NCBI GenBank assembly: GCA_020850535.1
Contig: JADZEM010000031.1
Location: 1-62,860, forward strand
DNA length: 62,860 bases
Origin: Chloroflexota bacterium
Lineage (GTDB): Bacteria > Chloroflexota > UBA6077 > JACCZL01
Reading direction: 5' to 3'
How positions within the stretch are numbered: the stretch's first letter is position 1; each line of letters starts with the position of its first letter. Below are positions 1 to 62,860 of the stretch, one piece after another. The position numbers were made by a program, and so were the translations under genes. The notes under the pieces are model-generated. The model worked only from the letters and a program-made list of their open reading frames with translations, was not told the DNA's origin and did no database searches.

Positions 1-180
1 CACGCCCCACGCCCCACGCCCCACGCCCCACGCCCCACGCCCCACGCCCCACGCCCCACGCCCCACGCCCCACGCCCCACGCCCCACGCCCCACGCCCCA
101 CGCCCCACGCCCCACGCCCCACGCCCCTCACCCCACGCCCCTCACCCCTCACCCCTCGCCCCTCGCCCCTCGACCCTCGA
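1..180. repeat. Heptanucleotide tandem array (CACGCCC)n
   Basis: Eighteen perfect CACGCCC units fill positions 1-126, so the array probably extends beyond the window. They are followed by about eight degenerate heptamers of the types CTCACCC, CTCGCCC and CTCGACC, still in the same 7-base phase, ending at the stop codon of the ABC ATPase gene at 182. The complementary strand has four Gs in every unit and could form G-quadruplexes. The same heptamer in the opposite orientation makes a second array at 51764-51826. Shadow reading frames through it give repetitive peptides and are not genes. Confidence 0.95.
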
Positions 181-181
181 C

Positions 182-976
182 CTACGATCTCGTCCGGCGG
201 CGACGGCGGAAGAACGCGGCCACGTCCTCGTTGGCCGGGGCGGCCAGGACCCGTTCGGGCGTGTCGAGCTGCGCCAGCTCTCCATGCATGATGACGGCCA
301 GCCTGTCGCCCAGGTCGAGGGCCTCCTCGCGGTCGTGGGTGACCAGCAGCGTGGTCGTGGAGCTTTCGCGGAGCAGCGGCAGGAGGTCGTCGGCCAGGGC
401 TTCACGCGTCGGGGCGTCGAGTGCGGCGAATGGCTCGTCCAGCAGCAGCAACTCCGGCTCCAGCACCAGCGCCCGCGCCAGACTGGTGCGCTGCGCCTCC
501 CCGCCCGAGAGTGTCCGGGCCTGTCGCGCTGCCAGGTGGCTGATGCCCAGCCGCTCCAGCCAGTCACGGATGCGCGGCTCGCGCTCCCGCCGCCCGATCC
601 CCCGCAGCTTGAGGCCGCTGGCGACGTTCTCGGCAACCGTCGTATCGAACAGCAGCGGCTCCTGAAAGACGACCGCCAGCCGCCGACGCGCCGCCAGCGC
701 GCCATGCCGCCAATCGACCGGCACGCCGTTGAGCGAGATGGTCCCCGCCGCCGGTCGGTCGATCAGGGCCAGGGCCGTCAGCAGCGTGCTCTTGCCCGCG
801 CCGTTCGGCCCCACCAGCACGACGATCTCCCCCCGCTGGACCGCCAGACGCTCGATCCGGAGGAGATCCCGCCCACCGCGCCGGATGAGCAGATCGCGCA
901 CGTCGAGGTGTGGGGTCGGCCCAGCAGTTCCGGGCGAGGGCGACGTGCCGGCCGCCGGAAGCTCGCCGACGCTCAC
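182..976 (-). CDS. tupC: ABC transporter ATP-binding protein, tungstate type
   Basis: This protein hydrolyses ATP to drive anion import by the adjacent permease. The reading frame shows a Walker A motif (GPNGAGKST), the ABC signature LSGGEAQR, a Walker B with LLLLDEP and the switch histidine in VTHD, in normal order. The frame stays open further upstream, but the GTG at 976 overlaps the permease stop as GTGA and gives about 264 residues, the usual size of these ATPases; the longer version would sit on top of the permease gene. It is the last gene of a minus-strand regulator, binding protein, permease, ATPase set. Tungstate specificity is inferred from the binding protein, not from this ATPase, which resembles molybdate and sulfate ATPases as well. 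Confidence 0.88.
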   Translation of the reverse strand: MSVGELPAAGTSPSPGTAGPTPHLDVRDLLIRRGGRDLLRIERLAVQRGEIVVLVGPNGAGKSTLLTALALIDRPAAGTISLNGVPVDWRHGALAARRRLAVVFQEPLLFDTTVAENVASGLKLRGIGRREREPRIRDWLERLGISHLAARQARTLSGGEAQRTSLARALVLEPELLLLDEPFAALDAPTREALADDLLPLLRESSTTTLLVTHDREEALDLGDRLAVIMHGELAQLDTPERVLAAPANEDVAAFFRRRRRTRS

Positions 977-1671
977 AATGGCCGTCCGCGCTGCTGGACC
1001 CAGGTCAAGAGCGCATTGACGCCGTAGACCAGCAGCAGCAGCACGATGGACAGGGCCATCGCCGTTCCGAACTCGCCCTTGCTGACCTCCATCACGGTGG
1101 CGGTGGTCAGCACGCGGGTCTGGCCCATCAGGTTGCCGCCGACCATGATCGATGCGCCGACTTCCGAGATGACGGCTCCGAAGCCGGCCATCGCAGCGGC
1201 CAGCAGCGGCAGCCGAGCCTCGCGGATCAGCAGCCAGAGCAGTTGCGGTCGCGACGCGCCCAGGCCGAGGATCTGGAGCCGCAGCTTCGGATTGAGCTGC
1301 TGGATGGCGGCGATCGTCAGGCCGATCACGACCGGCAGGGCCAGCACGCACTGCGCGATGATCATCGCGGTGGGCGTGTAGAGCAGCCGGAGCTGTCCGA
1401 GCGGCCCGGTCCGCCAGAGCATCACGCTAACGACGAGGCCGGCCACGATGGGCGGCATCCCCATCCCACTGTTGACCAGCGTGATGACGAGGCCGCGCCC
1501 GGGGAAGCGCGTCAGCGCGATGGTGCACCCCAGCGGCACGCCCACCAGCAGACAGAGCAGGATCGCCGTGCCCGACACGCGCAGCGAGAGCAGGGTGACC
1601 CGCCACAGCTCGGGATCGCCCTGGAGGATAAGAGTCGCCGCCCGGTACAGCCCCTCGAGGAACAGATCCAT
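973..1671 (-). CDS. tupB: ABC transporter permease, tungstate type
   Basis: This is an integral membrane permease with about five or six hydrophobic segments. It carries the cytoplasmic EAA-type loop that contacts the ATPase (around LGASRPQLLWLLIREAR) and ends in a hydrophobic helix. Size (about 232 residues) and sequence fit the TupB/CysT-like permeases of tungstate importers. The ATG at 1671 starts MDLFLEGL and lies 7 bases after the binding-protein stop; an upstream start at 1731 would overlap that gene by 53 bases and adds a polar, family-atypical N-terminus. The stop overlaps the ATPase start as GTGA, which suggests translational coupling. Phosphate or sulfate permeases are distant alternatives, but the neighbour at 1679 argues for tungstate. 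Confidence 0.88.
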   Translation of the reverse strand: MDLFLEGLYRAATLILQGDPELWRVTLLSLRVSGTAILLCLLVGVPLGCTIALTRFPGRGLVITLVNSGMGMPPIVAGLVVSVMLWRTGPLGQLRLLYTPTAMIIAQCVLALPVVIGLTIAAIQQLNPKLRLQILGLGASRPQLLWLLIREARLPLLAAAMAGFGAVISEVGASIMVGGNLMGQTRVLTTATVMEVSKGEFGTAMALSIVLLLLVYGVNALLTWVQQRGRPL

Positions 1672-1678
1672 GGTGGAG

Positions 1679-2557
1679 CTACCCGCCCGTGCGACGGGCC
1701 GGGCGCACATCCGTCTCGACACGCCCGGCATCTGGCGTGAAGATCGGCTGACCGAAGCGGTCCGTGCCGTAGCCTCGGATCAGCTCCTGCGCCTCGGGAC
1801 CGAGCACATACGTCATGAATGCCCGCGCGCCAGCCTCGTCGATCCACGGCCCCCTGGCCGGGTTGGCGACGATCACGTGGTACAGGCGCAGCAGATCGGG
1901 CGCCTTCTCGACCTGGATGGCGAGATCGAGCTGCGACTGTCGCTCCAGGAACGTCGGTCGGTCGGCCAGGGTGTACGCCTGCCGCTCGGTGGCAGCGGCG
2001 AGGGTCGCGGTCATCCCCTGGCCGTATGGCTGATACCAGGGCTGCCCGAGCGGATCGATGCCCGCGTCGCGCCAGAGCTGCTTCTCGATCTGGTAGAGCG
2101 CCGAATTGTCAGCCCGGCTGATCCAGGCCGCACCGGTCTGCGCGATCCGCCGCAAGGCATCCGCTGGGCTGGAGGTCTGGCGCAGCCCGGCCGGGTCGTT
2201 GCGTGGCCCGACGAGCACCTCGTCGCCGTGCATCACCAGCCGCCGCTCGACGCCGTGTCCGGCCCCCATGAAGCCGGGCTCGTCGTCGCCTGCGTCCACC
2301 AGCAGCACGTCAAGCTCGCCTCGAATGCCCAGCACCAGCGCGTGCGGCGCACTGACGGCCACCACGGTCACCGAACGCGAGGTCTGCCGCTCGAAGGCTG
2401 GCGCCAGCACGTCGAGCAGGCCGGTCCGCTGGAGATCGATGGTCGTGCCGAGGATCAGGGGCGGCTGCTCGGCGCATGCAGCCGCCGGCCACAAGGCGGA
2501 GGCGGCCAGCGCGAGGGCAAGCGCGAGCGCCAGCAGGCGCCACACCGACGAGTGCAC
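1679..2557 (-). CDS. tupA: Tungstate-binding periplasmic-type protein
   Basis: This is an extracytoplasmic solute-binding protein that captures an oxyanion for the permease. After a hydrophobic signal peptide (Ala/Leu-rich run, cleavage near AAACAEQ) the mature part begins LGTTIDLQRTGLLDVLAPAF. This matches the TupA pattern TTTSTQDSGLLD...PAFE; the conserved DVLLVDA, VMHGDEVLVGP, YGQGMTATL and YTLADR blocks follow in family order. The GTG at 2557 gives a compact signal peptide; a TTG at 2575 in the same frame would add six residues. Neither has a convincing ribosome site. A Cys in the signal region (AACAEQ) could be a lipobox, but its context is weak. TupA family members prefer tungstate over molybdate, so a tungsten enzyme elsewhere in the genome is likely. 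Confidence 0.88.
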   Translation of the reverse strand: MHSSVWRLLALALALALAASALWPAAACAEQPPLILGTTIDLQRTGLLDVLAPAFERQTSRSVTVVAVSAPHALVLGIRGELDVLLVDAGDDEPGFMGAGHGVERRLVMHGDEVLVGPRNDPAGLRQTSSPADALRRIAQTGAAWISRADNSALYQIEKQLWRDAGIDPLGQPWYQPYGQGMTATLAAATERQAYTLADRPTFLERQSQLDLAIQVEKAPDLLRLYHVIVANPARGPWIDEAGARAFMTYVLGPEAQELIRGYGTDRFGQPIFTPDAGRVETDVRPARRTGG

Positions 2558-2674
2558 ATATGGCGAGTCGCCCAAGGGGTCAGCCAGTGTGCTTCGCAGG
2601 ATGAGGTAATCTCCTATGCAGACTCCCCTCTCACGCGTGCGGCGGAGGGGTCGGGGGTGGGGGCTTCTTCCGGG

Positions 2675-3829
2675 CTACTCGACGCTCCGCACGACGCCGC
2701 TCTCCGATGTGTCGTAGCCGCCGAGCGCCGTGACCACCGCGCGGAAGTCGGCAGACCGTAGCGTCTCAAGCACATGCTGCACGGCCGGCAGGGACGCCGT
2801 GACCGGCCGCAGGGCCAGCTCGTAGCGCTCACGGGCGACGGGCACGAAGTCGAGTCCGTAGGCGCGGGCCGCCGCCAGGATGCCGAGGCCGGTATCTGCC
2901 GTGCCTGCCGCCACCGCTCCGGCCACGGCGAGGTGGGTCGCCTCCTCGCGGTCGTAGCCGGCGAGCGTCAGCGGGTCGATGTGCGCCCGGCCGAGCGCGT
3001 CATCCAAGAGGACACGGGTGCCACTGCCCCGGTGCCGATTGACGATGGTGATGCCCGGACGGGCCAGATCCGCGATGCCGTGAATCCCCCGGGGGTTGCC
3101 CGGCCGCACGATCAGCCCCTGCTGTCGATGGGCCAGCGTGACCAACAGGACCGTCTCGCCGGGCAGCAGCCGCCGCACAAACGAGACGTTGTGGTCGCCG
3201 GTCTCGGGATCGAGCAGGTGGCAACCGGCCAGGTCCGTCGTGCCACGCGCCAGGGCGAACAGGCCGTCCAGGCTGTCGGTCGGCACAACCTCGAGCATCA
3301 CGGAGTCTGGCAGCGCGCGGAGCCGCCCCGCCAGCACCTCAAGCGCCAGGTCGTGGCTCCCCACGAGCCGCAGGGCGTCCTCGGCGTCGGCAGCCTGTGA
3401 TTCCTCGTGCACGCCGCCCTGCGATTCCTCGACCCGCGTCGCCCGCCAGCGCGCCAACTGAGCGCTCACGGCCGCCTCGATCTCGGCCTCGGCGTAGCCG
3501 GCCGCCAGCGCTTCGAGCACCGCGCTGCCGAGTCGGGCCTGCAGCCGCTCGGCACGAGCCTGACTGACGGGGTCCAGCCCATCGGCGGCCGAGGTCGCCG
3601 ACGTGCGCGCCACGACAGTGCCGCCACCGGCGCGCGTCTCCAGGATGCCGCGTTCGGCAAGAGCGGCGTAGGCCCGGGCGACGGTGTTCAGGTTGACGCC
3701 CCACTCTCCGGCCGCCTGCCTGATCGGCGGGAGGCGGTCGCCAGGACGCAGCTTACCGCTCGCAACGCGGCGCAAGATCTCGGCCGCTATGCGCTCGTAC
3801 AGGGCATCGGCGTGAGCGAGACGTACCAT
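2675..3829 (-). CDS. GntR-type regulator with PBP-like ligand domain
   Basis: This is a transcription regulator of about 384 residues. Residues 1-75 are a GntR-type winged helix (LRPGDRLPPIRQAAGEWGVN then NTVARAYAALAERGIL). The C-terminal 200 residues are a periplasmic-binding-protein-like domain (LVTLAHRQQGLIVRPGNPRG, NRHRGSGTRVLLDD, GTADTGLGILAAARAYGLDF) of the type found in molybdate/tungstate-responsive regulators. It starts at ATG 3829 (MVRLAHADALYERIA); longer readings run into the heptad repeat and lack GntR similarity. It lies directly upstream of the tungstate importer on the same strand with about a 100-base gap, so it most likely senses the imported oxyanion and controls that operon. 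Ligand and direction of control are inferred. Confidence 0.85.
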   Translation of the reverse strand: MVRLAHADALYERIAAEILRRVASGKLRPGDRLPPIRQAAGEWGVNLNTVARAYAALAERGILETRAGGGTVVARTSATSAADGLDPVSQARAERLQARLGSAVLEALAAGYAEAEIEAAVSAQLARWRATRVEESQGGVHEESQAADAEDALRLVGSHDLALEVLAGRLRALPDSVMLEVVPTDSLDGLFALARGTTDLAGCHLLDPETGDHNVSFVRRLLPGETVLLVTLAHRQQGLIVRPGNPRGIHGIADLARPGITIVNRHRGSGTRVLLDDALGRAHIDPLTLAGYDREEATHLAVAGAVAAGTADTGLGILAAARAYGLDFVPVARERYELALRPVTASLPAVQHVLETLRSADFRAVVTALGGYDTSESGVVRSVE

Positions 3830-3893
3830 GGCCTGCTTGTCACAAAACGCGTGTGACGAGTGTACGACAGGGACGGCCACAGCGTCACGGATG

Positions 3894-3949
3894 GACCTGG
3901 GTCGTGGATCGTGGGTCGTGACCCACGATCCATGATCCACGACCCTAGT
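3894..3949. repeat. Heptad-period inverted repeat
   Basis: Eight consecutive heptamers read in one phase, for example GTCGTGG ATCGTGG, then switch to their complements (CCCACGA, TCCACGA). The 12-base arms at 3899-3910 and 3934-3945 are perfect complements with a partly self-complementary interior. The element reaches into the TAG stop of the sulfatase gene and lies between that stop and the regulator start. It may act as a transcription terminator or mRNA 3' end structure, although it has no T tract on either side. Confidence 0.85.
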
Positions 3950-6191
3950 CTTCGGCGATGGCTGCCCGGCGCTCGGCCGCAGCGTCGCGCGCCTGGTCAT
4001 CTTCGAGGGTCACGGTCACCGTGTGGATCGTGCCGGTGAACGTGAACGGCGACCGGTAGGCGTCGCTGACCGGCGCGCCGATGTCCCGGCCGCAGTAGAG
4101 GCTGGAGCGGGCCGGGTTGATCGCCCAGGTACGCGGGCACTCGACGCTGCCGGCCTCCACCCCATCAATCGAGAGCGTGGCGCGCCCCTGGAGACGCCCC
4201 GTCTTGACGAACGCCATGCTGAGCGCGTGCCGTCCCGCCGCGAGCTTCGCCCCCGACGTCACCGCGTACCGAGCCTCGCCAGCGTTGTACTCGAACGTCA
4301 GGCGGCCAGCCTTGACGAACAAGGTGTACCCGCCGAAGCGGTTGCCAACCGCCAGCAACACGCCCTCAGCGCCGTCGTTCGGAATCTCCACATCCGCGGC
4401 GATGCTGAACGAGCGATTGGTCACGTTCGGTGCGTTCCAGCGCTCGACGCGGGCCATACCGGGACGGTAGACGAACGTCCGGCGCGGGTTCGGGTGGCCG
4501 CCGGTCGCGGTGCGGTCGCCGCGCCGGTCGTCCAGGGGCAGGACGTTGTGCAGGCCGGCCTCGGCCCACCACCGCTCCACGAGCTGGCGCAGCCGCTCGG
4601 GCTGCTCGGCGGCGAGATCGTCGATCTCCGAGTAGTCGGAGTCCAGGTGGTACAGCTCCCAGCGGTCGGCCTCGAAGTCCGTGCCGGCCGCGTGGTGCGT
4701 GACCGCCTTCCAGCCCTGGTGCCAGATGCCTCGGTCGCCCAGCATCTCGTAGTACTGGGTCTGCTTGTGGGTCGGCTCGTCGGGATGATCCAGGCTGTAG
4801 GCAAGGCTGGTCCCGTGGATCGGCAGCTGCGGGATGCCGTTGACCTCGGCCGGGGCCTCCACGCCGAGCAGTTCCAGGATCGTCGGCACGATATCCACGA
4901 CGTGATGGTACTGGTGGCGCAGCGAGCCGCCATCCTTGATTCGGGCCGGCCAGTGGACGATCAGCGGATCGCGGACGCCGCCGCCGTGGGTGTCCATCTT
5001 GTACCACTTGAGCGGCGTGCAGCCGGCCTGCGCCCAGCCAGTCGGATAGTGCGGGTTGGTGGTCTCGTCGCCGAGGTGGTCGAGCGCCGCCAGCCCGATC
5101 TCGGTCGATTCCTGCACGCCGGCCTGGTACTGGAGATCGACGTTGACGCAGCCGAGCCGCCCGCCTTCGGGGCTTGCGCCGTTGTCGGAGATCAGCATCA
5201 CCAGCGTGTTGTCGAGCTGGCCGATCGCCTCCAGGTAGTCGATCAGCCGCCCGATCTGCGCGTCGGTGTGCTCCAGGAAGCCGGCGTAGACCTCCATGTG
5301 CCGCGCCGCCAGCCGCTGCTCGTCGGCGTCGAGGGTGTCCCAGGCCGGCACCTCCGGATCGCTCGGCGCGAGCACGGTCGCCGGCGGGACGATGCCCATC
5401 TCCTTCTGGCGAGCCAGCCACGCCTCGCGCGCCACGTCCCAGCCCTGGTCGTACCTGCCGCGATACTTCTCGACGTACGACAGTGGCACATGATGGGGCC
5501 AGTGCGCCGCCCCGAACGCGACGTAGAGGAAGAACGGCCGGTCCTGCCCGGCCGACTGCTGGTCGCGCACCTGCACGATGGCCCGGTCAACCAGATCCTC
5601 TGACAGGTGGTAGCCCGGCGTGCCCGGCAGATCGACCGCCGTGGTGCCGTCGTACAGCTCCGGGTGCCAGGAGTCGGTGTACCCACCCGCGAACCCGTAC
5701 CAGTGATCGAAGCCGCGCTGCGTCGGCCAGTAGTCGAACGGGCCGGCCGCCGAGGCGTGACGCAGCGGCATCAGGTGCCACTTCCCGACCGCCAGCGTGC
5801 TGTACCCCTTCGGCCCGATCATCTCGGCCAGGGTGGCGGCGCGCTTCGTCAGAGCGCCCTGGTAGCCGGGGAACCCGACGGCGAACTCGGCCACCGCGCC
5901 GACGCCCGCCGCGTGATGCTGGCGACCGCTCAGCAGCGAGGCCCGCGTTGGCGAGCACATCGCCGTCGTGTGGAAGTTCGTGTAGCGAAGGCCGCCGGCC
6001 GCCAGTCGGTCCATGTGCGGCGTGCTGATGTCCGAGCCGTAGCAGCCGAGGTGGGCGAACCCGACGTCGTCCAGCACGATGAACACGATATTTGGTGAGC
6101 CGGCCGGTGCGCGCGTCGGCTCCGGCCACCAGGGCGTCGAATCGCGATAGCTTCGCCCGATCTGTCCGCTGAAGGTCGTCGGCTCGGTCAT
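3945..6191 (-). CDS. Arylsulfatase (type I, formylglycine)
   Basis: This enzyme hydrolyses sulfate esters. It is about 748 residues from ATG 6191, which has a GGAG 11 bases upstream; a GTG 9 bases earlier is too close to that site. The metal-binding Asp pair (VLDDVGF) is near residues 41-42. The sulfatase signature CSPTRASLLSGR places Cys79 as the residue that is converted to formylglycine, followed by the GKWHL and H...D...N(G) active-site blocks (LISDNGASPEGG). The last roughly 200 residues form a separate beta-rich, laminin-G/concanavalin-like region (GRATLSIDGVEAGSV). No signal peptide is visible, so the enzyme may be cytoplasmic or exported another way. It follows the MBL-fold gene by 24 bases and is probably co-transcribed with it. 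The substrate is unknown. Confidence 0.92.
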   Translation of the reverse strand: MTEPTTFSGQIGRSYRDSTPWWPEPTRAPAGSPNIVFIVLDDVGFAHLGCYGSDISTPHMDRLAAGGLRYTNFHTTAMCSPTRASLLSGRQHHAAGVGAVAEFAVGFPGYQGALTKRAATLAEMIGPKGYSTLAVGKWHLMPLRHASAAGPFDYWPTQRGFDHWYGFAGGYTDSWHPELYDGTTAVDLPGTPGYHLSEDLVDRAIVQVRDQQSAGQDRPFFLYVAFGAAHWPHHVPLSYVEKYRGRYDQGWDVAREAWLARQKEMGIVPPATVLAPSDPEVPAWDTLDADEQRLAARHMEVYAGFLEHTDAQIGRLIDYLEAIGQLDNTLVMLISDNGASPEGGRLGCVNVDLQYQAGVQESTEIGLAALDHLGDETTNPHYPTGWAQAGCTPLKWYKMDTHGGGVRDPLIVHWPARIKDGGSLRHQYHHVVDIVPTILELLGVEAPAEVNGIPQLPIHGTSLAYSLDHPDEPTHKQTQYYEMLGDRGIWHQGWKAVTHHAAGTDFEADRWELYHLDSDYSEIDDLAAEQPERLRQLVERWWAEAGLHNVLPLDDRRGDRTATGGHPNPRRTFVYRPGMARVERWNAPNVTNRSFSIAADVEIPNDGAEGVLLAVGNRFGGYTLFVKAGRLTFEYNAGEARYAVTSGAKLAAGRHALSMAFVKTGRLQGRATLSIDGVEAGSVECPRTWAINPARSSLYCGRDIGAPVSDAYRSPFTFTGTIHTVTVTLEDDQARDAAAERRAAIAED

Positions 6192-6215
6192 CGTTGGCAC
6201 GCTCCGAAAGGGATT

Positions 6216-6962
6216 CTAGATGGTGATGGTCTCGAAGTCGGCTGGCACGCGGACGTTCGGCAGGCCGCCGTCGTCCACGTCCTCCGAGTGGTGGGTGATG
6301 ACGATCGGCAGGTCCGGGAACTCCCGGCGGATGATCCGGACATCGTCAAAGGTCAGGTGGACGGGGTTCAGGTCGTGGTGGGAGTTGCACTCCATCACCA
6401 GCGCGTCAGCCCCGGCCGCGATGGCCCGCAGCCCCGGGCAGAGGGTCGTGTCGCCGGAGTAGCCGACCGTCCGCCCGTCAACCTCGATCAGGTAGCCGAA
6501 GCACTCCAGGGCCGGGTCGTGATCGACGCGAACGGCCCGGAAGTTGACGCTGCCGGCCGTCTGCGGTCCCTCGTCCACCTCGACGTAGCGGATCTGGTAG
6601 CCGCCGCCGACGCGCGCCCGGGCGTTGTCTACCACGTGGTCGAGCGCGCCGGCCGCCACCATGTTCTCGAGGAACGCCTGAATCCCTGGCGGTCCGACGA
6701 CCCACAGATCGGCCGTGCGGCGCTCGCGGACCAGCGACGAGTACATCACGAACGGCCAGCCGAAGGTGTGGTCGGCGTGGAAGTGGCTGATGAAGACGAC
6801 CTCGATGTCGTTCGGTTTGATGCCGGCGACGCGCAGGTTGCGGAGCACGGCCGGCGCCGTCTCGACCAGGATCCGGCCGCCGATCAGGAAGCTGTTCCAG
6901 TAGCCGGCCGTCGCGTGGAAGCCGCCGGTGCCCAGGAACGTGACAGGAATCGGCGTCGCCAT
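6216..6962 (-). CDS. Metallo-beta-lactamase-fold hydrolase
   Basis: This is a zinc-dependent hydrolase of about 248 residues. It carries the HxHxDH motif (FISHFHADHTFGW), a second His in VRVDHDPALECFGY, the Asp in VGYSGDTT, and a distal His pair in ITHHSED. This is the arrangement of RNase Z/AtsA-like MBL proteins. The ATG at 6962 is preceded by GGAGGG about 7 bases upstream, while the longer open frame has no family N-terminus. The stop lies 24 bases before the sulfatase start on the same strand. MBL-fold proteins of this branch include arylsulfatases and tRNA 3' endonucleases; pairing with a sulfatase favours an ester hydrolase of small molecules, but that is inference. Confidence 0.88.
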   Translation of the reverse strand: MATPIPVTFLGTGGFHATAGYWNSFLIGGRILVETAPAVLRNLRVAGIKPNDIEVVFISHFHADHTFGWPFVMYSSLVRERRTADLWVVGPPGIQAFLENMVAAGALDHVVDNARARVGGGYQIRYVEVDEGPQTAGSVNFRAVRVDHDPALECFGYLIEVDGRTVGYSGDTTLCPGLRAIAAGADALVMECNSHHDLNPVHLTFDDVRIIRREFPDLPIVITHHSEDVDDGGLPNVRVPADFETITI

Positions 6963-7090
6963 AGGAACCCTCCGCGCAGCGCCCCCGTGTTGCACGCCGT
7001 TGCGCGGGCCGGACCGGTCGATGTCCGCAAGGGCTGTCCTGCCGGCGGTGAGTATAGGGCAGCGGCAGAGCGCGGAGCGGAAGTGCGGAA

Positions 7091-7122
7091 AGCGGCAGGG
7101 CGGAATGCTCCACCCTGCCGCT
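7091..7122 (-). terminator. Hairpin downstream of YceI gene
   Basis: A 10-base stem (AGCGGCAGGG at 7091-7100 with its complement at 7113-7122) and a 12-base loop lie between the YceI stop and the MBL start. There is no T run after the stem on the minus strand, so termination is only possible, not shown. Confidence 0.4.
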
Positions 7123-7172
7123 TCGACTACCAGACCGATGGTCGATGTGCGGGACGCGTGGCCCTGCACCTG

Positions 7173-7220
7173 CCGCGCCTTACGCCCGCCGCGCCTTGCG
7201 CCTGCCGCGCCTTACGCCTG
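7173..7220. repeat. Three 16-bp direct repeats at a gene end
   Basis: Three units of CCGCGCCTTACGCCTG type (7173-7188, 7189-7204, 7205-7220), each differing by one or two bases, overlap the TAA stop of the YceI gene. The stop codon lies inside the third unit, as in several other repeats of this window that begin at stop codons. Confidence 0.8.
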
Positions 7221-7763
7221 CTGCGTCGCCTGGATCTCCAGCGCGATCTTCACCTGCTCGCTCACCAGGACGCCGCCGGCCTCCAGCGCCTGGTTCCAGG
7301 TCAGGCCGAAGTCCTTGCGGTTGATGGTGGTGGCGGCGGTGAAGCCAGCCCGCTGCCCACCCCACGGATCCGTGCCCTTGCCGGTCAGCTCGGCCTCGAG
7401 CGAGACCTCCTGGGTGATCCCGCGCAGCGTCAGGTTGCCGACCACGGCGAACGACGTGCCCGAGCGCGGGACCACGCCCGTCGACTCGAAGGTGATCTGC
7501 GGGAAGCTGTCCACGTCGAGGAAATCGGCCGACCGGAGATGGCCGTCGCGGTTCGTCTCGCCGGTGGCGATGCTGGCGGCGTCGATGGTGGTCGAGACCG
7601 CCGAGTTGGCCAGGTTGCGCTCGTCAAGGGTGATCGTGCCGACGACGTTGGAGAAGCGACCCTTCACAGTCGAGAACATCATGTGCTTGACGGCCAGCTC
7701 CACGACCGAGTGGGCCGGATCGATGTTCCAGGTGGAGACGGCGGTCTGGGTGTCAGCGGACAT
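7212..7763 (-). CDS. YceI family lipocalin-like protein
   Basis: This is a 183-residue member of the YceI family, whose beta-barrel binds isoprenoid-type lipids. The family landmarks are in order: WNIDPAHSVVELAVKHMM at the N-terminus, GRFSNVVGTI, SIDA-type (TTIDAASIATGETNRDGHLR), SADFLDVDSFP, and GDLTLRG-type (VVGNLTLRGITQEVSLE). There is no signal peptide, so it is probably cytoplasmic, like many actinobacterial and Chloroflexota members. It starts at ATG 7763 behind an AAAGGAG-like sequence. A MarR regulator lies upstream on the same strand with a 127-base gap that contains an inverted repeat, so MarR control is plausible. Physiological role unknown. Confidence 0.9.
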   Translation of the reverse strand: MSADTQTAVSTWNIDPAHSVVELAVKHMMFSTVKGRFSNVVGTITLDERNLANSAVSTTIDAASIATGETNRDGHLRSADFLDVDSFPQITFESTGVVPRSGTSFAVVGNLTLRGITQEVSLEAELTGKGTDPWGGQRAGFTAATTINRKDFGLTWNQALEAGGVLVSEQVKIALEIQATQQA

Positions 7764-7831
7764 GAAAGGCTCCTTTGGTGCGGCAGGGGAGACGTCACCC
7801 CCGCGCCATACGACGATGATACAACGATCAA

Positions 7832-7857
7832 CTGTCCAGTAATGAACATATGGACAG
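7832..7857. promoter_or_regulatory. Candidate operator between marR and YceI gene
   Basis: CTGTCC (7832-7837) and GGACAG (7852-7857) form an inverted repeat separated by 14 bases in the AT-richest part of the gap upstream of the YceI gene. Spacing of about two helical turns suits a dimeric winged-helix regulator. Binding is inferred. Confidence 0.35.
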
Positions 7858-7890
7858 CAGCAGCAGGTGGATCTGGGCGCACGCCTGATC

Positions 7891-8373
7891 TCAGGAGGTC
7901 AGGCTGTGGTCGAGCTTTCGCAGCAGGCCACTGAGTGTGGCCTGCTCGTCGGGGCTGAGCGCCGCCAACTGCTCGGCGATGCGGCGCTCGTGGGCCGGTA
8001 CGAGGCGGTCGTGCAGCTGTTTTCCCTCCGTGGTGAGGTAGAGCAGGTTGGTCCGGCCGTGCGGGCGTCGCTCGACCAGCCCGGCCCGCTCCATCCGGTC
8101 CAGCAGCTGGCAGACGTTGCTCTTGGTCACGAGCAGCGCGTCGGCCACCGCTTGCTGGGTCGCGCCTTCGGCCGCGCCGACCTGCACCAGCACGTCGAAC
8201 TGCCCGACGCTGATGCCCTCGCGGCGCATCTCCTCGGTGGTCGCGTGCTGGATCTTCTGGTACACCCGCATCAGTCGGACCCACGCTACGACGCCCTGTT
8301 CGGGGCGGCGCAGCGTCGTCCGTTCGGAGACGGTGGACTTCGGGGCGGTCGGCACGGCGATCTGGCGTTTCAT
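7891..8373 (-). CDS. MarR family transcription regulator
   Basis: This is a 160-residue winged-helix regulator. The core runs from WVRLMRVYQKIQHATTEEMR through the recognition helix (TKSNVCQLLDRMERAGLVER) and the wing (RRPHGRTNLLYLTTEGKQL) to a C-terminal dimerisation helix. It begins at ATG 8373; the first 25 residues are a variable arm. MarR proteins usually repress nearby genes and release DNA on binding phenolic or oxidised ligands. The likely targets are its own gene, through the palindrome that lies just upstream of the start codon, and the YceI gene downstream. No ligand can be deduced from sequence. Confidence 0.9.
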   Translation of the reverse strand: MKRQIAVPTAPKSTVSERTTLRRPEQGVVAWVRLMRVYQKIQHATTEEMRREGISVGQFDVLVQVGAAEGATQQAVADALLVTKSNVCQLLDRMERAGLVERRPHGRTNLLYLTTEGKQLHDRLVPAHERRIAEQLAALSPDEQATLSGLLRKLDHSLTS

Positions 8374-8374
8374 C

Positions 8375-8388
8375 GTTCACTCATGAAC
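8375..8388. promoter_or_regulatory. Palindrome before the marR start codon
   Basis: GTTCACTCATGAAC is a perfect 5-base inverted repeat with a 4-base spacer, just upstream of the marR start codon where the ribosome site would be. It is a candidate autoregulatory operator. The 200 bases beyond it, up to the gmd stop at 8587, show nothing else recognisable. Confidence 0.35.
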
Positions 8389-8586
8389 TCAAACCACGGA
8401 ACGGGGCGGCGTATTCCCGTCCGGCGGTGCGATTCTCGGCAGCGTGGGCGATGCGCTGGCGGCGATATCGGGCTCGCTCTGCGTGGCGGCCGACGCCCCG
8501 GCCCGACTCAGGCCCAGCGGCCGTCTCAAGGCGGACCGACGGCTGCGCCGCCAGCGATGGCCGGACCGTGAGCGAGCGCCGGGCCG

Positions 8587-9579
8587 CTACCGCGCGGCCG
8601 GCCCCTCCCGCTCGAGATCCTTCTCGACCATCAACGAGACCAGCCCGTCGAAGTCCACCTTCGGGGACCAGCCGAGCGCTTTTCGAGCCTTCGAGGCGTC
8701 TGCCTGGAGCACGTCCACCTCGGCCGGCCGCAGCAGCGAGGAGTCGTAGTCGATGTACTCCTCCCAATTCAGCCCGACGCAGCGGAACGCCGCCTCCGCG
8801 AAGTCACGGACGCTGTGACACTGGCCGGTCCCGATGACGTAGTCGTCGGGCCGCGCCTGCTGGAGCATCAGCCACATCGCCTCGACGTAGTCGCCGGCGT
8901 AGCCCCAGTCCCGCTTCGACTCAAGGTTGCCCAGGGTCAGCCGGTCCTGCACTCCGAGCTTGATGCGAGCCGCGGCCTTCGAGATCTTCCGGGTGACGAA
9001 CTCCGGGCCGCGCCGCGGCCCCTCATGGTTGAACAGGATGCCGCTGCACGCGAACATCCCGTAGCTCTCACGGTAGTTGACGGTGATGTGGTGGGCGAAC
9101 ACCTTCGCCACGCCGTAGGGACTGCGCGGATGAAAGAGCGTGGCCTCGTTCTGAGGGGCCGGGGCCGCGCCGAACATCTCGCTGCTGGACGCCTGGTAGA
9201 AGCGAATGCCCGAGCTGGCCGCCGCGCTGGCGTTCGCGCCCTGCACGTTACGGATCGCTTCGAGCACCCGCAGCGCGCCGAGGCCGGTGACGTTGCCCGT
9301 CAGCTCCGGCTGGTTCCATGAGAGGCTGACGAAGCTCATGGCGCCGAGATTGAAGACCTCGTCGGGCTGGCACTTCTGGATCGCACTGATCAGCGACACC
9401 TGGTCGGTCAGGTCGCCTTCGAGCAGGCGGACGTCGGGCACTTCGTCCTCGACGATCGCCCGCTTCGGGTTGTGCTGTCCGCGCATGAGGCCGTAGACCT
9501 CATACCCCTTCTGCAACAGCAGCTCGGAGAGGTGCCGGCCGTCCTGCCCGGTGATGCCGGTGATCAGCGCGCGCTTCAT
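8587..9579 (-). CDS. gmd: GDP-mannose 4,6-dehydratase
   Basis: This enzyme converts GDP-D-mannose to GDP-4-keto-6-deoxy-D-mannose, the first step toward GDP-fucose, GDP-rhamnose or GDP-perosamine. It is an extended short-chain dehydrogenase of 330 residues with the NADP motif GITGQDG (Gly8, Gly11, Gly14), the serine/glutamate catalytic block SSSEMFG (131-137) and Tyr155-Lys159 in SPYGVAK. The family block FNHEGPRRGPEFVTRKI and SKRDWGYAGDYVEAMW is intact. The start ATG at 9579 begins MKRALITG. It stands alone here: no epimerase or glycosyltransferase neighbours are visible, so the final sugar cannot be named. Confidence 0.95.
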   Translation of the reverse strand: MKRALITGITGQDGRHLSELLLQKGYEVYGLMRGQHNPKRAIVEDEVPDVRLLEGDLTDQVSLISAIQKCQPDEVFNLGAMSFVSLSWNQPELTGNVTGLGALRVLEAIRNVQGANASAAASSGIRFYQASSSEMFGAAPAPQNEATLFHPRSPYGVAKVFAHHITVNYRESYGMFACSGILFNHEGPRRGPEFVTRKISKAAARIKLGVQDRLTLGNLESKRDWGYAGDYVEAMWLMLQQARPDDYVIGTGQCHSVRDFAEAAFRCVGLNWEEYIDYDSSLLRPAEVDVLQADASKARKALGWSPKVDFDGLVSLMVEKDLEREGPAAR

Positions 9580-9907
9580 GGCGATCCTTTGTTCAGTGCG
9601 GTGACTGGAGGCGAAGTCTACGATCCCGGGCGCGCTGTGACCAAATCCCAGGGGGGTCTGGCCGTCGCGATCCCACCAGGGCCTGCCTGACCCGAGAGCA
9701 CAGGCCCGAACGCAGCGTGCTGCCGGACTGGGCAGACGGCCGACACGGATGCGCCGGCCAGGACTCGCAGTGCCGATGCTACCGGAGGTGGATACTGCAA
9801 CTGATTGAGGCTGGTAGCGGCCACCCGGATTCAGAAGGCTGGCCGCCGGGCGCGCCAGGGGGGGCAGCCCACTCCCACATCGTGCGGGGAGCAGGCTGCG
9901 CGCACCG
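9580..9907. other. Intergenic stretch, nothing recognised
   Basis: About 330 bases between gmd and the NIPSNAP gene. No reading frame with family similarity, no strong hairpin and no repeat shared with the rest of the window was seen. It should contain the gmd promoter, but no clear -35/-10 pair stands out. Confidence 0.5.
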
Positions 9908-10231
9908 CTACCGGATCACCGACTTGGGCGTCGCCTCCAGGCGCGTCACCTTGATCTGCTCGCGGTCGATCAGCTCGCCGACGCGCGGCCCGATGACGTT
10001 CTTCCAGGTGTCGCTCTGGTACACCGCCTCGTACAGCCGCTCGCGCTCCTCCTCGCTCTCGAAGCGGCGAATCCAGACGTACAGATCCTTGTCCTCCTCG
10101 CCGGTCCACATCCCGGCGATGACCATCCCCTTCGAGGTCTGGAACGGCACGATCTCTTCTTCCATCAGCTTGACCCAGGCGTCCCGCTGGCCGGGGCGCA
10201 TTCGGTACTGACGAAGCTCGAAGAATGCCAT
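9908..10231 (-). CDS. NIPSNAP family protein
   Basis: This is a small single-domain protein of 107 residues with the ferredoxin-like NIPSNAP pattern: MAFFELRQYRMRPGQRDAW at the start, the central IAGMWTGEEDKDLYVWIRR and the closing ERLYEAVYQSDTWK. The ATG at 10231 lies behind AGGAGGGGAG, about 10 bases upstream; a start ten codons earlier would place that ribosome site inside the gene. Family members are poorly characterised stress or monooxygenase-fold proteins. A second, two-domain NIPSNAP gene is at 31438. No function can be assigned. Confidence 0.85.
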   Translation of the reverse strand: MAFFELRQYRMRPGQRDAWVKLMEEEIVPFQTSKGMVIAGMWTGEEDKDLYVWIRRFESEEERERLYEAVYQSDTWKNVIGPRVGELIDREQIKVTRLEATPKSVIR

Positions 10232-10398
10232 GGTCGAAGTCTCCCCTCCTGCCGGGCGCACCAGTCAGAGTGCGCCGGTTCATTGGCAACGGTGGCAACA
10301 GACGCCGGCTCGCGGCGGTTGGCACAGGATACCCCGGGACAGCGCCATCAAGTGTGCACCGGCATCGCACGTCCTCGCATTGCACCGCACGCCACGAC

Positions 10399-10615
10399 CA
10401 GGGCGATTGCATGTTGATGTCGTCGTGCCGCCGCGTCGGGGCTTGAAAGCCCCGCCTACGATCCTGCAGTCGCTGCGCGACGCTCCAGTCGCACCAGTGC
10501 CTGCCGTTTCCGGCGGCCGTCGCGCAGCGACGGTGTGACTGTAGGCGGGGACTTCAGTCCCCGACCGCCCGTTCCATGATGCTTCGGGGACACCAATGAA
10601 CATGCAATCGCCCTG
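10399..10615. repeat. Palindromic element, copy A (217 bp)
   Basis: The ends CAGGGCGATTGCATGTT (10399-10415) and its exact complement (10599-10615) are perfect 17-base inverted repeats. Inside are two hairpins, GGGGCTTGAAAGCCCC on the left and GGGGACTTCAGTCCCC on the right, that flank an 81-base core (10460-10540). Related copies lie at 16956, 59731 and 62664. No reading frame for a transposase fits and no target duplication is obvious. It resembles a non-autonomous MITE- or REP-type element. The left-end hairpin includes the conserved string GCCGCGTCGGGGCTTG. Confidence 0.93.
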
Positions 10616-10766
10616 ACGTCACGACACCGGATCGCACCTCAGCACGCGGCACCGGAGCATCGCCACGGACTACCATGCCTGAGGACGCATCCCGCCGGCC
10701 GCTGAGCCAGCGGGGTGCACCAACGCCACGCAATCTCGTCGAAGCGATTGGGAGGGCTGAGAACCG

Positions 10767-11798
10767 ATGAAGGGTGTGTACTTCCCTGGTGAGCGCACCG
10801 TCGAGCTGCGCGACTTCGCCGATCCTGAACCGGGGCCACGCGAAGTCCTGGTGCAGATGAAAGCCTCAGGCATGTGCGGCAGCGACCTGTCCGGCTACCG
10901 CGCACCGAAGGCGGTCCGCGCGCAGCGCCCCCCGAACGTGGCCGGCCACGAGCCGTGCGGCGTGGTGGTGGCGCGCGGCTCACAGGTGTCCGAGAACGCG
11001 GCGCCGATTGGCCAGCGGGTGATGATCTATCACTACAGCGGCTGCGAGAAGTGCAAGATGTGCCAGATCGGGTACTACCAGATGTGCCCGTTCGAGGCGA
11101 AGGTGTACGGCGGCATGTACGACGGCGGCCACGCGCCGTACATGAAGGTCCAGCCGTACATGCTGGTGCCGTTGCCGGACGAGCTGACCTTCGAGGAGGG
11201 GGCGTCGGTCTCGTGCGGCACGGGCACGGCGTATATGGCGGTGAAGCGGCTGGCCGTCTCCGGCCGGGACACGCTGGCGATCTACGGCCAGGGACCGGTC
11301 GGCCTGAGCGCCACGATGCTGGCGAAGGCGATGGGTGCGCGGGTCATCGCCGTGGACGTGGGCAGCGAGCGGCTGCAACTGGCGCGGGACTTTGGCGCGG
11401 ATGAGGTGGTGGACGCCAGCGAGGTCGATCCGGTCAAGACGATCTACGACCTGACGAACGGCTGGGGCGCTGAGGCGGCGCTGGACTGCACCGGCAACGC
11501 CACGGCCCGTGCGAACACGGTCCGCAGCACCCAGAACTGGGGCCGCGCCTGCTTCGTGGGCGAGGGCGGCGAGGTCCATCTCAACCCGACCCCGGACATC
11601 ATCCACCGCCAGATCACGCTGTACGGCTCGTGGACGTTCAACCCGGTCGGGCAGGCCGAGTGCGCGCGGTTCGTGGTGGACCGCAAGGTGCCGCTCGGCA
11701 AGCTGCTGACCCACCGCTTCAAGCTTGAGGAGGCGGAGGCCGCCTACAAGCTGTTCGACACCCAGACGACGGGTAAGGGCGTCTTCCTCTTCGACTGA
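10767..11798 (+). CDS. Zinc-dependent alcohol dehydrogenase family protein
   Basis: This is a 343-residue medium-chain dehydrogenase that oxidises an alcohol or polyol with NAD(P). Catalytic zinc ligands are Cys37 (MCGSD) and His61-Glu62 (AGHEPCG); structural zinc ligands are Cys93, Cys96, Cys99 and Cys107 (CEKCKMCQ and MC). The nucleotide motif YGQGPVGLSA is intact, followed by VIAVDVGSERL. The ATG at 10767 starts MKGVYFPG, and a GGGAGGG lies about 13 bases upstream, a little far. The family includes sorbitol, threonine and benzyl-alcohol enzymes; the substrate cannot be read from the sequence. The gene is a lone unit ended by a strong hairpin. Confidence 0.92.
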   Translation: MKGVYFPGERTVELRDFADPEPGPREVLVQMKASGMCGSDLSGYRAPKAVRAQRPPNVAGHEPCGVVVARGSQVSENAAPIGQRVMIYHYSGCEKCKMCQIGYYQMCPFEAKVYGGMYDGGHAPYMKVQPYMLVPLPDELTFEEGASVSCGTGTAYMAVKRLAVSGRDTLAIYGQGPVGLSATMLAKAMGARVIAVDVGSERLQLARDFGADEVVDASEVDPVKTIYDLTNGWGAEAALDCTGNATARANTVRSTQNWGRACFVGEGGEVHLNPTPDIIHRQITLYGSWTFNPVGQAECARFVVDRKVPLGKLLTHRFKLEEAEAAYKLFDTQTTGKGVFLFD

Positions 11799-11831
11799 CG
11801 GACATCGGCATTCCAGGAGGCGCGCACCCCT

Positions 11832-11864
11832 GGCCCCCGCTCCAGCGCGCCTGGAGCGGGGGTC
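11832..11864. terminator. Strong hairpin between convergent genes
   Basis: CCCCCGCTCCA (11834-11844) pairs perfectly with 11852-11862, with a 7-base loop, and the stem extends by two further pairs. It separates the dehydrogenase gene (plus) from the PCYCGC gene (minus), and probably terminates both transcripts, although neither side has a T tract. Confidence 0.6.
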
Positions 11865-11876
11865 ACATCGTCGGCC

Positions 11877-12332
11877 TCAGCCGCGGTGGCCGGGGTAGGC
11901 CGGCCCGCGCTCCGAGTACTCGGCCACGATGCGGGTGTGGATCTCCGCCCAACTGTTGCCTGCGTTCGCCCAGGCAACGGCGTCGAGCGCTTCATCCTGG
12001 CACGTCTCGCAGCCCGAGGCGTGCTCCTCGACCTCCCCATTGGCCTGCACGAAGCAGTCGGCAAGGTTGATGTGCGGCTTCGGCATCACGCCGCAGCCGC
12101 AGTAGCAGGGGAGCGTCGCCATCAGCTCGAGGTTCGCGAACGCCACCGAGTAGGCGTTGCGGGATTTTGGCGAGCGGGAGACCCAGGCCGGCCAGCGGCC
12201 TGTCGGACCGGGGCCGCCGCTCGCGCCGAACCAGCGCTCGCTCGCCCGGCCGACGGCGGCCCAGGCAGCCACGCCGCCCAGCCCGAGCAGCCCGCCGAGG
12301 ACGGCGCGTCGCGCGATCGGTCTGGCATGCAT
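11877..12332 (-). CDS. PCYCGC-motif exported protein
   Basis: This is a 151-residue protein of the family of unknown function named for its PCYCGC motif, here at residues 75-80, with further cysteines at 93, 108 and 111 (CETCQDE). The N-terminus has an Arg pair followed by a Gly/Ala/Leu-rich hydrophobic stretch (residues 8-30), so it is exported or membrane anchored. The ATG at 12332 overlaps the stop of the upstream gene as TGATG, so the two are translationally coupled. That neighbour is the candidate selenoprotein with a Cys-Sec pair, which suggests a joint thiol-redox or metal-handling job outside the membrane. Heme or copper binding is possible. The function is not established. Confidence 0.85.
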   Translation of the reverse strand: MHARPIARRAVLGGLLGLGGVAAWAAVGRASERWFGASGGPGPTGRWPAWVSRSPKSRNAYSVAFANLELMATLPCYCGCGVMPKPHINLADCFVQANGEVEEHASGCETCQDEALDAVAWANAGNSWAEIHTRIVAEYSERGPAYPGHRG

Positions 12333-12823
12333 CAGCCGGACACCGCCTTCAGCGTCAGGGTCACAAGGGGCGTCTCCGGGCTGTCGGTGGCGAGTCGGAT
12401 CTCGAAGCGGTGCGGGCCGCCCATGCCGGTGTGCATGATGTAGGGGTAGCGCACGGTGATGGTCTCGCCGGGCTTGACGACCGTCGAACTGACGGCAGGG
12501 GTGGCCGGTCAACAGCCCTCCAGCATCTGCACCTTCGGGTTGCCGGTCAGGCGGACGGGCTGGCCCCCGGTGTTCGCCAGCGAGAACTTGCCCTCAACCA
12601 TCTTGTCGAACGGGACGCGCCCGAGATCGACGGTGGCCTCGCTGGCGACGAGACGCCCGGGGGCGCTGGCGTCAGTCGCGACGCGCGCCGTACCTGACTG
12701 CAGCCAGCCCGGCTCCGTCCAGACAAGCGCTGCGACGATGACGGTGAGGACGAGCAGGCCACCGGCGAGCAGCAGCGGGCGGGCAACGGAGCGTTGGTGC
12801 GCCTTGCGCGTGCGTTTCGACAT
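12332..12823 (-). CDS. Candidate selenoprotein, DUF1573-like, Cys-Sec motif
   Basis: Read with one recoded TGA, this is a 163-residue membrane-anchored protein. Residues 15-35 form one transmembrane helix; from about residue 60 the chain looks like a DUF1573 Ig-type domain (VDLGRVPFDKMVEGKFSLAN). Cys104 is followed by an in-frame TGA at 12509-12511 (residue 105). The same frame then continues for 58 codons with sensible content (VVKPGETITVRYPYI, GPHRFEIRLATDSPE, PLVTLTLKAVSG), completing the domain, and stops at TGA 12332-12334. Related proteins are recalled to have Cys-Cys here. A hairpin fitting bacterial SECIS rules follows the TGA. The final stop overlaps the next start as TGATG. The alternative is a truncated 104-residue protein or a nonsense mutation. 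Sec machinery genes are not in the window. Confidence 0.75.
12480..12511 (-). promoter_or_regulatory. Bacterial SECIS-like hairpin after in-frame TGA
   Basis: In the mRNA, the TGA at 12511-12509 is followed by 18 bases and then the loop AGUUC. The stem GCCGUC (12496-12491) pairs with GACGGU (12485-12480) in six pairs, one of them G-U. The short apical loop has G in its second position followed by U, and the UGA-to-loop distance of 18 falls in the 16-37 range described for bacterial SECIS elements. A further CCGG/CCGG pairing could extend the base. SelB binding is inferred. Confidence 0.65.
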
Positions 12824-13142
12824 GATTCGCCACGTCCAGGAGTGGAGTCCACGAGGCTCTCTCTATGGATACGTGACGCACGTGGCCAGCGAGCCGGGGC
12901 AGCCGTCCCGCGTCATGACGGACAGGTGTCCCCTCGTCGATCCGCGCGGATGGGGCAGTGCGCGGCGGCAGCATATCTGGTGACGACGGCTCATGAGATG
13001 CTCCTGCTGAGAGGTCGCGGCGGAATGGGTATGATCCTCATGTCACCTATGGACGGGGTCCAGTCAGCCGAACAGGCGCAAAGGGCGAGATTGATTCGAA
13101 CGCGCCGTTCCAAATGTGCGATTTTCGAGGAGTGTGTAGCGC
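12824..13142. other. Divergent intergenic region
   Basis: Some 320 bases separate the start of the candidate selenoprotein operon (minus) from the small gene at 13143 (plus), so both promoters should lie here. TATGAT at 13029-13034 is a possible plus-strand -10 but lacks a good -35. No repeat or stable hairpin stands out, and the selenoprotein start at 12823 has no clear ribosome site. Confidence 0.4.
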
Positions 13143-13361
13143 ATGAGTCGGCCGGACATCGTGCGCCCACTCGCGAATGGCTGGGTTGAGGAGATCCACA
13201 TCAAGAAGCACTACCGCCCAGATGGCAGCCAGTCGCGGGTTCGCCGGCTTCGCGATGCAGCCGGGGTCACCCGTGAGGTGTGGCATGAAGTCGTCGGAGC
13301 AGACGGGGCGCCGCTGCACGGCCCCCATCTGAAGTACCGTGCCGAGGAGCCAGAACGATGA
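13143..13361 (+). CDS. Small protein of unknown function
   Basis: I do not recognise this 72-residue protein. It is rich in charged residues (His, Lys, Arg, Glu), with no membrane segment or cysteines, and reads like a small beta-rich cytoplasmic protein (WVEEIHIKKHYRPDGSQSRV). The ATG at 13143 has GAGGAG about 11 bases upstream. Its TGA stop overlaps the next start as ATGATG, so the two genes are coupled. A toxin-antitoxin pair was considered because of size and overlap, but no family motif supports it. Confidence 0.65.
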   Translation: MSRPDIVRPLANGWVEEIHIKKHYRPDGSQSRVRRLRDAAGVTREVWHEVVGADGAPLHGPHLKYRAEEPER

Positions 13362-13711
13362 TGCAGACGGACAATCTGCCAGTCGTGTCCGCACTGACAC
13401 AGGCTGCCGAATCGATCATCAGCGAGTACCCGGCGCTGCCCGCTGTTGCCACGGATCGGGCCATCGCACTGCTCGCACTCTGGGCGGCCGACGCCATCGC
13501 GGCTGGCCGGCTTGCCCCAGTCGATGCAGACACCACATTCACACGCCTGTTCGTGGCGCTCGGTGACGTGGTCGACGGCCCCGAGATCGCTGAATCGGCC
13601 GGCCAGCTTCTGCTTGAGGGCATGACGCTGCACGACTGGGGTACGCCGTTCTCTGGCAACCTCAGCGAGCTACGCCGCCTGGCATTCGGCATCCTGACGC
13701 CGGCCGTGTGA
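13358..13711 (+). CDS. Hypothetical alpha-helical protein
   Basis: This 117-residue protein is predicted from composition to be mostly helical (PALPAVATDRAIALLALWAA, then GPEIAESAGQLLLEGM). It lacks cysteines, signal peptide and recognisable motif. The start at 13358 lies within the last codons of the upstream small gene, with four bases of overlap, so both belong to one transcript. The gene ends 68 bases before the convergent glutamine-synthetase-like gene. No function is proposed. Confidence 0.6.
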   Translation: MMQTDNLPVVSALTQAAESIISEYPALPAVATDRAIALLALWAADAIAAGRLAPVDADTTFTRLFVALGDVVDGPEIAESAGQLLLEGMTLHDWGTPFSGNLSELRRLAFGILTPAV

Positions 13712-13779
13712 GGCAAGCACGGATAGGCCTGCTGTCACACCCTCTGACCAGATGAAGCACCGTTGCTCCAGAGTAGGAC

Positions 13780-15129
13780 TCAGTATTTCCAAAAGTGGTG
13801 CTTGTGTTCGAAGGCCGAGCCCTGGCTGGAGAACGCGCCCCACTCCGAGCGGCGCACGGCCACGTAGGAGGTCGCCAGCAGTGGCCCGAGCGCGTCCATC
13901 AGCACCTCGTCGGCTTCCAGCGCGTCCACTGCCGCCGACAGCGAGTCCGGCAGCCGGTTGATGCCACGCTCGGCGCGCTCCTCGTCGGGGATGGTGTCCG
14001 GGTCCACCAGTACGAGTTGCTCCTCGCGCAGCTCAAGCCGCCGCGTGATGCCGTCCAGGCCCGCCGCGATCACCCCGCCAAGGGCGATGTATGGATTCGC
14101 GCTGTTGTCCGCCGACTTCAGCTCCAGGTTGATCGAGCGCATCTCCTGGCCGGCGTAGGTGCTCGCCACGCGGACGGCCGCCTCGCGGTTGTCCGGCCCC
14201 CAGCAGGTGAACGCCGAGCTCCACGAGCGCGGCTGCAACCGGTGGTAGCTGTTGTAGCTCGGGCAGGTCAGCGCCACGAGGCCCGGCAGATGCTCCAGCA
14301 GGCCGGCCGCGAAGTGCCGCCCGAGCGGGCCGAGCTGATACGGCGCAGCCCGGTCGAAGAACAGGTTCTCCTCGCCGGTCGGATCCCAGACCGAGAGGTG
14401 GATGTGGCAGCCGTTGCCCGCCTGGTCCGGCCAGGGCTTCGGCGCGAACGAGGCGAAGTAGCCGTGCTTGAAGGCCACGGCACGGATCGTCTCGCGGTAC
14501 AGGATCTGGTTGTCGGCCGCCCGCAGGGCCGGGGCGTAGCCGATGGACAGCTCCTGCTGGCCGCTGCCCAGCTCCGGGTGATACTGCTCGACGCGCAGCC
14601 CCTGCTTCGTCAGCGCCTCCACGATCTCGTCGATCACCGTCGCCGCCGTCTGAAACCCGACCGTGCTGAAGCACAGCGACTCGTCAAACGGCACGTAGCG
14701 GTCGTCGACGCGCACCGCCAGCGACCATTCCGGCTCGAAAGCCGCCTTGACCTGCAGCCCCTCGTTGGTCGCGCGGCGGATCATCCGCTTCAGGAAGCTG
14801 CGCGGGCACGCCCCCCACGGCTTGCCGTCGCGCGTCTGCATGTCCGCCAGCATCAGCCCCGAGCGGGCGGCATACGGCAGCACCACGAACGTGTCAGCAT
14901 CGGGGATCAGGCGGATCTCGCCGACCGGGCCCATCCCCTCGACCGCCTGGAGCTGATCGAGCAGGTTCATCGCCTGCATCGCCACCGTCAGCCCGATGCC
15001 GCCCTCCATGCGGCTCTCAAGCCCGTCGCTGTGCGACGCCTTGCCGCGGATGACACCGGCGTTGTCGCAGTACAGAAACCGCACCAGCTGAATGTCAGTC
15101 GTGCGGAGCTTGCTCAGGACATCGGCCAT
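13780..15129 (-). CDS. Glutamine synthetase family protein
   Basis: This is a ligase of about 449 residues that joins glutamate to ammonia or an amine using ATP. Family landmarks are visible: the N-terminal beta-grasp region (VRFLYCDNAGVIRGKA), the metal-binding glutamates (AAFEPEWSL and YHPELGSGQQELSIGYAPA), the ATP-site His motif NGCHIHLSVWD, and the arginine motif RLQPRSWSSAFTCWGPDNRE. The start is ATG 15129, but a GTG two codons upstream (15135) sits 5 bases from GAGGAGG and may be the true start. The short length, family sequence and lack of the adenylylation loop point to the GS-like gamma-glutamyl-amine ligases rather than the housekeeping enzyme. Substrate undecided. Confidence 0.88.
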   Translation of the reverse strand: MADVLSKLRTTDIQLVRFLYCDNAGVIRGKASHSDGLESRMEGGIGLTVAMQAMNLLDQLQAVEGMGPVGEIRLIPDADTFVVLPYAARSGLMLADMQTRDGKPWGACPRSFLKRMIRRATNEGLQVKAAFEPEWSLAVRVDDRYVPFDESLCFSTVGFQTAATVIDEIVEALTKQGLRVEQYHPELGSGQQELSIGYAPALRAADNQILYRETIRAVAFKHGYFASFAPKPWPDQAGNGCHIHLSVWDPTGEENLFFDRAAPYQLGPLGRHFAAGLLEHLPGLVALTCPSYNSYHRLQPRSWSSAFTCWGPDNREAAVRVASTYAGQEMRSINLELKSADNSANPYIALGGVIAAGLDGITRRLELREEQLVLVDPDTIPDEERAERGINRLPDSLSAAVDALEADEVLMDALGPLLATSYVAVRRSEWGAFSSQGSAFEHKHHFWKY

Positions 15130-15269
15130 CGCCACGGCAGCCTCCTCGACCCCGGTCAACCCCGGTCGTGGCGATTGTACTGGTCTGAACAGGCCGGCGC
15201 GGGAGTATCTGGACGCCGGCGCCAGCCCGAAACCTCGCGCGGACAACGCCCGCGCGATGATCTCAAGGT

Positions 15270-15416
15270 TCAGGCGTCGGTGGCAGACTCCTGGTCGCCC
15301 TCGGACGGGTCCGTCCGGGCGAGCGAGCCGTCTGGCAGCGCGCCGTAGACTTCGGACATCAGCTGCGCGCGGTACTCAGGATCGCGCAGGGCGCGGATGA
15401 TCTCATCGACAAGCAT
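15270..15416 (-). CDS. Orphan lanthipeptide-leader-like peptide
   Basis: This 48-codon gene starts at ATG 15416 with a GGGAGG site 7 bases upstream, so it is probably translated. Its N-terminus, MLVDEIIRALRDPEYRAQL, closely follows the leader pattern of mersacidin/lichenicidin-type class II precursors (xxVDxIIRAWKDPEYRxSL). The rest, with Asp, Glu, Ser and Thr but no Cys, cannot form lanthionine rings. No LanM, protease or transporter lies within the window. It may be a stand-alone signal or a decayed precursor, or the leader fold may serve another enzyme. Similar leader-like peptides without Cys are recalled from Chloroflexota, but this is not checked. Confidence 0.6.
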   Translation of the reverse strand: MLVDEIIRALRDPEYRAQLMSEVYGALPDGSLARTDPSEGDQESATDA

Positions 15417-15583
15417 GGTGAACCTCCCCAACTGTTTGGAACAGCGTGGTCGCTGCGAAATCACGCGGGCCGCCACGTACGCGTGCAACCGTGCATCAAC
15501 GATGACAACGGCGCACCGTGTGTCGGTAGTGACAACGTACCGCCCCAGAGGTCGCCCGGGCCGTCAACCCGGCGATGACAAGG

Positions 15584-15612
15584 CTGTTCCGCTTCGGACA
15601 GCGACGTATACT
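15584..15612 (+). promoter_or_regulatory. Candidate promoter of citrate synthase gene
   Basis: TATACT at 15607-15612 is a good -10 hexamer about 80 bases before the start of the citrate synthase gene. The -35 position (15584-15589, CTGTTC) is poor, so the assignment rests on the -10 alone. The rest of the 275-base gap shows no repeat. Confidence 0.35.
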
Positions 15613-15691
15613 TCTCTCTCCGAGGGACTTTGCGCCCTGATGCAGGCGACGCCGCTCTGGCCGGCGCGCATCCCGCGTGTGGGAGGACAGC

Positions 15692-16834
15692 ATGAGCGTG
15701 GGCTCCGAGAAGGTCATCGCCGGGCTTGAGGGCGTCCTGGCCGGCGAATCGTCGATCACCTTCCTGGACGGACTCGCCGATCCCAGCGTGCTCGAGTACC
15801 GTGGCTACAACATCCACGACATCGCCGAGACCACCAGCTTTGAAGAGATCGCCCACCTGATCCTCTTCGGCACGCTCCCAAACAAGGCCCAGCTCGGCGC
15901 CTTCGAGGACGAGCTGAAGGCCGCCCGCGTGGTCGATCCCCGGGTGATCGCGACCATCGAGGCCCTCCCGAAGGGCATTCATCCGATGGCTGCCTTCCGC
16001 ACCATCGTCTCGACGCTCGGCTGCTACGATCCGCAGGCCGAGGACAACAGCGCCGAGGCGAACCGCGCCAAATCGGTGCGGATGACGGCCCAGTTCGCGA
16101 CCATCGTCGCGGCGCAGAACCGGATCGCCCAGGGCAAGCCGGTGGTGGCCCCGGACCTCTCGCTCGGGCACGCCGACAACTACCTCTACATGCTGAATGG
16201 CGAGCGGGCGACCCCTGAGTCGATCCAGACGTTCAACACGGCCATGAACCTGTACGCCGAGCACGAGCTGAACGCCTCGACCTTCGCGACGCGCGTCGTG
16301 GTCGGCACGAACTCAGACCTCCACTCGGCCATCGTGGCGGGCATCGGCGCGCTGAAGGGGCCGGCCCACGGCGGCGCGGCCGATGACTCCATCGCGCTGC
16401 TCAAGGAGATCGGCGAGGTCGAGAACGTCAAGCCCTGGGTGGACAAGGCGTTCTCCGAGCGGCGGCTGATCCCTGGCTTCGGCCACCGCGTCTACAAGAC
16501 CGGCGACGCGCGCACGCCCCACCTCCGCAACATGTGCCGCACGCTGGCCGAGCGCTCGTCCGATGCGACCTGGGTCGAGATCGCCCTGGCCACCGAGGAC
16601 TACATCCGCTCGATGAAGCGGCTGGTCGCCAACGTGGACCTGTACGCGGCGGCTGCGCTGTACTACCTGGACTTCCCCCTGCACCTGTTCACGAACTTCG
16701 TGGCCTCGGCCCGCATCGTCGGCTGGTGCGCCAACGCGATGGAGCAGTTCGAGAAGAACCGGATCATCCGCCCGCGCCTGAGCTACGTCGGCCCGCGCCA
16801 GCAGAAGTTCCTGCCGCTGGAGGAGCGCGCGTAG
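15692..16834 (+). CDS. Citrate synthase / methylcitrate synthase
   Basis: This enzyme condenses acetyl-CoA (or propionyl-CoA) with oxaloacetate. It is 380 residues, the short type I form. Active-site histidines are His191 (AEHELNAST), His226 (GPAHGGA) and His265 (GFGHRVY), and the acidic Asp occurs near the end. ATG 15692 has a GGGAGG site 6 bases upstream, preferred over an in-frame GTG-like start five codons earlier. The gene is a single unit with a -10-like box and a terminator. The PrpF-family gene at 20673 and the aconitase raise the possibility of a methylcitrate role, but the short type also serves the TCA cycle, so both remain open. Confidence 0.9.
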   Translation: MSVGSEKVIAGLEGVLAGESSITFLDGLADPSVLEYRGYNIHDIAETTSFEEIAHLILFGTLPNKAQLGAFEDELKAARVVDPRVIATIEALPKGIHPMAAFRTIVSTLGCYDPQAEDNSAEANRAKSVRMTAQFATIVAAQNRIAQGKPVVAPDLSLGHADNYLYMLNGERATPESIQTFNTAMNLYAEHELNASTFATRVVVGTNSDLHSAIVAGIGALKGPAHGGAADDSIALLKEIGEVENVKPWVDKAFSERRLIPGFGHRVYKTGDARTPHLRNMCRTLAERSSDATWVEIALATEDYIRSMKRLVANVDLYAAAALYYLDFPLHLFTNFVASARIVGWCANAMEQFEKNRIIRPRLSYVGPRQQKFLPLEERA

Positions 16835-16871
16835 GCAGCAGTCTCGCCAACGAGACGCATCACGATCAGCA

Positions 16872-16907
16872 ACGCCCAGACGGTGCCGGTCTGGGCGTCT
16901 TGCTTTC
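16872..16907 (+). terminator. Rho-independent terminator of citrate synthase
   Basis: ACGCCCAGAC (16872-16881) pairs perfectly with 16889-16898 across a 7-base loop, followed by TCTTGCTTT. It is the clearest intrinsic terminator in the window, 38 bases after the stop of the citrate synthase gene. Confidence 0.85.
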
Positions 16908-16955
16908 CCACAGCAGTTCAATTGGCGAGCGCTGCAATCGAACCAGATAACGCAA

Positions 16956-17115
16956 CAGGGCGATTGCATGTTCGCTGGTGTTCCCGAAGCGCGACGGACG
17001 CCGGGAACAGCGTCGTCCGGTGAGACCGGGGCGTCGCGAAGCGACTGCAGGATCGTAGGCGGGGCTTTCAAGCCCCGACGCGGCGGCACGACACACGCAA
17101 CATGCGATTGCCCTG
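16956..17115 (-). repeat. Palindromic element, copy B (160 bp, internally deleted)
   Basis: This copy lies in the reverse orientation to copy A. The left end in the plus direction is a perfect CAGGGCGATTGCATGTT and the right end AACATGCGATTGCCCTG. The right-hand GGGGACTTCAGTCCCC hairpin and adjacent bases present in copy A, about 57 bases, are missing, and the break joins the core directly to the outer arm at CTTCGGGAACACCA. The core has the same orientation relative to the left hairpin as in copy A. It lies in the 354-base gap after the citrate synthase terminator; nothing else is seen there. Confidence 0.9.
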
Positions 17116-17188
17116 GATGACACGACCGCACATTTGAACGGCGCCAACCCCCGGGGTATCCTGCCAACAGTCAACGCGTGACGGCGCT

Positions 17189-18142
17189 TTGTCCGCGTAT
17201 CGGGGGTGGATCACGGTCGATCAATCGCCGCTGCAGCCGGTCTCCCTTGCGCCGGCCGCCATTCGGCGCTCGCGCTTCACGTACCGGACAGTCCAGAAGG
17301 CGTGGGGCGTGGCGTTCGTCCTGCCGGTCCTGCTGCTCTTCCTGGCGTTTCGTCTGTATCCAATGATCCGCGCTGCTGAGATCTCGTTTCAGCGCTACGA
17401 TCTGCTGACGCCGCCGCGCTGGATCGGCTTCGACAACTACATCTTTATCTTCACAAACGACCGCGTGCTGAACTCCTTGCGCGTCACGGTCATCTTCGTG
17501 ATCGCCCAGACGGTCCCGCTGGTCCTGATCGCCCTGATCCTGGCGCTGGTGCTGTTCTCGCTGCCGCGCTTCCGCCACCTGTTCGAGCTGACGTTCTACT
17601 TCCCCGTCATCATGACCACGGTGGTCGCCGCGCTGATCTGGCTGACCCTGTTCTATCCGCGCGGTCTGCTGGATCAGCTGCTCTCGCCGTGGGTTCCGGG
17701 TGGGGTGCCCTGGCTCACCAGTCCAGTGCTGGCGCTGCCCAGCGTGATCCTCGTCGACATCTGGAAGACGACGGGGTACTACATGATCATCCTGCTGGCC
17801 GGGCTGCTCGGCATTCCGAGCGAGTACCTCGAGGCGGCCGCCATCGACGGCGCCGGCAGCTGGGCGCGCGTCCGTCACATTCTGCTGCCGCTGCTCAGGC
17901 CGCAGATGATGTTCGTGGTGATCATCGCGCTGATCAACGCGTTTCAGGCGTTCGACTCGTTCTACGTGCTCACGCGCGGCGGACCGGCCGACGCGACGCG
18001 CGTCATCCCGATTGAGATCTACCTGCGCGCCTTCAACCTGCTGGAGATGGGCCGCGCCTCGGCGATCTCGATGGTGCTGTTCCTGGCGCTGGTGATCCTG
18101 TCGCTGATCCAGCTCCGCCTGTTCAGGTTCGAGGAGCTATGA
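17189..18142 (+). CDS. ABC transporter permease, sugar type (MalF-like)
   Basis: This is a membrane permease of 317 residues with six transmembrane segments and the EAA loop (EYLEAAAIDGAGSWARVRHI) that binds an ATPase. It belongs to the carbohydrate-uptake-1 (CUT1) family by overall pattern (ADATRVIPIEIYLRAFNL). The TTG at 17189 is the first start in the frame; the N-terminal 35 residues are polar and the true start may be further in. It overlaps the second permease by 4 bases (ATGA). No ATPase gene follows; CUT1 systems commonly share one from elsewhere in the genome. The transported sugar or acid is unknown; see the catabolic genes downstream. Confidence 0.88.
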   Translation: MSAYRGWITVDQSPLQPVSLAPAAIRRSRFTYRTVQKAWGVAFVLPVLLLFLAFRLYPMIRAAEISFQRYDLLTPPRWIGFDNYIFIFTNDRVLNSLRVTVIFVIAQTVPLVLIALILALVLFSLPRFRHLFELTFYFPVIMTTVVAALIWLTLFYPRGLLDQLLSPWVPGGVPWLTSPVLALPSVILVDIWKTTGYYMIILLAGLLGIPSEYLEAAAIDGAGSWARVRHILLPLLRPQMMFVVIIALINAFQAFDSFYVLTRGGPADATRVIPIEIYLRAFNLLEMGRASAISMVLFLALVILSLIQLRLFRFEEL

Positions 18143-19023
18143 CCGCCGCGCCGCTCGCGCCATCGGCCCCAACCGTCCCGGCCGCGAGGCGTCGGGCGCC
18201 GGCCCGCCGGATCCTGGGCTACGCCGCACTCTACGGCATCCTGATCGCCTTCTCGGTCTTCATGCTGCTGCCGATGGCGTTCGCCGTGCTCGGATCGCTG
18301 AAGCCCGAGAACGAGATCTTCACCGTCCCGATGCGATGGCTGCCCTCGACGCCCCAATGGCAGAACTACGTGCTGCCGTTCCAGAAGAACATCGGGCGCT
18401 ACTTCTTCAACTCGATGATCGTGTCGATCGTGCAGACGGCCTCGCCGATGCTGTTCTGCTCGCTGGCGGGGTACAGCCTCGCCAAGTTCGACTACCCCGG
18501 CCGCAACCTCGTGTTCCTCTTCATTCTGAGCACGATCATGCTGCCGATTCAGGTGACCCTCGTCCCGACGTTCTTGATCATCAAAGAGCTGGGCTGGGTC
18601 AACACCTATGCCGGCCTGATCGTGCCCGGCCTCGCGACGACGTTCGGCACGTTCCTGATGCGCCAGTTCTTCCTGTCGCTGCCCAGCGAGTACATGGACG
18701 CGGCCCGCATCGACGGGGCCAGCGAGCCGCGCATCTTCTGGAACATCATGCTGCCGATGTGTCGGCCGGCCCTCTCGGCGCTGGGCATCTTCAGCTTCAC
18801 CGGCTCGTGGAACTCGTTCCTCTGGCCGCTGGTCGTCGTGAATCAGGACGAGATGCGGACGCTGCCGCTCGGCATGGTCTTCTACATGGGCGAGCAGCGC
18901 GTCCCCGAGTACGGCCAACTGCTCGCCGTCTCGGTCATCGCGACGATCCCGGTGCTGGTGCTGTTCCTGGTTCTCCAGCGCGAGCTCATCAAAGGAGCGT
19001 CCATGTCAGGGATCAAGGGCTGA
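18139..19023 (+). CDS. ABC transporter permease, sugar type (MalG-like)
   Basis: This is the second permease of the CUT1-type importer, 294 residues with six membrane segments and the EAA motif EYMDAARIDGASEPRIFWNI. The start ATG (18139) lies in the overlapping ATGA with the first permease and has GAGGAG just upstream inside that gene. The C-terminus reads ELIKGASMSGIKG, a common ending of MalG-type subunits. It pairs with the MalF-like protein to form the channel and is followed after 116 bases by the binding lipoprotein gene, so the importer has its permeases before the binding protein. Confidence 0.9.
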   Translation: MTAAPLAPSAPTVPAARRRAPARRILGYAALYGILIAFSVFMLLPMAFAVLGSLKPENEIFTVPMRWLPSTPQWQNYVLPFQKNIGRYFFNSMIVSIVQTASPMLFCSLAGYSLAKFDYPGRNLVFLFILSTIMLPIQVTLVPTFLIIKELGWVNTYAGLIVPGLATTFGTFLMRQFFLSLPSEYMDAARIDGASEPRIFWNIMLPMCRPALSALGIFSFTGSWNSFLWPLVVVNQDEMRTLPLGMVFYMGEQRVPEYGQLLAVSVIATIPVLVLFLVLQRELIKGASMSGIKG

Positions 19024-19139
19024 TCCGTCCGGTGTCCTCACGGCGGGCCGCGAGGGGGCGGTCCCGCCACTGGCCAGTGTGGAGTGGTCAACGCAGATCC
19101 GCGGCATCGTCGTCGCAGCACGATCACCAGGGAGAGGGA

Positions 19140-20654
19140 ATGGACACAGGAGATTCGACCAGGGAGCGCAGCCGCCTCTCACGCCGGGCCGTTCTGAGCC
19201 GTGGGGCGTTCGGGCTGACCGGGCTGCTGCTGATGGCGTGCGGGCAGTCTGCCACTCCGTCATCCGCGCCAGCGGCGACCAGCGCCCCGGCCAAGCCGGC
19301 CGGGCAGGCTGCCGCTCCAGCAGCGCCGGCCGCTGCCACGTCCGCACCGCCGGCCGCGGCAGCGGCAGCGCCGACCGCGGCCGCCGCGACCGCTCCGAAG
19401 CCGGCCGCTGGCGACGCACCGGTCAAGCTGACCTTCTGGCGGCACCAGTACGACCCGACCGACAAGGCGTACCGTGAGATCATCTTCCCGGCCGTCCGCG
19501 AGAAGCTGAACGTCGAAGTCGACTACCAGGTCCAGCGCGACGACGACTACAAGACCAAGATGCTGCCGCAACTGGCGTCTGGCACCGGGCCCGACATCTT
19601 CGAGGCGACCGAGGCGTTCCGGCTCAAATTCGGGAAGGCCGGCGTCTATGCGCCGGTCGATGTCGGGGCCTGGGGCGGCAAGGAGAAGTGGGACGCGTTC
19701 TGGGAGAAGGGCGTCACCGACGCCCTCAAGATCGACGGCAAGGAGTTCAACGTTCCGCTGGAGTGGAGCGCCATCCCCGTCAACCTGTTCGTCAACGGGC
19801 AGCATGCGGACGAGGCCGGCGTCGGGGCGGATATCGCGAAGTACCAGCAGACGCCGATCACCTGGGCAGACCTCGGACCCTTCGCCGCCAAAATGACGAA
19901 GAAGGACGCTGGCGGCCAGATCACTCGAGACGGCTTCATGATCCAGCACGGGTACGGCCCAGACCGTAGCTACGCCTTCTGGGAGCCGATGTTCTTGCAG
20001 TCCGGCGGCAAGCTCGTCTCCGACGACGGCAAGACCTCGTTGCTCAACTCCGAGCAGGGCGTCGCGGCCATGCAGAACCTGGTGGACTACATCGCGAAGG
20101 GCGCGTCGATGCTGCGCCCGCAGGACAAGGAGTCCGGCTCGGCGAAGCTGGCGAAGGAGGAGACCTCCTCGACCACGGCGATGAGCCAGTGGGCCTACGG
20201 CACCTTCAAGCAACTGAATCCGGACACGTGGCAGAATATCAAGTCGCTGCTGGCACCGCAGATCAACCCGTCGAAGCCGCTCTACTTCAGCGGCCCGGGC
20301 TGGACCGCCGGCGTCTTCGCGAAATCGCCGCAAGTCGCGACCTCGTTCAAGCTGCTGCAGTTCATCGCGGCGAACCACGGCAACGATCTCTTCGAAGGTG
20401 GAATCGTGACCCCAGTTGCCGGCTGGACCGAGAAGTACCCTGGTCTGCAGAAGCTGCCGGATGCGGCGGTCTGGACCAAGCTCTCGAAGGAGGCGGTGCC
20501 GCGGGTGAACTCCGAGGCGGAGCTGCTGACCGGGGTCCAGCGGTCGGAAGGGTATCAGCGGGCCTTCGAGACGATCATGTTCAACAAGGGCGACATCAAG
20601 GCCGAGTTGGACAAGTGGAACAAGGACGTTCAGGAAGCCCTGAGCGGGTTGTAG
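19140..20654 (+). CDS. Extracellular solute-binding lipoprotein, family 1
   Basis: This is the substrate-capturing lipoprotein of the importer, 504 residues. The ATG at 19140 follows GGAGAGG. A twin-arginine-like SRRAVLSRGAF precedes a hydrophobic run and the lipobox LLMAC, so Cys would be lipidated; a Tat or Sec route is possible. About 60 residues of Ala/Pro/Ser linker follow. The binding domain begins VKLTFWRHQYDPTDK and contains GTGPDIFEATEAFRLKFG and PLEWSAIPVNLFVNG, typical of sugar-binding proteins with a Trp-rich cleft. The start far upstream at 18336 would overlap the permease and is rejected. Its ligand is unknown. Confidence 0.93.
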   Translation: MDTGDSTRERSRLSRRAVLSRGAFGLTGLLLMACGQSATPSSAPAATSAPAKPAGQAAAPAAPAAATSAPPAAAAAAPTAAAATAPKPAAGDAPVKLTFWRHQYDPTDKAYREIIFPAVREKLNVEVDYQVQRDDDYKTKMLPQLASGTGPDIFEATEAFRLKFGKAGVYAPVDVGAWGGKEKWDAFWEKGVTDALKIDGKEFNVPLEWSAIPVNLFVNGQHADEAGVGADIAKYQQTPITWADLGPFAAKMTKKDAGGQITRDGFMIQHGYGPDRSYAFWEPMFLQSGGKLVSDDGKTSLLNSEQGVAAMQNLVDYIAKGASMLRPQDKESGSAKLAKEETSSTTAMSQWAYGTFKQLNPDTWQNIKSLLAPQINPSKPLYFSGPGWTAGVFAKSPQVATSFKLLQFIAANHGNDLFEGGIVTPVAGWTEKYPGLQKLPDAAVWTKLSKEAVPRVNSEAELLTGVQRSEGYQRAFETIMFNKGDIKAELDKWNKDVQEALSGL

Positions 20655-20672
20655 TGTGAAAGGTCACGGTCG

Positions 20673-21884
20673 ATGCCTCAAGTAACAGTCCCCGCCTCGT
20701 TCTACCGGGGCGGCACCAGCCGAGCCGTACTGTTCCGCGAGGCCGACCTGATTGGCTACGACGACGCTGCCCAGCGCGCCATCATCCTGGCCGCGCTGGG
20801 CAGCCCGGACCCGTACGGACGGGAGATCGACGGGCTTGGCGGCGGGATCTCGTCGCTCAGCAAGGTGGCGATCGTCGGGGCGGCCGGCCCAGAGTCTGGC
20901 GCGGACGTCACGTTCCGCTTCGGGCAGGTGGACGTCGAGCAGCCGGTGGTCGAGTTCCTCGGCACCTGCGGCAACATCTCGGCGGCGGTCGGGCCGTTCG
21001 CCGTGGACGAGGGGCTGGTCCCGGCTGTCGAGCCGGTCACCATTGTGCGGGTGCTGAGCGTCAACACCGGCCACTTGTACATCTGCCACGTGCCGGTCCG
21101 GGACGGCAAAGCCGAGCCAGAGGGCGATTACGTCATCGACGGCGTGCCCGGGCCGTTCGGTCGGATCGCGCTGGAGTTCCTGGAGCCGGGCGGCTCGATG
21201 GGCAAGGGGCTGCTGCCGACCGGCCAGATCCGCGAGTCCATCACGCTGGCCGATGGCCGCGGCTTCGACGTCTCGATTGTGGACGCCGCCAACCCGATGG
21301 TCTTTGTGCGGGCCGCCGACCTCGGCTCGGACGCCACCGAGCGGCCGGAGGCCGTGGACGCCAATGGGCCGCTCCACGCCGCCCTCGAAGAGATCCGTGA
21401 CCATGCTGCCGTCCGCCTCGGGCTGGCGTCTGACGCGGCCACGGCCCACACCAGCGCCAAGGCGATCCCGAAGGTCGTGATGGTCGCCCCGCCGCAACGG
21501 TACCAGACAACAGGCAGCGTCGATCTCCCGGCCGAGAGGATCGACCTGACGGCGCGGATGCTCTCGATGGGCAAGTGCCATCGGACGATGGCCGGCACGG
21601 CAGCGATCTGCACCGCTGTCGCGGCGGCCATCGAGGGCAGCGTGGTGCACGAGGTCACGCGGGCCGGCGCCGGCCCGGCCGGCGAGGTCCGGATCGGGCA
21701 CGGAGCCGGGGTGCTGGACATCGGCGTGAAGGCCGAGAAGCGCCCCGAGGGCTGGCACGTGGTCAGCGTCAGCACGTTCCGCACGGCCCGGCGGATTATG
21801 GATGGCCGCGTCTTCGTGCCGTCGCGCTACCTGGACGGAACCGCGTGGTTCCAGCAGCCGGCCGAGACGGCGGCTGCACGCTAG
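20673..21884 (+). CDS. PrpF-family isomerase
   Basis: This is a 403-residue member of the PrpF/AcnD-accessory family, which isomerises double bonds in tricarboxylates such as trans-2-methylaconitate, or tautomerises oxalomesaconate. The start block SFYRGGTSRAVLF, the EIDGLGGGISSLSKVAIVG block and FLGTCGNISAAVGPFAVDEG, with the catalytic-site Cys, are intact, as is the C-terminal TVRVLSVNTGHLYICHVP-like block. ATG at 20673 begins MPQVTVPASFYRGG, 18 bases after the lipoprotein stop. With the aconitase downstream, a route through an aconitate-like intermediate is plausible. Without a methylcitrate lyase gene, propionate use is unproven. Confidence 0.9.
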   Translation: MPQVTVPASFYRGGTSRAVLFREADLIGYDDAAQRAIILAALGSPDPYGREIDGLGGGISSLSKVAIVGAAGPESGADVTFRFGQVDVEQPVVEFLGTCGNISAAVGPFAVDEGLVPAVEPVTIVRVLSVNTGHLYICHVPVRDGKAEPEGDYVIDGVPGPFGRIALEFLEPGGSMGKGLLPTGQIRESITLADGRGFDVSIVDAANPMVFVRAADLGSDATERPEAVDANGPLHAALEEIRDHAAVRLGLASDAATAHTSAKAIPKVVMVAPPQRYQTTGSVDLPAERIDLTARMLSMGKCHRTMAGTAAICTAVAAAIEGSVVHEVTRAGAGPAGEVRIGHGAGVLDIGVKAEKRPEGWHVVSVSTFRTARRIMDGRVFVPSRYLDGTAWFQQPAETAAAR

Positions 21885-21940
21885 ACGGATAATGACGGAC
21901 GCGAGCATATCGAAGGGCGGCGGAACGCCGCCGCCACAGG

Positions 21941-22035
21941 TCATGCTGAGCGCAGCGAAGCATCTCCCAGGCAATCGTCAGATTGTGGGTGAGATCGTTC
22001 GCTGCGCTCGCAGGCTCGCTGCGCTCAGGATGACA
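21941..22035. repeat. Inverted repeat of the TCATGCTGAGCGCAGCG type
   Basis: TCATGCTGAGCGCAGCGAAG on the left matches, in reverse complement, the right side GCTCGCTGCGCTCAGGATGA, making a large imperfect hairpin in the gap between the PrpF-type gene and the aconitase. The minus-strand frame through it reads HPERSEPASAAND, a recurring translated repeat artefact in many genomes. Related sequence is at 51890-52141 and a partial copy at 54272. Confidence 0.8.
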
Positions 22036-22103
22036 GTCAAACGGTCGCGGCCTCTCACCGAGCATCGGTCGAAGGCGCGGAAGACGGTGGAGAGGTGCGG
22101 ACG

Positions 22104-24107
22104 ATGACCGAACGACGGACGCCGATGAACCTGACGAGAAAGCTGATCGCCGAGCACCTGGTCAGCGGCGAGATGATTCCGGGTGAGGAGATCTCGCTGC
22201 GTATCGACCAGACGCTGACCCAGGACGCCACCGGCACGCTGGCGTACCTGATGTTCGAGGCGATGGGGCTGCCGCGCATCAAGACGAAGCTCTCCGTGAG
22301 CTACGTCGATCACCAGTTGTTGCAGGTAGACACCCGCAACGCCGACGACCACACCTACCTGCAGGACGTGGCCTACAAGCACGGCATCCACTACTCGAAG
22401 CCCGGCAACGGCATCTGCCACCAGGTTCACCTGGAGCGCTTCTCGCGGCCCGGCGACGCGCTGCTCGGATCGGACTCGCACACGCCGACCTGCGGCGGCG
22501 TCGGGATGCTGGCGTTCGGGGCGGGCGGCCAGGATGTCGCCACCGCCATGGCCGGCCTGCCGTTCCACATCCGCATGCCGAAGGTGCTGGGCATCGAGCT
22601 GCGCGGCAAGCTGCGTCCGTTCGTTGCGTCCAAGGATGTGATCCTGGAGATGCTGCGGCGGCTCTCGGTGAAGGGCGGCGTCGGGCGGGTCTTCGAGTAC
22701 TACGGCCCGGGCGCGGCCTCGCTGGAAGTCACCGACCGCGCCACGATCTCGAACATGGGCGCGGAAGCGGGTGCCACCACCTCGATCTTCGCCTCCGACG
22801 AGAAGACGCGGCGGTATCTCGCGGCGCAGGGCCGCGAGCAGGACTTCCGCCTCGTCGGGCCGGATCGGGGAGCCGAGTACGACGATCGCATCGTCATCGA
22901 CCTGGATCAGCTCGTCCCGCTGGTGGCGAAGCCGCACATGCCGGACAACGTCGTGCCCGTCACCGAGCTGCTCGGGACGCCCGTCGATCAGGTCGCCATC
23001 GGCTCCTGCACGAACTCGTCGTACCAGGATCTGATGGTCATGGCGAAGATCCTCAAGGGCAAGATGGTGCACCCGAGGGTCAACGCCGTCTGCAGCCCTG
23101 GCTCGCGGCAGGTCTACAACATGATCGCGCAGAACGGTGCGCTGGCCGACCTGATCGCGGCGGGCGTCCGCATCCTGGAGTCGTCGTGCGGGCCGTGCCC
23201 GGGCCTGGGGGCCGTGCCGCAGACCGGGGCCGTCTCGCTGCGGGCCTTCAACCGCAATTTCGAAGGGCGTTGCGGCGCGCCGGGCATCAACGTCTACCTG
23301 GCCAGCCCGGTCACCTGCGCGGCGGCGGCCATCGCCGGCAAGGTGGTGGACCCGCGCGAGATCACGGACGCGCCGGCGCAGATCCGTCTGCCGCGCGCCT
23401 ACACCATCGACGACCGCATGATCATCCCGCCGGCCGAGGATGGCACGCGCGAGGAGATCCGGCGCGGCCCGAACATCAAGCCGATCCCCGTGCGCGCCCC
23501 GATGGCCGCGACGATCTCCGGCCAGGTCATCACCCGGGTGGGCGACAACATCAGCACGGATGGCATCCTGCCGGCCCATGCCGACATCCTGGCGCTGCGC
23601 TCGAACGTGCCGGCCATCTCGCAGCATGTCTTCAAGCTGGTTGACCCGGGATTCGTGGAGCGGGCGAAGTCGCTCGGCGGCGGCTTCATCGTGGCCGGCC
23701 AGAACTACGGCCAGGGGTCGAGCCGCGAGCACGCGGCGCTCGCGCCGAGCTACCTGGGCGTGAAGGCCGTGATCGCCAAGGGGTTCGCCCGCATCCACCG
23801 CGCGAATCTGACGAACTTCGGCGTGCTGCCGCTGGCGCTGGTGGACGAGGCCGACTACGACCTGCTCGATCCGCTGGACGAGCTGGAGATCGCCGACGCA
23901 CGGGGGCTGATCGCGTCGGGTGAGAGCGAGATCCCGGTTCAGAACCTCACCAAGGGCAAGACGATCATCACTCGCGTCGAGGCGAGCGATCGCCAGCGCA
24001 ACCTGCTGCTGGTGGGCGGGCTGCTCAACTCGGTCAAGGGCAACGGGGCGGCGGCGGCTGGGGCGGCTGCCGCCGAGGCGGTTGAGGCTGGCACGACGAC
24101 GGGCTGA
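22104..24107 (+). CDS. Aconitate hydratase
   Basis: This is a 4Fe-4S hydratase of about 667 residues, a compact form with the aconitase catalytic domain and the swivel domain in one chain. Cluster cysteines are Cys302 (GSCTNSS), Cys362 and Cys365 (SCGPCPG). The active-site SDSHTPTCGG block, and the C-terminal swivel with NYGQGSSREHAAL and FARIHRANLTN, are intact. The ATG at 22104 sits 8 bases from GGAGAGG; GTG 22095 is an alternative. It normally interconverts citrate and isocitrate; compact aconitases also act on 2-methylaconitate or homologues. Its neighbours, a PrpF-family isomerase and a MetE-like protein, suggest use in a catabolic route. Confidence 0.9.
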   Translation: MTERRTPMNLTRKLIAEHLVSGEMIPGEEISLRIDQTLTQDATGTLAYLMFEAMGLPRIKTKLSVSYVDHQLLQVDTRNADDHTYLQDVAYKHGIHYSKPGNGICHQVHLERFSRPGDALLGSDSHTPTCGGVGMLAFGAGGQDVATAMAGLPFHIRMPKVLGIELRGKLRPFVASKDVILEMLRRLSVKGGVGRVFEYYGPGAASLEVTDRATISNMGAEAGATTSIFASDEKTRRYLAAQGREQDFRLVGPDRGAEYDDRIVIDLDQLVPLVAKPHMPDNVVPVTELLGTPVDQVAIGSCTNSSYQDLMVMAKILKGKMVHPRVNAVCSPGSRQVYNMIAQNGALADLIAAGVRILESSCGPCPGLGAVPQTGAVSLRAFNRNFEGRCGAPGINVYLASPVTCAAAAIAGKVVDPREITDAPAQIRLPRAYTIDDRMIIPPAEDGTREEIRRGPNIKPIPVRAPMAATISGQVITRVGDNISTDGILPAHADILALRSNVPAISQHVFKLVDPGFVERAKSLGGGFIVAGQNYGQGSSREHAALAPSYLGVKAVIAKGFARIHRANLTNFGVLPLALVDEADYDLLDPLDELEIADARGLIASGESEIPVQNLTKGKTIITRVEASDRQRNLLLVGGLLNSVKGNGAAAAGAAAAEAVEAGTTTG

Positions 24108-24174
24108 CCACTGATAACTGACGCCTGATAGCTGACGGCTGATCACTGATCTCTGACGACCGATCACTGGAGGG
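24105..24174. repeat. Heptad-period array starting at a stop codon
   Basis: Ten consecutive heptamers of the pattern TGAYNRC (for example TGACCAC TGATAAC) run from 24105 to 24174, and the TGA stop of the aconitase is the first base triplet of unit one. The array fills nearly all of the 77-base gap to the MetE-like gene, whose ribosome site GGAGGG is the last unit. Confidence 0.88.
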
Positions 24175-24184
24175 TACTGTCCCG

Positions 24185-25219
24185 ATGACGCGATTCGCGA
24201 ACCTGCCACTCTTGCCGACCACGGTGGTCGGCTCTCACGGCAAGGCCAGCTGGTGGTTTGCCGGCGTCCGCGAGCACGAGAAGGGCGTCTGGGGTGAAGG
24301 CGACCTTGCCGAGATGCTGGACGACGCCGCCGACACGGCCATCCGCGACATGACCAAGGCCGGCATCGACGTGATCACGGACGGCGAGGTGCGCCGCCTG
24401 GATGGGTACGTCGACTCGTACTACACCATCATCAAGAACATCCAGCCCATCGAGATCAAGCGCAAGGACGGCCCCTGGGGCTACGACCAGCAGACGCGCT
24501 ACGTCGCGACGGGCAAGATCGACGTCCCGGAGGGCGGCCTCGGGATCATCGACGAGTTCAAGTACGGGATGGCGCACTCCGACAAGCCGCTCAAGGCGAC
24601 GTGCGCCGGGCCGCTGACGTTCGGCTCCCGCATCCACCCCGGTGACCAGTACAAGGGCACGGTGGACATCGCCGAGCGGTTCTGCGAGGTCATCAACGAG
24701 GAGTTGAAGGGGCTCGTCGCCGCCGGCGCCGAGTTCATCCAGATCGACGAGCCGGCCCGTGGCAACGTCTCCGGCGAGGAGATGGCCCGCCTCTTCAACA
24801 AGGCGACCGAGGGCGTCAAGGCGAAGCTGGCGTTCCACATCTGCTTCGGCAATCGCTTCGGGCGTGGCCGGTTCCAGCGGACCTATGCCAACTACTTCCC
24901 CGGCGCGCTGGAGGCGAAGACCGACCAGTTCGTGCTGGAGTTCGCCAGCCGCGAGATGTCCGAGATCGAGAAGGTCGGCGAGTGGCTGAGCGACGGCCGC
25001 GAGCTTGGCGCGGGCCTGGTGGACGTGAAATCGTTCTACACCGACACCGCCGAGGACGTGGCCGGCCGCATCCACCAGACGCTGAAGCACGTCAAGGCGG
25101 AGAAGCTCTGGCTGAACCCGGACTGCGGCTTCGGGTGGAGCCCGCGCTACATGTGCAACCAGAAGATCGGGGCACTGGCGGCCGGCGCCCGGCTCGCCCG
25201 GAAGCAGCTGGGCCTGTAA
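24185..25219 (+). CDS. MetE-like cobalamin-independent methionine synthase domain protein
   Basis: This is a 344-residue protein with only the C-terminal catalytic barrel of MetE. The zinc ligands are all present: His218, Cys220 (FHICFG), Glu252 (FVLEF) and Cys314 (LNPDCGFGW); the conserved EPARG block is IDEPARGN. The stand-alone short form is typical of archaea and Chloroflexota (core-MetE-like) and need not use methyltetrahydrofolate; it may use methylcobalamin or another methyl donor. ATG 24185 follows GGAGGG. It closes the cluster begun by the ABC importer, and a strong terminator follows. Whether it makes methionine or demethylates a substrate is undecided. Confidence 0.85.
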   Translation: MTRFANLPLLPTTVVGSHGKASWWFAGVREHEKGVWGEGDLAEMLDDAADTAIRDMTKAGIDVITDGEVRRLDGYVDSYYTIIKNIQPIEIKRKDGPWGYDQQTRYVATGKIDVPEGGLGIIDEFKYGMAHSDKPLKATCAGPLTFGSRIHPGDQYKGTVDIAERFCEVINEELKGLVAAGAEFIQIDEPARGNVSGEEMARLFNKATEGVKAKLAFHICFGNRFGRGRFQRTYANYFPGALEAKTDQFVLEFASREMSEIEKVGEWLSDGRELGAGLVDVKSFYTDTAEDVAGRIHQTLKHVKAEKLWLNPDCGFGWSPRYMCNQKIGALAAGARLARKQLGL

Positions 25220-25250
25220 GCTCCGCTGCTTGACCCCGGTCTTGACTCTG

Positions 25251-25284
25251 GCCCCCCTCCCGGTTCTGGGAGGGGGGCTTTCCC
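25251..25284 (+). terminator. Intrinsic terminator after MetE-like gene
   Basis: GCCCCCCTCCC (25251-25261) pairs perfectly with 25268-25278 across a 6-base loop and is followed by TTTCCC. It ends the cluster and separates it from the response regulator. Confidence 0.75.
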
Positions 25285-25320
25285 ATCCCGACCGCTGTCT
25301 GGCGGGCGTTGACATTGGTG

Positions 25321-25698
25321 ATGGCAAGAATACTCGTAGCCGACGACGCCGCGATGCTCCGCTATCTGGCCTGCCGGTCGCTGGATGGACACCAGACGAT
25401 CCAGGCAGAGGACGGCGAGGAGGCGCTCGCGCTCATCAAAGAGCACCGGCCCCGAATCGTCATCCTCGACTGGATGATGCCGAAGCTGAGCGGCGTTGAG
25501 GTCTGCCGAGCCATCCGCGCCGATCCCGACCTTGCCGGGATCCAGATCATCGTGATGACGGCCCGGACCGGCTTCGACTCGGAGAACGAGGCGCTGGAAG
25601 CCGGCGTCGACCACTTTATCGCCAAGCCACTGATGCCGCGCCAGCTCTCGATGCTGGTGGAGCGCATCCTGGCCGGCCAGCGCCGCCGCCCCGCCTGA
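25321..25698 (+). CDS. Single-domain response regulator
   Basis: This is a receiver domain of 125 residues with no output domain. The acidic pair VADDAA near the N-terminus, the phosphoacceptor Asp in VILDWMMPKLSG, the Thr in MTART and Lys in AKPL are all in place. The ATG at 25321 has weak ribosome sequence; a TTG at 25309 is an alternative four codons earlier. It lies alone between a terminator and the enolase-superfamily gene; no kinase is visible. Such CheY-like proteins act by binding partners, and with the nearby chemoreceptor remnant at 27054 one might think of chemotaxis, but there is no direct link. Confidence 0.9.
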   Translation: MARILVADDAAMLRYLACRSLDGHQTIQAEDGEEALALIKEHRPRIVILDWMMPKLSGVEVCRAIRADPDLAGIQIIVMTARTGFDSENEALEAGVDHFIAKPLMPRQLSMLVERILAGQRRRPA

Positions 25699-25766
25699 CC
25701 GCTGGCCGCCCCGCCTGACCGCTGGCCGCCCCGCCCCACCGCTGGCCGCCCCGCCTGACCGCTGGC
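25681..25766. repeat. 20-bp direct repeats after the response regulator
   Basis: Three units of GCTGGCCGCCCCGCCTGACC type lie at 25701-25720, 25721-25740 and 25741-25760, with a partial unit overlapping the end of the response-regulator gene, whose TGA stop lies in the repeat, and a fraying copy at 25761. They lie between two plus-strand genes. Confidence 0.85.
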
Positions 25767-25825
25767 AGCGTGCCGCCGGCCGTGCGCCGTGATACCCTCG
25801 CGCTGTCCGTGGGAGGGTTGCCGCC

Positions 25826-26950
25826 ATGAAGATCCGCGAGATCCGCTCGATTCCGCTGATGGGGCGCACGCCGCAGGGCGGCTGGGATCATGATGTTGAT
25901 CCCGAGGAGAACCTGCACACGCTGGTGCATATCCTGACCGACGAGGGCGTGGACGGCATCGGCAGCGTCTACACCAGCCAGGCGCTGGTGGAGGGCGGCC
26001 TCAAGCTGGTCCGCCCGTGGTGCATCGGCGATTCGGCCATCGAGCCGGAGCGCGTGACCGAAAAGCTGCGCCAGATGGCGTTCTGGCAGGGACGCGGCGG
26101 CGCCGTCGAGCACGCCATCAGCGGCATCGACATCGCGCTCTGGGACATTCTCGGCAAGGTCAGCGGCCAGCCGGTCGCACGGCTGCTGGGCGGCTGCTAC
26201 CGTGACCGCATCAAGCCGTACGGCTCGATCCTCTTCGACGAGCCGCCGAAGCTGCGGGACACCTTGCAGGAGGTGGTCGGCCGGGGCTTCCGAGCGATCA
26301 AGCTGGGATGGCGGCCGTTCGGACGGGTCGACAGCAAGACCGACCGGCTGCTGATGGAGACGGCCCGCAACGCTGTCGGACCGGATGTCGAGCTGATGGT
26401 GGACGCCGGCGGCAGCGAGGCGTTCTGGCCGCACGGCTACAAGTGGGCGCTCCAGACGGCGAAGATGCTGGCCGAGTTCGACGTGGTCTGGTTCGAGGAG
26501 GCGCTCCCCCCGGACGATATCGAGGGCTTCATCACGCTGACCGAGCACGCGCCGCTGCCGATCTCGACCGGCGAGGTCCTCACCCGCCGCCAGACGTTCG
26601 TGCCGTGGATCGAGCGGCGGGCCGTGGACATCATCCAGCCCGACTGTACGAAGGTTGGCGGGCTGTCAGAGTCGCGACGTATCGCCTGGATGGCCTACGA
26701 CCACAACGTGACCTTTGTGCCCCACGGCTGGAACACGGCGGTCGGGCTGGCCGCCGACCTGCAACTGGTCGCCTCGCTGCCGGTGGCCCGCTACGTGGAG
26801 TACCTGACGCCCTCGCCGTACATCGAGGAGATCGTGCAGACGCCGTTCAGGCTCGACGCCGACGGCATGCTGCCGATCCCGACGGCCCCGGGCCTGGGCC
26901 TCGACCTCGACTGGGACGGCATCCGGCGGTTCTCACGGACTGCTGACTGA
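25826..26950 (+). CDS. Enolase-superfamily dehydratase or racemase
   Basis: This is a 374-residue member of the mandelate racemase/muconate lactonizing group. The fold has the N-terminal capping domain and barrel. Catalytic and metal residues are visible: Lys159 (FRAIKLGW), metal ligands Asp193 (MVDAGG), Glu224 (WFEEAL), Glu250 (STGEV) and the C-terminal His300 (PHGW). The His position and EEAL motif fit acid-sugar dehydratases of the mandelate racemase subgroup, but the substrate is not evident. ATG 25826 has GGGAGGG 8 bases upstream. A second enolase-superfamily gene lies at 50566. Confidence 0.9.
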   Translation: MKIREIRSIPLMGRTPQGGWDHDVDPEENLHTLVHILTDEGVDGIGSVYTSQALVEGGLKLVRPWCIGDSAIEPERVTEKLRQMAFWQGRGGAVEHAISGIDIALWDILGKVSGQPVARLLGGCYRDRIKPYGSILFDEPPKLRDTLQEVVGRGFRAIKLGWRPFGRVDSKTDRLLMETARNAVGPDVELMVDAGGSEAFWPHGYKWALQTAKMLAEFDVVWFEEALPPDDIEGFITLTEHAPLPISTGEVLTRRQTFVPWIERRAVDIIQPDCTKVGGLSESRRIAWMAYDHNVTFVPHGWNTAVGLAADLQLVASLPVARYVEYLTPSPYIEEIVQTPFRLDADGMLPIPTAPGLGLDLDWDGIRRFSRTAD

Positions 26951-26985
26951 ACCGAAGCTGCCGGTGACTGAACCGAAGCTGCCAG
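26944..26985. repeat. Two 21-bp direct repeats at the gene end
   Basis: TGACTGAACCGAAGCTGCC begins at 26944, inside the last codons of the enolase-superfamily gene, and repeats at 26965 with one base changed over 21. The stop TGA is part of the first unit. Confidence 0.85.
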
Positions 26986-27011
26986 TTTGTCCTGTCTGCG
27001 ACGGGACAAAC
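26985..27011. terminator. Hairpin after the enolase-superfamily gene
   Basis: GTTTGTCCTGTC at 26985-26996 pairs with 27000-27011 in eleven Watson-Crick pairs and one wobble around a 3-base loop. There is no T run, so it may stabilise the mRNA end rather than terminate. Confidence 0.5.
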
Positions 27012-27053
27012 CGGCGCCCCGATCCACACGTGCTCTTGCGTTAGACCAGACAG

Positions 27054-27119
27054 GATGTCGCAGAGCAGACAAACCTCCTCGGACTGAACGCGGCCATTGA
27101 GGCGGCCCGCGCCGGCGAG
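27054..27119 (+). pseudogene. Remnant of a chemoreceptor signalling tip
   Basis: Twenty-two codons encode [18 protein letters not shown] followed by RAGE, which matches the highly conserved hairpin tip of methyl-accepting chemotaxis proteins (consensus [21 protein letters not shown]). Only one substitution from the consensus core (Ala to Gly) is seen. Just after the GE the frame diverges from the expected QGRGF continuation into unrelated sequence, and no start codon or membrane region precedes it. It is a small fragment of a former receptor gene, and the flanks are non-coding. Confidence 0.7.
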
Positions 27120-27455
27120 TACTGGACGTGGGCGACCCGTCCGCGGACTGGGACATCGTGCCCTCGCCTACCGAGGCTCCGGCACAACCTCCCCGAGCGC
27201 CCGGCGGATGGCGCGGGTCACCTGGCCGAGCAGGATCGGTGGAACGGGTCGTCCAAGCGGCCCGTCTGTCAGAAATGACACGTGCAGCGTGGTGATCTCC
27301 TCGCAGAAGAGCACGCTGTCATGGAACAGGTCCCAGGCGCCAGCACGAATCGGCACCCGAGTCGGACCGGTCAATTCACCGCCGGCGGTAACAATCGTCG
27401 GGGCTCACCTCGACGATTGGAGGAGCGCTACTGGCGGTGCGCCATCGACTCCGGT
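27120..27455. other. Decayed region with an unrecognised open frame
   Basis: This stretch lies between the chemoreceptor remnant and the DinB remnant. A minus-strand frame at 27168-27374 encodes about 68 residues (AWDLFHDSVLFCEEITTLHV) with protein-like composition, but no start context, no recognised family and no neighbours. It may be a further remnant. Nothing else is seen. Confidence 0.35.
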
Positions 27456-27571
27456 CTACTCACCAGTCTGGCCATCAGTGAACTCGCGCATGAAGTCGGC
27501 ATGGCCATTGTGGCGGGCCGTCTCCTGGATCATGTGCACCAGGATTCGACGGAGCGGCCGTGTCAGGCAAG
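27456..27571 (-). pseudogene. Remnant of a DinB-family (DUF664) gene
   Basis: The minus strand from about 27571 to the TAG at 27456-27458 encodes a C-terminal fragment, [20 protein letters not shown] followed by FMREFTDG, which matches the end of DinB/DUF664 proteins ([20 protein letters not shown]). The HxxxH metal site is partly preserved (His at HM, RHNGH). Upstream the frame lacks the rest of the roughly 170-residue protein. It is a truncated relic, perhaps broken during the same rearrangement as the chemoreceptor fragment. Confidence 0.65.
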
Positions 27572-27776
27572 TTTCAGGCAGAAATTGCCGGCAGGTCGTA
27601 CGGAGACACCGTACGATTGGTGTGGCAGGGCTGGCGGCCGACCGGGTCGCTGATGACCGGTTGGGGGCGGGCGGCGCCGCCTCTCAGGGCGTGAACGAGA
27701 CGTCCAGCCTCCGCCGAGAGGTCGGCCGGCCGCCAGCCTCTCCCGACGCTGATCTCCCTGGCACGAGGTGCTGGCT

Positions 27777-30700
27777 ATGGCGCTGACCCGGCTCGCCATC
27801 ATTCGGCCGCTCGCCATCCTGATGCTGATCCTGAGCATTGTGCTGATGGGTGCGGTCTCGTACACGCGGATGCGGGTCGACCGCTTCCCCGCCATCAGCT
27901 TCCCGGCCGTCTTCGTCTCGATCCCGTACGCCGGGGCCTCCCCGAGCGACGTCGAAGACCTCGTGGTGAAGCCGGCCGAGAACGCCGTGGCCGGGCTGGC
28001 TGGCGTCAACACCATCTCGTCAACCTCATCCGAGGGCTTCGGCAGCATCAACATTCAGTTCGTGGAGGACGCCGACGTCAACCAGGCGGCGATGGACGTC
28101 GAGCGCAGGATCGCGGCGATCCGTGGCCGGCTGCCTGACGGTGTCGGCGATCCATCCATCGTCAAGGCAGACGCCTCGGCCCAGCCGATCGTGAACGTCG
28201 CCCTCTCGGGACCGCAATCGCTTGTCGATCTCTACCAGTTGGCGAACGACACGGTCCTGCCGGCCCTCCAGTCGTCCGATGGCGTCGCCGACGTGACGAT
28301 GTCTGGCGGCCTGCAGCGCGAGGTCCACGTCGAAGTCGACCAGCAGCGGTTGCAGGCGTACGGCGTCTCGCTGCAAACGCTGCAGACCGTGCTCGCTCGC
28401 GAGAACGTCAGCCAGCCGGGCGGCGTGGTGACGAGCGGCTCCAACACGCGCGACGTGCGGACCCAGAGCCAGCTCACCGGCCTGGACGACATCCGCAGCC
28501 TGACCATCCAGACCACGCCCGTCCTTGTGAAGGTCGATGACGTGGCGACCGTCACCGACTCGACCGCCGATCAGACCCGTATGCAGCGCCTGAACGGCAA
28601 GGACGCCATCGGGTTTTCCGTCACCAAGCAGTCCGACGCGAACAGCGTCCAGGTGGCAGACAATGTCAAGGCCACGCTCGCGCGGCTTCAGTCGCGCCTG
28701 CCGGCCGGCAGTCAGCTCTCCGTCACCAACGATACGTCCGTGTTCACCCGGCGCGCACTCTCCGGCGTCATCGACGATCTCCAGATCGGCGTCATTCTGA
28801 CGGGCATCGTTTTGCTGCTGTTCCTGCACACCTGGCGGAACACGCTGATCGTGCTGCTGGCGATCCCCACCTCGCTGATCTCGACCTTCCTGGTGATGTA
28901 CTTCCTCGGGTTCAGCCTGGACATCGTCTCGTTGATGGCGCTGGCGCTGACCATCGGCATCCTCGTGGACGACTCGATTGTGGTGCTGGAGAACATCACC
29001 CGCCACCTGGAGCACGGCGAGAACGCCCGTGACGCCGCGTTCAGGGGCCGCACCGAGATCGGGATGGCCGCCATTGCGATCACGCTGGTGGACGTGGTCG
29101 TCTACCTGCCGGTCAGCTTCATGAGCGGCAACATCGGGCGGCTGTTCCGCGAGTTCGGGATCACCATCGCGGCAGCCACCCTGTTCTCGCTGTTCATCTC
29201 GTTCACGCTGACGCCGCTCCTGGCCTCACGCTGGCTGGCCCCCGGCGTACACGAGAGCGGACCGCTGGCTCGGTTCGGCGCGTTCTGGGACCGTGGGTAC
29301 GACGCCCTCGCCAGCGGCTACCGTGGCCTGCTGGCCGTCGGGCTCCGCTTCCGATGGGTCGTGGTGCTGATCGGTTTCAGCGCGCTGGCCGGCGCCCTGG
29401 CGATGCTCCACTACAACCTGATCGGCTCGGAGTACGTCCCCACGGAGGACGACGGCCAGTTCACCATCAGCATGTCCCTTCCGCCCGGCACCTCGCTCCA
29501 GGCCACGGACGCCGTGACGCGGCGGCTGGAGCAGTTGCTCGGGCAGGTGCCGGAGATTCGCACCGTGTTCACGACGGTCGGGAGCGGCGGCGGCTTCGGC
29601 GGCGGCTCGACCAGCTCACGGAACGCCCAGATCGCCGTGCAGCTGGTGGACAAGAGCGAGCGCAGTCGCTCCGTACAGCAGGTGCTGGCCCAGGCGCGCA
29701 CCCTGTTCCGGCAGCTGCCACAGGCGCAGGTCCGGGCGACGGTCGCCAATCCGCTGGCGCAGGGCGGCGGTGGCGGCCTGACCATCCGGCTGGCCGGCGA
29801 CGATCTCGGGGCGCTCCAGCAGCTCGCCCAGCGGGTCCAGTCGGTGGTCGCGGCCACGCCGGGCGCGGTGGACGTGCAGAACAACGCCCAGGATCAGTTG
29901 CCGGAGCTGCGGGCCGTGGTGGACCGGCGGCGGCTCGACGATCTGCACCTGAGCGCATCGGCGGTGGCGACGGCCGTGCGGACGGTCATCGGCGGCACGG
30001 TGGCGACGCAGATGCACCCACCGACCGGCGACGAGGTGGACGTGCGGGTCATCGCGCCGGCCGCGCAGCGCACCGGCGACAGCATCGCCTCGATCCCGCT
30101 GTTCGGGGAAGGCGGCACGCTGGTCCGTCTGGGGCAGGTCGCCAACGTGATCGAGGACAGCGGTCCCGCCCGGATCCAGCGGACCAACCGCCAGCGGGTC
30201 ATCGAGGTCTCGGCCAACGTCGCCGGACGCTCGTTGGGCGACGTCACGCGGGACGTGCGCGCCGAGCTTGCCGGCATGCCGCTGCCGCAGGGGTACCAGC
30301 TCAGCTACGCCGGACAGGTGCAGCAGCAGGAGACGGCCTTCACGACGATCCTCCAGGCGCTGACACTCTCGGTGATCCTGGTCTACATGCTGATGGTGGC
30401 GCTCTACGAGTCGCTGCTGACGCCGCTCGCGATCATGTTCAGCCTGCCCGTGGCGCTGGTGGGGGCGTTCCTGGGGCTGTACCTGACGGGCAACACCTTC
30501 AACATCTTCTCGCTGATCGGCACGATCATGCTGATGGGGCTGGTCGGCAAGAACGCGATCCTGCTGGTGGACTTCACGGACTTGCTGCGCCGCGAAGGCA
30601 TGCCGCGCAACGAAGCGATCCTCCAGGCAGGGTACACTCGCCTCCGCCCGATCGTCATGACCTCGGCGACGGTGCTCTTCGCGATGCTGCCGCTGGCGCT

Positions 30701-31028
30701 CAAGCTGCAGGATGGCGGTGAGTCGCGCGCGCCGCTGGCCGTCGTCATCATGGGCGGCGTCCTCAGCTCGACGCTGCTGACGCTGGTGCTGGTGCCAGCG
30801 GTCTACACCATCCTTGACGACGCGAAGACGGCGCTGGAAGCGCTGTTCGGACGACTGGGGCTGCCGGTCCTACGGTTCCGCTGGCCGTGGTCGAGCACAC
30901 CCGTCCGGCAGCCGTCCCCGGCGACGGTGCAGGCCCGGGAGCCGCTCCCTGTGCGCGTCGAGCGTGACGCCGCGCCGCGCCGGCCGATCAGGATCGTGCC
31001 CGAGCGCAGCCAGTCAACGCTGGCATAG
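27777..31028 (+). CDS. RND family efflux transporter (HAE1/AcrB-like)
   Basis: This is a 1083-residue inner-membrane proton antiporter with twelve transmembrane helices and two large extracytoplasmic domains. After MALTRLAIIRPLA comes the porter-domain block PYAGASPSDVEDLVVKP; TM4 carries the proton-relay Asp pair in GILVDDSIVVLENITRH, and the conserved GLVGKNAILLVDFTD is in the C-half. ATG 27777 is preferred to GTG three codons upstream by the GAGGTG spacing. AcrB-type pumps usually need a membrane-fusion protein and an outer-membrane channel. Neither is adjacent here, which is notable if the host is a monoderm. Substrate unknown. Confidence 0.92.
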   Translation: MALTRLAIIRPLAILMLILSIVLMGAVSYTRMRVDRFPAISFPAVFVSIPYAGASPSDVEDLVVKPAENAVAGLAGVNTISSTSSEGFGSINIQFVEDADVNQAAMDVERRIAAIRGRLPDGVGDPSIVKADASAQPIVNVALSGPQSLVDLYQLANDTVLPALQSSDGVADVTMSGGLQREVHVEVDQQRLQAYGVSLQTLQTVLARENVSQPGGVVTSGSNTRDVRTQSQLTGLDDIRSLTIQTTPVLVKVDDVATVTDSTADQTRMQRLNGKDAIGFSVTKQSDANSVQVADNVKATLARLQSRLPAGSQLSVTNDTSVFTRRALSGVIDDLQIGVILTGIVLLLFLHTWRNTLIVLLAIPTSLISTFLVMYFLGFSLDIVSLMALALTIGILVDDSIVVLENITRHLEHGENARDAAFRGRTEIGMAAIAITLVDVVVYLPVSFMSGNIGRLFREFGITIAAATLFSLFISFTLTPLLASRWLAPGVHESGPLARFGAFWDRGYDALASGYRGLLAVGLRFRWVVVLIGFSALAGALAMLHYNLIGSEYVPTEDDGQFTISMSLPPGTSLQATDAVTRRLEQLLGQVPEIRTVFTTVGSGGGFGGGSTSSRNAQIAVQLVDKSERSRSVQQVLAQARTLFRQLPQAQVRATVANPLAQGGGGGLTIRLAGDDLGALQQLAQRVQSVVAATPGAVDVQNNAQDQLPELRAVVDRRRLDDLHLSASAVATAVRTVIGGTVATQMHPPTGDEVDVRVIAPAAQRTGDSIASIPLFGEGGTLVRLGQVANVIEDSGPARIQRTNRQRVIEVSANVAGRSLGDVTRDVRAELAGMPLPQGYQLSYAGQVQQQETAFTTILQALTLSVILVYMLMVALYESLLTPLAIMFSLPVALVGAFLGLYLTGNTFNIFSLIGTIMLMGLVGKNAILLVDFTDLLRREGMPRNEAILQAGYTRLRPIVMTSATVLFAMLPLALKLQDGGESRAPLAVVIMGGVLSSTLLTLVLVPAVYTILDDAKTALEALFGRLGLPVLRFRWPWSSTPVRQPSPATVQAREPLPVRVERDAAPRRPIRIVPERSQSTLA

Positions 31029-31082
31029 ACGCCCGCCCGGCCGGCACGGATGGCTGTACCGGCGTGGTACGCTCAGCGTGCC

Positions 31083-31373
31083 ATGACGACGCAGCAGGCC
31101 CTGTTCGCACACCGAGAAGAGATCCTCCGCATCGCCGTCTGCCACGGCGCGACGAATGTGTGGGTATTCGGGTCGGTCGCGCGGGGCACGGCCAGCCCCG
31201 ACAGCGATCTGGATCTGCTGATCGATGTCGGCCAGAACCCGTCGCCATGGTTTCCGGCCGGCCTGATGCTCGACCTTGAGGATCTCCTGGGGTGCAGCGT
31301 CGATGTCGCGACAGCCGATGCGCTCCACCCGCGCATCCGAGACCGTGTGTTACACGAGGCGCTGCCGCTGTGA
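31083..31373 (+). CDS. MNT-type nucleotidyltransferase
   Basis: This is a 96-residue minimal nucleotidyltransferase domain. The active-site motif WVFGSVARGTASPDSDLDLL contains GSxARG and the paired aspartates (SDLDLL) required for catalysis. The third acidic residue lies near VDVATAD. The ATG at 31083 starts MTTQQALF. Such MNT proteins are normally antitoxins next to a HEPN RNase toxin, with overlapping genes in either order. Here the stop overlaps the start of a HEPN stub by GTGA but the HEPN gene is truncated. It may be an orphan antitoxin. Confidence 0.88.
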   Translation: MTTQQALFAHREEILRIAVCHGATNVWVFGSVARGTASPDSDLDLLIDVGQNPSPWFPAGLMLDLEDLLGCSVDVATADALHPRIRDRVLHEALPL

Positions 31374-31441
31374 AGGACGTGGGACTCTATCTCGAGCATA
31401 TTCTCGACGCTGAGCGCACGAACGAGGAGGGGACATCGTGA
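31370..31441 (+). pseudogene. Truncated HEPN (DUF86) toxin stub
   Basis: The GTG at 31370 overlaps the MNT stop (GTGA) and begins VKDVGLYLEHILDAERTNEE before TGA at 31439-31441. This resembles the first helix of DUF86 HEPN toxins (MKDDRLYLxHILEAI). About 90 codons of the expected protein are missing. The stop overlaps the next gene, again as GTGA, so the remnant may merely have survived as a translational linker. Confidence 0.65.
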
Positions 31442-32079
31442 TCTACGAGCTGCGCATCTACACGGTCAAGCCCGGCACCCAGCCGGCCTTCGTCAAGCTG
31501 AACAGCGAGGTCGCGTACAAGCTGCGCGGCGACAACCACGGAACTCTGGTCGGTTGCTGGACGACCGAGATCGGGCCGCTGAACCAGTTCTTCCACCTGT
31601 GGAGCTACCCCAGCCTTGCCGAGCGCGAGACGCTGCGCGCTGGCCTCGCCACGCTGCCCGGCTGGAACGAGCAGTACGTCTCCCAGGTCCGCGACATGAT
31701 GGTGTCTCAGGAGAACGTGCTGCTCAACCTCGACGGCGATGTCGGTCTGCACCCGCCGACCGGCAAGGGCCACGTCTACGAGCTGCGGCGCTACCGCGGC
31801 ACCGGCGCGGGCATCCCCGCCTGGACGAAGCTCTTCAAGGGCGTCCTGCCGGCCCGCGAGAAGTACTCCAAGATCGTCGGGCTCTGGACCGCAGAGATCG
31901 GCAAGCTGAACGTCGCGGCGCACCTGTGGGCCTACGACGACCTGAACCACCGGGCGCAGGTGCGCGCCGCCGCGCTGGCCGATCCGGAGTGGCAGGCCTT
32001 CGTGCCGAAGGGTACCCAGTGCCTCGCGGAGATGGAGACGACTATCCTGATCCCCACGCCGATCTCGCCGATGCAGTAG
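31438..32079 (+). CDS. Tandem NIPSNAP protein
   Basis: This is a 213-residue protein with two NIPSNAP ferredoxin-like domains. The first begins MIYELRIYTVKPGTQPAF and holds HGTLVGCWTTEIGPLNQFFH; the second begins VYELRRYRGTGAGIPAW with KIVGLWTAEIGKLNVAAHLW. The WTxEIG...N pattern is repeated, consistent with an internal duplication. GTG 31438 has GGAGG 9 bases upstream and overlaps the HEPN stub stop. The hydrogenase accessory gene hypC follows convergently within 10 bases. Family function is unsettled. Confidence 0.85.
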   Translation: MIYELRIYTVKPGTQPAFVKLNSEVAYKLRGDNHGTLVGCWTTEIGPLNQFFHLWSYPSLAERETLRAGLATLPGWNEQYVSQVRDMMVSQENVLLNLDGDVGLHPPTGKGHVYELRRYRGTGAGIPAWTKLFKGVLPAREKYSKIVGLWTAEIGKLNVAAHLWAYDDLNHRAQVRAAALADPEWQAFVPKGTQCLAEMETTILIPTPISPMQ

Positions 32080-32088
32080 CGGAACGCA

Positions 32089-32349
32089 TCAGCGGGGCGC
32101 GTCCCCGCCCATCGGTGTGGACGGCAGGCCGAAGTCGTCCGCCGCAAGCTCCGCCTGCATCGCCAGCAGGGTCTCGGCCTCCTCAGCCGAGACCCGCTCC
32201 AGTACCAGCCCGGCGTGTACCAGCACGTATTCGCCAACCGTCAGATCGGGGAACGCCGCGCTGCTGGCCCAGAGCGGACCACTCTCCCAATCCACCAGCA
32301 CGCGGCCGGCTTCGATCTGCAGCACCCGACGCGGCACGGCCAGGCACAT
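32089..32349 (-). CDS. hypC: Hydrogenase assembly chaperone HypC
   Basis: This is an 86-residue HypC/HupF chaperone. The family hallmark MCLAVP is at the N-terminus, with Cys2 essential for carrying the Fe(CN)2CO precursor to the large subunit. The chain continues VLQIEAGRVLVDWESG and VGEYVLVHAGLVLERVSAEEA, typical of the OB-fold. ATG 32349 overlaps the hypA stop as TGATG, so it is coupled and the last gene of the hox/hyp operon. Other hyp genes (B, D, E, F) are not in the window and must lie elsewhere. Confidence 0.93.
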   Translation of the reverse strand: MCLAVPRRVLQIEAGRVLVDWESGPLWASSAAFPDLTVGEYVLVHAGLVLERVSAEEAETLLAMQAELAADDFGLPSTPMGGDAPR

Positions 32350-32726
32350 CAGCGGCCCCCAGCGGTGGCCGGCTGGCCCAGGGGCGTCAGGTCGAAGCCG
32401 AGCAGCATCAGGTCGTCCTCGTCGGCGACCTCCTCGACGTGCCCGCAATTCGAGCAGACCCACATGTGGCCGGCCAGATCGTCGGCACGGATGACCTGCT
32501 CCAACCCGCACCGGCAATCGATCGTGTGATTGGTGCGCTCGACCAGCAGCGGCACGTCCCGCAACGGCGTGCTCTCGGTCAGCATCTCGAACGCCTGATA
32601 CAGTGCATCCTCCGAGAACGCGCTGCCGAGCCGCACGCGCACCCGATCCGCACGATACGGGGCGTGTGGCGCGGCAGCCTCCAGCAGGGCATCGACGAGC
32701 GCGCTGACAGCCGCGACCTCGTGCAT
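32349..32726 (-). CDS. hypA: Hydrogenase nickel-insertion protein HypA
   Basis: This is a 125-residue HypA/HybF protein that delivers nickel to the large subunit. The nickel ligand His2 is in the starting MHE. The structural zinc site uses CRC at 71-73 and CSNC at 91-94. The first pair has only one residue between the cysteines, where family members usually have two, so zinc geometry may differ. The ATG at 32726 lies some 140 bases after the hoxW stop; the gap contains a palindromic element. It is coupled to hypC. Confidence 0.92.
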   Translation of the reverse strand: MHEVAAVSALVDALLEAAAPHAPYRADRVRVRLGSAFSEDALYQAFEMLTESTPLRDVPLLVERTNHTIDCRCGLEQVIRADDLAGHMWVCSNCGHVEEVADEDDLMLLGFDLTPLGQPATAGGR

Positions 32727-32754
32727 GATTCAGACTCCCGGACAGTGAGCGTCG

Positions 32755-32868
32755 TAGCGTGGGGGCTTGTCCCCCACGTGATCCAGCGTGCGCAACGGAT
32801 CGTGCAGCGCGGGGCTTGTCTCCCGCCCCTGCGGCAGTGTGTCAGGTGGGGGACAGGCCCCCGCCCTA
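32755..32868. repeat. Hairpin-rich element between hoxW and hypA
   Basis: Three related hairpins lie within 115 bases: CGTGGGGGCTTGTCCCCCAC at 32758-32778, GCGGGGCTTGTCTCCCGC near 32799, and GTGGGGGACAGGCCCCC near 32846. Outer strings GTAGC and CCCTAC are complementary. The last hairpin overlaps the end of hoxW (stop 32866). Its plan, two facing G-rich hairpins, resembles the palindromic element at 10399 but the sequence differs. Confidence 0.75.
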
Positions 32869-33384
32869 CGGACGGGCAGTACGCGGGTTCGCAAGACGCG
32901 GTGGACGATCCAGGGGACTGGATCGAAGGATCGAGCGGACGCGGTCAAGGGCGACGGGTAGCGCTGCATCGACCGGCGGCGACAGCCCGACAGCGTACGA
33001 GAAGTCGGACCCGCCCACCGAGAGCATGGTCGCCGGCGGCCGGTGGCCGTAGAGCGTCTCGGCCAGGAAGAGGATCGCCTCCGCGTCCACGTCGTGGCTG
33101 AACGCGACGACCTCCTGGCCGCTGCCGCCCTCCAGCGCTTGCTCGATCAGCACCCCTGGCTGTCCGCCCTCGTGGATGTCCAGGAAGACGACCAGCGATG
33201 CCTGCGCCACGTCCTCGGCAAGCTCCGGCGTCAACTGGTGGACGGCCAGCACCCGGGCAGCGGTCTCGGAGAGCTGCCCGGCGAGCCGCGTGGCCGCCTG
33301 CCAGCCGAAACCATCGTCTGCCCGGAGCGGGTTGCCGTACCCCACGACGAGCGGCCGCCTGCCGAGAGCCGTAGACACGGTCAT
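32866..33384 (-). CDS. hoxW: Hydrogenase maturation protease
   Basis: This is a 172-residue endopeptidase of the HycI/HoxW family that trims the C-terminus of the large subunit after nickel insertion. The family block VVGYGNPLRADDGFG holds the first nickel-sensing acidic residue; FLDIHEG has the second acid and FSHDVD the histidine. The start overlaps the hoxH stop as TGATG, so its production is coupled to that of its substrate. The likely cleavage site in HoxH is after His450. Specificity for HoxH is inferred from position. Confidence 0.9.
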   Translation of the reverse strand: MTVSTALGRRPLVVGYGNPLRADDGFGWQAATRLAGQLSETAARVLAVHQLTPELAEDVAQASLVVFLDIHEGGQPGVLIEQALEGGSGQEVVAFSHDVDAEAILFLAETLYGHRPPATMLSVGGSDFSYAVGLSPPVDAALPVALDRVRSILRSSPLDRPPRLANPRTARP

Positions 33385-34829
33385 CAGCCACGCTTCCCGT
33401 CAGAGTCGCGTACCAGCTCGTCCAGGACCGTCCCATCCGGGGCCTTGAGCTGAATCCGCAGCGGCATCTTGCCGATGGCGTGTGTGGAGCAGCTCAGGCA
33501 CGGATCGTAGGCGCGGATGACGGCCTCGACACGGTTGAGCATACCCTCCTGCAGCTTTTCTCCGTCTACGTAGTGCTGGGCCACCTGGAACACCGAGCGG
33601 TTCATCGCCAGGTTGTTGTTGCCCGTGGCGATGATCAGGTTGGCGAACTCCATCAGGCCGTTCTTGTCCACCTTGTAGTGGTGGAGCAGGGTGCCGCGCG
33701 GCGCTTCCGCGACGCCGACGCCCGTCAGGTTGTTGGGGGCGGCGTGGGCGCGGACGCGGTCGCTGAGGATGTCCGGCTCGTTCAGCAGCTGATCGATCTT
33801 CTCCAGCGCGTAGAGGATCTCGATCAGGCGAGCGTAGTGGTAGTGGAACGAGCTGAGGACCGGCCCGGACGCCTCCAACTGCTTGAACGCGGCAAATTCC
33901 TGGGCAGCCTTCGGGGTGCTGACACTGGTCGCCACGTTGAGCCGCGCCAGCGGGCCGACGCGGTACATGCCGTCCGGGTAGCCAATCGGCAGGTAGTAGG
34001 CCGACTTCAGGTAGCTCCACGGCTCGACGGACTCGCCGATATACTCGGCGTAGCGGGCCGGCGGGATCCCCTCTTCGAGGACCGTGCCCTTGTCGTCTAC
34101 AACCTTGAGCTTGCCCTCGTAGTGCTCCAGGCCGCCATCGTCGTTCACCAGCCCCATGAACAGGGACGGGAACCGCCCGAACGTCTGGACCTCCTCACGG
34201 AACTGATCGAAAACGGTCCGGAACTGCTCCAGCGCCTTCTCGACGATGCCGGTGACCTCCGGCAGCGCCGCCAGCATCTCGGCGCGCTTCTCGGGGGCCA
34301 GCGGCTCGCTGACGCCGCCAGGGACCACCCAGGCGGGGTGAATGCGCTTGTTCCCGAGCAGCTCGATGACGTGCTGGCCGAACTGGCGCAGCCGGATGCC
34401 ATCGCGCGCCACCTCGGGATGCTCGCGCATCAGGCCGAAGACGTTCCGGGTGACAGGATCGCTCTCCAGCCCCAACAGCAAGTCGGGCGCGGAAAGGTAG
34501 AAGAACGAGAGCGCGTGCGACTGGATCAGCTGGGCCAGGTTGATGATCCGGCGCAGGCTCGCCGCCGTGTGCGGGATCTGCACGGCCAGGATGGCGTCGC
34601 ACGCCTTGGCCGAGGCGACAAGGTGGCTGACGGGGCAGATGCCGCAGATGCGCGCCATGAGGCTGGGCATCTCGTGGAACGGCCGGCCCTCGCACAGCTT
34701 CTCGAAGCCCCGAAACTGGGTGATATGAAACTTCGCATCCTGGACCGCGCCGGCGTCATCCAGCTGGATGGTGATCCGGGCGTGCCCTTCGATGCGGGTG
34801 ACCGGGTCGATGGTGATTTGTCGGGCCAT
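33384..34829 (-). CDS. hoxH: NAD-reducing hydrogenase large subunit
   Basis: This is the catalytic [NiFe] subunit of 481 residues. The nickel cysteines are Cys62 and Cys65 ([11 protein letters not shown]) at the N-terminus, and Cys444 and Cys447 (DPCLSCSTH) at the C-terminus. About 31 residues after His450 form the removable tail. The sequence suits group 3 bidirectional enzymes rather than membrane-bound group 1. The start is ATG 34829 ([17 protein letters not shown]). A heptad-repeat hairpin lies between it and hoxY. All four positions are Cys codons, so no selenocysteine is needed here. The module oxidises or evolves H2 with NAD(H) as partner through HoxFU. Confidence 0.95.
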
Positions 34830-34841
34830 CGTCGCTTCGCT

Positions 34842-34953
34842 CCAGTAGGCAGAGGGCAGTAGGCAGTGGAGAAGCGATCGCAGCGGGCCGACCGGAACGC
34901 CGTACGCCGACGCCGCTCCTGGCTGCCTACTGCCTATTGACCACTGCCTACTC
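34842..34953. repeat. Heptad-period inverted repeat between hoxY and hoxH
   Basis: CAGTAGG CAGAGGG-type heptamers (34842-34869) face complementary TGCCTAC TGCCTAT-type heptamers (34922-34953), with about 50 bases between. The transcript of the operon could fold into a long imperfect hairpin between the small-subunit and large-subunit genes, which could affect mRNA stability or their expression ratio. It is the largest gap inside the hoxE-H part of the operon. Confidence 0.85.
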
Positions 34954-34955
34954 GT

Positions 34956-35546
34956 TCAGCGTCCGAAACGCGTGTGCTCCGTGAGATTCGGCTTGCGGCC
35001 AGCCAGCAGGTCGGTCAGCAGGCCGTAGATCACGTCGGCGGGGGGCGGGCACCCCTGAAGGAACACGTCGACCGGGACGTACTCGTGGATCGGGCGGGCC
35101 TGCGGCAGCAGCTTCGGCACGACCTGATCGGGCACGCCGGCCCGCCGGGTGGCCGTCTCGAAGTAGCCGCGCTGGTACACGTCCTTCACGCTGAAGGAGT
35201 TCCGCATCGAAGGCACATTCGCCGTCACCGCGCAATCCCCGAAGGCAATGAGGATGCTGGTGTGCTTGCGGATGCGCTTGATCTTCTCCAGATCCTCCTC
35301 GCTGCTGACGGCGCCCTCGACCAGGGCCACGTCAACATGGTCGGGGAACTGCTTCGGATCGACCAGCGGCGAGTAGACCATGTCGATGTGCTGAGCCAGC
35401 TCGATGAGCCGCTCGTCGATGTCGAGGAACGACATGTGGCAGCCGGAGCAGCCGTCGAGCCAGACCGTCGCCGCCTTGACCTTCGGCTTCGGCTCCCCCC
35501 GCTCCGCGTCGGAGCGGGCGGTTGGGGGGGTGAGGTCAGTACTCAT
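34956..35546 (-). CDS. hoxY: NAD-reducing hydrogenase small subunit
   Basis: This is a 196-residue [NiFe] small subunit with the proximal 4Fe-4S ligands: Cys33 and Cys36 ([11 protein letters not shown]), a third Cys in AFGDCAV and the fourth in LQGCPPPAD. The short length with a single cluster is the HoxY type, lacking the medial and distal clusters of membrane enzymes. ATG at 35546 overlaps the stop of hoxU as ATGA. The N-terminal 22 residues are a polar extension. It passes electrons from HoxH to the HoxU clusters. Confidence 0.94.
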
Positions 35547-36265
35547 CGCTGCCGTCCTCGCATCGTCAGGAGCATGGGCAGCAGCTCGCGGTGCTTGACC
35601 ATCTCCGTCACGGCCTTGCCCTGCTCGAAGAGGGCGCCTGTCGGGCAGACGCTCACGCACTTGCCACAGCTCGTGCAGCTGGTTGACTCGCCCCACGGCT
35701 GCGCGAGATCGGTGATGACTCGCGCGTTGGTGCCGCGCCCCATGATGTCCCAGGTGTGCGCGCCCTCGACCTCGTCGCAGACGCGGACGCAGCGCGTGCA
35801 GAGGACGCAGCGATTGTGGTCGAGCACGAAGCGCTCGTGCGAGGCGTCCACAGACCGCTTGCCGTAGAGGTAGGGGAAGCGGATATGGTCGATCTCCAGC
35901 CGCTGGGCCAGCCACTGCAAATCGCAGTGCCCGTTGGTCACGCAGACCGAGCAGATGTGGTTCCCCTCGGCAAAGAGCAGCTCGACGATCATCTTGCGGT
36001 ACTCGGCCAGACGGTCCGAGTGCGCGGTCACCTGCATGCCCTCTTCGACACGGGTCACGCAGGCCGGTTGGAGCTTGGTGCTGCCGGCCACCTCGACGAG
36101 GCAGAGCCGGCAGGCGCCGATGTTGGACAGGCCGGTCATCTGGCAGAGCGTGGGGATCCAGATGCCGTTTTCGCGGGCCACGTCGAGGATCGTCTCGTCC
36201 TCGCGCGCCCCGACGTCCTTGCCGTCGATGGTGAGGGTCCGGATCCGAGCTGGAGGCACGGTCAT
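35543..36265 (-). CDS. hoxU: Hydrogenase diaphorase subunit HoxU
   Basis: This is a 240-residue iron-sulfur protein equivalent to the N-terminus of NuoG. The 2Fe-2S site has Cys41, Cys52, Cys55 and Cys69; the His-Cys3 4Fe-4S site has His103, Cys105, Cys108 and Cys114; two ferredoxin-like 4Fe-4S motifs follow (Cys153/156/159/163 and Cys197/200/203/207). It carries electrons between HoxF and HoxY. The start at 36265 overlaps the hoxF stop and its stop overlaps hoxY, both as ATGA. Confidence 0.94.
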
Positions 36266-37902
36266 GATCGCCCCTCCTCGGCGGCAGCGCCGACTTCTTC
36301 AGGCTGGTTGCTCTCGAGCGCCGCCAGGTACTCCTGCTTGAAGTAGCGGAGCGTGCTGAGAATCGGGTTCGGCGCGGACTGGCCCAGGCCGCACAGGCTG
36401 GCATGCCTGGTCAGATCGCAGAGCTGTTCGAGCAGCGCGAGGTCGCGCTCTGTCGCCCGCTTCTCGCAGAACCGCGTCAGGATGCCGTGCATCTCCGCCG
36501 TGCCAACGCGGCAGGGGATGCACTTCCCGCACGATTCAGTCATCGAGAATTCCATGAAGTAGCGGGCCACCTCGACCATGCTGGACGTGTTGTCCATCAC
36601 GATCATGCCGCCCGATCCCATGATCGACCCGAGCCGGGTGAGCGACTCATAGTCCACAGAGCTGTCCAGCAGCTCGTCGGGGATGCAGCCGCCGGACGGT
36701 CCGCCGGTCTGCACGGCCTTGAACGACCGGCCTTCCGGGACGCCGCCGCCGATGTCGAAGACGATCTCCCGCAGGGAGATCCCCATCGGCACTTCGATCA
36801 GGCCGGTGTTCTTGACCTGACCGGTCAGCGCGAAGACCTTGGTGCCCTTGCTCTTCTCGGTGCCGATGCCGGCGAACCACGCACCGCCGTTCTTGATAAT
36901 CGGGGCGATGTTGGCCAGCGTCTCGACGTTGTTGATGAGCGTCGGGCGGCCCCACAAACCGACCTCGGCCGGGTACGGCGGTCGGGGGCGTGGGGAGCCG
37001 CGCTCGCCCTCGATGGACGCGATCAGCGCGGTCTCTTCGCCGCACACGAACGCGCCAGCGCCCAGGCGGATCTCGACGTGGAACGTGAACGGCGTCCCCA
37101 GGATGGCGTCGCCAAGCAGGTTGCGCTGGCGGGCCTGGCGGATCGCCGTGGTCAGCCGCTTGATGGCCAACGGGTACTCGGCGCGGACGTACAGGAACCC
37201 CTCGTGGGCGCCCACAGCGTAGGCGGCGATCGCCATACCTTCCAGGACGCGATGGGGGTCGCTCTCCAGCACCGAGCGATCCATGAACGCGCCAGGATCC
37301 CCCTCGTCGCCGTTGCAGATCACGAACTTGCGGTCGCTGAGGGCCTTGGCGACGGTCCGCCACTTGAGGCCGGTCGGAAAGCCGGCCCCGCCCCGGCCGC
37401 GCAGGCCGCTGGTGGTCAGCTCGTCGACGACATCGGCCGGGGACATCTCGTAGAGCGCTTTCGCCAGGGCCTGGTAGCCGCCCACGGCGATATACTCGGT
37501 GATCTGCTCGGGGTCGATCTCGCCGGCGTGCTCCAGCACGATTCGGTGCTGGCGCGTGTAGAACGGATCGTCGGTCGGGGCCTGAATGTGCGAGACCGGC
37601 TCTGACGCAAGGCTGTCGAGCAGGGCCGGGGCATCGTCCGCGGTCACGTGCTGGTAGAGCACGCCCTGCGGCTCGACGCTGACCATCGGGCCGTTGGTGC
37701 ACAGGCCGCGACAGCCGACGCCTCGAATCAGGCACTGGCCGCTGATGCCGCGCTCGCGCACCTCGGCGGTCAGGCGGGTCTTGATCGCCTCGCTGCCGGA
37801 CGCGTGGCAGGCCGTCGCCGTGCAGACGTTGATCTGGTGGGCGAGTCGGTCGAGCCGCTGGCGCTCAGCAACGGCAAGCTCAGAAAGCTCCTCCGGTGTC
37901 AT
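36262..37902 (-). CDS. hoxF: Hydrogenase diaphorase subunit HoxF
   Basis: This is a 546-residue NADH-binding flavoprotein. The N-terminus is a thioredoxin-like 2Fe-2S domain (Cys27, Cys32, Cys64, Cys68), then the NuoF-like core with the NADH/FMN loop [16 protein letters not shown] and [13 protein letters not shown], and the C-terminal 4Fe-4S site [13 protein letters not shown] with a later Cys in HASLCGLG. It is the electron entry or exit point with NAD(H). The ATG at 37902 overlaps hoxE, and the stop overlaps hoxU. This is the typical HoxF length; complex I NuoF is shorter and lacks the N-terminal cluster. Confidence 0.95.
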
Positions 37903-38435
37903 CGTGCTGCAACCTCCTTCGCGGCCCCAACGAGCTGGTGTAGCCGTTCGAGCAGCTCGGCCGGCTGCAGGCGGCCAGCCACGTCGCCGTCGAGGACAGC
38001 GGCCGGCGCAAGGCCGCAGGTTCCGAGACAGCGGGCCGTCAGCAAGGAGAGCGAGCCATCCGGCGTCGTCTCGCCGTTCGCGATTCCGAACTCAGCTTCA
38101 ATTGCGCGCAACAGAGCCGGACTCTCCTTGATATAGCACGCGGTCCCCGTGCAGACCACACAGGTATGGTCGCCCTGCGGCTTCAGACTGAAATAGTGAT
38201 AGAACGTCGCGACGCCAAAGACGCGCGACAGCGGCACACCCAGGCTCGCGGCAACGTACTGCAAGCCCGGCTCGTCCAGACAGCCGAATGACTCCTGAAC
38301 GGAATGAAGCGCCTCGATGAGCGCCGCGGGCCGATACCCATGGCGCCGCATCGTGGCATCGACGACCCGCCATCGCTTGTCGTCCGTGGGGGCGGCGATT
38401 GCGTTCGTCCCAGCCTTCGTACCCACTGAGGGCAT
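37899..38435 (-). CDS. hoxE: Hydrogenase subunit HoxE
   Basis: This is a 178-residue NuoE-like thioredoxin-fold protein with a 2Fe-2S cluster: CTGTACYIKES gives two ligands and RCLGTCGLAP the other pair. The N-terminal helix region (HGYRPAALIEALHSVQESFG) is usual. ATG 38435 has GGAGGAG about 5 bases upstream; longer reading to 38486 lacks support. It is the first gene of the hox operon, and the presence of HoxE places this enzyme with the HoxEFUYH type. Confidence 0.93.
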   Translation of the reverse strand: MPSVGTKAGTNAIAAPTDDKRWRVVDATMRRHGYRPAALIEALHSVQESFGCLDEPGLQYVAASLGVPLSRVFGVATFYHYFSLKPQGDHTCVVCTGTACYIKESPALLRAIEAEFGIANGETTPDGSLSLLTARCLGTCGLAPAAVLDGDVAGRLQPAELLERLHQLVGAAKEVAAR

Positions 38436-38489
38436 CACGCTCCTCCGGGGATGGGATGACCTGTCAGGCGGCTGCACGCCGCTCACGGG

Positions 38490-38885
38490 CTAGTCGGTGC
38501 CGACATCCGCCAGGTGATAGCCTGCCGGTACCGGGTCGCCGGGCGCGTGTGCAGCCGTCAACTTCGTGTAGAAATCGCTCTGCCGTTGCAGATTGTACAT
38601 CGCGATTTTGCCCAGCTCCAGCAGGTCTTCGTCCAGAAGATCGTCAGGGGCAACGCCGCGCTGGTCCGCCTCGACGGCCATGCCCAGGTGGAGTTGCTCG
38701 ACGCTGAACGGCGCAACCGCGAAGTCGATCCCCATGCGCTCCGCCGTCTCGACGACGTCCGCGCAGGCCAGATCGTTGTAGCGCGAGGGCGCGCAGACCG
38801 CGTCGAAGTCGGCTCCCATGCACTCGGGAAGCGAGGCAATCAGGTCGGCCAGGTCGTTCTGGTTGGCGGTCGTCTTCTGGGCCAT
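38490..38885 (-). CDS. Small protein, DUF5661-like
   Basis: This is a 131-residue cytoplasmic protein. The C-half, VEQLHLGMAVEADQRGVAPD then LELGKIAMYNLQRQSDFYTK, resembles DUF5661 proteins (F..GM.vE..H.....DLT.D....GkIAl.HL.E.PDYYt.L), but His residues expected there are replaced, so the match is tentative. The start ATG has an excellent AAGGAGG site 8 bases away. The gene lies 54 bases upstream of hoxE on the same strand, so it may be the first gene of the operon. Role unknown. Confidence 0.6.
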   Translation of the reverse strand: MAQKTTANQNDLADLIASLPECMGADFDAVCAPSRYNDLACADVVETAERMGIDFAVAPFSVEQLHLGMAVEADQRGVAPDDLLDEDLLELGKIAMYNLQRQSDFYTKLTAAHAPGDPVPAGYHLADVGTD

Positions 38886-38977
38886 GGGGAGCCTCCTTTC
38901 GGGGCATCAGGGGGTGGTCGTCGTGTCAGTCGAACGCCGGGGCTCAGCAGGCAAACGGCGAGCCACTCGATCCGTCT

Positions 38978-39003
38978 CCCCTCTCCCGCGTGCGGGAGAG
39001 GGG
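38978..39003. terminator. Perfect 12-bp hairpin after nifJ
   Basis: CCCCTCTCCCGC (38978-38989) pairs perfectly with 38992-39003 around a 2-base gap. It lies about 20 bases beyond the nifJ stop. No T run follows on the minus strand; the sequence is of the CCCTCTCCC repeat type also seen at 54321 and 59612. Confidence 0.55.
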
Positions 39004-39022
39004 CGGGGTGAGGGACCTTCCG

Positions 39023-42000
39023 CTAGTCCTGTTCGAGCAGCTGGATGTAGACCTTGCGGCGTGCCTTGACCGCCTGCTGCGCGTGGTCGAGCAGCTCGGC
39101 CGCGTGCTCCGGATCGGACTGGGCCAGCTGGCGGTAGCGACCCTCGCTGTAGAGGTAGTCCGAGAGCGGGCGCGTCGGCTCCTTCGAGTCGAGGCGCAGC
39201 GGGTGCTTCCCTTCGACGTGCAGGCGCGGGTCGTAGCGGTAGAGCGGCCAGTGGCCAGACTCGACGGCCAGCTTCTGGTGCTCCATGCCCTTGGCCATGT
39301 CGATGCCGTGGGCGATGCAGTGCGAGTAGGCGATGATCAGCGACGGTCCATCGTAGGCCTCGGCTTCGCGGATGGCGTTGAGCGTCTGAACGTCGCTTGC
39401 GCCCATCGCGATCTGCGCCACGTAGACGTTGCCGTAGGTCATGGCGATGAGACCGAGATCCTTCTTCGGGGTCGGCTTGCCGCCGGCCGCGAAGCGGGCC
39501 ACTGCGCCGAGCGGGGTCGCCTTCGAGGCCTGACCGCCCGTATTCGAGTACACCTCCGTATCGAGTACCAGGATATTGACGTTGCGGCCGCTGGCCAGGA
39601 CGTGATCCAGGCCACCGTAGCCGATGTCGTAGGCCCAGCCGTCGCCGCCGACGATCCACACGCTCTTGCGGACCAGCACGTCCGCCAGGCTGCCGAGGTC
39701 ACGCGCGTACGGATTGTCGAGCAGGGCAAGCTGGCGCTTGAGCTTCTGCACGAGCCGCCGCTGCTCCTCGATGCCAGCCTCGTCGGTCTGGTCCGTCGCG
39801 AGCAGGCTGTCCACCAGCTCGTGTCCGACCTCGTCCCGCATGCGGGTGAGCAGCTCACGCGCAAACTGCTGCTGCTTGTCGAGCGTCAGCCGCATGCCCA
39901 GGCCGAACTCGGCGTTGTCCTCGAAGAGGGAGTTGCTCCAGGCCGGGCCGCGCCCGTCGCGGTTCACCGACCACGGCGTCGTCGGGAGGTTGCCGCCGTA
40001 GATACTCGAGCAGCCGGTGGCGTTGGCGATCATGGCGCGGTCGCCGAAGAGCTGGCTGACCAGCTTGAGGTACGGGGTCTCGCCGCAGCCGGCGCAGGCG
40101 CCCGAGAACTCGAACAGCGGCTCCAACAGCTGGACGTTCTTGACGTTCGACCAGGACAGGCCGTTCGCCTTCGGCAGGTCAGGCAGCGACTCGAAGAAGG
40201 CCCAGTTCCCCTGCTCGTCCACGCGGATCGGCTCGACAGCCGCCATGTTGATGGCTCGGTTCGAGGGGTTGCCCTTCTCCGCGGCCGGGCAGACCTCGAC
40301 GCACAGGGTGCAGCCGGTGCAGTCGTCCGGGCTGACCTGCAGCGTGTACTGGTGGTTCGGCAGCTCGCGCCAGCGGGCCGAGGTGCTCTTGAAGCTGGCC
40401 GGTGCACCATCGAGCGCGGACGGCTGATAGACCTTGGAGCGGATCACGGCGTGCGGGCAGACCATCACGCACTTGCCGCACTGGATGCACAGGTCCGGCT
40501 GCCAGACCGGCACCTCGGTGGCGATGGCCCGCTTCTCCCAGCGCGTGGTGGCGCTCGGGTAGGTGCCATCGGCGGGCAGCGCGCTGACGGGGAGATGGTC
40601 GCCATCGCCGGCGATCATCCGCGCCGTGACGTTCCGCACGAACTCGGGGGCATCGGCCGGGACCGGCGCGACCTGCTCGACGGTGCTGGTCACCGCCGCC
40701 GGGACCGTCACCTCGTAGAGGTGAGCCAGGGCGCTGTCCACCGCCGCGAAGTTCTTGTCGACGACGGCCTGTCCACGCTTGCCGTAATTCTTCTTGATCG
40801 CCTTCTTGATCTGGGCGATGGCCTCGGCCTGCGGGAGCACGCCGCTGATCGCGAAGAAGCAGGTCTGCATGACGGTGTTCACACGGTTCGCCATGCCGGC
40901 CGCCCGCGCGACCTCGCCGCCGTCGATCACGTAGAACCGCAGCTTCCTGGCGATGATCGTCTCCTGGATCGGGCGCGGGAGCTGATCCCAGACCTCCTCC
41001 GGGCCGTACGGGCTGTTCAGCAGGAACGTTGCGCCCTCGTCAGCTTCCTTGAGCACGTCGTACCGTTCGAGGAAGTTGAACTGGTGGACGGCCACGAAGC
41101 TGGCCCGGCGGATCAGGTACGGCGCGTTGATCGGGTGCGGCCCGAAGCGCAGGTGCGAGGTCGTACGCGCGCCAGCCTTCTTCGAGTCGTAGACGAAGTA
41201 GCCCTGCGCGAAATTGTCGGTCTCCTCACCGATGATCTTGATGGAGCTCTTGTTCGCGCCGACGGTGCCGTCCGACCCGAGGCCCCAGAAGATCGCCTGG
41301 ACGACTTCCTTGCCCTCGATCTCGAAATCCTCTTCGAAGGGCAGGCTGGTGTGCGTCACGTCGTCGTCGATGCCGATGGTGAAGTGGTTCTTCGGCTGCT
41401 GGCGGGCCAGATCCTCGAAGACGCCCTTGACCATGCCCGGCGTGAACTCCTTCGAGGAGAGGCCGTAGCGACCGCCGACGATCTTCGGCAGGCGGGCGAA
41501 GGGCGGGTTGTCGCCAGACATCGCCTCGGAGACGGCGGTCACGACATCCTGGTAGAGCGGCTCGCCGGCCGATCCTGGCTCCTTGGTGCGGTCGAGGACG
41601 GAGATCCGCCGCACGGTCTGCGGGATGACCCGAATCAGCGCCTCGGCGTCGAACGGGCGGTATAGCCGCACGATGACCACGCCAACCTTCTCACCCTGAG
41701 CCATCAAGACCTTGGCCGTCTCGACGGCCGTCTCCGCACCCGAACCCATCATCACGATGATACGCTCGGCGTCCGGCACCCCGACGTAGTCGAAGAGGCG
41801 ATAGCTGCGGCGGGTGCGGGCGGCCAACTGGTACATCAGCCGCTGCACGATGCCCGGCGTCGCCAGGTAGTACGGGTTGACCGTCTCACGCGCCTGGAAA
41901 TAGACGTCTGGGTTCTGCGCCGTCCCTCGGATGAACGGGCGATCCGGCGACAGCGCCCGCGCGCGGTGCGCAGCGATCAGCTCAGGGTCGAGCAGGGCGC

Positions 42001-42661
42001 GGATGTCGTCGTCGGTGAGCGGCTCGACCTTCTGGACCTCGTGCGAGGTGCGGAAGCCGTCGAAGACGTGGATGAACGGCACGCGCGCTTCCAGCGCCGC
42101 CGCCTGCGAGATCAGGGCGAAGTCGGCGGCCTCCTGCACGGAGGACGCGAACAGTTGCGCCCAGCCCGTCGAGCGGGCAGCCATCACATCCGAGTGGTCT
42201 CCGAAGATCGAGAGGCCCTGCGCCGCCAGCGACCGCGCCGCCACGTGGAAGACGGTGCTGGTCAGCTCGCCGGCGATCTTGAACATATTCGGGATCATCA
42301 GCAGGAGACCCTGGCTTGCCGTGAAGGTCGTTGCCAGGGCCCCGGTCTGCAGCGCCCCGTGGATGGACCCGGCGGCGCCGCCTTCCGACTGCATCTCCTG
42401 TACGAGCGGGATGGTGCCCCAGATGTTGGTGCGGCCCTCCGCTGCCCACTGGTCCGCCGATTCGCCCATCGCCGAGGATGGCGTGATCGGATAGATCGCC
42501 ACGACTTCGTTCGCTCGGTACGCCACTGAGGCCGCCGCCTCGTTGCCATCAATGGCGACCATGCGTCGCGCCTGCGACGAGCGACCTAGGGGGGCGGGTG
42601 CTGCCTGCTCGCTGTGTGTGATCGTGCCCACGGTGTGCGCTCTCCAGTCCAGGCCCGGCAC
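39023..42661 (-). CDS. nifJ: Pyruvate:ferredoxin (flavodoxin) oxidoreductase
   Basis: This single-chain enzyme of about 1212 residues converts pyruvate and CoA to acetyl-CoA, CO2 and reduced ferredoxin. The start of the core is MVAIDGNEAAASVAYRAN with IYPITPSSAMGE. A central 2x4Fe-4S ferredoxin domain is seen (CIQCGKCVMVCPHAVIRSK and CTGCTLCVEVCPA). The thiamine-binding C-domain has ACAGCGETPYLKL, GGDGWAYDIGYGG and NTGGQASKATP. GTG 42661 with GAGGA upstream gives a 33-residue leader; ATG 42562 is closer to the usual start and may be correct. It is probably oxygen sensitive. It lies upstream of the hox genes, suggesting H2 or NADH balance with ferredoxin, but a separate transcript is likely. 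Confidence 0.95.
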   Translation of the reverse strand: MPGLDWRAHTVGTITHSEQAAPAPLGRSSQARRMVAIDGNEAAASVAYRANEVVAIYPITPSSAMGESADQWAAEGRTNIWGTIPLVQEMQSEGGAAGSIHGALQTGALATTFTASQGLLLMIPNMFKIAGELTSTVFHVAARSLAAQGLSIFGDHSDVMAARSTGWAQLFASSVQEAADFALISQAAALEARVPFIHVFDGFRTSHEVQKVEPLTDDDIRALLDPELIAAHRARALSPDRPFIRGTAQNPDVYFQARETVNPYYLATPGIVQRLMYQLAARTRRSYRLFDYVGVPDAERIIVMMGSGAETAVETAKVLMAQGEKVGVVIVRLYRPFDAEALIRVIPQTVRRISVLDRTKEPGSAGEPLYQDVVTAVSEAMSGDNPPFARLPKIVGGRYGLSSKEFTPGMVKGVFEDLARQQPKNHFTIGIDDDVTHTSLPFEEDFEIEGKEVVQAIFWGLGSDGTVGANKSSIKIIGEETDNFAQGYFVYDSKKAGARTTSHLRFGPHPINAPYLIRRASFVAVHQFNFLERYDVLKEADEGATFLLNSPYGPEEVWDQLPRPIQETIIARKLRFYVIDGGEVARAAGMANRVNTVMQTCFFAISGVLPQAEAIAQIKKAIKKNYGKRGQAVVDKNFAAVDSALAHLYEVTVPAAVTSTVEQVAPVPADAPEFVRNVTARMIAGDGDHLPVSALPADGTYPSATTRWEKRAIATEVPVWQPDLCIQCGKCVMVCPHAVIRSKVYQPSALDGAPASFKSTSARWRELPNHQYTLQVSPDDCTGCTLCVEVCPAAEKGNPSNRAINMAAVEPIRVDEQGNWAFFESLPDLPKANGLSWSNVKNVQLLEPLFEFSGACAGCGETPYLKLVSQLFGDRAMIANATGCSSIYGGNLPTTPWSVNRDGRGPAWSNSLFEDNAEFGLGMRLTLDKQQQFARELLTRMRDEVGHELVDSLLATDQTDEAGIEEQRRLVQKLKRQLALLDNPYARDLGSLADVLVRKSVWIVGGDGWAYDIGYGGLDHVLASGRNVNILVLDTEVYSNTGGQASKATPLGAVARFAAGGKPTPKKDLGLIAMTYGNVYVAQIAMGASDVQTLNAIREAEAYDGPSLIIAYSHCIAHGIDMAKGMEHQKLAVESGHWPLYRYDPRLHVEGKHPLRLDSKEPTRPLSDYLYSEGRYRQLAQSDPEHAAELLDHAQQAVKARRKVYIQLLEQD

Positions 42662-43006
42662 GAGTTCCTCGTGCCGTCTTTACCCTGATTGTCGTAGCGA
42701 AGGGCACGTCGGTCGGAGGGGCAAACGGCCCGACTCTTTCAGGACAAAACGGGAAGCGTCTGGTGAACTGCCGGCAATCCCCGACTCGATAAGGAGAGCA
42801 CACCCGGCGACGGCATGCAGGCCTCTCGCTTGCTGCCAGAAATGCGTCGGCGGGCCTGCTCCAGGGCTGGCTCACCCGACGGCGGGACGCTTGTCCCCTG
42901 GGCGGCGGGACAACCATCCCATCCAGCCCCCTGATGGGCGAGGTACGATGCTAGTGCCAGGAGGAATGGCCCACCTGGCCGACAGTCCCAGAAGGAGGGA
43001 CCATAG

Positions 43007-43084
43007 ATGGAGAACAGGCGAGCGATTCACCTGCTCTACATGGTGATTCAGGTTGACAGCGTCGGCCGCCACCTCGGCGTGTAG
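43007..43084 (+). CDS. 25-residue small ORF with strong ribosome site
   Basis: The ATG at 43007 is preceded by GAAGGAGGGACCATAG, a near-ideal ribosome site 8 bases away. The peptide reads MENRRAIHLLYMVIQVDSVG then RHLGV and stops at TAG 43084. It has a basic start and a hydrophobic middle. The transcript would end at the terminator at 43220-43260. Nothing else in this 600-base gap is coding, so a small protein or a small RNA is likely. I do not recognise the peptide. Confidence 0.5.
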   Translation: MENRRAIHLLYMVIQVDSVGRHLGV

Positions 43085-43219
43085 GAACGGAGCGGTCAAC
43101 CGGGCACAGAGCAGCCACACAAGCGTATGACGCCTCTACAGTGGCAGCCGCCCAGCTCTCGATGAGTGTGACACCAGCCCGATAACCGAGGCCGGCAGGG
43201 GCCTGAGCTAGAGAAGCAC

Positions 43220-43260
43220 GGCGGGGAGGACGCGGAAGCGCACCCTCCCCGCCTTTCTTT
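43220..43260 (+). terminator. Intrinsic terminator after the small ORF
   Basis: GGCGGGGAGG (43220-43229) pairs exactly with 43244-43253 and is followed by TTTCTTT on the plus strand. It lies 136 bases beyond the 25-codon ORF and just before the convergent end of the Usp/CBS gene; the T tract is only on the plus side, so it ends the plus-strand transcript. Confidence 0.8.
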
Positions 43261-43268
43261 GTGTGCCG

Positions 43269-44717
43269 TCAGCGGCCGGCCTGCGCCCCGGCCAGCTCGG
43301 CCGCCGTTGGCTCCAGCTCCTGCTGGTGGTGCTCCATGTCGGCGCTCTCCAGCTGAGCCAGCAGCGCCAGCAGGATGTCTGACCCCGTCACGATGCCCAC
43401 CAGTTGCCCCTCACGGGTCACCGGCAGCCGGTGCAGGCTGCGCTCGCGGAGCATCGTCAGGGCGCTCGCCACGGACGCCGTCTCGGGGATCGTCGCCGCC
43501 GGGCTGGACATCACCGACCTGACCGTCTCGGTCCGCAGCAGCGCCAGGTAGTGCTCGGAGGTCGGCTGGCGGTCTTCGGCCAGCTCGGCCACCTTCCGCT
43601 CGTGCCAGCCCAGGATGTCCCGCTGTGACACCACGCCGGTCACCGCGCCGTTCGCGTCGAGGACCGGCGCGCCGCTCGCATGCCGCCGAACGAGCTTGCG
43701 AAGCGCCACCACCAGCGACTCGTCCTCCCGCAGCGCGAGCACGTCGCGCGTCATGATGTCGCCCACCCGCTGGCGGCCCATCACGCCGGACGCCGCCGCG
43801 CGCGCGCTCACTGCCAGCACCGGCCGATCCACGCTCCGCACGACTTCGTCGGCCACGCTGCCCAGCAGCCACCCGGTCATGCCGCCACGCCCGTGGGTAG
43901 ACATCACGATGGCGTCCACGTTGGCCGTGGCCGCCGTCACCGCCAGGTGGTGCGCCACGGACCCCTTGCTCTCGCTGACGATCACCTGCGTTTCCACCGT
44001 CACATCGCGGGCGCGGACCGTGCCGGCGATGCGCTCCAGGTACTCCCGCGCCAGCGAGACGCGGTAGGCCGCCTTCTCGTTGTCGCGCACGCGGCCTACG
44101 CCGCCCTCGCCGAGCGATGGGTCTGGCCAGGGCGCAACGCGCACCAGCAGCAGCGTGCCGCCCGGCGCGACGATCTCCTGCGCGGCGGCAACCGCCCGCT
44201 CCGAGAGCGCCGAGCCATCGAGCGGCACGATGATCCGTGCGAACGACGGCGTCCGCCGCTGATCCGGCGGATCGGCGCGGACCAGGAAGACCGGCACCGT
44301 CGCGTGGGCCAGCAGCTGGTGCGCCACGCTGCCCAACACCAGCCGCTTGAGGCCACTGTGGCCGTGGCTGGCGATGACGACTGCTTCTGCGCCAAGCTGA
44401 TCCACCAGGTCGAGCAGGGCCACGGCTGGCGTGCCTGACGCCACCGTCACCGTCGCCGCGACGCCGGCCGCTTCGAGCCGATGCTTCACGCCATCGAGGT
44501 ACTCGCGAGCGGCCTCCCGCTCGATCTCCAGCACCTCCTCGTACACGTCGGTCGAGATGGCGCCGGCTCCCCAGGTGTCGGTGGCCAGTTGCGGGTATTC
44601 GACCACCCGCACCAGCACGATGCCGAGCGCCCGGTCCTGCGCCAGCTTGATCGCCCACGGCAGCGAGGCCTCGCTCGCCTCCGAACCATCGAGCGGCGCC
44701 AGCAACGTCTTCTGCAC
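43269..44717 (-). CDS. Tandem universal-stress and CBS-domain protein
   Basis: This is a 482-residue fusion: two Usp domains (residues about 1-155 and 160-310) and two CBS repeats (about 315-460). Each Usp has the nucleotide-binding loop: the first is LLAPLDGSEAS and VIASHGHSGLKRLVLGSVA; the second IIVPLDGSALS and VMSTHGRGGMTGWLLGSVA. The CBS half has VGDIMTRDVLAL and VRSVMSSPAATIPE. The G-rich G2xG9xG(S/T) pattern predicts ATP binding; the CBS pair may bind adenine nucleotides. The GTG start at 44717 reads MQKTLLAPLDG. The gene diverges from the Lon-like gene. It may signal energy status, but its partner is unknown. Confidence 0.9.
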   Translation of the reverse strand: MQKTLLAPLDGSEASEASLPWAIKLAQDRALGIVLVRVVEYPQLATDTWGAGAISTDVYEEVLEIEREAAREYLDGVKHRLEAAGVAATVTVASGTPAVALLDLVDQLGAEAVVIASHGHSGLKRLVLGSVAHQLLAHATVPVFLVRADPPDQRRTPSFARIIVPLDGSALSERAVAAAQEIVAPGGTLLLVRVAPWPDPSLGEGGVGRVRDNEKAAYRVSLAREYLERIAGTVRARDVTVETQVIVSESKGSVAHHLAVTAATANVDAIVMSTHGRGGMTGWLLGSVADEVVRSVDRPVLAVSARAAASGVMGRQRVGDIMTRDVLALREDESLVVALRKLVRRHASGAPVLDANGAVTGVVSQRDILGWHERKVAELAEDRQPTSEHYLALLRTETVRSVMSSPAATIPETASVASALTMLRERSLHRLPVTREGQLVGIVTGSDILLALLAQLESADMEHHQQELEPTAAELAGAQAGR

Positions 44718-45069
44718 GATGCACCCCTTCCCGGCCCGGCGTCGATGCGTCCAGCGGATACGCTCACGAGGCCGACCGTGTCGAGCAGCGCAAAGCCGCG
44801 CCGCTGCTCCTCCACCCTCAGGATGGCGCGCCCGAGCACCCCCCGCGAGGGTGCTTCATCCCCTCCTCCAGGGGACGGCTGCACCGCGTCAGGGCGCCCG
44901 ATCCCCCCACACCTCTGCAAGCGGCAGGACACCCGACCCCTCCGTCTGATGCCCTTCGACACGCCGAGCCGCCAGCCGCCGCACGGTACGTTGAAGGCGC
45001 CACCTCGGCGCGCGTCTGGACCGGTCACCGTGAGCGACGGTTCGGCTGCCGAGAAGGGAGACACGCACC
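44718..45069. other. Divergent promoter region, Usp/CBS and Lon-like genes
   Basis: About 350 bases separate two divergent genes. A hairpin AGCACCC at 44835-44841 with GGGTGCT at 44849-44855 is present, but its role is unclear. No clear promoter pair, operator or repeat was found. Because both genes are stress-type, shared regulation here is possible. Confidence 0.35.
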
Positions 45070-47526
45070 ATGTCTGCCGTCCACCACGGTGCACGCGCGC
45101 TGACTGCCGACGAAGCTCGCCGACGCTGCGATCCGGCCACCCTGGCGCTGCCCGACCTCGCGCCCGGCGATGCCGACCTCGCGCTGATCGGTCAGGAGCG
45201 CGCACTCAGCGCCCTCCAGCTTGGCATCGCCGTCCATGACGACGGCTTCAACGTCTTCGTGGCCGGACCGCCCGGCGTCGGCAAGATGACGGCAGTACGT
45301 CGCTTCCTCACCCGGGCCGCTCGCACGCGCCCCACGCCCGACGACTGGTGCTACGTCTACAACTTCGACGACCCGACCCGCCCACGCGCCCTTCGGTTAC
45401 GGGGCGGTCAGGGGCGTACCCTCCGCGACGGCGTCCGCGCCTTGGTGACGGCCGCCCGCCGCGAGATCCCCCGTGCCTTCGAGAGCGAGGAGTACATCGC
45501 CGGCGTCGAGACCATCATGAACGAGATGAACCATCGGCGCGAAGAGCGGATGGTCGAGCTGGGCGCCCGGGCCAAGCGCCAGGGCTTCCAGTTGCGCGCC
45601 ACGCCGATGGGCATCGCCCTGCAGCCGGTCGTCCGCAACCAGCCGCTCTCCGAGGAGGAGTTCGCGCAGTTGCCGGCCGAGGTCCGCGCCAGCATCGAAC
45701 TGAGCCGCGCGGCCCTGAGCGTGGACGTGCGCGCCTTCATGAAGGAGATGCGGTCCGTCGAGCGCGAGTCGCGCGAGCGCCTGGAGGCCCAGGATCGCGA
45801 CGTCGGCCTGCACGCCGTCGGCGGGCTGGTCGAAGACCTTGCCGACGATTATGTCGATCAGGCGGAGGTCAGCGCGTACCTGAGCCACGTCCGCGAGGGC
45901 ATCCTGACGGACATCGCCCTCTTCCGCGCCAACCCGGCCCCTGGCCACCAGCACAGCCAGCCGGCAGCCACCGCCGATCCCTCCCAGCAGATCCAGGAGC
46001 GCGCCTTCCGCAAGTACGAGGTCAACGTGGTCGTGGACAACGGCGACACCGCCGGCGCGCCGGTGGTGGTCGAGTCCAACCCGACGTACCCGAACCTGAT
46101 CGGCCGGATCGAGCGCGAGGCCGTCCTCGGCGCCCTCCTGACCGACCTGACCCTGATTCGTCCGGGGGCGCTCCACCGCGCCAATGGCGGCTACCTCGTG
46201 CTGCGCGCGGAGGACGTGCTGCGCGCGCCGCTCTGCTGGGCCGCGCTGGAGCGCTCTCTGCGCGAGAGCTGCGTCAGCATCGAGGAGGCCGGCGAGGCGC
46301 TGGGCCTCAGCAGCACGCGCGGTCTGCAGCCAGACCCGATCCCGCTCGACGTGAAGGTGCTGCTGATCGGCGATGCGACGACCTACGCCCTGCTCTACAA
46401 CCTCGACCCGACCTTCCGGCAACTGTTCAAGGTCCGCGCCGACTTCGACACCGTGACCGCGCGTACTCCGGAGGCTGAGGGCCTGTTCGCGGCACTGGCG
46501 GCGCGGTGCTTCCAGCCGGACGGACTGAGGCCAGAGCCGGGCGCCCTCGCCGTGCTGGTCGAGGAGGCGTCACGACTGGCCGACGACCACCAGAAACTCG
46601 CCATCCACTACGACCGTCTCCTGGAGCTGATCCGCGAGGCCGAGCACTGGGCGGCGGTGGACGGCGCGCCAGCGGTCCGGGCGGCCGACGTGCAACGGGC
46701 CGTCGAGCAGCGGGTGTATCGCTCGGCGGCCGTGCAGGAGCGGCTCCGCGAGATGATCGTGCGGGGGGTGCTGCTGGTGCAGCCGACCGGCACGGCGGTC
46801 GGGCAGGTCAACGGGCTGGCCGTCATGGCCGTGGGCGATCTGCCGTTCGGGCAGCCCGCCCGTATCACGGCGACCATCGGCCTGGGCCACGAGGGGCTGC
46901 TGGACATCGAGCGGCAGGCGGAGCTGGGCGGCCCGATTCACACCAAGGGCGTCCTGATCCTCGGCGGCTACCTCGCGGACACCTACGCCCGCGAGAAGCC
47001 GCTGGCGCTGACCGCCCGGCTGGTGTTCGAGCAGAGCTACAGCGAGGTCGAGGGCGATTCAGCCTCGCTGGCCGAGCTGCTGGCGCTGCTCTCCCGCCTG
47101 TCCGATCTGCCGCTCAAGCAGAGCATCGCCGTGACCGGGTCGGTCAATCAGCGCGGCGAGGTGCAGGCGGTCGGCGGCGTGAACCAGAAGATCGAAGGGT
47201 TCTTCGACGTCTGCCGCGCCCTCGGCCTGACCGGCGAGCAGGGCGTCATCCTGCCGGCCTCGAACGCCGAGCACCTGATGCTGCGCCCGGACCTGGTGGA
47301 GGCGATGGCGGACGCCCGATTCCACATCTACACCGTTCGCCACGTCGACGAGGCCCTGGAGCTGCTGACCGACGAACGGGCCAGCGCCGTCCACAAGCGG
47401 GTGGACGAGCAGATCCGCAACCTCGCGGACGCGGCGCTCCACTTCGACACGCGGGGCAAGAGCCGCCGGCGCTCGCACACCAGCGCCAACGGCAAAGCTG
47501 GGACGCCGACTACTTCCGGCGGTTGA
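45070..47526 (+). CDS. Lon-like ATP-dependent protease
   Basis: This is an 818-residue protease with an AAA+ domain and C-terminal S16 Lon domain, lacking the canonical Lon N-domain; it resembles the LonC/LonB-related AAA_32 family. Walker A is AGPPGVGKMT; the long inserted coiled region follows. The protease domain shows GLGHEGLLDIERQAELGGPI, the nucleophile Ser in VEGDSASLAE and the dyad Lys in VGGVNQKIEGFF. ATG 45070 follows GAGAAGGGAG. The C-terminus overlaps the convergent FlhB-like gene by 17 bases. It probably degrades misfolded proteins under stress. Confidence 0.9.
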   Translation: MSAVHHGARALTADEARRRCDPATLALPDLAPGDADLALIGQERALSALQLGIAVHDDGFNVFVAGPPGVGKMTAVRRFLTRAARTRPTPDDWCYVYNFDDPTRPRALRLRGGQGRTLRDGVRALVTAARREIPRAFESEEYIAGVETIMNEMNHRREERMVELGARAKRQGFQLRATPMGIALQPVVRNQPLSEEEFAQLPAEVRASIELSRAALSVDVRAFMKEMRSVERESRERLEAQDRDVGLHAVGGLVEDLADDYVDQAEVSAYLSHVREGILTDIALFRANPAPGHQHSQPAATADPSQQIQERAFRKYEVNVVVDNGDTAGAPVVVESNPTYPNLIGRIEREAVLGALLTDLTLIRPGALHRANGGYLVLRAEDVLRAPLCWAALERSLRESCVSIEEAGEALGLSSTRGLQPDPIPLDVKVLLIGDATTYALLYNLDPTFRQLFKVRADFDTVTARTPEAEGLFAALAARCFQPDGLRPEPGALAVLVEEASRLADDHQKLAIHYDRLLELIREAEHWAAVDGAPAVRAADVQRAVEQRVYRSAAVQERLREMIVRGVLLVQPTGTAVGQVNGLAVMAVGDLPFGQPARITATIGLGHEGLLDIERQAELGGPIHTKGVLILGGYLADTYAREKPLALTARLVFEQSYSEVEGDSASLAELLALLSRLSDLPLKQSIAVTGSVNQRGEVQAVGGVNQKIEGFFDVCRALGLTGEQGVILPASNAEHLMLRPDLVEAMADARFHIYTVRHVDEALELLTDERASAVHKRVDEQIRNLADAALHFDTRGKSRRRSHTSANGKAGTPTTSGG

Positions 47527-48010
47527 CCCGGTCGTCCAGGCGGTAGACGTAGGCCAGCACCTCGGCCACGACGGTGTACAGCTCAGGAGGGATCACCACA
47601 CCAACGTCGATCTGGCTCAGCACGGCGGCCAGCCGGGGGTCTTCGGTGACGGGGACGCCCGCCTCCTGCGCCCGCCGGATGATCTCCTCGGCCACCAGCC
47701 CCTGCCCGACTGCGGTGACAACGGGAGCCTCGTCGTTGGCAGGGTCGTAGGTCAGCGCGACAGCCGTGCGCGGCTGGCCCGGCTCGCGGGGGGGCAGCGT
47801 GCCGGGCGGCGGCATCGGGATCGCGCCGGAGGCCGAGCGGAGTGGGGCCGGCACACTGGCGGCAGGGCGGCCTGGAGCCGGTCCGCCGGCGGCTACCGCG
47901 CGAGCAGCGCCTGCCAGATCGGCGACGTGCTGCTGGTCGGCCCCGCCGCGCCGGCGCCCCGACGAGCCTGCGCCGCCCTGGTGGGTGCGCCCGCGTCCGC
48001 CCGCGCTCAT
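47510..48010 (-). CDS. FlhB C-terminal domain-like protein
   Basis: This is a 166-residue protein whose last 90 residues match the cytoplasmic domain of flagellar export switch protein FlhB (AVALTYDPANDEAPVVTAVG, EEIIRRAQEAGVPVTEDPRL, IDVGVVIPPELYTVVAEVLA). No membrane region precedes it. The self-cleaving NPTH loop is missing: the position reads YDPAND. Such FlhX-type free C-domains occur in other bacteria. The N-terminal 75 residues are Gly/Pro/Ala-rich linker. ATG 48010 overlaps the FliK-like gene stop as ATGA. No other flagellar gene is present in the window. Confidence 0.75.
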   Translation of the reverse strand: MSAGGRGRTHQGGAGSSGRRRGGADQQHVADLAGAARAVAAGGPAPGRPAASVPAPLRSASGAIPMPPPGTLPPREPGQPRTAVALTYDPANDEAPVVTAVGQGLVAEEIIRRAQEAGVPVTEDPRLAAVLSQIDVGVVIPPELYTVVAEVLAYVYRLDDRVNRRK

Positions 48011-50163
48011 GCGTGGACATCCACTTGATGCAGGCGCGGCGAGCCGGCGTTTCCGGCCACGCCCGTCTGCGAGGATGGGGCCGGCGGTGGCGGCTCGTGG
48101 GCTGCGTCCACGGTGGTGTGCCCGTAGCCCAGCCGCTTGAGCCGCCCGACCAATTCCGACGCGCTGGCGTTCAGCAGCGCCTCGGCGAACGGCGTGGCGG
48201 CCCCGAAGTGGCAGGCCACGCTGTGCTGTCCGACGGTCAGGTTGACGGCCAGATCGCCCAGCCCTGGCAGGTTGAGCCTGAGCTGCACCACGTCCGGACG
48301 GGCTGGCTCGCCGGGCTTCGTCGGGCGGGCGTCGCGCTCGCGGACGCGCATCTCCAGCGTGCTCAACTGCTGTCCCATCACCGTTGGGATGGTGACGGCG
48401 AAGAAGCGTGGCTCGGAGCGCTCGGCGGGAGCGGCCGGCGAGCCGTTGAGCAGCTGCTCGCCCTGAACCGTCGCCTGAACCCGCTGCAACGACGCCGAGA
48501 GGGAGGTTGCCAGGGCGCTCCGGCCCTCGCGCGCCTGGGGCGGCAGGGACTGGGCGAGCAAGTCGAGGCGGGCGCGCACATCCTGGCCCGGGGAGGTCAG
48601 CGCGGCGCGCGACGTCCCGTCCGGGGGTGGCGCGTCCAGGGCTGGCCGCGCGAGCTTCGCCTCGAGCGGCGTGCCCGTGCGGTCGAGCGACTGCTGGAGC
48701 CACCGCGCGATGCCCGCCGCGCCCTCCTCGAGCGGCACGCGCCAGTCGGCCAGCAGCTCGGCGGCCAGCACGCCGGCCTGGCTGCCGGACATCGGGCTGC
48801 GCGTGAGCTGCTGCATGGTGTCGAGCAGCTCGCCCCAGGCGGCGCTCGGCGCGAACTGCCCGGCCTGGAGCTGCCGGGCCACCGCGAGGCTGAGCGGCGT
48901 GATCGGCAGGCCGAGCCGCATCAGCGAGACGGCCGGGCCAACATCGCGCAGGGAGCCGCCGGCCGCCGCGACCTCACGGCGCAGGTTGCGGACGGTCCCC
49001 TCCTGCACGGTGACGCCCTGCGCCAGCAGCTCGCCCACCAGCACAGCGTTCATCTCGTCGGGATGGACTCCAAGGTTGACCAGCAGGCGTCCCAGGTCGG
49101 TGGGCGCGAGCGATGCCCGTGCCAGCGTCTGGCTGATCTCCGGCGTGTTCGTCGCCAGCAACTGCCCGAACGCCACCGCGCCGCCCACGCTCTGCGCCAG
49201 CCGGCCATAGGTCGGCATGGCCGATTTGGCGATGAGGCCCGTCGAAGCGGCGACGCCGGGGGCCGTGCGCTGCGAACCGGTTGCGCCGGACACCTCGGTG
49301 GCAGCATCGTTCGCAGCTTCCGGGTCCGCGACGGCTCCGGACGGCGACCACGCCTGTGGGCCGGTCGCGCCGGCAACGCCCGCCCGTCCGGGCCGGCCGT
49401 CGAGCTGGGTGAACATCAGGCTCGCGAGCGCTTCGGCACTGCCGGCCAGCGTCGGCAGCCCGAACGCACCGGGCATCCAGGGCGTTCCCGCCGATGGCCC
49501 ACCGGGCGCAGCCGATCCTGGGAAGACGGAACCACCACCGTTCGGCTGGCCCAGCCCCGGCGCGAAGCCCGCCCGAGCAGGCTGTCCTGGCAGGAGGGTC
49601 TGCCCGGGCAGGCCCAGCCCAGGCTGGCCATTCGCGGCGGATGGCTGCCCGGCAGCGCTCGTCGGCTGGCCCGGCAGGCCCGTCGGAAGCTGCGAGCCGA
49701 ACTCTGGCCGCCCGGACTGACCGCTCTGACCGTTCGACTGTCCGGAGCCCTGTTGACTGCCGGCCTGTCCCTGTCCGTCCGATCCTGGCTGCCCGCTGCG
49801 CCCGGCCACGGGCGCTATCGGCCCTTGCCGCGCGCCCGTCGCTGGCGCGGCCGTCCCGGCGGTCTGGCTGCCGCTGCTCTCGGCGCCGCGCGTCTGGCGT
49901 GCCCTGCCGAAGGTATCGTCCACCATCCGCAGCAGCATCTTGCCGGAGGCGCTCTCTTCGACCATCAGGTTGACCTGCTGCCCGACGGTCAGCGGCACCC
50001 TGCTCGACGCGTTGAAGGTGTGCTCGCCCCACTGCAAGCGCACTTGATCGCCGTCGACCCGCGAGACGCGCGCCTGCACCAGCTGCCCGGCCGTCAGCGT
50101 GCCGAACCCGAGGGCCGGCAGGCGGCCGGCGATGGTCGACGTGACCGGGGCGACGGGCTCCAT
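48007..50163 (-). CDS. FliK-like hook-length control protein
   Basis: This 718-residue protein has an N-terminal structured part (RLPALGFGTLTAGQLVQARV), a Gly/Gln/Pro-rich low-complexity region of about 150 residues (roughly residues 95-260) and a C-terminal FliK domain, DVVQLRLNLPGLGDLAVNLT then VACHFGAATPFAEALLN. FliK stops hook growth and switches export specificity through FlhB; the next gene is an FlhB C-domain, with an overlap, which supports a functional pair. ATG 50163 has AGGAGGAG about 9 bases upstream. The composition is biased, so domain borders are approximate. Confidence 0.75.
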   Translation of the reverse strand: MEPVAPVTSTIAGRLPALGFGTLTAGQLVQARVSRVDGDQVRLQWGEHTFNASSRVPLTVGQQVNLMVEESASGKMLLRMVDDTFGRARQTRGAESSGSQTAGTAAPATGARQGPIAPVAGRSGQPGSDGQGQAGSQQGSGQSNGQSGQSGRPEFGSQLPTGLPGQPTSAAGQPSAANGQPGLGLPGQTLLPGQPARAGFAPGLGQPNGGGSVFPGSAAPGGPSAGTPWMPGAFGLPTLAGSAEALASLMFTQLDGRPGRAGVAGATGPQAWSPSGAVADPEAANDAATEVSGATGSQRTAPGVAASTGLIAKSAMPTYGRLAQSVGGAVAFGQLLATNTPEISQTLARASLAPTDLGRLLVNLGVHPDEMNAVLVGELLAQGVTVQEGTVRNLRREVAAAGGSLRDVGPAVSLMRLGLPITPLSLAVARQLQAGQFAPSAAWGELLDTMQQLTRSPMSGSQAGVLAAELLADWRVPLEEGAAGIARWLQQSLDRTGTPLEAKLARPALDAPPPDGTSRAALTSPGQDVRARLDLLAQSLPPQAREGRSALATSLSASLQRVQATVQGEQLLNGSPAAPAERSEPRFFAVTIPTVMGQQLSTLEMRVRERDARPTKPGEPARPDVVQLRLNLPGLGDLAVNLTVGQHSVACHFGAATPFAEALLNASASELVGRLKRLGYGHTTVDAAHEPPPPAPSSQTGVAGNAGSPRLHQVDVHA

Positions 50164-50565
50164 GAGGGCGGCTCCTCCTGGGATGGGGTGGGCGTGGGCA
50201 CAGCTTCGGATACGCCGGGCAGCGCGTCGGTGCTACTAGGACTATCGGCGGTTGCGGGGTAGCCGTCGAGCCTCAGGTGAGCGGTTCCCGGCGTCCATGC
50301 GGGCCACCGCGTGCGCGGAACAGATGCAGACAGGCTGGCATCGGCCTCGGTGAGCGATCGAACATCCGTCAGCTAGTCAGAAGTCGCGGCGGCCTGCTCC
50401 GTCCTGGATACAGCCGTCCCGAACAACGTCAGGAACGTCCGGAACGGCCGGAAAGAGACGGCCACCCCCGACGAAACGTCGGAGACGGCCGAATTCGATG
50501 TGGAACCGTACCGGGGGCGGCGAAGATCGCCGCGCTCCCAGAAGCGTCAGCGCTCCCAGAGGCGT
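50164..50565. other. Intergenic stretch, nothing definite
   Basis: This 400-base gap lies upstream of the FliK-like gene and downstream of the enolase-superfamily gene. It contains imperfect short repeats near 50435 (GTCCGGAACGGCCGG type) and a duplicated GCGCTCCCAGA-GCGTC at 50531 and 50550. There is no recognised ORF, riboswitch or terminator. Confidence 0.4.
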
Positions 50566-51666
50566 CTAGCGCACGACCCGCGTCTGGTTGCGCCGGATCA
50601 GCTCCCAGTCGATCTGGTAGCCCAGGCCGGGCGCGGTCGGCGCGTGCACGAACCCCTGGGCATCGACCTCGATCTCCTGCACGAGGCCATGCTTCTGGGC
50701 CGAATCCGGCAGCAGCACCTCGAAGTACTCGCAGTTGGGGACGGCCATCGTCAGGTGCAGGTTCGCCACGTTGTTCAGCGAGTTGCCGCCGTGATGGATC
50801 TCGCATTTCATGCGAAACGCCTCGGCCAGGTGGCAGATCTTGATCATCGGCGTGAGGCCACCCTTGACCGCCACGTCGCCGCGCAGCATATCGGTGGCCT
50901 GCTGGGTGATCCAGGACGTGTAGCCGTAGAGGCCGCCCGGCGAGTGCTCGGTCGCCAGGATCGGAATGTCGAGCTTCGCCTTCAGCTTGACGTAGTTGTA
51001 CAGATCGTCTTCGGGCAGCGGGTCTTCGTACCAGTAGTAGCCCATCTCCTGGATCGCCAGCCCGACGCGCAGGGCGTCCTCGTAGCTGTAGCTCCAGGTC
51101 GAGTCGAGCATCAGCACCATCGTGTCGCCGACGGCCCGCTTGACCGCCTCGCAGACGGCGATGTCCAGCTTCGGGATGCGGGGCGGGTGGATTTTGTACG
51201 CCTGCCAGCCGCGCTCGCGGAAGCTCAGCGCCTCCTGAGCGTACTCCTCGGGCGTCTCCATGACAGCGGACGAGGCGTAGGCGGGCGCCTTGTCGCGGTA
51301 GGTGCCGATGAGCCGGTGGATCGGCAGGCCGGCCACCTTCCCGGCGATGTCCCAGAGCGCCACGTCGATGCAGCAGATCGAGCGCATCGAGACCTGGCGA
51401 TTGCGCGCCCACATCGCCTGCCAGATCGCCCCGATGTCGAGCGGATCGCGGCCCATCACCAGCGGCTTGAGCCGCCCGATGACCTCGTGCAGGCTCTCGT
51501 TGGCGCCCGAGCTTGACGCCCCGAGGAAGCTGTGTCCCTCAATGCCCTCGTCGGTCGAGATCGTGACAACGCCGACCTCGACGATGCCGCCGGCCTTCGT
51601 GCCGCCGTAGCTGACGGGCGGCACGTCCCAGTTGTGGAGCGTGACAGACAGGTCGGTGATCTTCAT
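50566..51666 (-). CDS. Enolase-superfamily enzyme, second copy
   Basis: This is a 366-residue mandelate racemase-type enzyme. Lys158 (WQAYKIH), metal ligands Asp188 (LMLDSTW), Glu214 (YWYEDPLP) and Glu240 (LATEH), and the later His pair in CEIHHGGNS are visible. The sequence is distinct from the 25826 protein. Start at ATG 51666 reads MKITDLSVTLHNWDVP; the frame opens further upstream only through the heptad repeats. Family chemistry is proton abstraction alpha to a carboxylate of an acid sugar. No dehydrogenase neighbour suggests a substrate. Confidence 0.88.
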   Translation of the reverse strand: MKITDLSVTLHNWDVPPVSYGGTKAGGIVEVGVVTISTDEGIEGHSFLGASSSGANESLHEVIGRLKPLVMGRDPLDIGAIWQAMWARNRQVSMRSICCIDVALWDIAGKVAGLPIHRLIGTYRDKAPAYASSAVMETPEEYAQEALSFRERGWQAYKIHPPRIPKLDIAVCEAVKRAVGDTMVLMLDSTWSYSYEDALRVGLAIQEMGYYWYEDPLPEDDLYNYVKLKAKLDIPILATEHSPGGLYGYTSWITQQATDMLRGDVAVKGGLTPMIKICHLAEAFRMKCEIHHGGNSLNNVANLHLTMAVPNCEYFEVLLPDSAQKHGLVQEIEVDAQGFVHAPTAPGLGYQIDWELIRRNQTRVVR

Positions 51667-51728
51667 CGGTCGCCTCCCAGCCGAGATGATGGCCGGCCCG
51701 GGAGAGCATGTCAAACGGTCACGAGCGG

Positions 51729-51833
51729 GGGTACTGGGTTTCGGGTTCTGGGTTTCAAGGGGCGTGGGGCGTGGGGCGTGGGGCGTGGGGCGTGGGGCGT
51801 GGGGCGTGGGGCGTGGGGCGTGGGGCGTGGGAG
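51729..51833. repeat. Heptanucleotide array, GTGGGGC type
   Basis: Heptamers GGGTTTC and GGGTTCT (51729-51756) shift into nine perfect GTGGGGC units (51764-51826). These are the reverse complement of the CACGCCC array at the window start. Runs of three or four Gs in each heptamer can form G-quadruplexes. It lies upstream of the enolase-superfamily gene start, in its likely promoter region. Confidence 0.95.
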
Positions 51834-51889
51834 TATGCCTTCTGATGCGCGTCATTGCCTTGCAGCAAGCACGCAACACCCAATTGTCA

Positions 51890-52141
51890 TCCTGAGCGCA
51901 GCGAAGGATCTCACCCGCTGACGCGGTCGTTGACAGCACGCACACCGCCATGACGCTCATAGAAGCGGGGGCCTCACCTACTGACGCGAGCGTTGACGGT
52001 CAGCGGGTGAGATCCTTCACGTCGCTCGCAAGCTCGCTCGTTCAGGATGACAGCACCGCTGCCCGTCAGGATGACAGCACCGCTGCTCGTTCAGGATGAC
52101 AGCACCGCTGCTCGTTCAGGATGACAGCGCCTCTGTCTGTC
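51890..52141. repeat. Inverted repeat with 25-bp tandem copies
   Basis: TCATCCTGAGCGCAGCGAAGG near 51893 and its complement around 52013-52050 form a large hairpin with related blocks (CACCCGCTGACGCG). It is followed by four tandem units of AGGATGACAGCACCGCTGCTC to about 52141. It is related to 21941-22035. Confidence 0.8.
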
Positions 52142-52160
52142 AAGAAGACCGACGCGTTGC

Positions 52161-52209
52161 TGTCCACTGATAACTGACCACTGGCAACTCATCACCGACC
52201 GCTGACCAC
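52161..52209. repeat. Heptad-period array
   Basis: Six or seven units with pattern TGAYNAC (TGATAAC TGACCAC at 52168-52181) run in one 7-base phase between the SERSE-type repeat and the binding-protein gene. Same class as 24105 and 58828. Confidence 0.85.
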
Positions 52210-52342
52210 TCGTCGTGTACACTTCGCCCCGTCGCGAGGCGCGCATGCCGCCGAACGGTGGCCGCGTTTGCTGCTCGCGTGGGTACGGCCCCTGCGTCAC
52301 GTCGAAGAGGACGGAGTCGGCGGGCGTTGCGGAGGTATCACT

Positions 52343-54229
52343 ATGGTCAGTTCCCCAGGCGTGGGGCCACGAAATCGGATGCGGCAGGGGCGGCGGCTCA
52401 CGTCGGCGAGCCTGCTGGTCAGTGTCCTGATGGTCATGGGGCTGCTGCTGGCAGCCTGCGGCCAGGCAGCGCCGGCGGCGCCCGCCGCCGCCCCGAAGGC
52501 CTCCGAGGCCACCAAGCCGGCCGCGCCGGCGGCATCACCAGCCGCGCCTGCTGCCGCGTCACCGGCCGCGGCGTCATCGCCGGCGGCCGCGGCGGCCTCA
52601 CCAGCGGCCGGAGCTTCGCCAGCCGCCGCACCGGCGGCCTCCCCGGCCGCCAGCCCGGCGGCCAAGCCGGCCGGCGCTGGCGCGCCCTCCGGCAGCGTCG
52701 TCACCGGGCCATCGGCTCCGCCGCCGGTCGTTGCGACGGCCGGCAAGCCGGGCGGCACGGCCATCGTCGCCATCGACGCCGATCCCGAGACCCTGAACCT
52801 CGGCATCACGACCGGCTACGCGGCCGGCGATGTCGGCTCGAAGATCTTCGAGGGCCTCGTCTGGACGGACCACAACTTCAACGCCCAGCCGGCCCTGGCG
52901 GCCTCCTGGACGGTCTCGGCGGACGGCAAGGAGTACACCTTCAAGCTGCGGCCGAACGTCAAGTGGCACGACGGCAAGCCGTTCACCAGCGCCGACGTGA
53001 AGTTCAGCTTTGAGGAGATTCTGGCGAAGCTGCACCCGCGCGCCCAGACCACCCTCAAGCGGCTCCAGAGCATCGAAACGCCCGATCCGCTGACGGTCAC
53101 CATCAAGCTTTCCGAGGCGTACGCGCCGTTCCTGCTCCAGCAGACGGCCTTCGACTCGCCGATCCTCCCCAAGCACGTCTACGAAGGCTCGGACCCGAAG
53201 GCGAACCCGGCCAACCAGTCACCAATCGGCACCGGCCCCTTCAAGTTCGCGGAGTGGAACCGGGGATCGAGCCTGAAGGTCGTCCGGAACACCGACTACT
53301 GGGACGCCCCGAAGCCGTACCTGGACGCCCTGGTCTTCCAGATCGTGCCGCAGGGCGCGAACCGCTCGGCGGGCCTGGAGACGGGCGAGATCGACTTTGT
53401 CGTGGACTTTTACCTGCCGAAGGCCGACGTTGGCCGCCTGAGCACCAATCAGCAACTGATCGGCAAGCGCGGGCAGGGCACCGGCGCCATCGACTTCATG
53501 ATGATGAACCAGGGCAACCCGGTCCTCGCCAGGAAGGAGGTCCGGCAGGCCCTGGCGTTCGCCATCAACCGCGAGACCCAGGTGCAGCAGGCGATGGGCG
53601 GCCTCGGGCGTCCGGGCTTCGGGCCGCTGGGCGACGCCTTCAAGTGGCTGGTCAACGACGACGCGAGCTACGCCCGCAAGTACCCGCTCGACGTGGAGAA
53701 GGCGAAGGCCCTGCTGACCCAGGCGGGCGTCGCGCCGAACACGACGCTCCGGCTGGTACACGACGCGGCGCGCCCGAACTTCGTCGCCGGCGCGCAGATC
53801 ATCCGCGACAACCTGCGCCAGGTCGGCATCACGGTCGAGATCCAGCCGCTCGAGCGCTCCGTGATGATCCAGAAGGTCTTCGCCGAGCGCGACTACGACC
53901 TGACACTGCAGTCGTTCGTGTCGAGCGGCGATCCGTCGATTGGGTATCACCGGCTGTACCTGACGAACGAGACGAAGGCCCAGTTCGTCAACGCCACGGG
54001 CTATTCGAACGCCAAGGTGGACGAGCTGCTGAACAAGGCGGCGGTTACGCCGGGGCAGGCTGACCGCGCGGCGCTCTACAAGGAGGCGCAGGCCATCCTG
54101 TCCGACGAGGTGCCCTCGCTGGTGCTCTACGACGAGGAAGGCATCGACTTCGCGTCGAAGAAGCTGAACAACGTCTGGCTCGGCGTCGACTCGCGCGACC
54201 GCTGGGGCGAGGTCTGGCTGACGCCGTAA
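52343..54229 (+). CDS. Oligopeptide-type substrate-binding lipoprotein (family 5)
   Basis: This is a 628-residue lipoprotein. After a positively charged start and hydrophobic run the lipobox is LLLAAC, then about 90 residues of Ala/Pro/Ser linker. The binding domain opens GGTAIVAIDADPETLNLGIT and has the family-5 pattern VSADGKEYTFKLRPNVKWHD then GKPFTSADVKFS, and FKFAEWNRGSSLKV. ATG 52343 is 8 bases after GGAGG. Family members bind peptides, opines, nickel or glycosides; the ligand here is open. The cognate permeases follow. Confidence 0.93.
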   Translation: MVSSPGVGPRNRMRQGRRLTSASLLVSVLMVMGLLLAACGQAAPAAPAAAPKASEATKPAAPAASPAAPAAASPAAASSPAAAAASPAAGASPAAAPAASPAASPAAKPAGAGAPSGSVVTGPSAPPPVVATAGKPGGTAIVAIDADPETLNLGITTGYAAGDVGSKIFEGLVWTDHNFNAQPALAASWTVSADGKEYTFKLRPNVKWHDGKPFTSADVKFSFEEILAKLHPRAQTTLKRLQSIETPDPLTVTIKLSEAYAPFLLQQTAFDSPILPKHVYEGSDPKANPANQSPIGTGPFKFAEWNRGSSLKVVRNTDYWDAPKPYLDALVFQIVPQGANRSAGLETGEIDFVVDFYLPKADVGRLSTNQQLIGKRGQGTGAIDFMMMNQGNPVLARKEVRQALAFAINRETQVQQAMGGLGRPGFGPLGDAFKWLVNDDASYARKYPLDVEKAKALLTQAGVAPNTTLRLVHDAARPNFVAGAQIIRDNLRQVGITVEIQPLERSVMIQKVFAERDYDLTLQSFVSSGDPSIGYHRLYLTNETKAQFVNATGYSNAKVDELLNKAAVTPGQADRAALYKEAQAILSDEVPSLVLYDEEGIDFASKKLNNVWLGVDSRDRWGEVWLTP

Positions 54230-54320
54230 GGCGACGGATCGTATTCATCCTCAACCCACGACTACCCGTTGTCATCCTGAGTGGAGCGAGCGTGCGAGCG
54301 GAACGAAGGTCCTCTTGCGC

Positions 54321-54401
54321 TGTAGCCCCTCACCCCCCGCCCCGCTGCGCGGCGCAGCCGACATTCGCGCTGCGCAGCGGGGCGGGGGGTGAGGGGCTAC
54401 A
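54321..54401. repeat. Perfect 30-bp inverted repeat upstream of permease gene
   Basis: The left arm (54321-54350) and right arm (54372-54401) are exact complements over 30 bases with a 21-base loop, rich in CCCCTCACCCCCC type sequence. The right arm ends 12 bases before the ATG of the permease gene, which has no ribosome site of its own in that gap. In RNA this stem would be very stable and could block translation or act as a terminator/attenuator. Confidence 0.9.
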
Positions 54402-54413
54402 CGGGCGGCCAGC

Positions 54414-55394
54414 ATGAAGTCCGGCGGCCTGGCGCGCTTCACCCTTCAGCGGCTCCTGCAGGCCGTGCCGCTGCTGCTCGGCGTGGTCGTCATCAACTTC
54501 ACGCTGATCCAGCTGGCCCCCGGTGATCCCGCCACCATCCTGATCGGCGACTACCCCGCCCCGCCCGAGTACGTCGAGCAGGTCCGCCGCGAGTTCGGGC
54601 TGGATCAGCCGATCCCGATCCGGCTGGTCCGCTATCTCGGGCAGGTGCTCCAGGGCAACCTCGGCTACTCGTTCGCCAACCGCCAGCCCGTGACCGAGCT
54701 GATCGGCGCGCGGCTCGGCGCGACACTCCAACTGACCGTCACCTCACTCTGCCTTGCCAGCATCGTCGGTGTGCTGCTGGGACTGATGGCCGCCCGCAAG
54801 CGCGGCACGGCGGCCGATGTCGGCAGCCAGGCGATCTCCCTGTTCGGCTACTCGATCCCCGAGTTCTGGCTGGGCCAGTTGCTGATCGTGATCTTCGCCG
54901 TCAGCCTTGGCTGGCTGCCCTCGCAGGGGAACCGCTCGCTGCGCGCGCCGGCCGAGGGCTGGGGCGCGTTCACGGACGGGCTGCGCTACCTGCTGCTGCC
55001 GGCGCTGGCGCTCTCGTTCCGCTACCTGGCTATCGTCTCGCGGATGACGCGCGCCAGCTTGCTGGAGGTGCTCGGCTCGGACTTCATCCTGGCGGCGCGC
55101 TCGCGCGGGGCCAGCGAGCGCACGGTGATGTTCGTCCACGCGTTGCGGAACGCCGCCGCGCCGATCGTCACCGTGATCGGCTACAACGTCGGCTTCGTGC
55201 TGGCCGGCTCGGCGCTCATCGAGACGGTCTTCGGCTGGCCGGGCATCGGCCGCCTGCTGTTCGACTCGATCTCCAAGCGAGACTACCCGGTCTTGATGGC
55301 GATCCTGCTGCTGATCTCGATGACGGTCGTGGTGGTCAACCTGATCACCGACCTGCTGTACGCCGCCATCGACCCACGCGTGCGGTACCAGTAA
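54414..55394 (+). CDS. ABC transporter permease, DppB type
   Basis: This is a 326-residue permease with six membrane helices. N-terminal block RLLQAVPLLLGVVVINFTLI and FIQLAPGDPA-like sequence are family-typical, as are EFWLGQLLIVIF and the EAA-type loop (GSDFILAARSRGASERTVMF). The start ATG at 54414 follows the hairpin directly. It forms the translocation channel with the next gene product; the substrate follows the binding protein. Confidence 0.93.
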   Translation: MKSGGLARFTLQRLLQAVPLLLGVVVINFTLIQLAPGDPATILIGDYPAPPEYVEQVRREFGLDQPIPIRLVRYLGQVLQGNLGYSFANRQPVTELIGARLGATLQLTVTSLCLASIVGVLLGLMAARKRGTAADVGSQAISLFGYSIPEFWLGQLLIVIFAVSLGWLPSQGNRSLRAPAEGWGAFTDGLRYLLLPALALSFRYLAIVSRMTRASLLEVLGSDFILAARSRGASERTVMFVHALRNAAAPIVTVIGYNVGFVLAGSALIETVFGWPGIGRLLFDSISKRDYPVLMAILLLISMTVVVVNLITDLLYAAIDPRVRYQ

Positions 55395-56225
55395 ATGGAC
55401 TTCTGGTACCGCTTCAGCCGGTCCCCGCAGGCCGTCGTCTCGGCAGTCTTTGTCGTCGTGGTGCTGGCGATGGCCGTGGGCGCGCCGCTGGTGGCGGGCG
55501 CCGATCCGCAGGCCGGCAGCGCCAACGCCCTCAAGCCGCCGCTGACGCCCGGCGCGGTCCTCGGCACCGATCACCTGGGCAGGGACATCTGGGCGCAGCT
55601 GGTCTACGGCGCACGGGTCTCGCTGGCCGTCGGCGGGCTGGCCGCTGCCAGCGCCCTGGCAATCGGCGTGGTGGTCGGCGCGCTGGCCGGCTTCTTCGGG
55701 GGCGTCGTGGACGCCACGCTCATGCGCATCTCCGAGCTGTTCCAGACGCTGCCGCGCTTCGTGCTGGCGCTCATCATCGTGGCGCTGTTCGGGGCCGGGC
55801 TGCTGAAGCTGATCGCCGTCATCGCCATCCTGAGCTGGCCACAGACCGCTCGGGTGGTCCGCGCCAGCTTTCTGTCGCTGCGCGAAGCGCCGTTCGTGGA
55901 CGCCGCGCGGGTGGGCGGCATGGGCTCGGGCGCGATCATCGTGCGCGAGGCGCTGCCGAACGTCATGGCCCCCATCGTGGTGACCGGCTCGCTGGACGTG
56001 GCAGCGGCGATCCTGCTGGAAGCCGGCCTCGGCTTCTTCGGCCTGGGCGACCCGAACCTCGTCTCCTGGGGCGGGATGCTCAATCAGGCTCAGCAGTACC
56101 TGCGGCAAGCGTGGTGGATGTCGTTGTTCCCGGGGCTGGCGATCTCGCTGGTGGTGCTGGCGTTCAACATCATCGGCGATGGCCTGAACGACGCCCTCAA
56201 CCCACGCCTCCGCGAGGCCGGCTGA
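55395..56225 (+). CDS. ABC transporter permease, DppC type
   Basis: This is a 276-residue second permease. The start ATG follows the DppB-type stop TAA without a gap. The family block LGTDHLGRDIWAQLVYGARV and the EAA loop REAPFVDAARVGGMGSGAII are seen, and NLVSWGGMLNQAQQYLRQ near the C-terminus. No ATPase genes (DppD/F type) follow; they must be shared from another locus. The gene ends at 56225 and is followed by a convergent zinc-ribbon gene. Confidence 0.93.
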   Translation: MDFWYRFSRSPQAVVSAVFVVVVLAMAVGAPLVAGADPQAGSANALKPPLTPGAVLGTDHLGRDIWAQLVYGARVSLAVGGLAAASALAIGVVVGALAGFFGGVVDATLMRISELFQTLPRFVLALIIVALFGAGLLKLIAVIAILSWPQTARVVRASFLSLREAPFVDAARVGGMGSGAIIVREALPNVMAPIVVTGSLDVAAAILLEAGLGFFGLGDPNLVSWGGMLNQAQQYLRQAWWMSLFPGLAISLVVLAFNIIGDGLNDALNPRLREAG

Positions 56226-56293
56226 GCAGCGTCGTCCCGGGCAACGTCCAGCACGGGAGTCGCCACAGGGTCCGCGCGCGGTGTGAGCTGCTG

Positions 56294-56467
56294 CTACTCG
56301 CCCTCGCCGGTCTGCCCCTTGATGACGAACTTGACGCGCGACGCGCCGCAGCGCGGGCACTTGTAGGGCAGCGTTGGGCTCAGCACGACGTTCTGGCAGG
56401 TCAGGCACTGCCACTCTTTGTCGTCGGTGCCCGTGGGCGTCGGGAGAGAGCCAGTCTTGGCAGTCAT
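56294..56467 (-). CDS. Small zinc-ribbon protein
   Basis: This 57-residue protein has two CxxC knuckles: EWQCLTCQNVVLS and YKCPRCGASRVKF, in the rubredoxin or zinc-ribbon arrangement. The ATG at 56467 (MTAKTGSLPTP) has GAGGA about 8 bases upstream; the longer frame to 56593 is not supported. Iron or zinc binding cannot be told apart from sequence. It is the only gene between the convergent permease and the MFS gene. Small ribbon proteins of this sort occur in many anaerobes as accessory factors. Confidence 0.75.
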   Translation of the reverse strand: MTAKTGSLPTPTGTDDKEWQCLTCQNVVLSPTLPYKCPRCGASRVKFVIKGQTGEGE

Positions 56468-56611
56468 GCGGTCGATCCTCAGCGGCCAGCAGCGCGGCAG
56501 GCGTGTGTTGGGAAGAGGATACCAGTCTGAGGGGTCGGAACGGGCCGCCCGGGGGCTGCGCGTCCGTGAAGGAGTGTCAGCCGCTGCGCACACCCCTCCA
56601 CGGAGGGCCGC

Positions 56612-57967
56612 CTACGTCGCGCCGGCTGGCGCGTGGCCGTAGTGGCCCGGCTCGTGCTCGCGCAGCCGCGAGAGCATGATGACCGGTCCCAGCAGCACGG
56701 CGAGCGCCACGACGGCCAGCGCCGGCAGGCCCAGGTGCGCGGCAATCGGGCCGCCAGCCAGCGGCATCGCGATGGTGGATGCCTGGCTGATCGTGTCGCT
56801 GAAGCCGATGGCCCGGCCGCGCTCGGCCGGGGCCACCACCTCGGTGATCAGCGCCGACGAGGCCACGTTCACGCACGACCAGCCCAATCCGACCAGGAAC
56901 GTCCCCGTGGTGATGACGATGTACTCAGGCGAGGTCGGGACCAGGATCGAGCCGACGGCCAGCAGGACGTTCCCGACCAGCATCAGGTTGCGCCGCCCGA
57001 AACGGTCGCTCAGGCGGCCTATCGGGATCGAGAACCCGAACATACCGATGACGTGCAGCGACACCGAGGCCGAGATCGACGTCAGGCTGTAGCCGTGATG
57101 GTCGAGCGCCAACGACGTCATCGCCATCATCATCGACATCACGCCGAGGGCGGCGAAGCTGTTCGCGAAGGCCGCTGCCAGCGGGAAGTTGCGGACCCAG
57201 ACACGCGGCCCGCCGATGGAGACCGTGTGCGCCGCCTGGGTCGTCGGCGGGGCGTAGCCAGGGTAGTAGCGGGCCAGGTTCTGAGCGATGGTCTTCGGGT
57301 CGGGCCGCACCAGCAGCACGAGCAGCATGCTTGGCACGATGATGATCGGCAGCAGGAACCAGACGATGGCCAGCTCGTCCTGGTTCATCGACGCGCCGAT
57401 GCTCTTGCTGGCCGCGATCAGCAGGGGCGCCGCAATCGCGCCGACCAGCGAGCCAGTCAGCACGTAGCCCAGCCCCTCGCCGCGCCTGGCCGGCACGAAC
57501 ATGTCAGCCGCCGCCAGCCGTAGCTGCTGGCCTGCGCCAACCCCCAGCCCGAACACGACCAGCCCGACGATCACCAGCCCGAACGACCACGCCAGGATGC
57601 CCGCACCGATAACGAGGGTGCCGAGCAGCGTGAGCGCCAGCCCGAGCATCAGGCCGGCCTTGCGGCCGTACCGGTCCGTCAGGAAGCCGACAGGGTAGGC
57701 GATCAGGAGCCGGCTGAGGCCCAGGATGCTGGAGCCGACGCCGGCGAGATCGGGTGACCCGAGCATCCGCACGGCGATGATCGGCGCGAGCGTCGGGGTG
57801 GTCTGGTTGCCCATGCCGACGAAGGCCTGGGTGAGCGCCAGCAGCACGGTGTTCCGCTTGATGAGTGGCGGAATGCTGAGGTGCTGCTGGCCCGGTTTGG
57901 CAGGGTCAGGGGAAGTCGAGGACGGAGGAGACGGCGGGGCGCCGGCCTCGTCGACGGTCGTGCTCAT
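56612..57967 (-). CDS. MFS transporter
   Basis: This is a 451-residue major facilitator with twelve hydrophobic segments. The A-type motif between helices 2 and 3 is GFLTDRYGRKAG, and the matching motif in the second half is GRLSDRFGRRN. Cytoplasmic N-terminus is Ser/Pro-rich (residues 1-35). ATG 57967 has CAGGAG about 8 bases upstream. There is no indicator of substrate; drug efflux or metabolite export is possible. Confidence 0.9.
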   Translation of the reverse strand: MSTTVDEAGAPPSPPSSTSPDPAKPGQQHLSIPPLIKRNTVLLALTQAFVGMGNQTTPTLAPIIAVRMLGSPDLAGVGSSILGLSRLLIAYPVGFLTDRYGRKAGLMLGLALTLLGTLVIGAGILAWSFGLVIVGLVVFGLGVGAGQQLRLAAADMFVPARRGEGLGYVLTGSLVGAIAAPLLIAASKSIGASMNQDELAIVWFLLPIIIVPSMLLVLLVRPDPKTIAQNLARYYPGYAPPTTQAAHTVSIGGPRVWVRNFPLAAAFANSFAALGVMSMMMAMTSLALDHHGYSLTSISASVSLHVIGMFGFSIPIGRLSDRFGRRNLMLVGNVLLAVGSILVPTSPEYIVITTGTFLVGLGWSCVNVASSALITEVVAPAERGRAIGFSDTISQASTIAMPLAGGPIAAHLGLPALAVVALAVLLGPVIMLSRLREHEPGHYGHAPAGAT

Positions 57968-58056
57968 ACGGCGAACTCCTGCCAGCGACTCTACCCGGTT
58001 GGAGACTGCCGGCACAATGGCCGGACGACGGTACAATCCCCCACCACGGAGGCGGC

Positions 58057-58782
58057 ATGGCCCAGACCGACATCCGCGTCGCGACCTTTGACTGCTACGG
58101 CACGCTCGTCGATTGGGAGGGCGGGGCCGGCGGGTTCCTCTATCAGCTCGCGCTCAGGCAGGGCGATCCGCACCCGGGCAACGGCTCCGCCCTCCGCGAG
58201 CGCTGGGAAGCGCTCCAGTTCGGCCTGCTCCAGGGGCCGTATCGCCCGTACAAGCAGATTCTGGCCGAGAGCCTCAAGCTCTGGTCCGACGAGCGTGGCT
58301 ACCCCTGGGACGACGCAGACGGTGACGGGCTGGTCCGCTCGATGCGCTCCTGGCAGCCGTTCCCGGACACCCGTCCGGCGCTGCTCCAGGCGAAGGCGCA
58401 GGGCGTCCGCCTTGTCATCATCTCCAACACCGACCATGACATCATCGAGCATACGCTGCGGCACCTGGATGTGCCGTTTGACGACGTGATCACCGCCCAG
58501 GACTGCGGCGCGTACAAGCCGGCGCAGACCGTCTTCGAGCAGGCCCTCGCCCGCGTCGGCGAGCCGCCCGAGACGGTCCTGCACGTGGCCTTCGGGTTCA
58601 AGTACGACATCGGGCCGGCCCAGGCGATGGGCTGTCGCACGGCGTGGGTCAACCGGTTCACCGAGGCGAAGCCCGGCCCGGCCACGCCCGACTACGAGTG
58701 GCGCGATCTCTGGGGGTTGGCCGAGCTGTTGGGCGGCCCCGGACCGGTGCCGCCGCACAACACGCCCGGCACAGTCCGCTGA
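58057..58782 (+). CDS. HAD hydrolase, haloacid dehalogenase type II-like
   Basis: This is a 241-residue HAD-superfamily hydrolase. The nucleophile Asp12 lies in FDCYGTLVDW, as in L-2-haloacid dehalogenases; motif II is IISNTD (Ser) and motif III Lys is in CGAYKPA. The acidic motif IV is probably near FGFKYDIGPAQAM. ATG 58057 has GGAGG 5 bases upstream. Whether it removes a halogen or a phosphate is open; dehalogenases share the FDxYGTL motif. Confidence 0.88.
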   Translation: MAQTDIRVATFDCYGTLVDWEGGAGGFLYQLALRQGDPHPGNGSALRERWEALQFGLLQGPYRPYKQILAESLKLWSDERGYPWDDADGDGLVRSMRSWQPFPDTRPALLQAKAQGVRLVIISNTDHDIIEHTLRHLDVPFDDVITAQDCGAYKPAQTVFEQALARVGEPPETVLHVAFGFKYDIGPAQAMGCRTAWVNRFTEAKPGPATPDYEWRDLWGLAELLGGPGPVPPHNTPGTVR

Positions 58783-58827
58783 GCAGCGCCACCCTCGCCG
58801 ACCACGGACGGCAGCCCGGCGGACCAC

Positions 58828-58897
58828 CGACTACTACCCACTGCCAGCCGATCACTGCCGTCTGACAACTGACCACTGAGAACTGACAATTCACGAC
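58828..58897. repeat. Heptad-period array
   Basis: Ten units in one 7-base phase, such as TGACAAC TGACCAC, occupy 58828-58897, just before the esterase gene. It belongs to the class at 24105 and 52161. Confidence 0.88.
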
Positions 58898-58916
58898 ATG
58901 CACCTCGGAGACCGCG

Positions 58917-59513
58917 TTGGCTGATCTACGCATCTGCTTTGTTGGCGACTCCTTCACCCAGGGCACCGGCGACGAGGCCTATCTCGGCTGGCCGGGCCGG
59001 ATCTGCGCCTCGGCCAGGGCGCGCGGACACACCATCACGGCGTACAACCTCGGCATCCGCCGCGAGACGACTGCTGACATCCTGGCCCGCTGGCGCGCCG
59101 AGGTCACCCCGCGGCTCGTGCCCGGCGTTGACGGGCGCATCGTGCTCTCCTTCGGGGCCAACGACGCCACCATCGAGAACGGCCAGTGGCGCGTGCCCCC
59201 AGACCGGTCAGAGGCCAACGCACGACAGTTGATCTCGGAGGCGAAGGCAGGCTATCCCGTCCTGGTAGTCGGCGTGCCGCCAGCCCCCGAACCCGACAAA
59301 ACGGCGCGACATGCCGAGCTGGCCGCCCGCTACGCGCGGGTCTGCCAGGCGCTGGACGTCCCGTTTCTCGACATTCTGGGTCCGATCCAGGCCGTCGAGG
59401 CGTGGTGGCGCGAGGTGGCGGCGGGTGATGGCATCCACCCGGCCGCTGGTGGGTACACAGCGCTGGCCGGGCTCGTCGAAGCGTGGCCGGCCTGGAGAGC
59501 GTGGACGCCATAG
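58917..59513 (+). CDS. SGNH/GDSL-type esterase
   Basis: This is a 198-residue hydrolase. The catalytic Ser is in block I GDSFTQGTGD (Ser12), block III is SFGANDATI, and the Asp/His pair is in GDGIHPAAGGY. The TTG at 58917 follows GGAG by 7 bases; no ATG fits the frame. No signal peptide is seen. The small SGNH enzymes act on acyl or acetyl esters; the substrate is unknown. Confidence 0.85.
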   Translation: MADLRICFVGDSFTQGTGDEAYLGWPGRICASARARGHTITAYNLGIRRETTADILARWRAEVTPRLVPGVDGRIVLSFGANDATIENGQWRVPPDRSEANARQLISEAKAGYPVLVVGVPPAPEPDKTARHAELAARYARVCQALDVPFLDILGPIQAVEAWWREVAAGDGIHPAAGGYTALAGLVEAWPAWRAWTP

Positions 59514-59611
59514 TCCCTCGCTGGTCGGTCAGCGCAGAGATGCAACCCCCAGCGCTGGAGCGCTGTTCAACCGTTGGAGATGCTGACGTCGTGAGAGGTG
59601 CGTTTCGGCAT

Positions 59612-59730
59612 GCCTCACCCCCTGGCCCCCTCCGCTGCGCGGCGCGAACATCGGCTTCGCCGACATCATCTCGGCTGCGCCGCCTCTCCGTGTCGCCGAC
59701 GTCCCGTTGCGCGGGAGCGGGGGCCAGAGG
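59612..59730. repeat. Imperfect inverted repeat, CCCCTGGCCCCC type
   Basis: TGGCCCCCTCCGCTGCGCG at 59623-59641 pairs with CGCGGGAGCGGGGGCCA near 59709-59725, with a 67-base interior. It adjoins copy C of the palindromic element. Both lie in the 450-base gap before ogt, where no gene is seen. Confidence 0.7.
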
Positions 59731-59946
59731 CAAGGCAATCGCATGTTGAGCGCATCGTGCAGCGTCGTCGGGGCTTGAAAGCCCCGCCTACCATCCTGCA
59801 GTCGCTTCGCGACGCCCCAGTCTCGCCTGTTGCTGCTGTTCCCTGTGTCCGTCGCGGAGGGACGGCGTGATTGTAGGCGGGGGTTTCACGCCCGACTGCG
59901 CATCTTGCGACGTTCTGGGAACACCAACGAACATGCGATTGCCCTA
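59731..59946. repeat. Palindromic element, copy C (216 bp)
   Basis: The ends CAAGGCAATCGCATGTT and AACATGCGATTGCCCTA differ at a few places from copy A. Left hairpin GGGGCTTGAAAGCCCC is conserved; the right hairpin is degenerate (GGGGGTTTCACGCCC). The core is in the same orientation as copy A. It ends 18 bases before the ogt start. Confidence 0.9.
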
Positions 59947-59964
59947 GGATCAGGGGGTGGAGGG

Positions 59965-60474
59965 ATGCTTCTTCAGGCGCACACTATGCACACCCCCATC
60001 GGGCCGCTCGCGCTGCTGGCCCGGGACGGTGTCGTGCTGGCCGGCGGCTTCACGGACGATCTCGCGGCGCTCGTCAGCGGCCGGCTCCGAGCGACGCTGC
60101 GTGACGCGCGAATCGAGGAGACCGGCAGCCTGGGACCGATCTCCGAGGCGCTCGACGCCTACTTCGCGGGCGAGGTCGGCGCGCTGGCTCGGATTCCCGT
60201 GGCCTACACCGGCGCACCGTTCCAGCAGCGTGTCTGGGAAGCGCTTCGCGCCATCCCACCCGGCCAGCCGACGACCTACAAGGCCCTGGCGCTGCAGTTC
60301 GGAAACGCCAGGCTGGCGCGGGCCGTAGGTATGGGCTGCGCCACCAACCTGATCTCGCCGATCATCCCCTGCCACCGCGTGACCCACGGCACCGGCCACC
60401 TGGCCGGGTACGCGTGGTCGCTCGACCGCAAGCGCTGGCTGCTCGACCACGAGCGCCGCCACGCCGCTCGCTGA
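59965..60474 (+). CDS. ogt: Methylated-DNA--protein-cysteine methyltransferase
   Basis: This repairs O6-alkylguanine by transferring the alkyl group to its own Cys136 in the motif IIPCHRV. It is 169 residues; the arginine-finger block is ARLARAVGMGCATN and the N-terminal part is the variable Ogt domain. ATG 59965 is the start; another ATG seven codons later (59986) may be used since the upstream GGTGGAGGG is very close to the first. Copy C of the palindromic element abuts the promoter side. Confidence 0.92.
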   Translation: MLLQAHTMHTPIGPLALLARDGVVLAGGFTDDLAALVSGRLRATLRDARIEETGSLGPISEALDAYFAGEVGALARIPVAYTGAPFQQRVWEALRAIPPGQPTTYKALALQFGNARLARAVGMGCATNLISPIIPCHRVTHGTGHLAGYAWSLDRKRWLLDHERRHAAR

Positions 60475-60586
60475 CCGGGAACACGCAACCCTGCCGGCCT
60501 GAGCCGTCCACCGGGTACCATTGCGTGGGCCGAGCGCTCGTCGTGCGGGCGGCCATCATGCCCGAATCCCACTTCTGGTGACGCTG

Positions 60587-61981
60587 ATGTCCGACCACTC
60601 GGCTTCCACCGCAACCCCGACCTTCTCCTTCGGCGAGCGGCTCCTGGCCGATCCCGCCACCAACGACCGTCGCGCCCTGGTGACGCGCGTCATGCAGGCC
60701 GCCCTGGCCGCCGTCGAGCCGGGCGAGGCCGTCCGTCGAGCGCTGCGCCGCGACGGCGACACGCTGACCGTTGGCGACCGCGCCTACGATCTCGCCGCCT
60801 ATGACCGCATCGTCGTGGTCGGGGCCGGCAAGGCGAGCGCACCGATGGCCGCCGCCGCCGAGGAGGTGCTGGGCGACAGGGTCACGGATGGGCTGGTCGT
60901 CGTCAAGCACGGCCACACCCACGAGACGCGCACCGTGCTGCTGCGCGAGGCCTCCCACCCGATCCCCGACGAGTCCTGCGTCAACGGCACCGCCGAGCTG
61001 GTCCAACTGCTGGAGACGACCGGCCCCCGTGACCTCGTCGTGGTGGCGCTCTCGGGCGGCGGCTCGGCCCTGATGCTGCTGCCGGCCGAAGGCATCAGCC
61101 TGCCGGATATGCAGCAGACCACCGACCTGCTGCTGCGGGCTGGCGCAACCATCAACGAGCTGAACACTATCCGCAAGCACCTGGAGCGCGCCAAAGGCGG
61201 CGGTCTGGCGCGCCTCGCCGCGCCATCGGACGTGCTGGCGCTGGTGCTCTCGGATGTGGTCGGCAACCCGCTCGACGTGATCGCGTCCGGCCCGACCGTC
61301 CCCGACACCAGCACCTTCGAGGATTGCTGCGCGATCCTGGAGCGGTTCGGCGTCTTCGACAGGCTGCCCGCCAGCGTCCGCGCCCGCCTGCAGGATGGCC
61401 GCGACGGCAAGATCTCGGACACGCCGAAGCCCGGCGACCCGCTCTTCGACCGCGTACAGACGGTCGTCGTCGCCAGCAACGAGCTGGCCGCCGAGGCTGG
61501 CGTCCTCCAGGCCGAGTCAGAGGGCCTCTCGGCGCTGCTGCTGACCACCTACGTCGAAGGCGAGGCCCGCGAGGTCGCCAAGGTAGTGGCGGCGCTGGCC
61601 CGCGAGGAGACGGCCCGCAACCGGCCACTGGCCCGCCCGGCCTGCCTGATCCTCGGCGGCGAGACCACCGTCACGGTGCGCGGCAACGGCGTCGGCGGGC
61701 GCAACCAGGAGCTGGCGCTGGCCGCCGCCCAGAAAATCGTCGGGCTGGACAACGTCATCATCGCGGCGCTGGCGACGGACGGCAACGACGGCCCGAATGA
61801 CGCCACCGGCGCGATAGCCGACGGTTCGACGGTGGCACGGGCGCGCGCGGCCGGCCTGAATCCGGATACCTATCTCGCCAACAATGACGCCTACAACTTC
61901 TTCGACGGCCTGGGCGACCTCCTGATCACCGGCCCGACCAATACCAACGTCAACGACTTGCTGTTCGTCTTCGTCTGGTAG
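60587..61981 (+). CDS. Glycerate 2-kinase (MOFRL family)
   Basis: This 464-residue protein belongs to the MOFRL/TtuD glycerate kinase family. N-terminal block RIVVVGAGKASAPMAAAAEE and VVKHGHTHE, VALSGGGSALM, NTIRKHLERAKGGGLA, and the terminal MOFRL block GPTNTNVNDLLFVFVW are intact. It phosphorylates glycerate to 2-phosphoglycerate and, in some members, acts as a hydroxypyruvate reductase. ATG 60587 is chosen over 60521; the region before lacks family similarity. A role in tartrate or serine breakdown is possible. Confidence 0.9.
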   Translation: MSDHSASTATPTFSFGERLLADPATNDRRALVTRVMQAALAAVEPGEAVRRALRRDGDTLTVGDRAYDLAAYDRIVVVGAGKASAPMAAAAEEVLGDRVTDGLVVVKHGHTHETRTVLLREASHPIPDESCVNGTAELVQLLETTGPRDLVVVALSGGGSALMLLPAEGISLPDMQQTTDLLLRAGATINELNTIRKHLERAKGGGLARLAAPSDVLALVLSDVVGNPLDVIASGPTVPDTSTFEDCCAILERFGVFDRLPASVRARLQDGRDGKISDTPKPGDPLFDRVQTVVVASNELAAEAGVLQAESEGLSALLLTTYVEGEAREVAKVVAALAREETARNRPLARPACLILGGETTVTVRGNGVGGRNQELALAAAQKIVGLDNVIIAALATDGNDGPNDATGAIADGSTVARARAAGLNPDTYLANNDAYNFFDGLGDLLITGPTNTNVNDLLFVFVW

Positions 61982-61991
61982 GCCGAGCACG

Positions 61992-62495
61992 ATGGCCGAC
62001 CCGCCGCCGCGCGCCGCCGACAGGGTGTTGGAGCTGCCCGCGCTGCTGCGCGTCCTGGCGGCGCGCCGAGCCGATGGCGCACGCGTCGCGCTCACGAACG
62101 GCGCGTTCGACCTGATCCACGTCGGTCATCTGCGCTCGCTGGAGCAGGCCCGGGCGCACAGCGACGTGCTGGTCGTGGGTGTCAACTCGGATGCGTCGGT
62201 GCGGCGGTACAAGTCGCCAGACCGGCCCATCGTCCCGCAGGCGGACCGCGCCGAGCTGCTGGCCGGCTTCGCCTGTGTGGACTACGTCGTCATCTTCGAC
62301 GAGGACACCGCCGAGCGGCTGCTCGAAGCGGTTCGCCCCGACGTCTACATCAAGGGCGCGGAGTACGCCAGCCGGCCGTTCCCGGAACGCGCCGTCGTGG
62401 AACGGTACGGCGGGCAGGTGGTGCTCGTGGAGTTGGAGGCCGGACGCTCGACCTCCGGCCTGATCGACGCGGTGGTGAAGCGCTACCAGCGCTAG
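61992..62495 (+). CDS. HldE-C/RfaE2-like nucleotidyltransferase
   Basis: This is a 167-residue cytidylyltransferase-like enzyme. The HxGH motif is at 43-46 (LIHVGHLRSL), with TNGAFD before it and the C-terminal SxTSGLIDAV signature (RSTSGLIDAV). The architecture matches RfaE domain II, which adenylylates heptose 1-phosphate, though Chloroflexota lack lipopolysaccharide, so another sugar phosphate or glycerol phosphate may be the substrate. It starts 10 bases after the kinase gene and is probably co-transcribed. Confidence 0.88.
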   Translation: MADPPPRAADRVLELPALLRVLAARRADGARVALTNGAFDLIHVGHLRSLEQARAHSDVLVVGVNSDASVRRYKSPDRPIVPQADRAELLAGFACVDYVVIFDEDTAERLLEAVRPDVYIKGAEYASRPFPERAVVERYGGQVVLVELEAGRSTSGLIDAVVKRYQR

Positions 62496-62529
62496 CGGCT
62501 CGGCAGGCGCGAATCGCAGGGTCGCTCGG

Positions 62530-62660
62530 TGCCCATCGTCATCCCGACCCCATTCGGCAAGCGCAGGGCAAGCTACGCGAGGCACGAGCACACCCGTCCG
62601 TCATCCCGACCGCGGCGACATACGACCTCCCCTCCGTCATCCCGACCGCGGCGAGGAACG
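62530..62660. repeat. GTCATCCCGACC direct repeats
   Basis: GTCATCCCGACC recurs at 62538, 62600 and 62636 with variable spacers (TCCGTCATCCCGACCGCGGCGA type). It is similar in style to the GTCATCCTGAG repeats at 51893 and 54271 but differs in sequence. It lies between the last gene and copy D. Confidence 0.75.
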
Positions 62661-62663
62661 AGC

Positions 62664-62860
62664 CAGGGCGATTGCATGTTGATGTCGTCGTGCCGCCGCG
62701 TCGGGGCTTGAAAGCCCCGCCTACAGTCATTCAGTCGCTGCGCGACGGCCGCCGGGAACGGCAGGCACTGGTGCGACTGGAGCGTCGCGCAGCGACTGCA
62801 GGATGGTAGGCGGGGACTTCAGTCCCCGACCGCCCGTTCCATGATGCTTCGGGGACACCA
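62664..62860. repeat. Palindromic element, copy D (truncated by window end)
   Basis: The left end CAGGGCGATTGCATGTT and both hairpins are identical to copy A, and the outer arms match copy A base by base. The 81-base core at 62725-62805 is the reverse complement of the core of copy A with only a few mismatches. The right end is cut off by the window at 62860; about 20 bases are missing. Confidence 0.93.

Follow-up and report, generated by a model that had tools for sequence, protein, structure and literature searches.

A predicted selenoprotein with a Cys-Sec pair in a DUF1573-domain family of Chloroflexota, encoded beside a PCYCGC-motif partner

We asked whether a TGA codon on the minus strand of a Chloroflexota contig ends a gene or encodes selenocysteine (Sec). 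In the window, the whole 62,860-nucleotide stretch of DNA that was analyzed, a frame beginning with the ATG at position 12823 runs for 104 codons ending in EGC, meets a TGA at 12511-12509, and continues for another 58 codons to a second TGA at 12334-12332. An earlier sequence-only reading had proposed that the first TGA (12509-12511), directly after a Cys codon, encodes Sec in a DUF1573-like membrane protein. Translation of the minus strand gave the same coordinates, and the second stop overlaps the next start as TGATG, as that reading had it, with the A of the stop serving as the A of the next gene's ATG (12332). Third-position GC is 0.88 upstream of the first TGA and 0.93 downstream of it. 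The 163-residue read-through protein matches Pfam DUF1573 (PF07610) with 28.8 bits, where the gathering cut-off is 26.1 bits. As the match covers residues 60-159, the domain spans the TGA, in agreement with the proposal that the 58 further codons complete it. The predicted selenoprotein coding sequence thus occupies 12332-12823 on the minus strand, with UGA codon 105 as the predicted Sec directly after Cys104.

Relatives of the protein carry the interruption with it. All clear matches (E < 1e-12) in a set of 61, and then of 400, genomes of relatives and of the phylum contained exactly one TGA in frame, in the same position each time, and the same TGA is found in a paralog in the source genome (contig C68, 68% identity). 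Because this codon recurs in dozens of independent assemblies, we regard a sequencing error at the TGA as untenable. A scan of genome contigs with the window protein as a single query, a method that reaches close relatives only, returned no match. An alignment-based scan, whose seed M[HS]xGM[GD]GPH lies outside the Sec motif, recovered 134 relatives from a collection of genomes of 84,980 species, and 80 of them were kept. At the Sec column, the kept loci have 68 TGA codons, 12 TGT or TGC codons and nothing else, counts that derive from a query alignment built from Sec forms and may under-sample Cys forms. The surrounding motif is E-G-C-[U/C]-P-P. Only Sec or Cys therefore stands opposite residue 105, and the homologs, rather than ending at residue 104, read on past this position with either TGA or a Cys codon there; the Cys-Cys relatives that the sequence-only reading had named do exist, as these 12 loci. 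Most of the 80 loci belong to Chloroflexota, and the others are labeled Methylomirabilota, Rokubacteria, Actinomycetes, Acidimicrobiia (Actinomycetota) and Desulfobacterales. To explain the Sec and Cys forms, the family tree requires about seven changes between them (6-7 across bootstraps), only two of which are forced by well-supported branches; replacement between the two residues has thus probably happened repeatedly. In one Anaerolineales locus (PFL50; L095, about 2270-2310), the domain's first half is interrupted by a stop other than TGA (KFNI*KTF), indicating a pseudogene or an assembly error.

Downstream of the UGA lies a candidate apical hairpin of a Sec insertion element (SECIS), at 12480-12496 on the minus strand. 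It is 17 nt long and sits at +15 to +31 counted from the T of the TGA, with a 6-bp stem (GCCGUC/GACGGU) and an AGUUC loop that contains a conserved G-U and starts 18 nt past the TGA, just as had been described from the letters alone. Of 72 Sec genes, 70 form all six pairs; all 72 have the loop G, and 71 have the U that follows it. Among 93 offsets around the TGA, that of the hairpin was the best (mean of 5.97 pairs, against 4.46 for the next). In an alignment of 28 sequences, 98.8% of cells are paired and all six pairs show double-sided changes, in 35 cells compared with 8.8 in shuffles. Covariation in the same alignment reaches 0.710 versus 0.290 when shuffled, and it collapses in versions in which the stem is slid. 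The folding energy of the window hairpin alone is not significant (z of -1.2 over 71 nt and -1.9 over 31 nt). The case for a SECIS is accordingly a comparative one, and we consider the pairing and covariation across Sec genes decisive for the predicted assignment.

The family offers a clean natural comparison of Sec and Cys forms in which decay of the SECIS can be followed: the six pairs are kept in 2 of 12 Cys genes and degraded in the other 10. The two exceptions (L051:2673-3155 and L054:5001-5489, Thermoflexus/Anaerolinea) keep six pairs, three of them wobble, and branch with a Sec form. Their weakened hairpin is apparently a relic of a recent change from Sec to Cys.

The source genome (7.65 Mb, 96% complete) is equipped to insert Sec. 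It has one strong tRNA-Sec, scoring 65 bits and assigned the anticodon TCA by ARAGORN, where the tRNA-Ser of the same genome reaches 40.5 bits in the same scoring. SelA (C199:4975-6054, E 1.6e-135) shares a contig with a SelB winged-helix domain (C199:3395-3547), and SelD is present as well (E 5.1e-116). The selA, selB, selD and tRNA-Sec genes that the sequence-only reading had named as a check are thus all there. SelD itself (contig C53, 26913-27836) has an in-frame TGA at the classical place, giving HGAG-U-ACK (HGAGUACK); read in this way, it is a selenoprotein and an independent positive control. Automatic annotation may shorten this SelD too, given its in-frame TGA. Across the 50 genomes tested, a strong tRNA-Sec, defined as 60 bits or more by a threshold picked after the scores were seen, occurs in 34 of 39 genomes with a Sec form versus 6 of 11 with a Cys form.

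Given this machinery, the continuation of the homologs, the shared TGA of the paralog and the covarying hairpin, the window gene very probably encodes a selenoprotein, with Sec predicted at UGA 105. The UGA would be decoded by tRNA-Sec(UCA) and SelB, with the downstream hairpin acting, on comparative grounds, as the SECIS. An alternative is that a suppressor tRNA or a reassigned code makes the UGA specify Cys, Trp or Gly. Sequence is the sole type of data here, and Cys-decoding UGA suppressor tRNAs exist in other bacteria and provide a precedent. Yet the genome has complete Sec machinery, a tRNA-Sec with a TCA anticodon and a Sec-type SelD; the hairpin, for which a reassigned code would have no use, is held by compensatory changes; and homologs have Cys at this column, never Trp or Gly. 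We hold such decoding to be very improbable. That the TGA is an ordinary stop, leaving a 104-residue product followed by a decaying remnant or chance frame of 58 codons, is hardly credible: standard gene callers would end there and the local fold energy is unremarkable, but this reading is refuted by the Sec/Cys column, where 12 genes read in frame with a Cys codon for the TGA, by the covariation of the hairpin, and by a downstream part that is conserved in dozens of lineages, makes up the latter half of the DUF1573 domain and includes the majority of the invariant positions (P118, M130, G133, M134, G136-H138). Without a specific model, annotation pipelines can be expected to truncate proteins with Sec at this site at the UGA and so to lose from view the half that has most of the conserved residues.

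What kind of protein does the read-through frame specify? AlphaFold2 gave a single N-terminal helix (residues 19-35) followed by a confident Ig-like domain of the DUF1573/HYDIN type, with pLDDT at or above about 90 in almost every block from residue 51 onward. The helix is hydrophobic in sequence and is predicted to span the membrane (12719-12769, minus strand), which would place the domain outside the cytoplasm. The nearest solved fold is PDB 2qsv (Z 12.8, rmsd 2.5 over 105 residues), followed by HYDIN, VesC and VesB at Z of about 11. The likeness to Ig-like (ASH) domains of the HYDIN/VesB/MSP type is one of fold only and implies no shared function. Across 58 aligned sequences, all of which match PF07610 at E up to 1, the invariant positions are G68, N84, G103, C104, U/C105, P118, M130, G133, M134, G136, P137 and H138, and H131 is nearly invariant. 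Several of these form a conserved loop, M130-H131-x-G133-M134-[GD]-G136-P137-H138 (12410-12436, minus strand), a candidate metal or redox site together with Cys104-Sec105. From the strand order in the model, the Cys-Sec loop and the M-H-x-G-M-x-G-P-H loop are expected to share one end of the sandwich. The product would accordingly be a membrane-anchored, extracytoplasmic Ig-like domain with a vicinal Cys-Sec pair.

DUF1573 selenoproteins have already been predicted, with the motif UGC (PMC9312934, PMC13188914), which tempers the novelty of the candidate while leaving its reading as a selenoprotein in place. OS_HP2 (NF041425) appears, by its Pfam domain and its U-G-C-T motif, to be the DUF1573 entry of those reviews, and one could suppose that the window protein is simply OS_HP2. 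Both have a DUF1573 Ig-like domain in which a single Sec, encoded by UGA, sits in the same loop between strands, both are predicted bacterial selenoproteins, and 47 of the 58 members match NF041425 weakly (best 6.9e-10). The two Sec residues fall in the same column with MAFFT but a few positions apart with HMMER, so that their equivalence is ambiguous. In contrast, the window protein scores 13.9 bits against NF041425, under the cut-off of 100. Its subfamily has Cys directly before Sec (G-C-U-P), whereas in OS_HP2 Cys comes two residues after Sec (U-G-C-T), and it differs further in its conserved M-H-x-G-M-[GD]-G-P-H loop, its mostly Chloroflexota distribution and its PCYCGC partner (below). 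A true OS_HP2 protein (L128; 132 bits, U-G-C-T, without the M-H-x-G-M-x-G-P-H loop) coexists with a G-C-U-type DUF1573 protein (L130) in one Desulfobacterales genome, that of locus L115. Because of the low score, the different motif and this coexistence, identity with OS_HP2 is unlikely, and the window subfamily looks like a sister of OS_HP2 rather than a member.

The Cys-Sec form has no description among the NCBIfam selenoprotein models or in PMC9312934 and PMC13188914. The deep-Sep paper lists other new families and leaves Chloroflexota unmentioned. The sister subfamily is widespread, with about five phyla among the kept genomes, and apparently uncatalogued, and it extends the selenoproteome of Chloroflexota.

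It also points to a partner. The gene whose start overlaps the selenoprotein stop (11877-12332, minus strand) encodes a PCYCGC-motif protein that scores 48.4 bits against PF13798 (cut-off 25) and contains the PCYCGC motif, along with six invariant Cys, two invariant His and an RR-type N-terminus. We presume it to be a functional partner. DUF1573 genes and PCYCGC genes number exactly two each in the source genome, and they form two head-to-tail pairs in which the PCYCGC gene lies directly downstream of a DUF1573-Sec gene; the second, paralogous operon lies at C68:11751-12215 of the source genome and L131:5202-5726. A PCYCGC-type motif on the same strand accompanies 51 of 78 homologous loci, among them 11 of the 12 Cys forms.

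The partner's family is that of the OS_HP4 CYCXC (seleno)proteins (NF041379; PF13798), although its score against NF041379 is 62.1 bits, under the cut-off of 90. Some known OS_HP4/PCYCGC members are themselves selenoproteins, with UxxC (PMC13188914), whereas the partner here has Cys throughout. The best solved relative of PCYCGC is CcmH, the apocytochrome c thiol reductase, a weak likeness that serves as a lead only: a PDB profile match had E 0.061, Foldseek ranked CcmH first at E 4.1, and its VIA-align follow-up did so too at Z 4.7, all below trust thresholds, as was the weak CcmH Pfam match (E 0.008) in 2 of 24 PCYCGC members. PF13798 proteins such as those at 11877-12332 in the window and at L127:1706-2152 show the likeness in a C-x-x-C and a helical C-terminal part. 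PCYCGC proteins may represent a family of thiol-redox proteins with a link to cytochrome c maturation. Our literature search on PCYCGC function turned up nothing beyond a lipoprotein listing.

Pfam searches on examples of the recurrent neighbors identified COX2/CuA-type cupredoxins, cupredoxin-cytochrome c fusions, cytochrome c and Fer4_5 (NapH-like) membrane proteins, as well as multicopper oxidases, HMA and P-type ATPases, FTR1, DsbD_TM and redoxins. A cupredoxin-containing cluster occurs in 39 loci and a Fer4_5-type cluster in 30, both as raw counts uncorrected for background. A cupredoxin gene is missing from the immediate neighborhood in about half of the loci, among them that of the window.

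The PCYCGC pairing, the copper and cytochrome neighbors, the invariant C, U/C, M, M and H residues with a further, nearly invariant H, and the weak likeness of PCYCGC to CcmH suggest that the Cys-Sec protein and its Cys-rich partner form a pair that works outside the membrane in selenol/thiol redox chemistry or in Cu(I) handling. We consider this broad role likely, less certain than the Sec assignment. Its targets would be the metal or thiol centers of cupredoxin/CuA and cytochrome c proteins, with the Cys-Sec pair working together with the Met/His loop. That about half of the loci lack an adjoining cupredoxin gene speaks against a copper or redox role, which is drawn from gene neighborhood and residue conservation. 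A pure selenol/thiol oxidoreductase with no copper role, engaged in reduction of apocytochrome c or in DsbD/TlpA-type reduction, is a serious alternative, quite plausible if not quite probable. It would account for the vicinal Cys-Sec, for a partner that is weakly CcmH-like in several searches and for the DsbD_TM and redoxin genes near some members, but thiol exchange alone leaves unexplained the conserved Met/His loop and the many copper-protein neighbors. Within the broad role, we advance only tentatively a more specific proposal of Cu(I) handling for CuA/cupredoxin-cytochrome c assembly with a CcmH-like PCYCGC partner, which would put Sec in copper-center maturation; a literature search for a link between DUF1573 and copper found none. 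PCuAC and Sco are periplasmic copper chaperones with Met/His or Cys ligands in a small extracytoplasmic domain, serving CuA sites. The window protein is not a member of either group and would be like them in the proposed function, not in sequence.

A recurrent Chloroflexota operon (L127:1706-5000 and L125:3830-7737) comprises genes for PCYCGC, a CuA-like cupredoxin, a NapH-like Fer4_5 membrane protein, a cupredoxin-cytochrome c fusion and a DUF1573-Sec/Cys protein.
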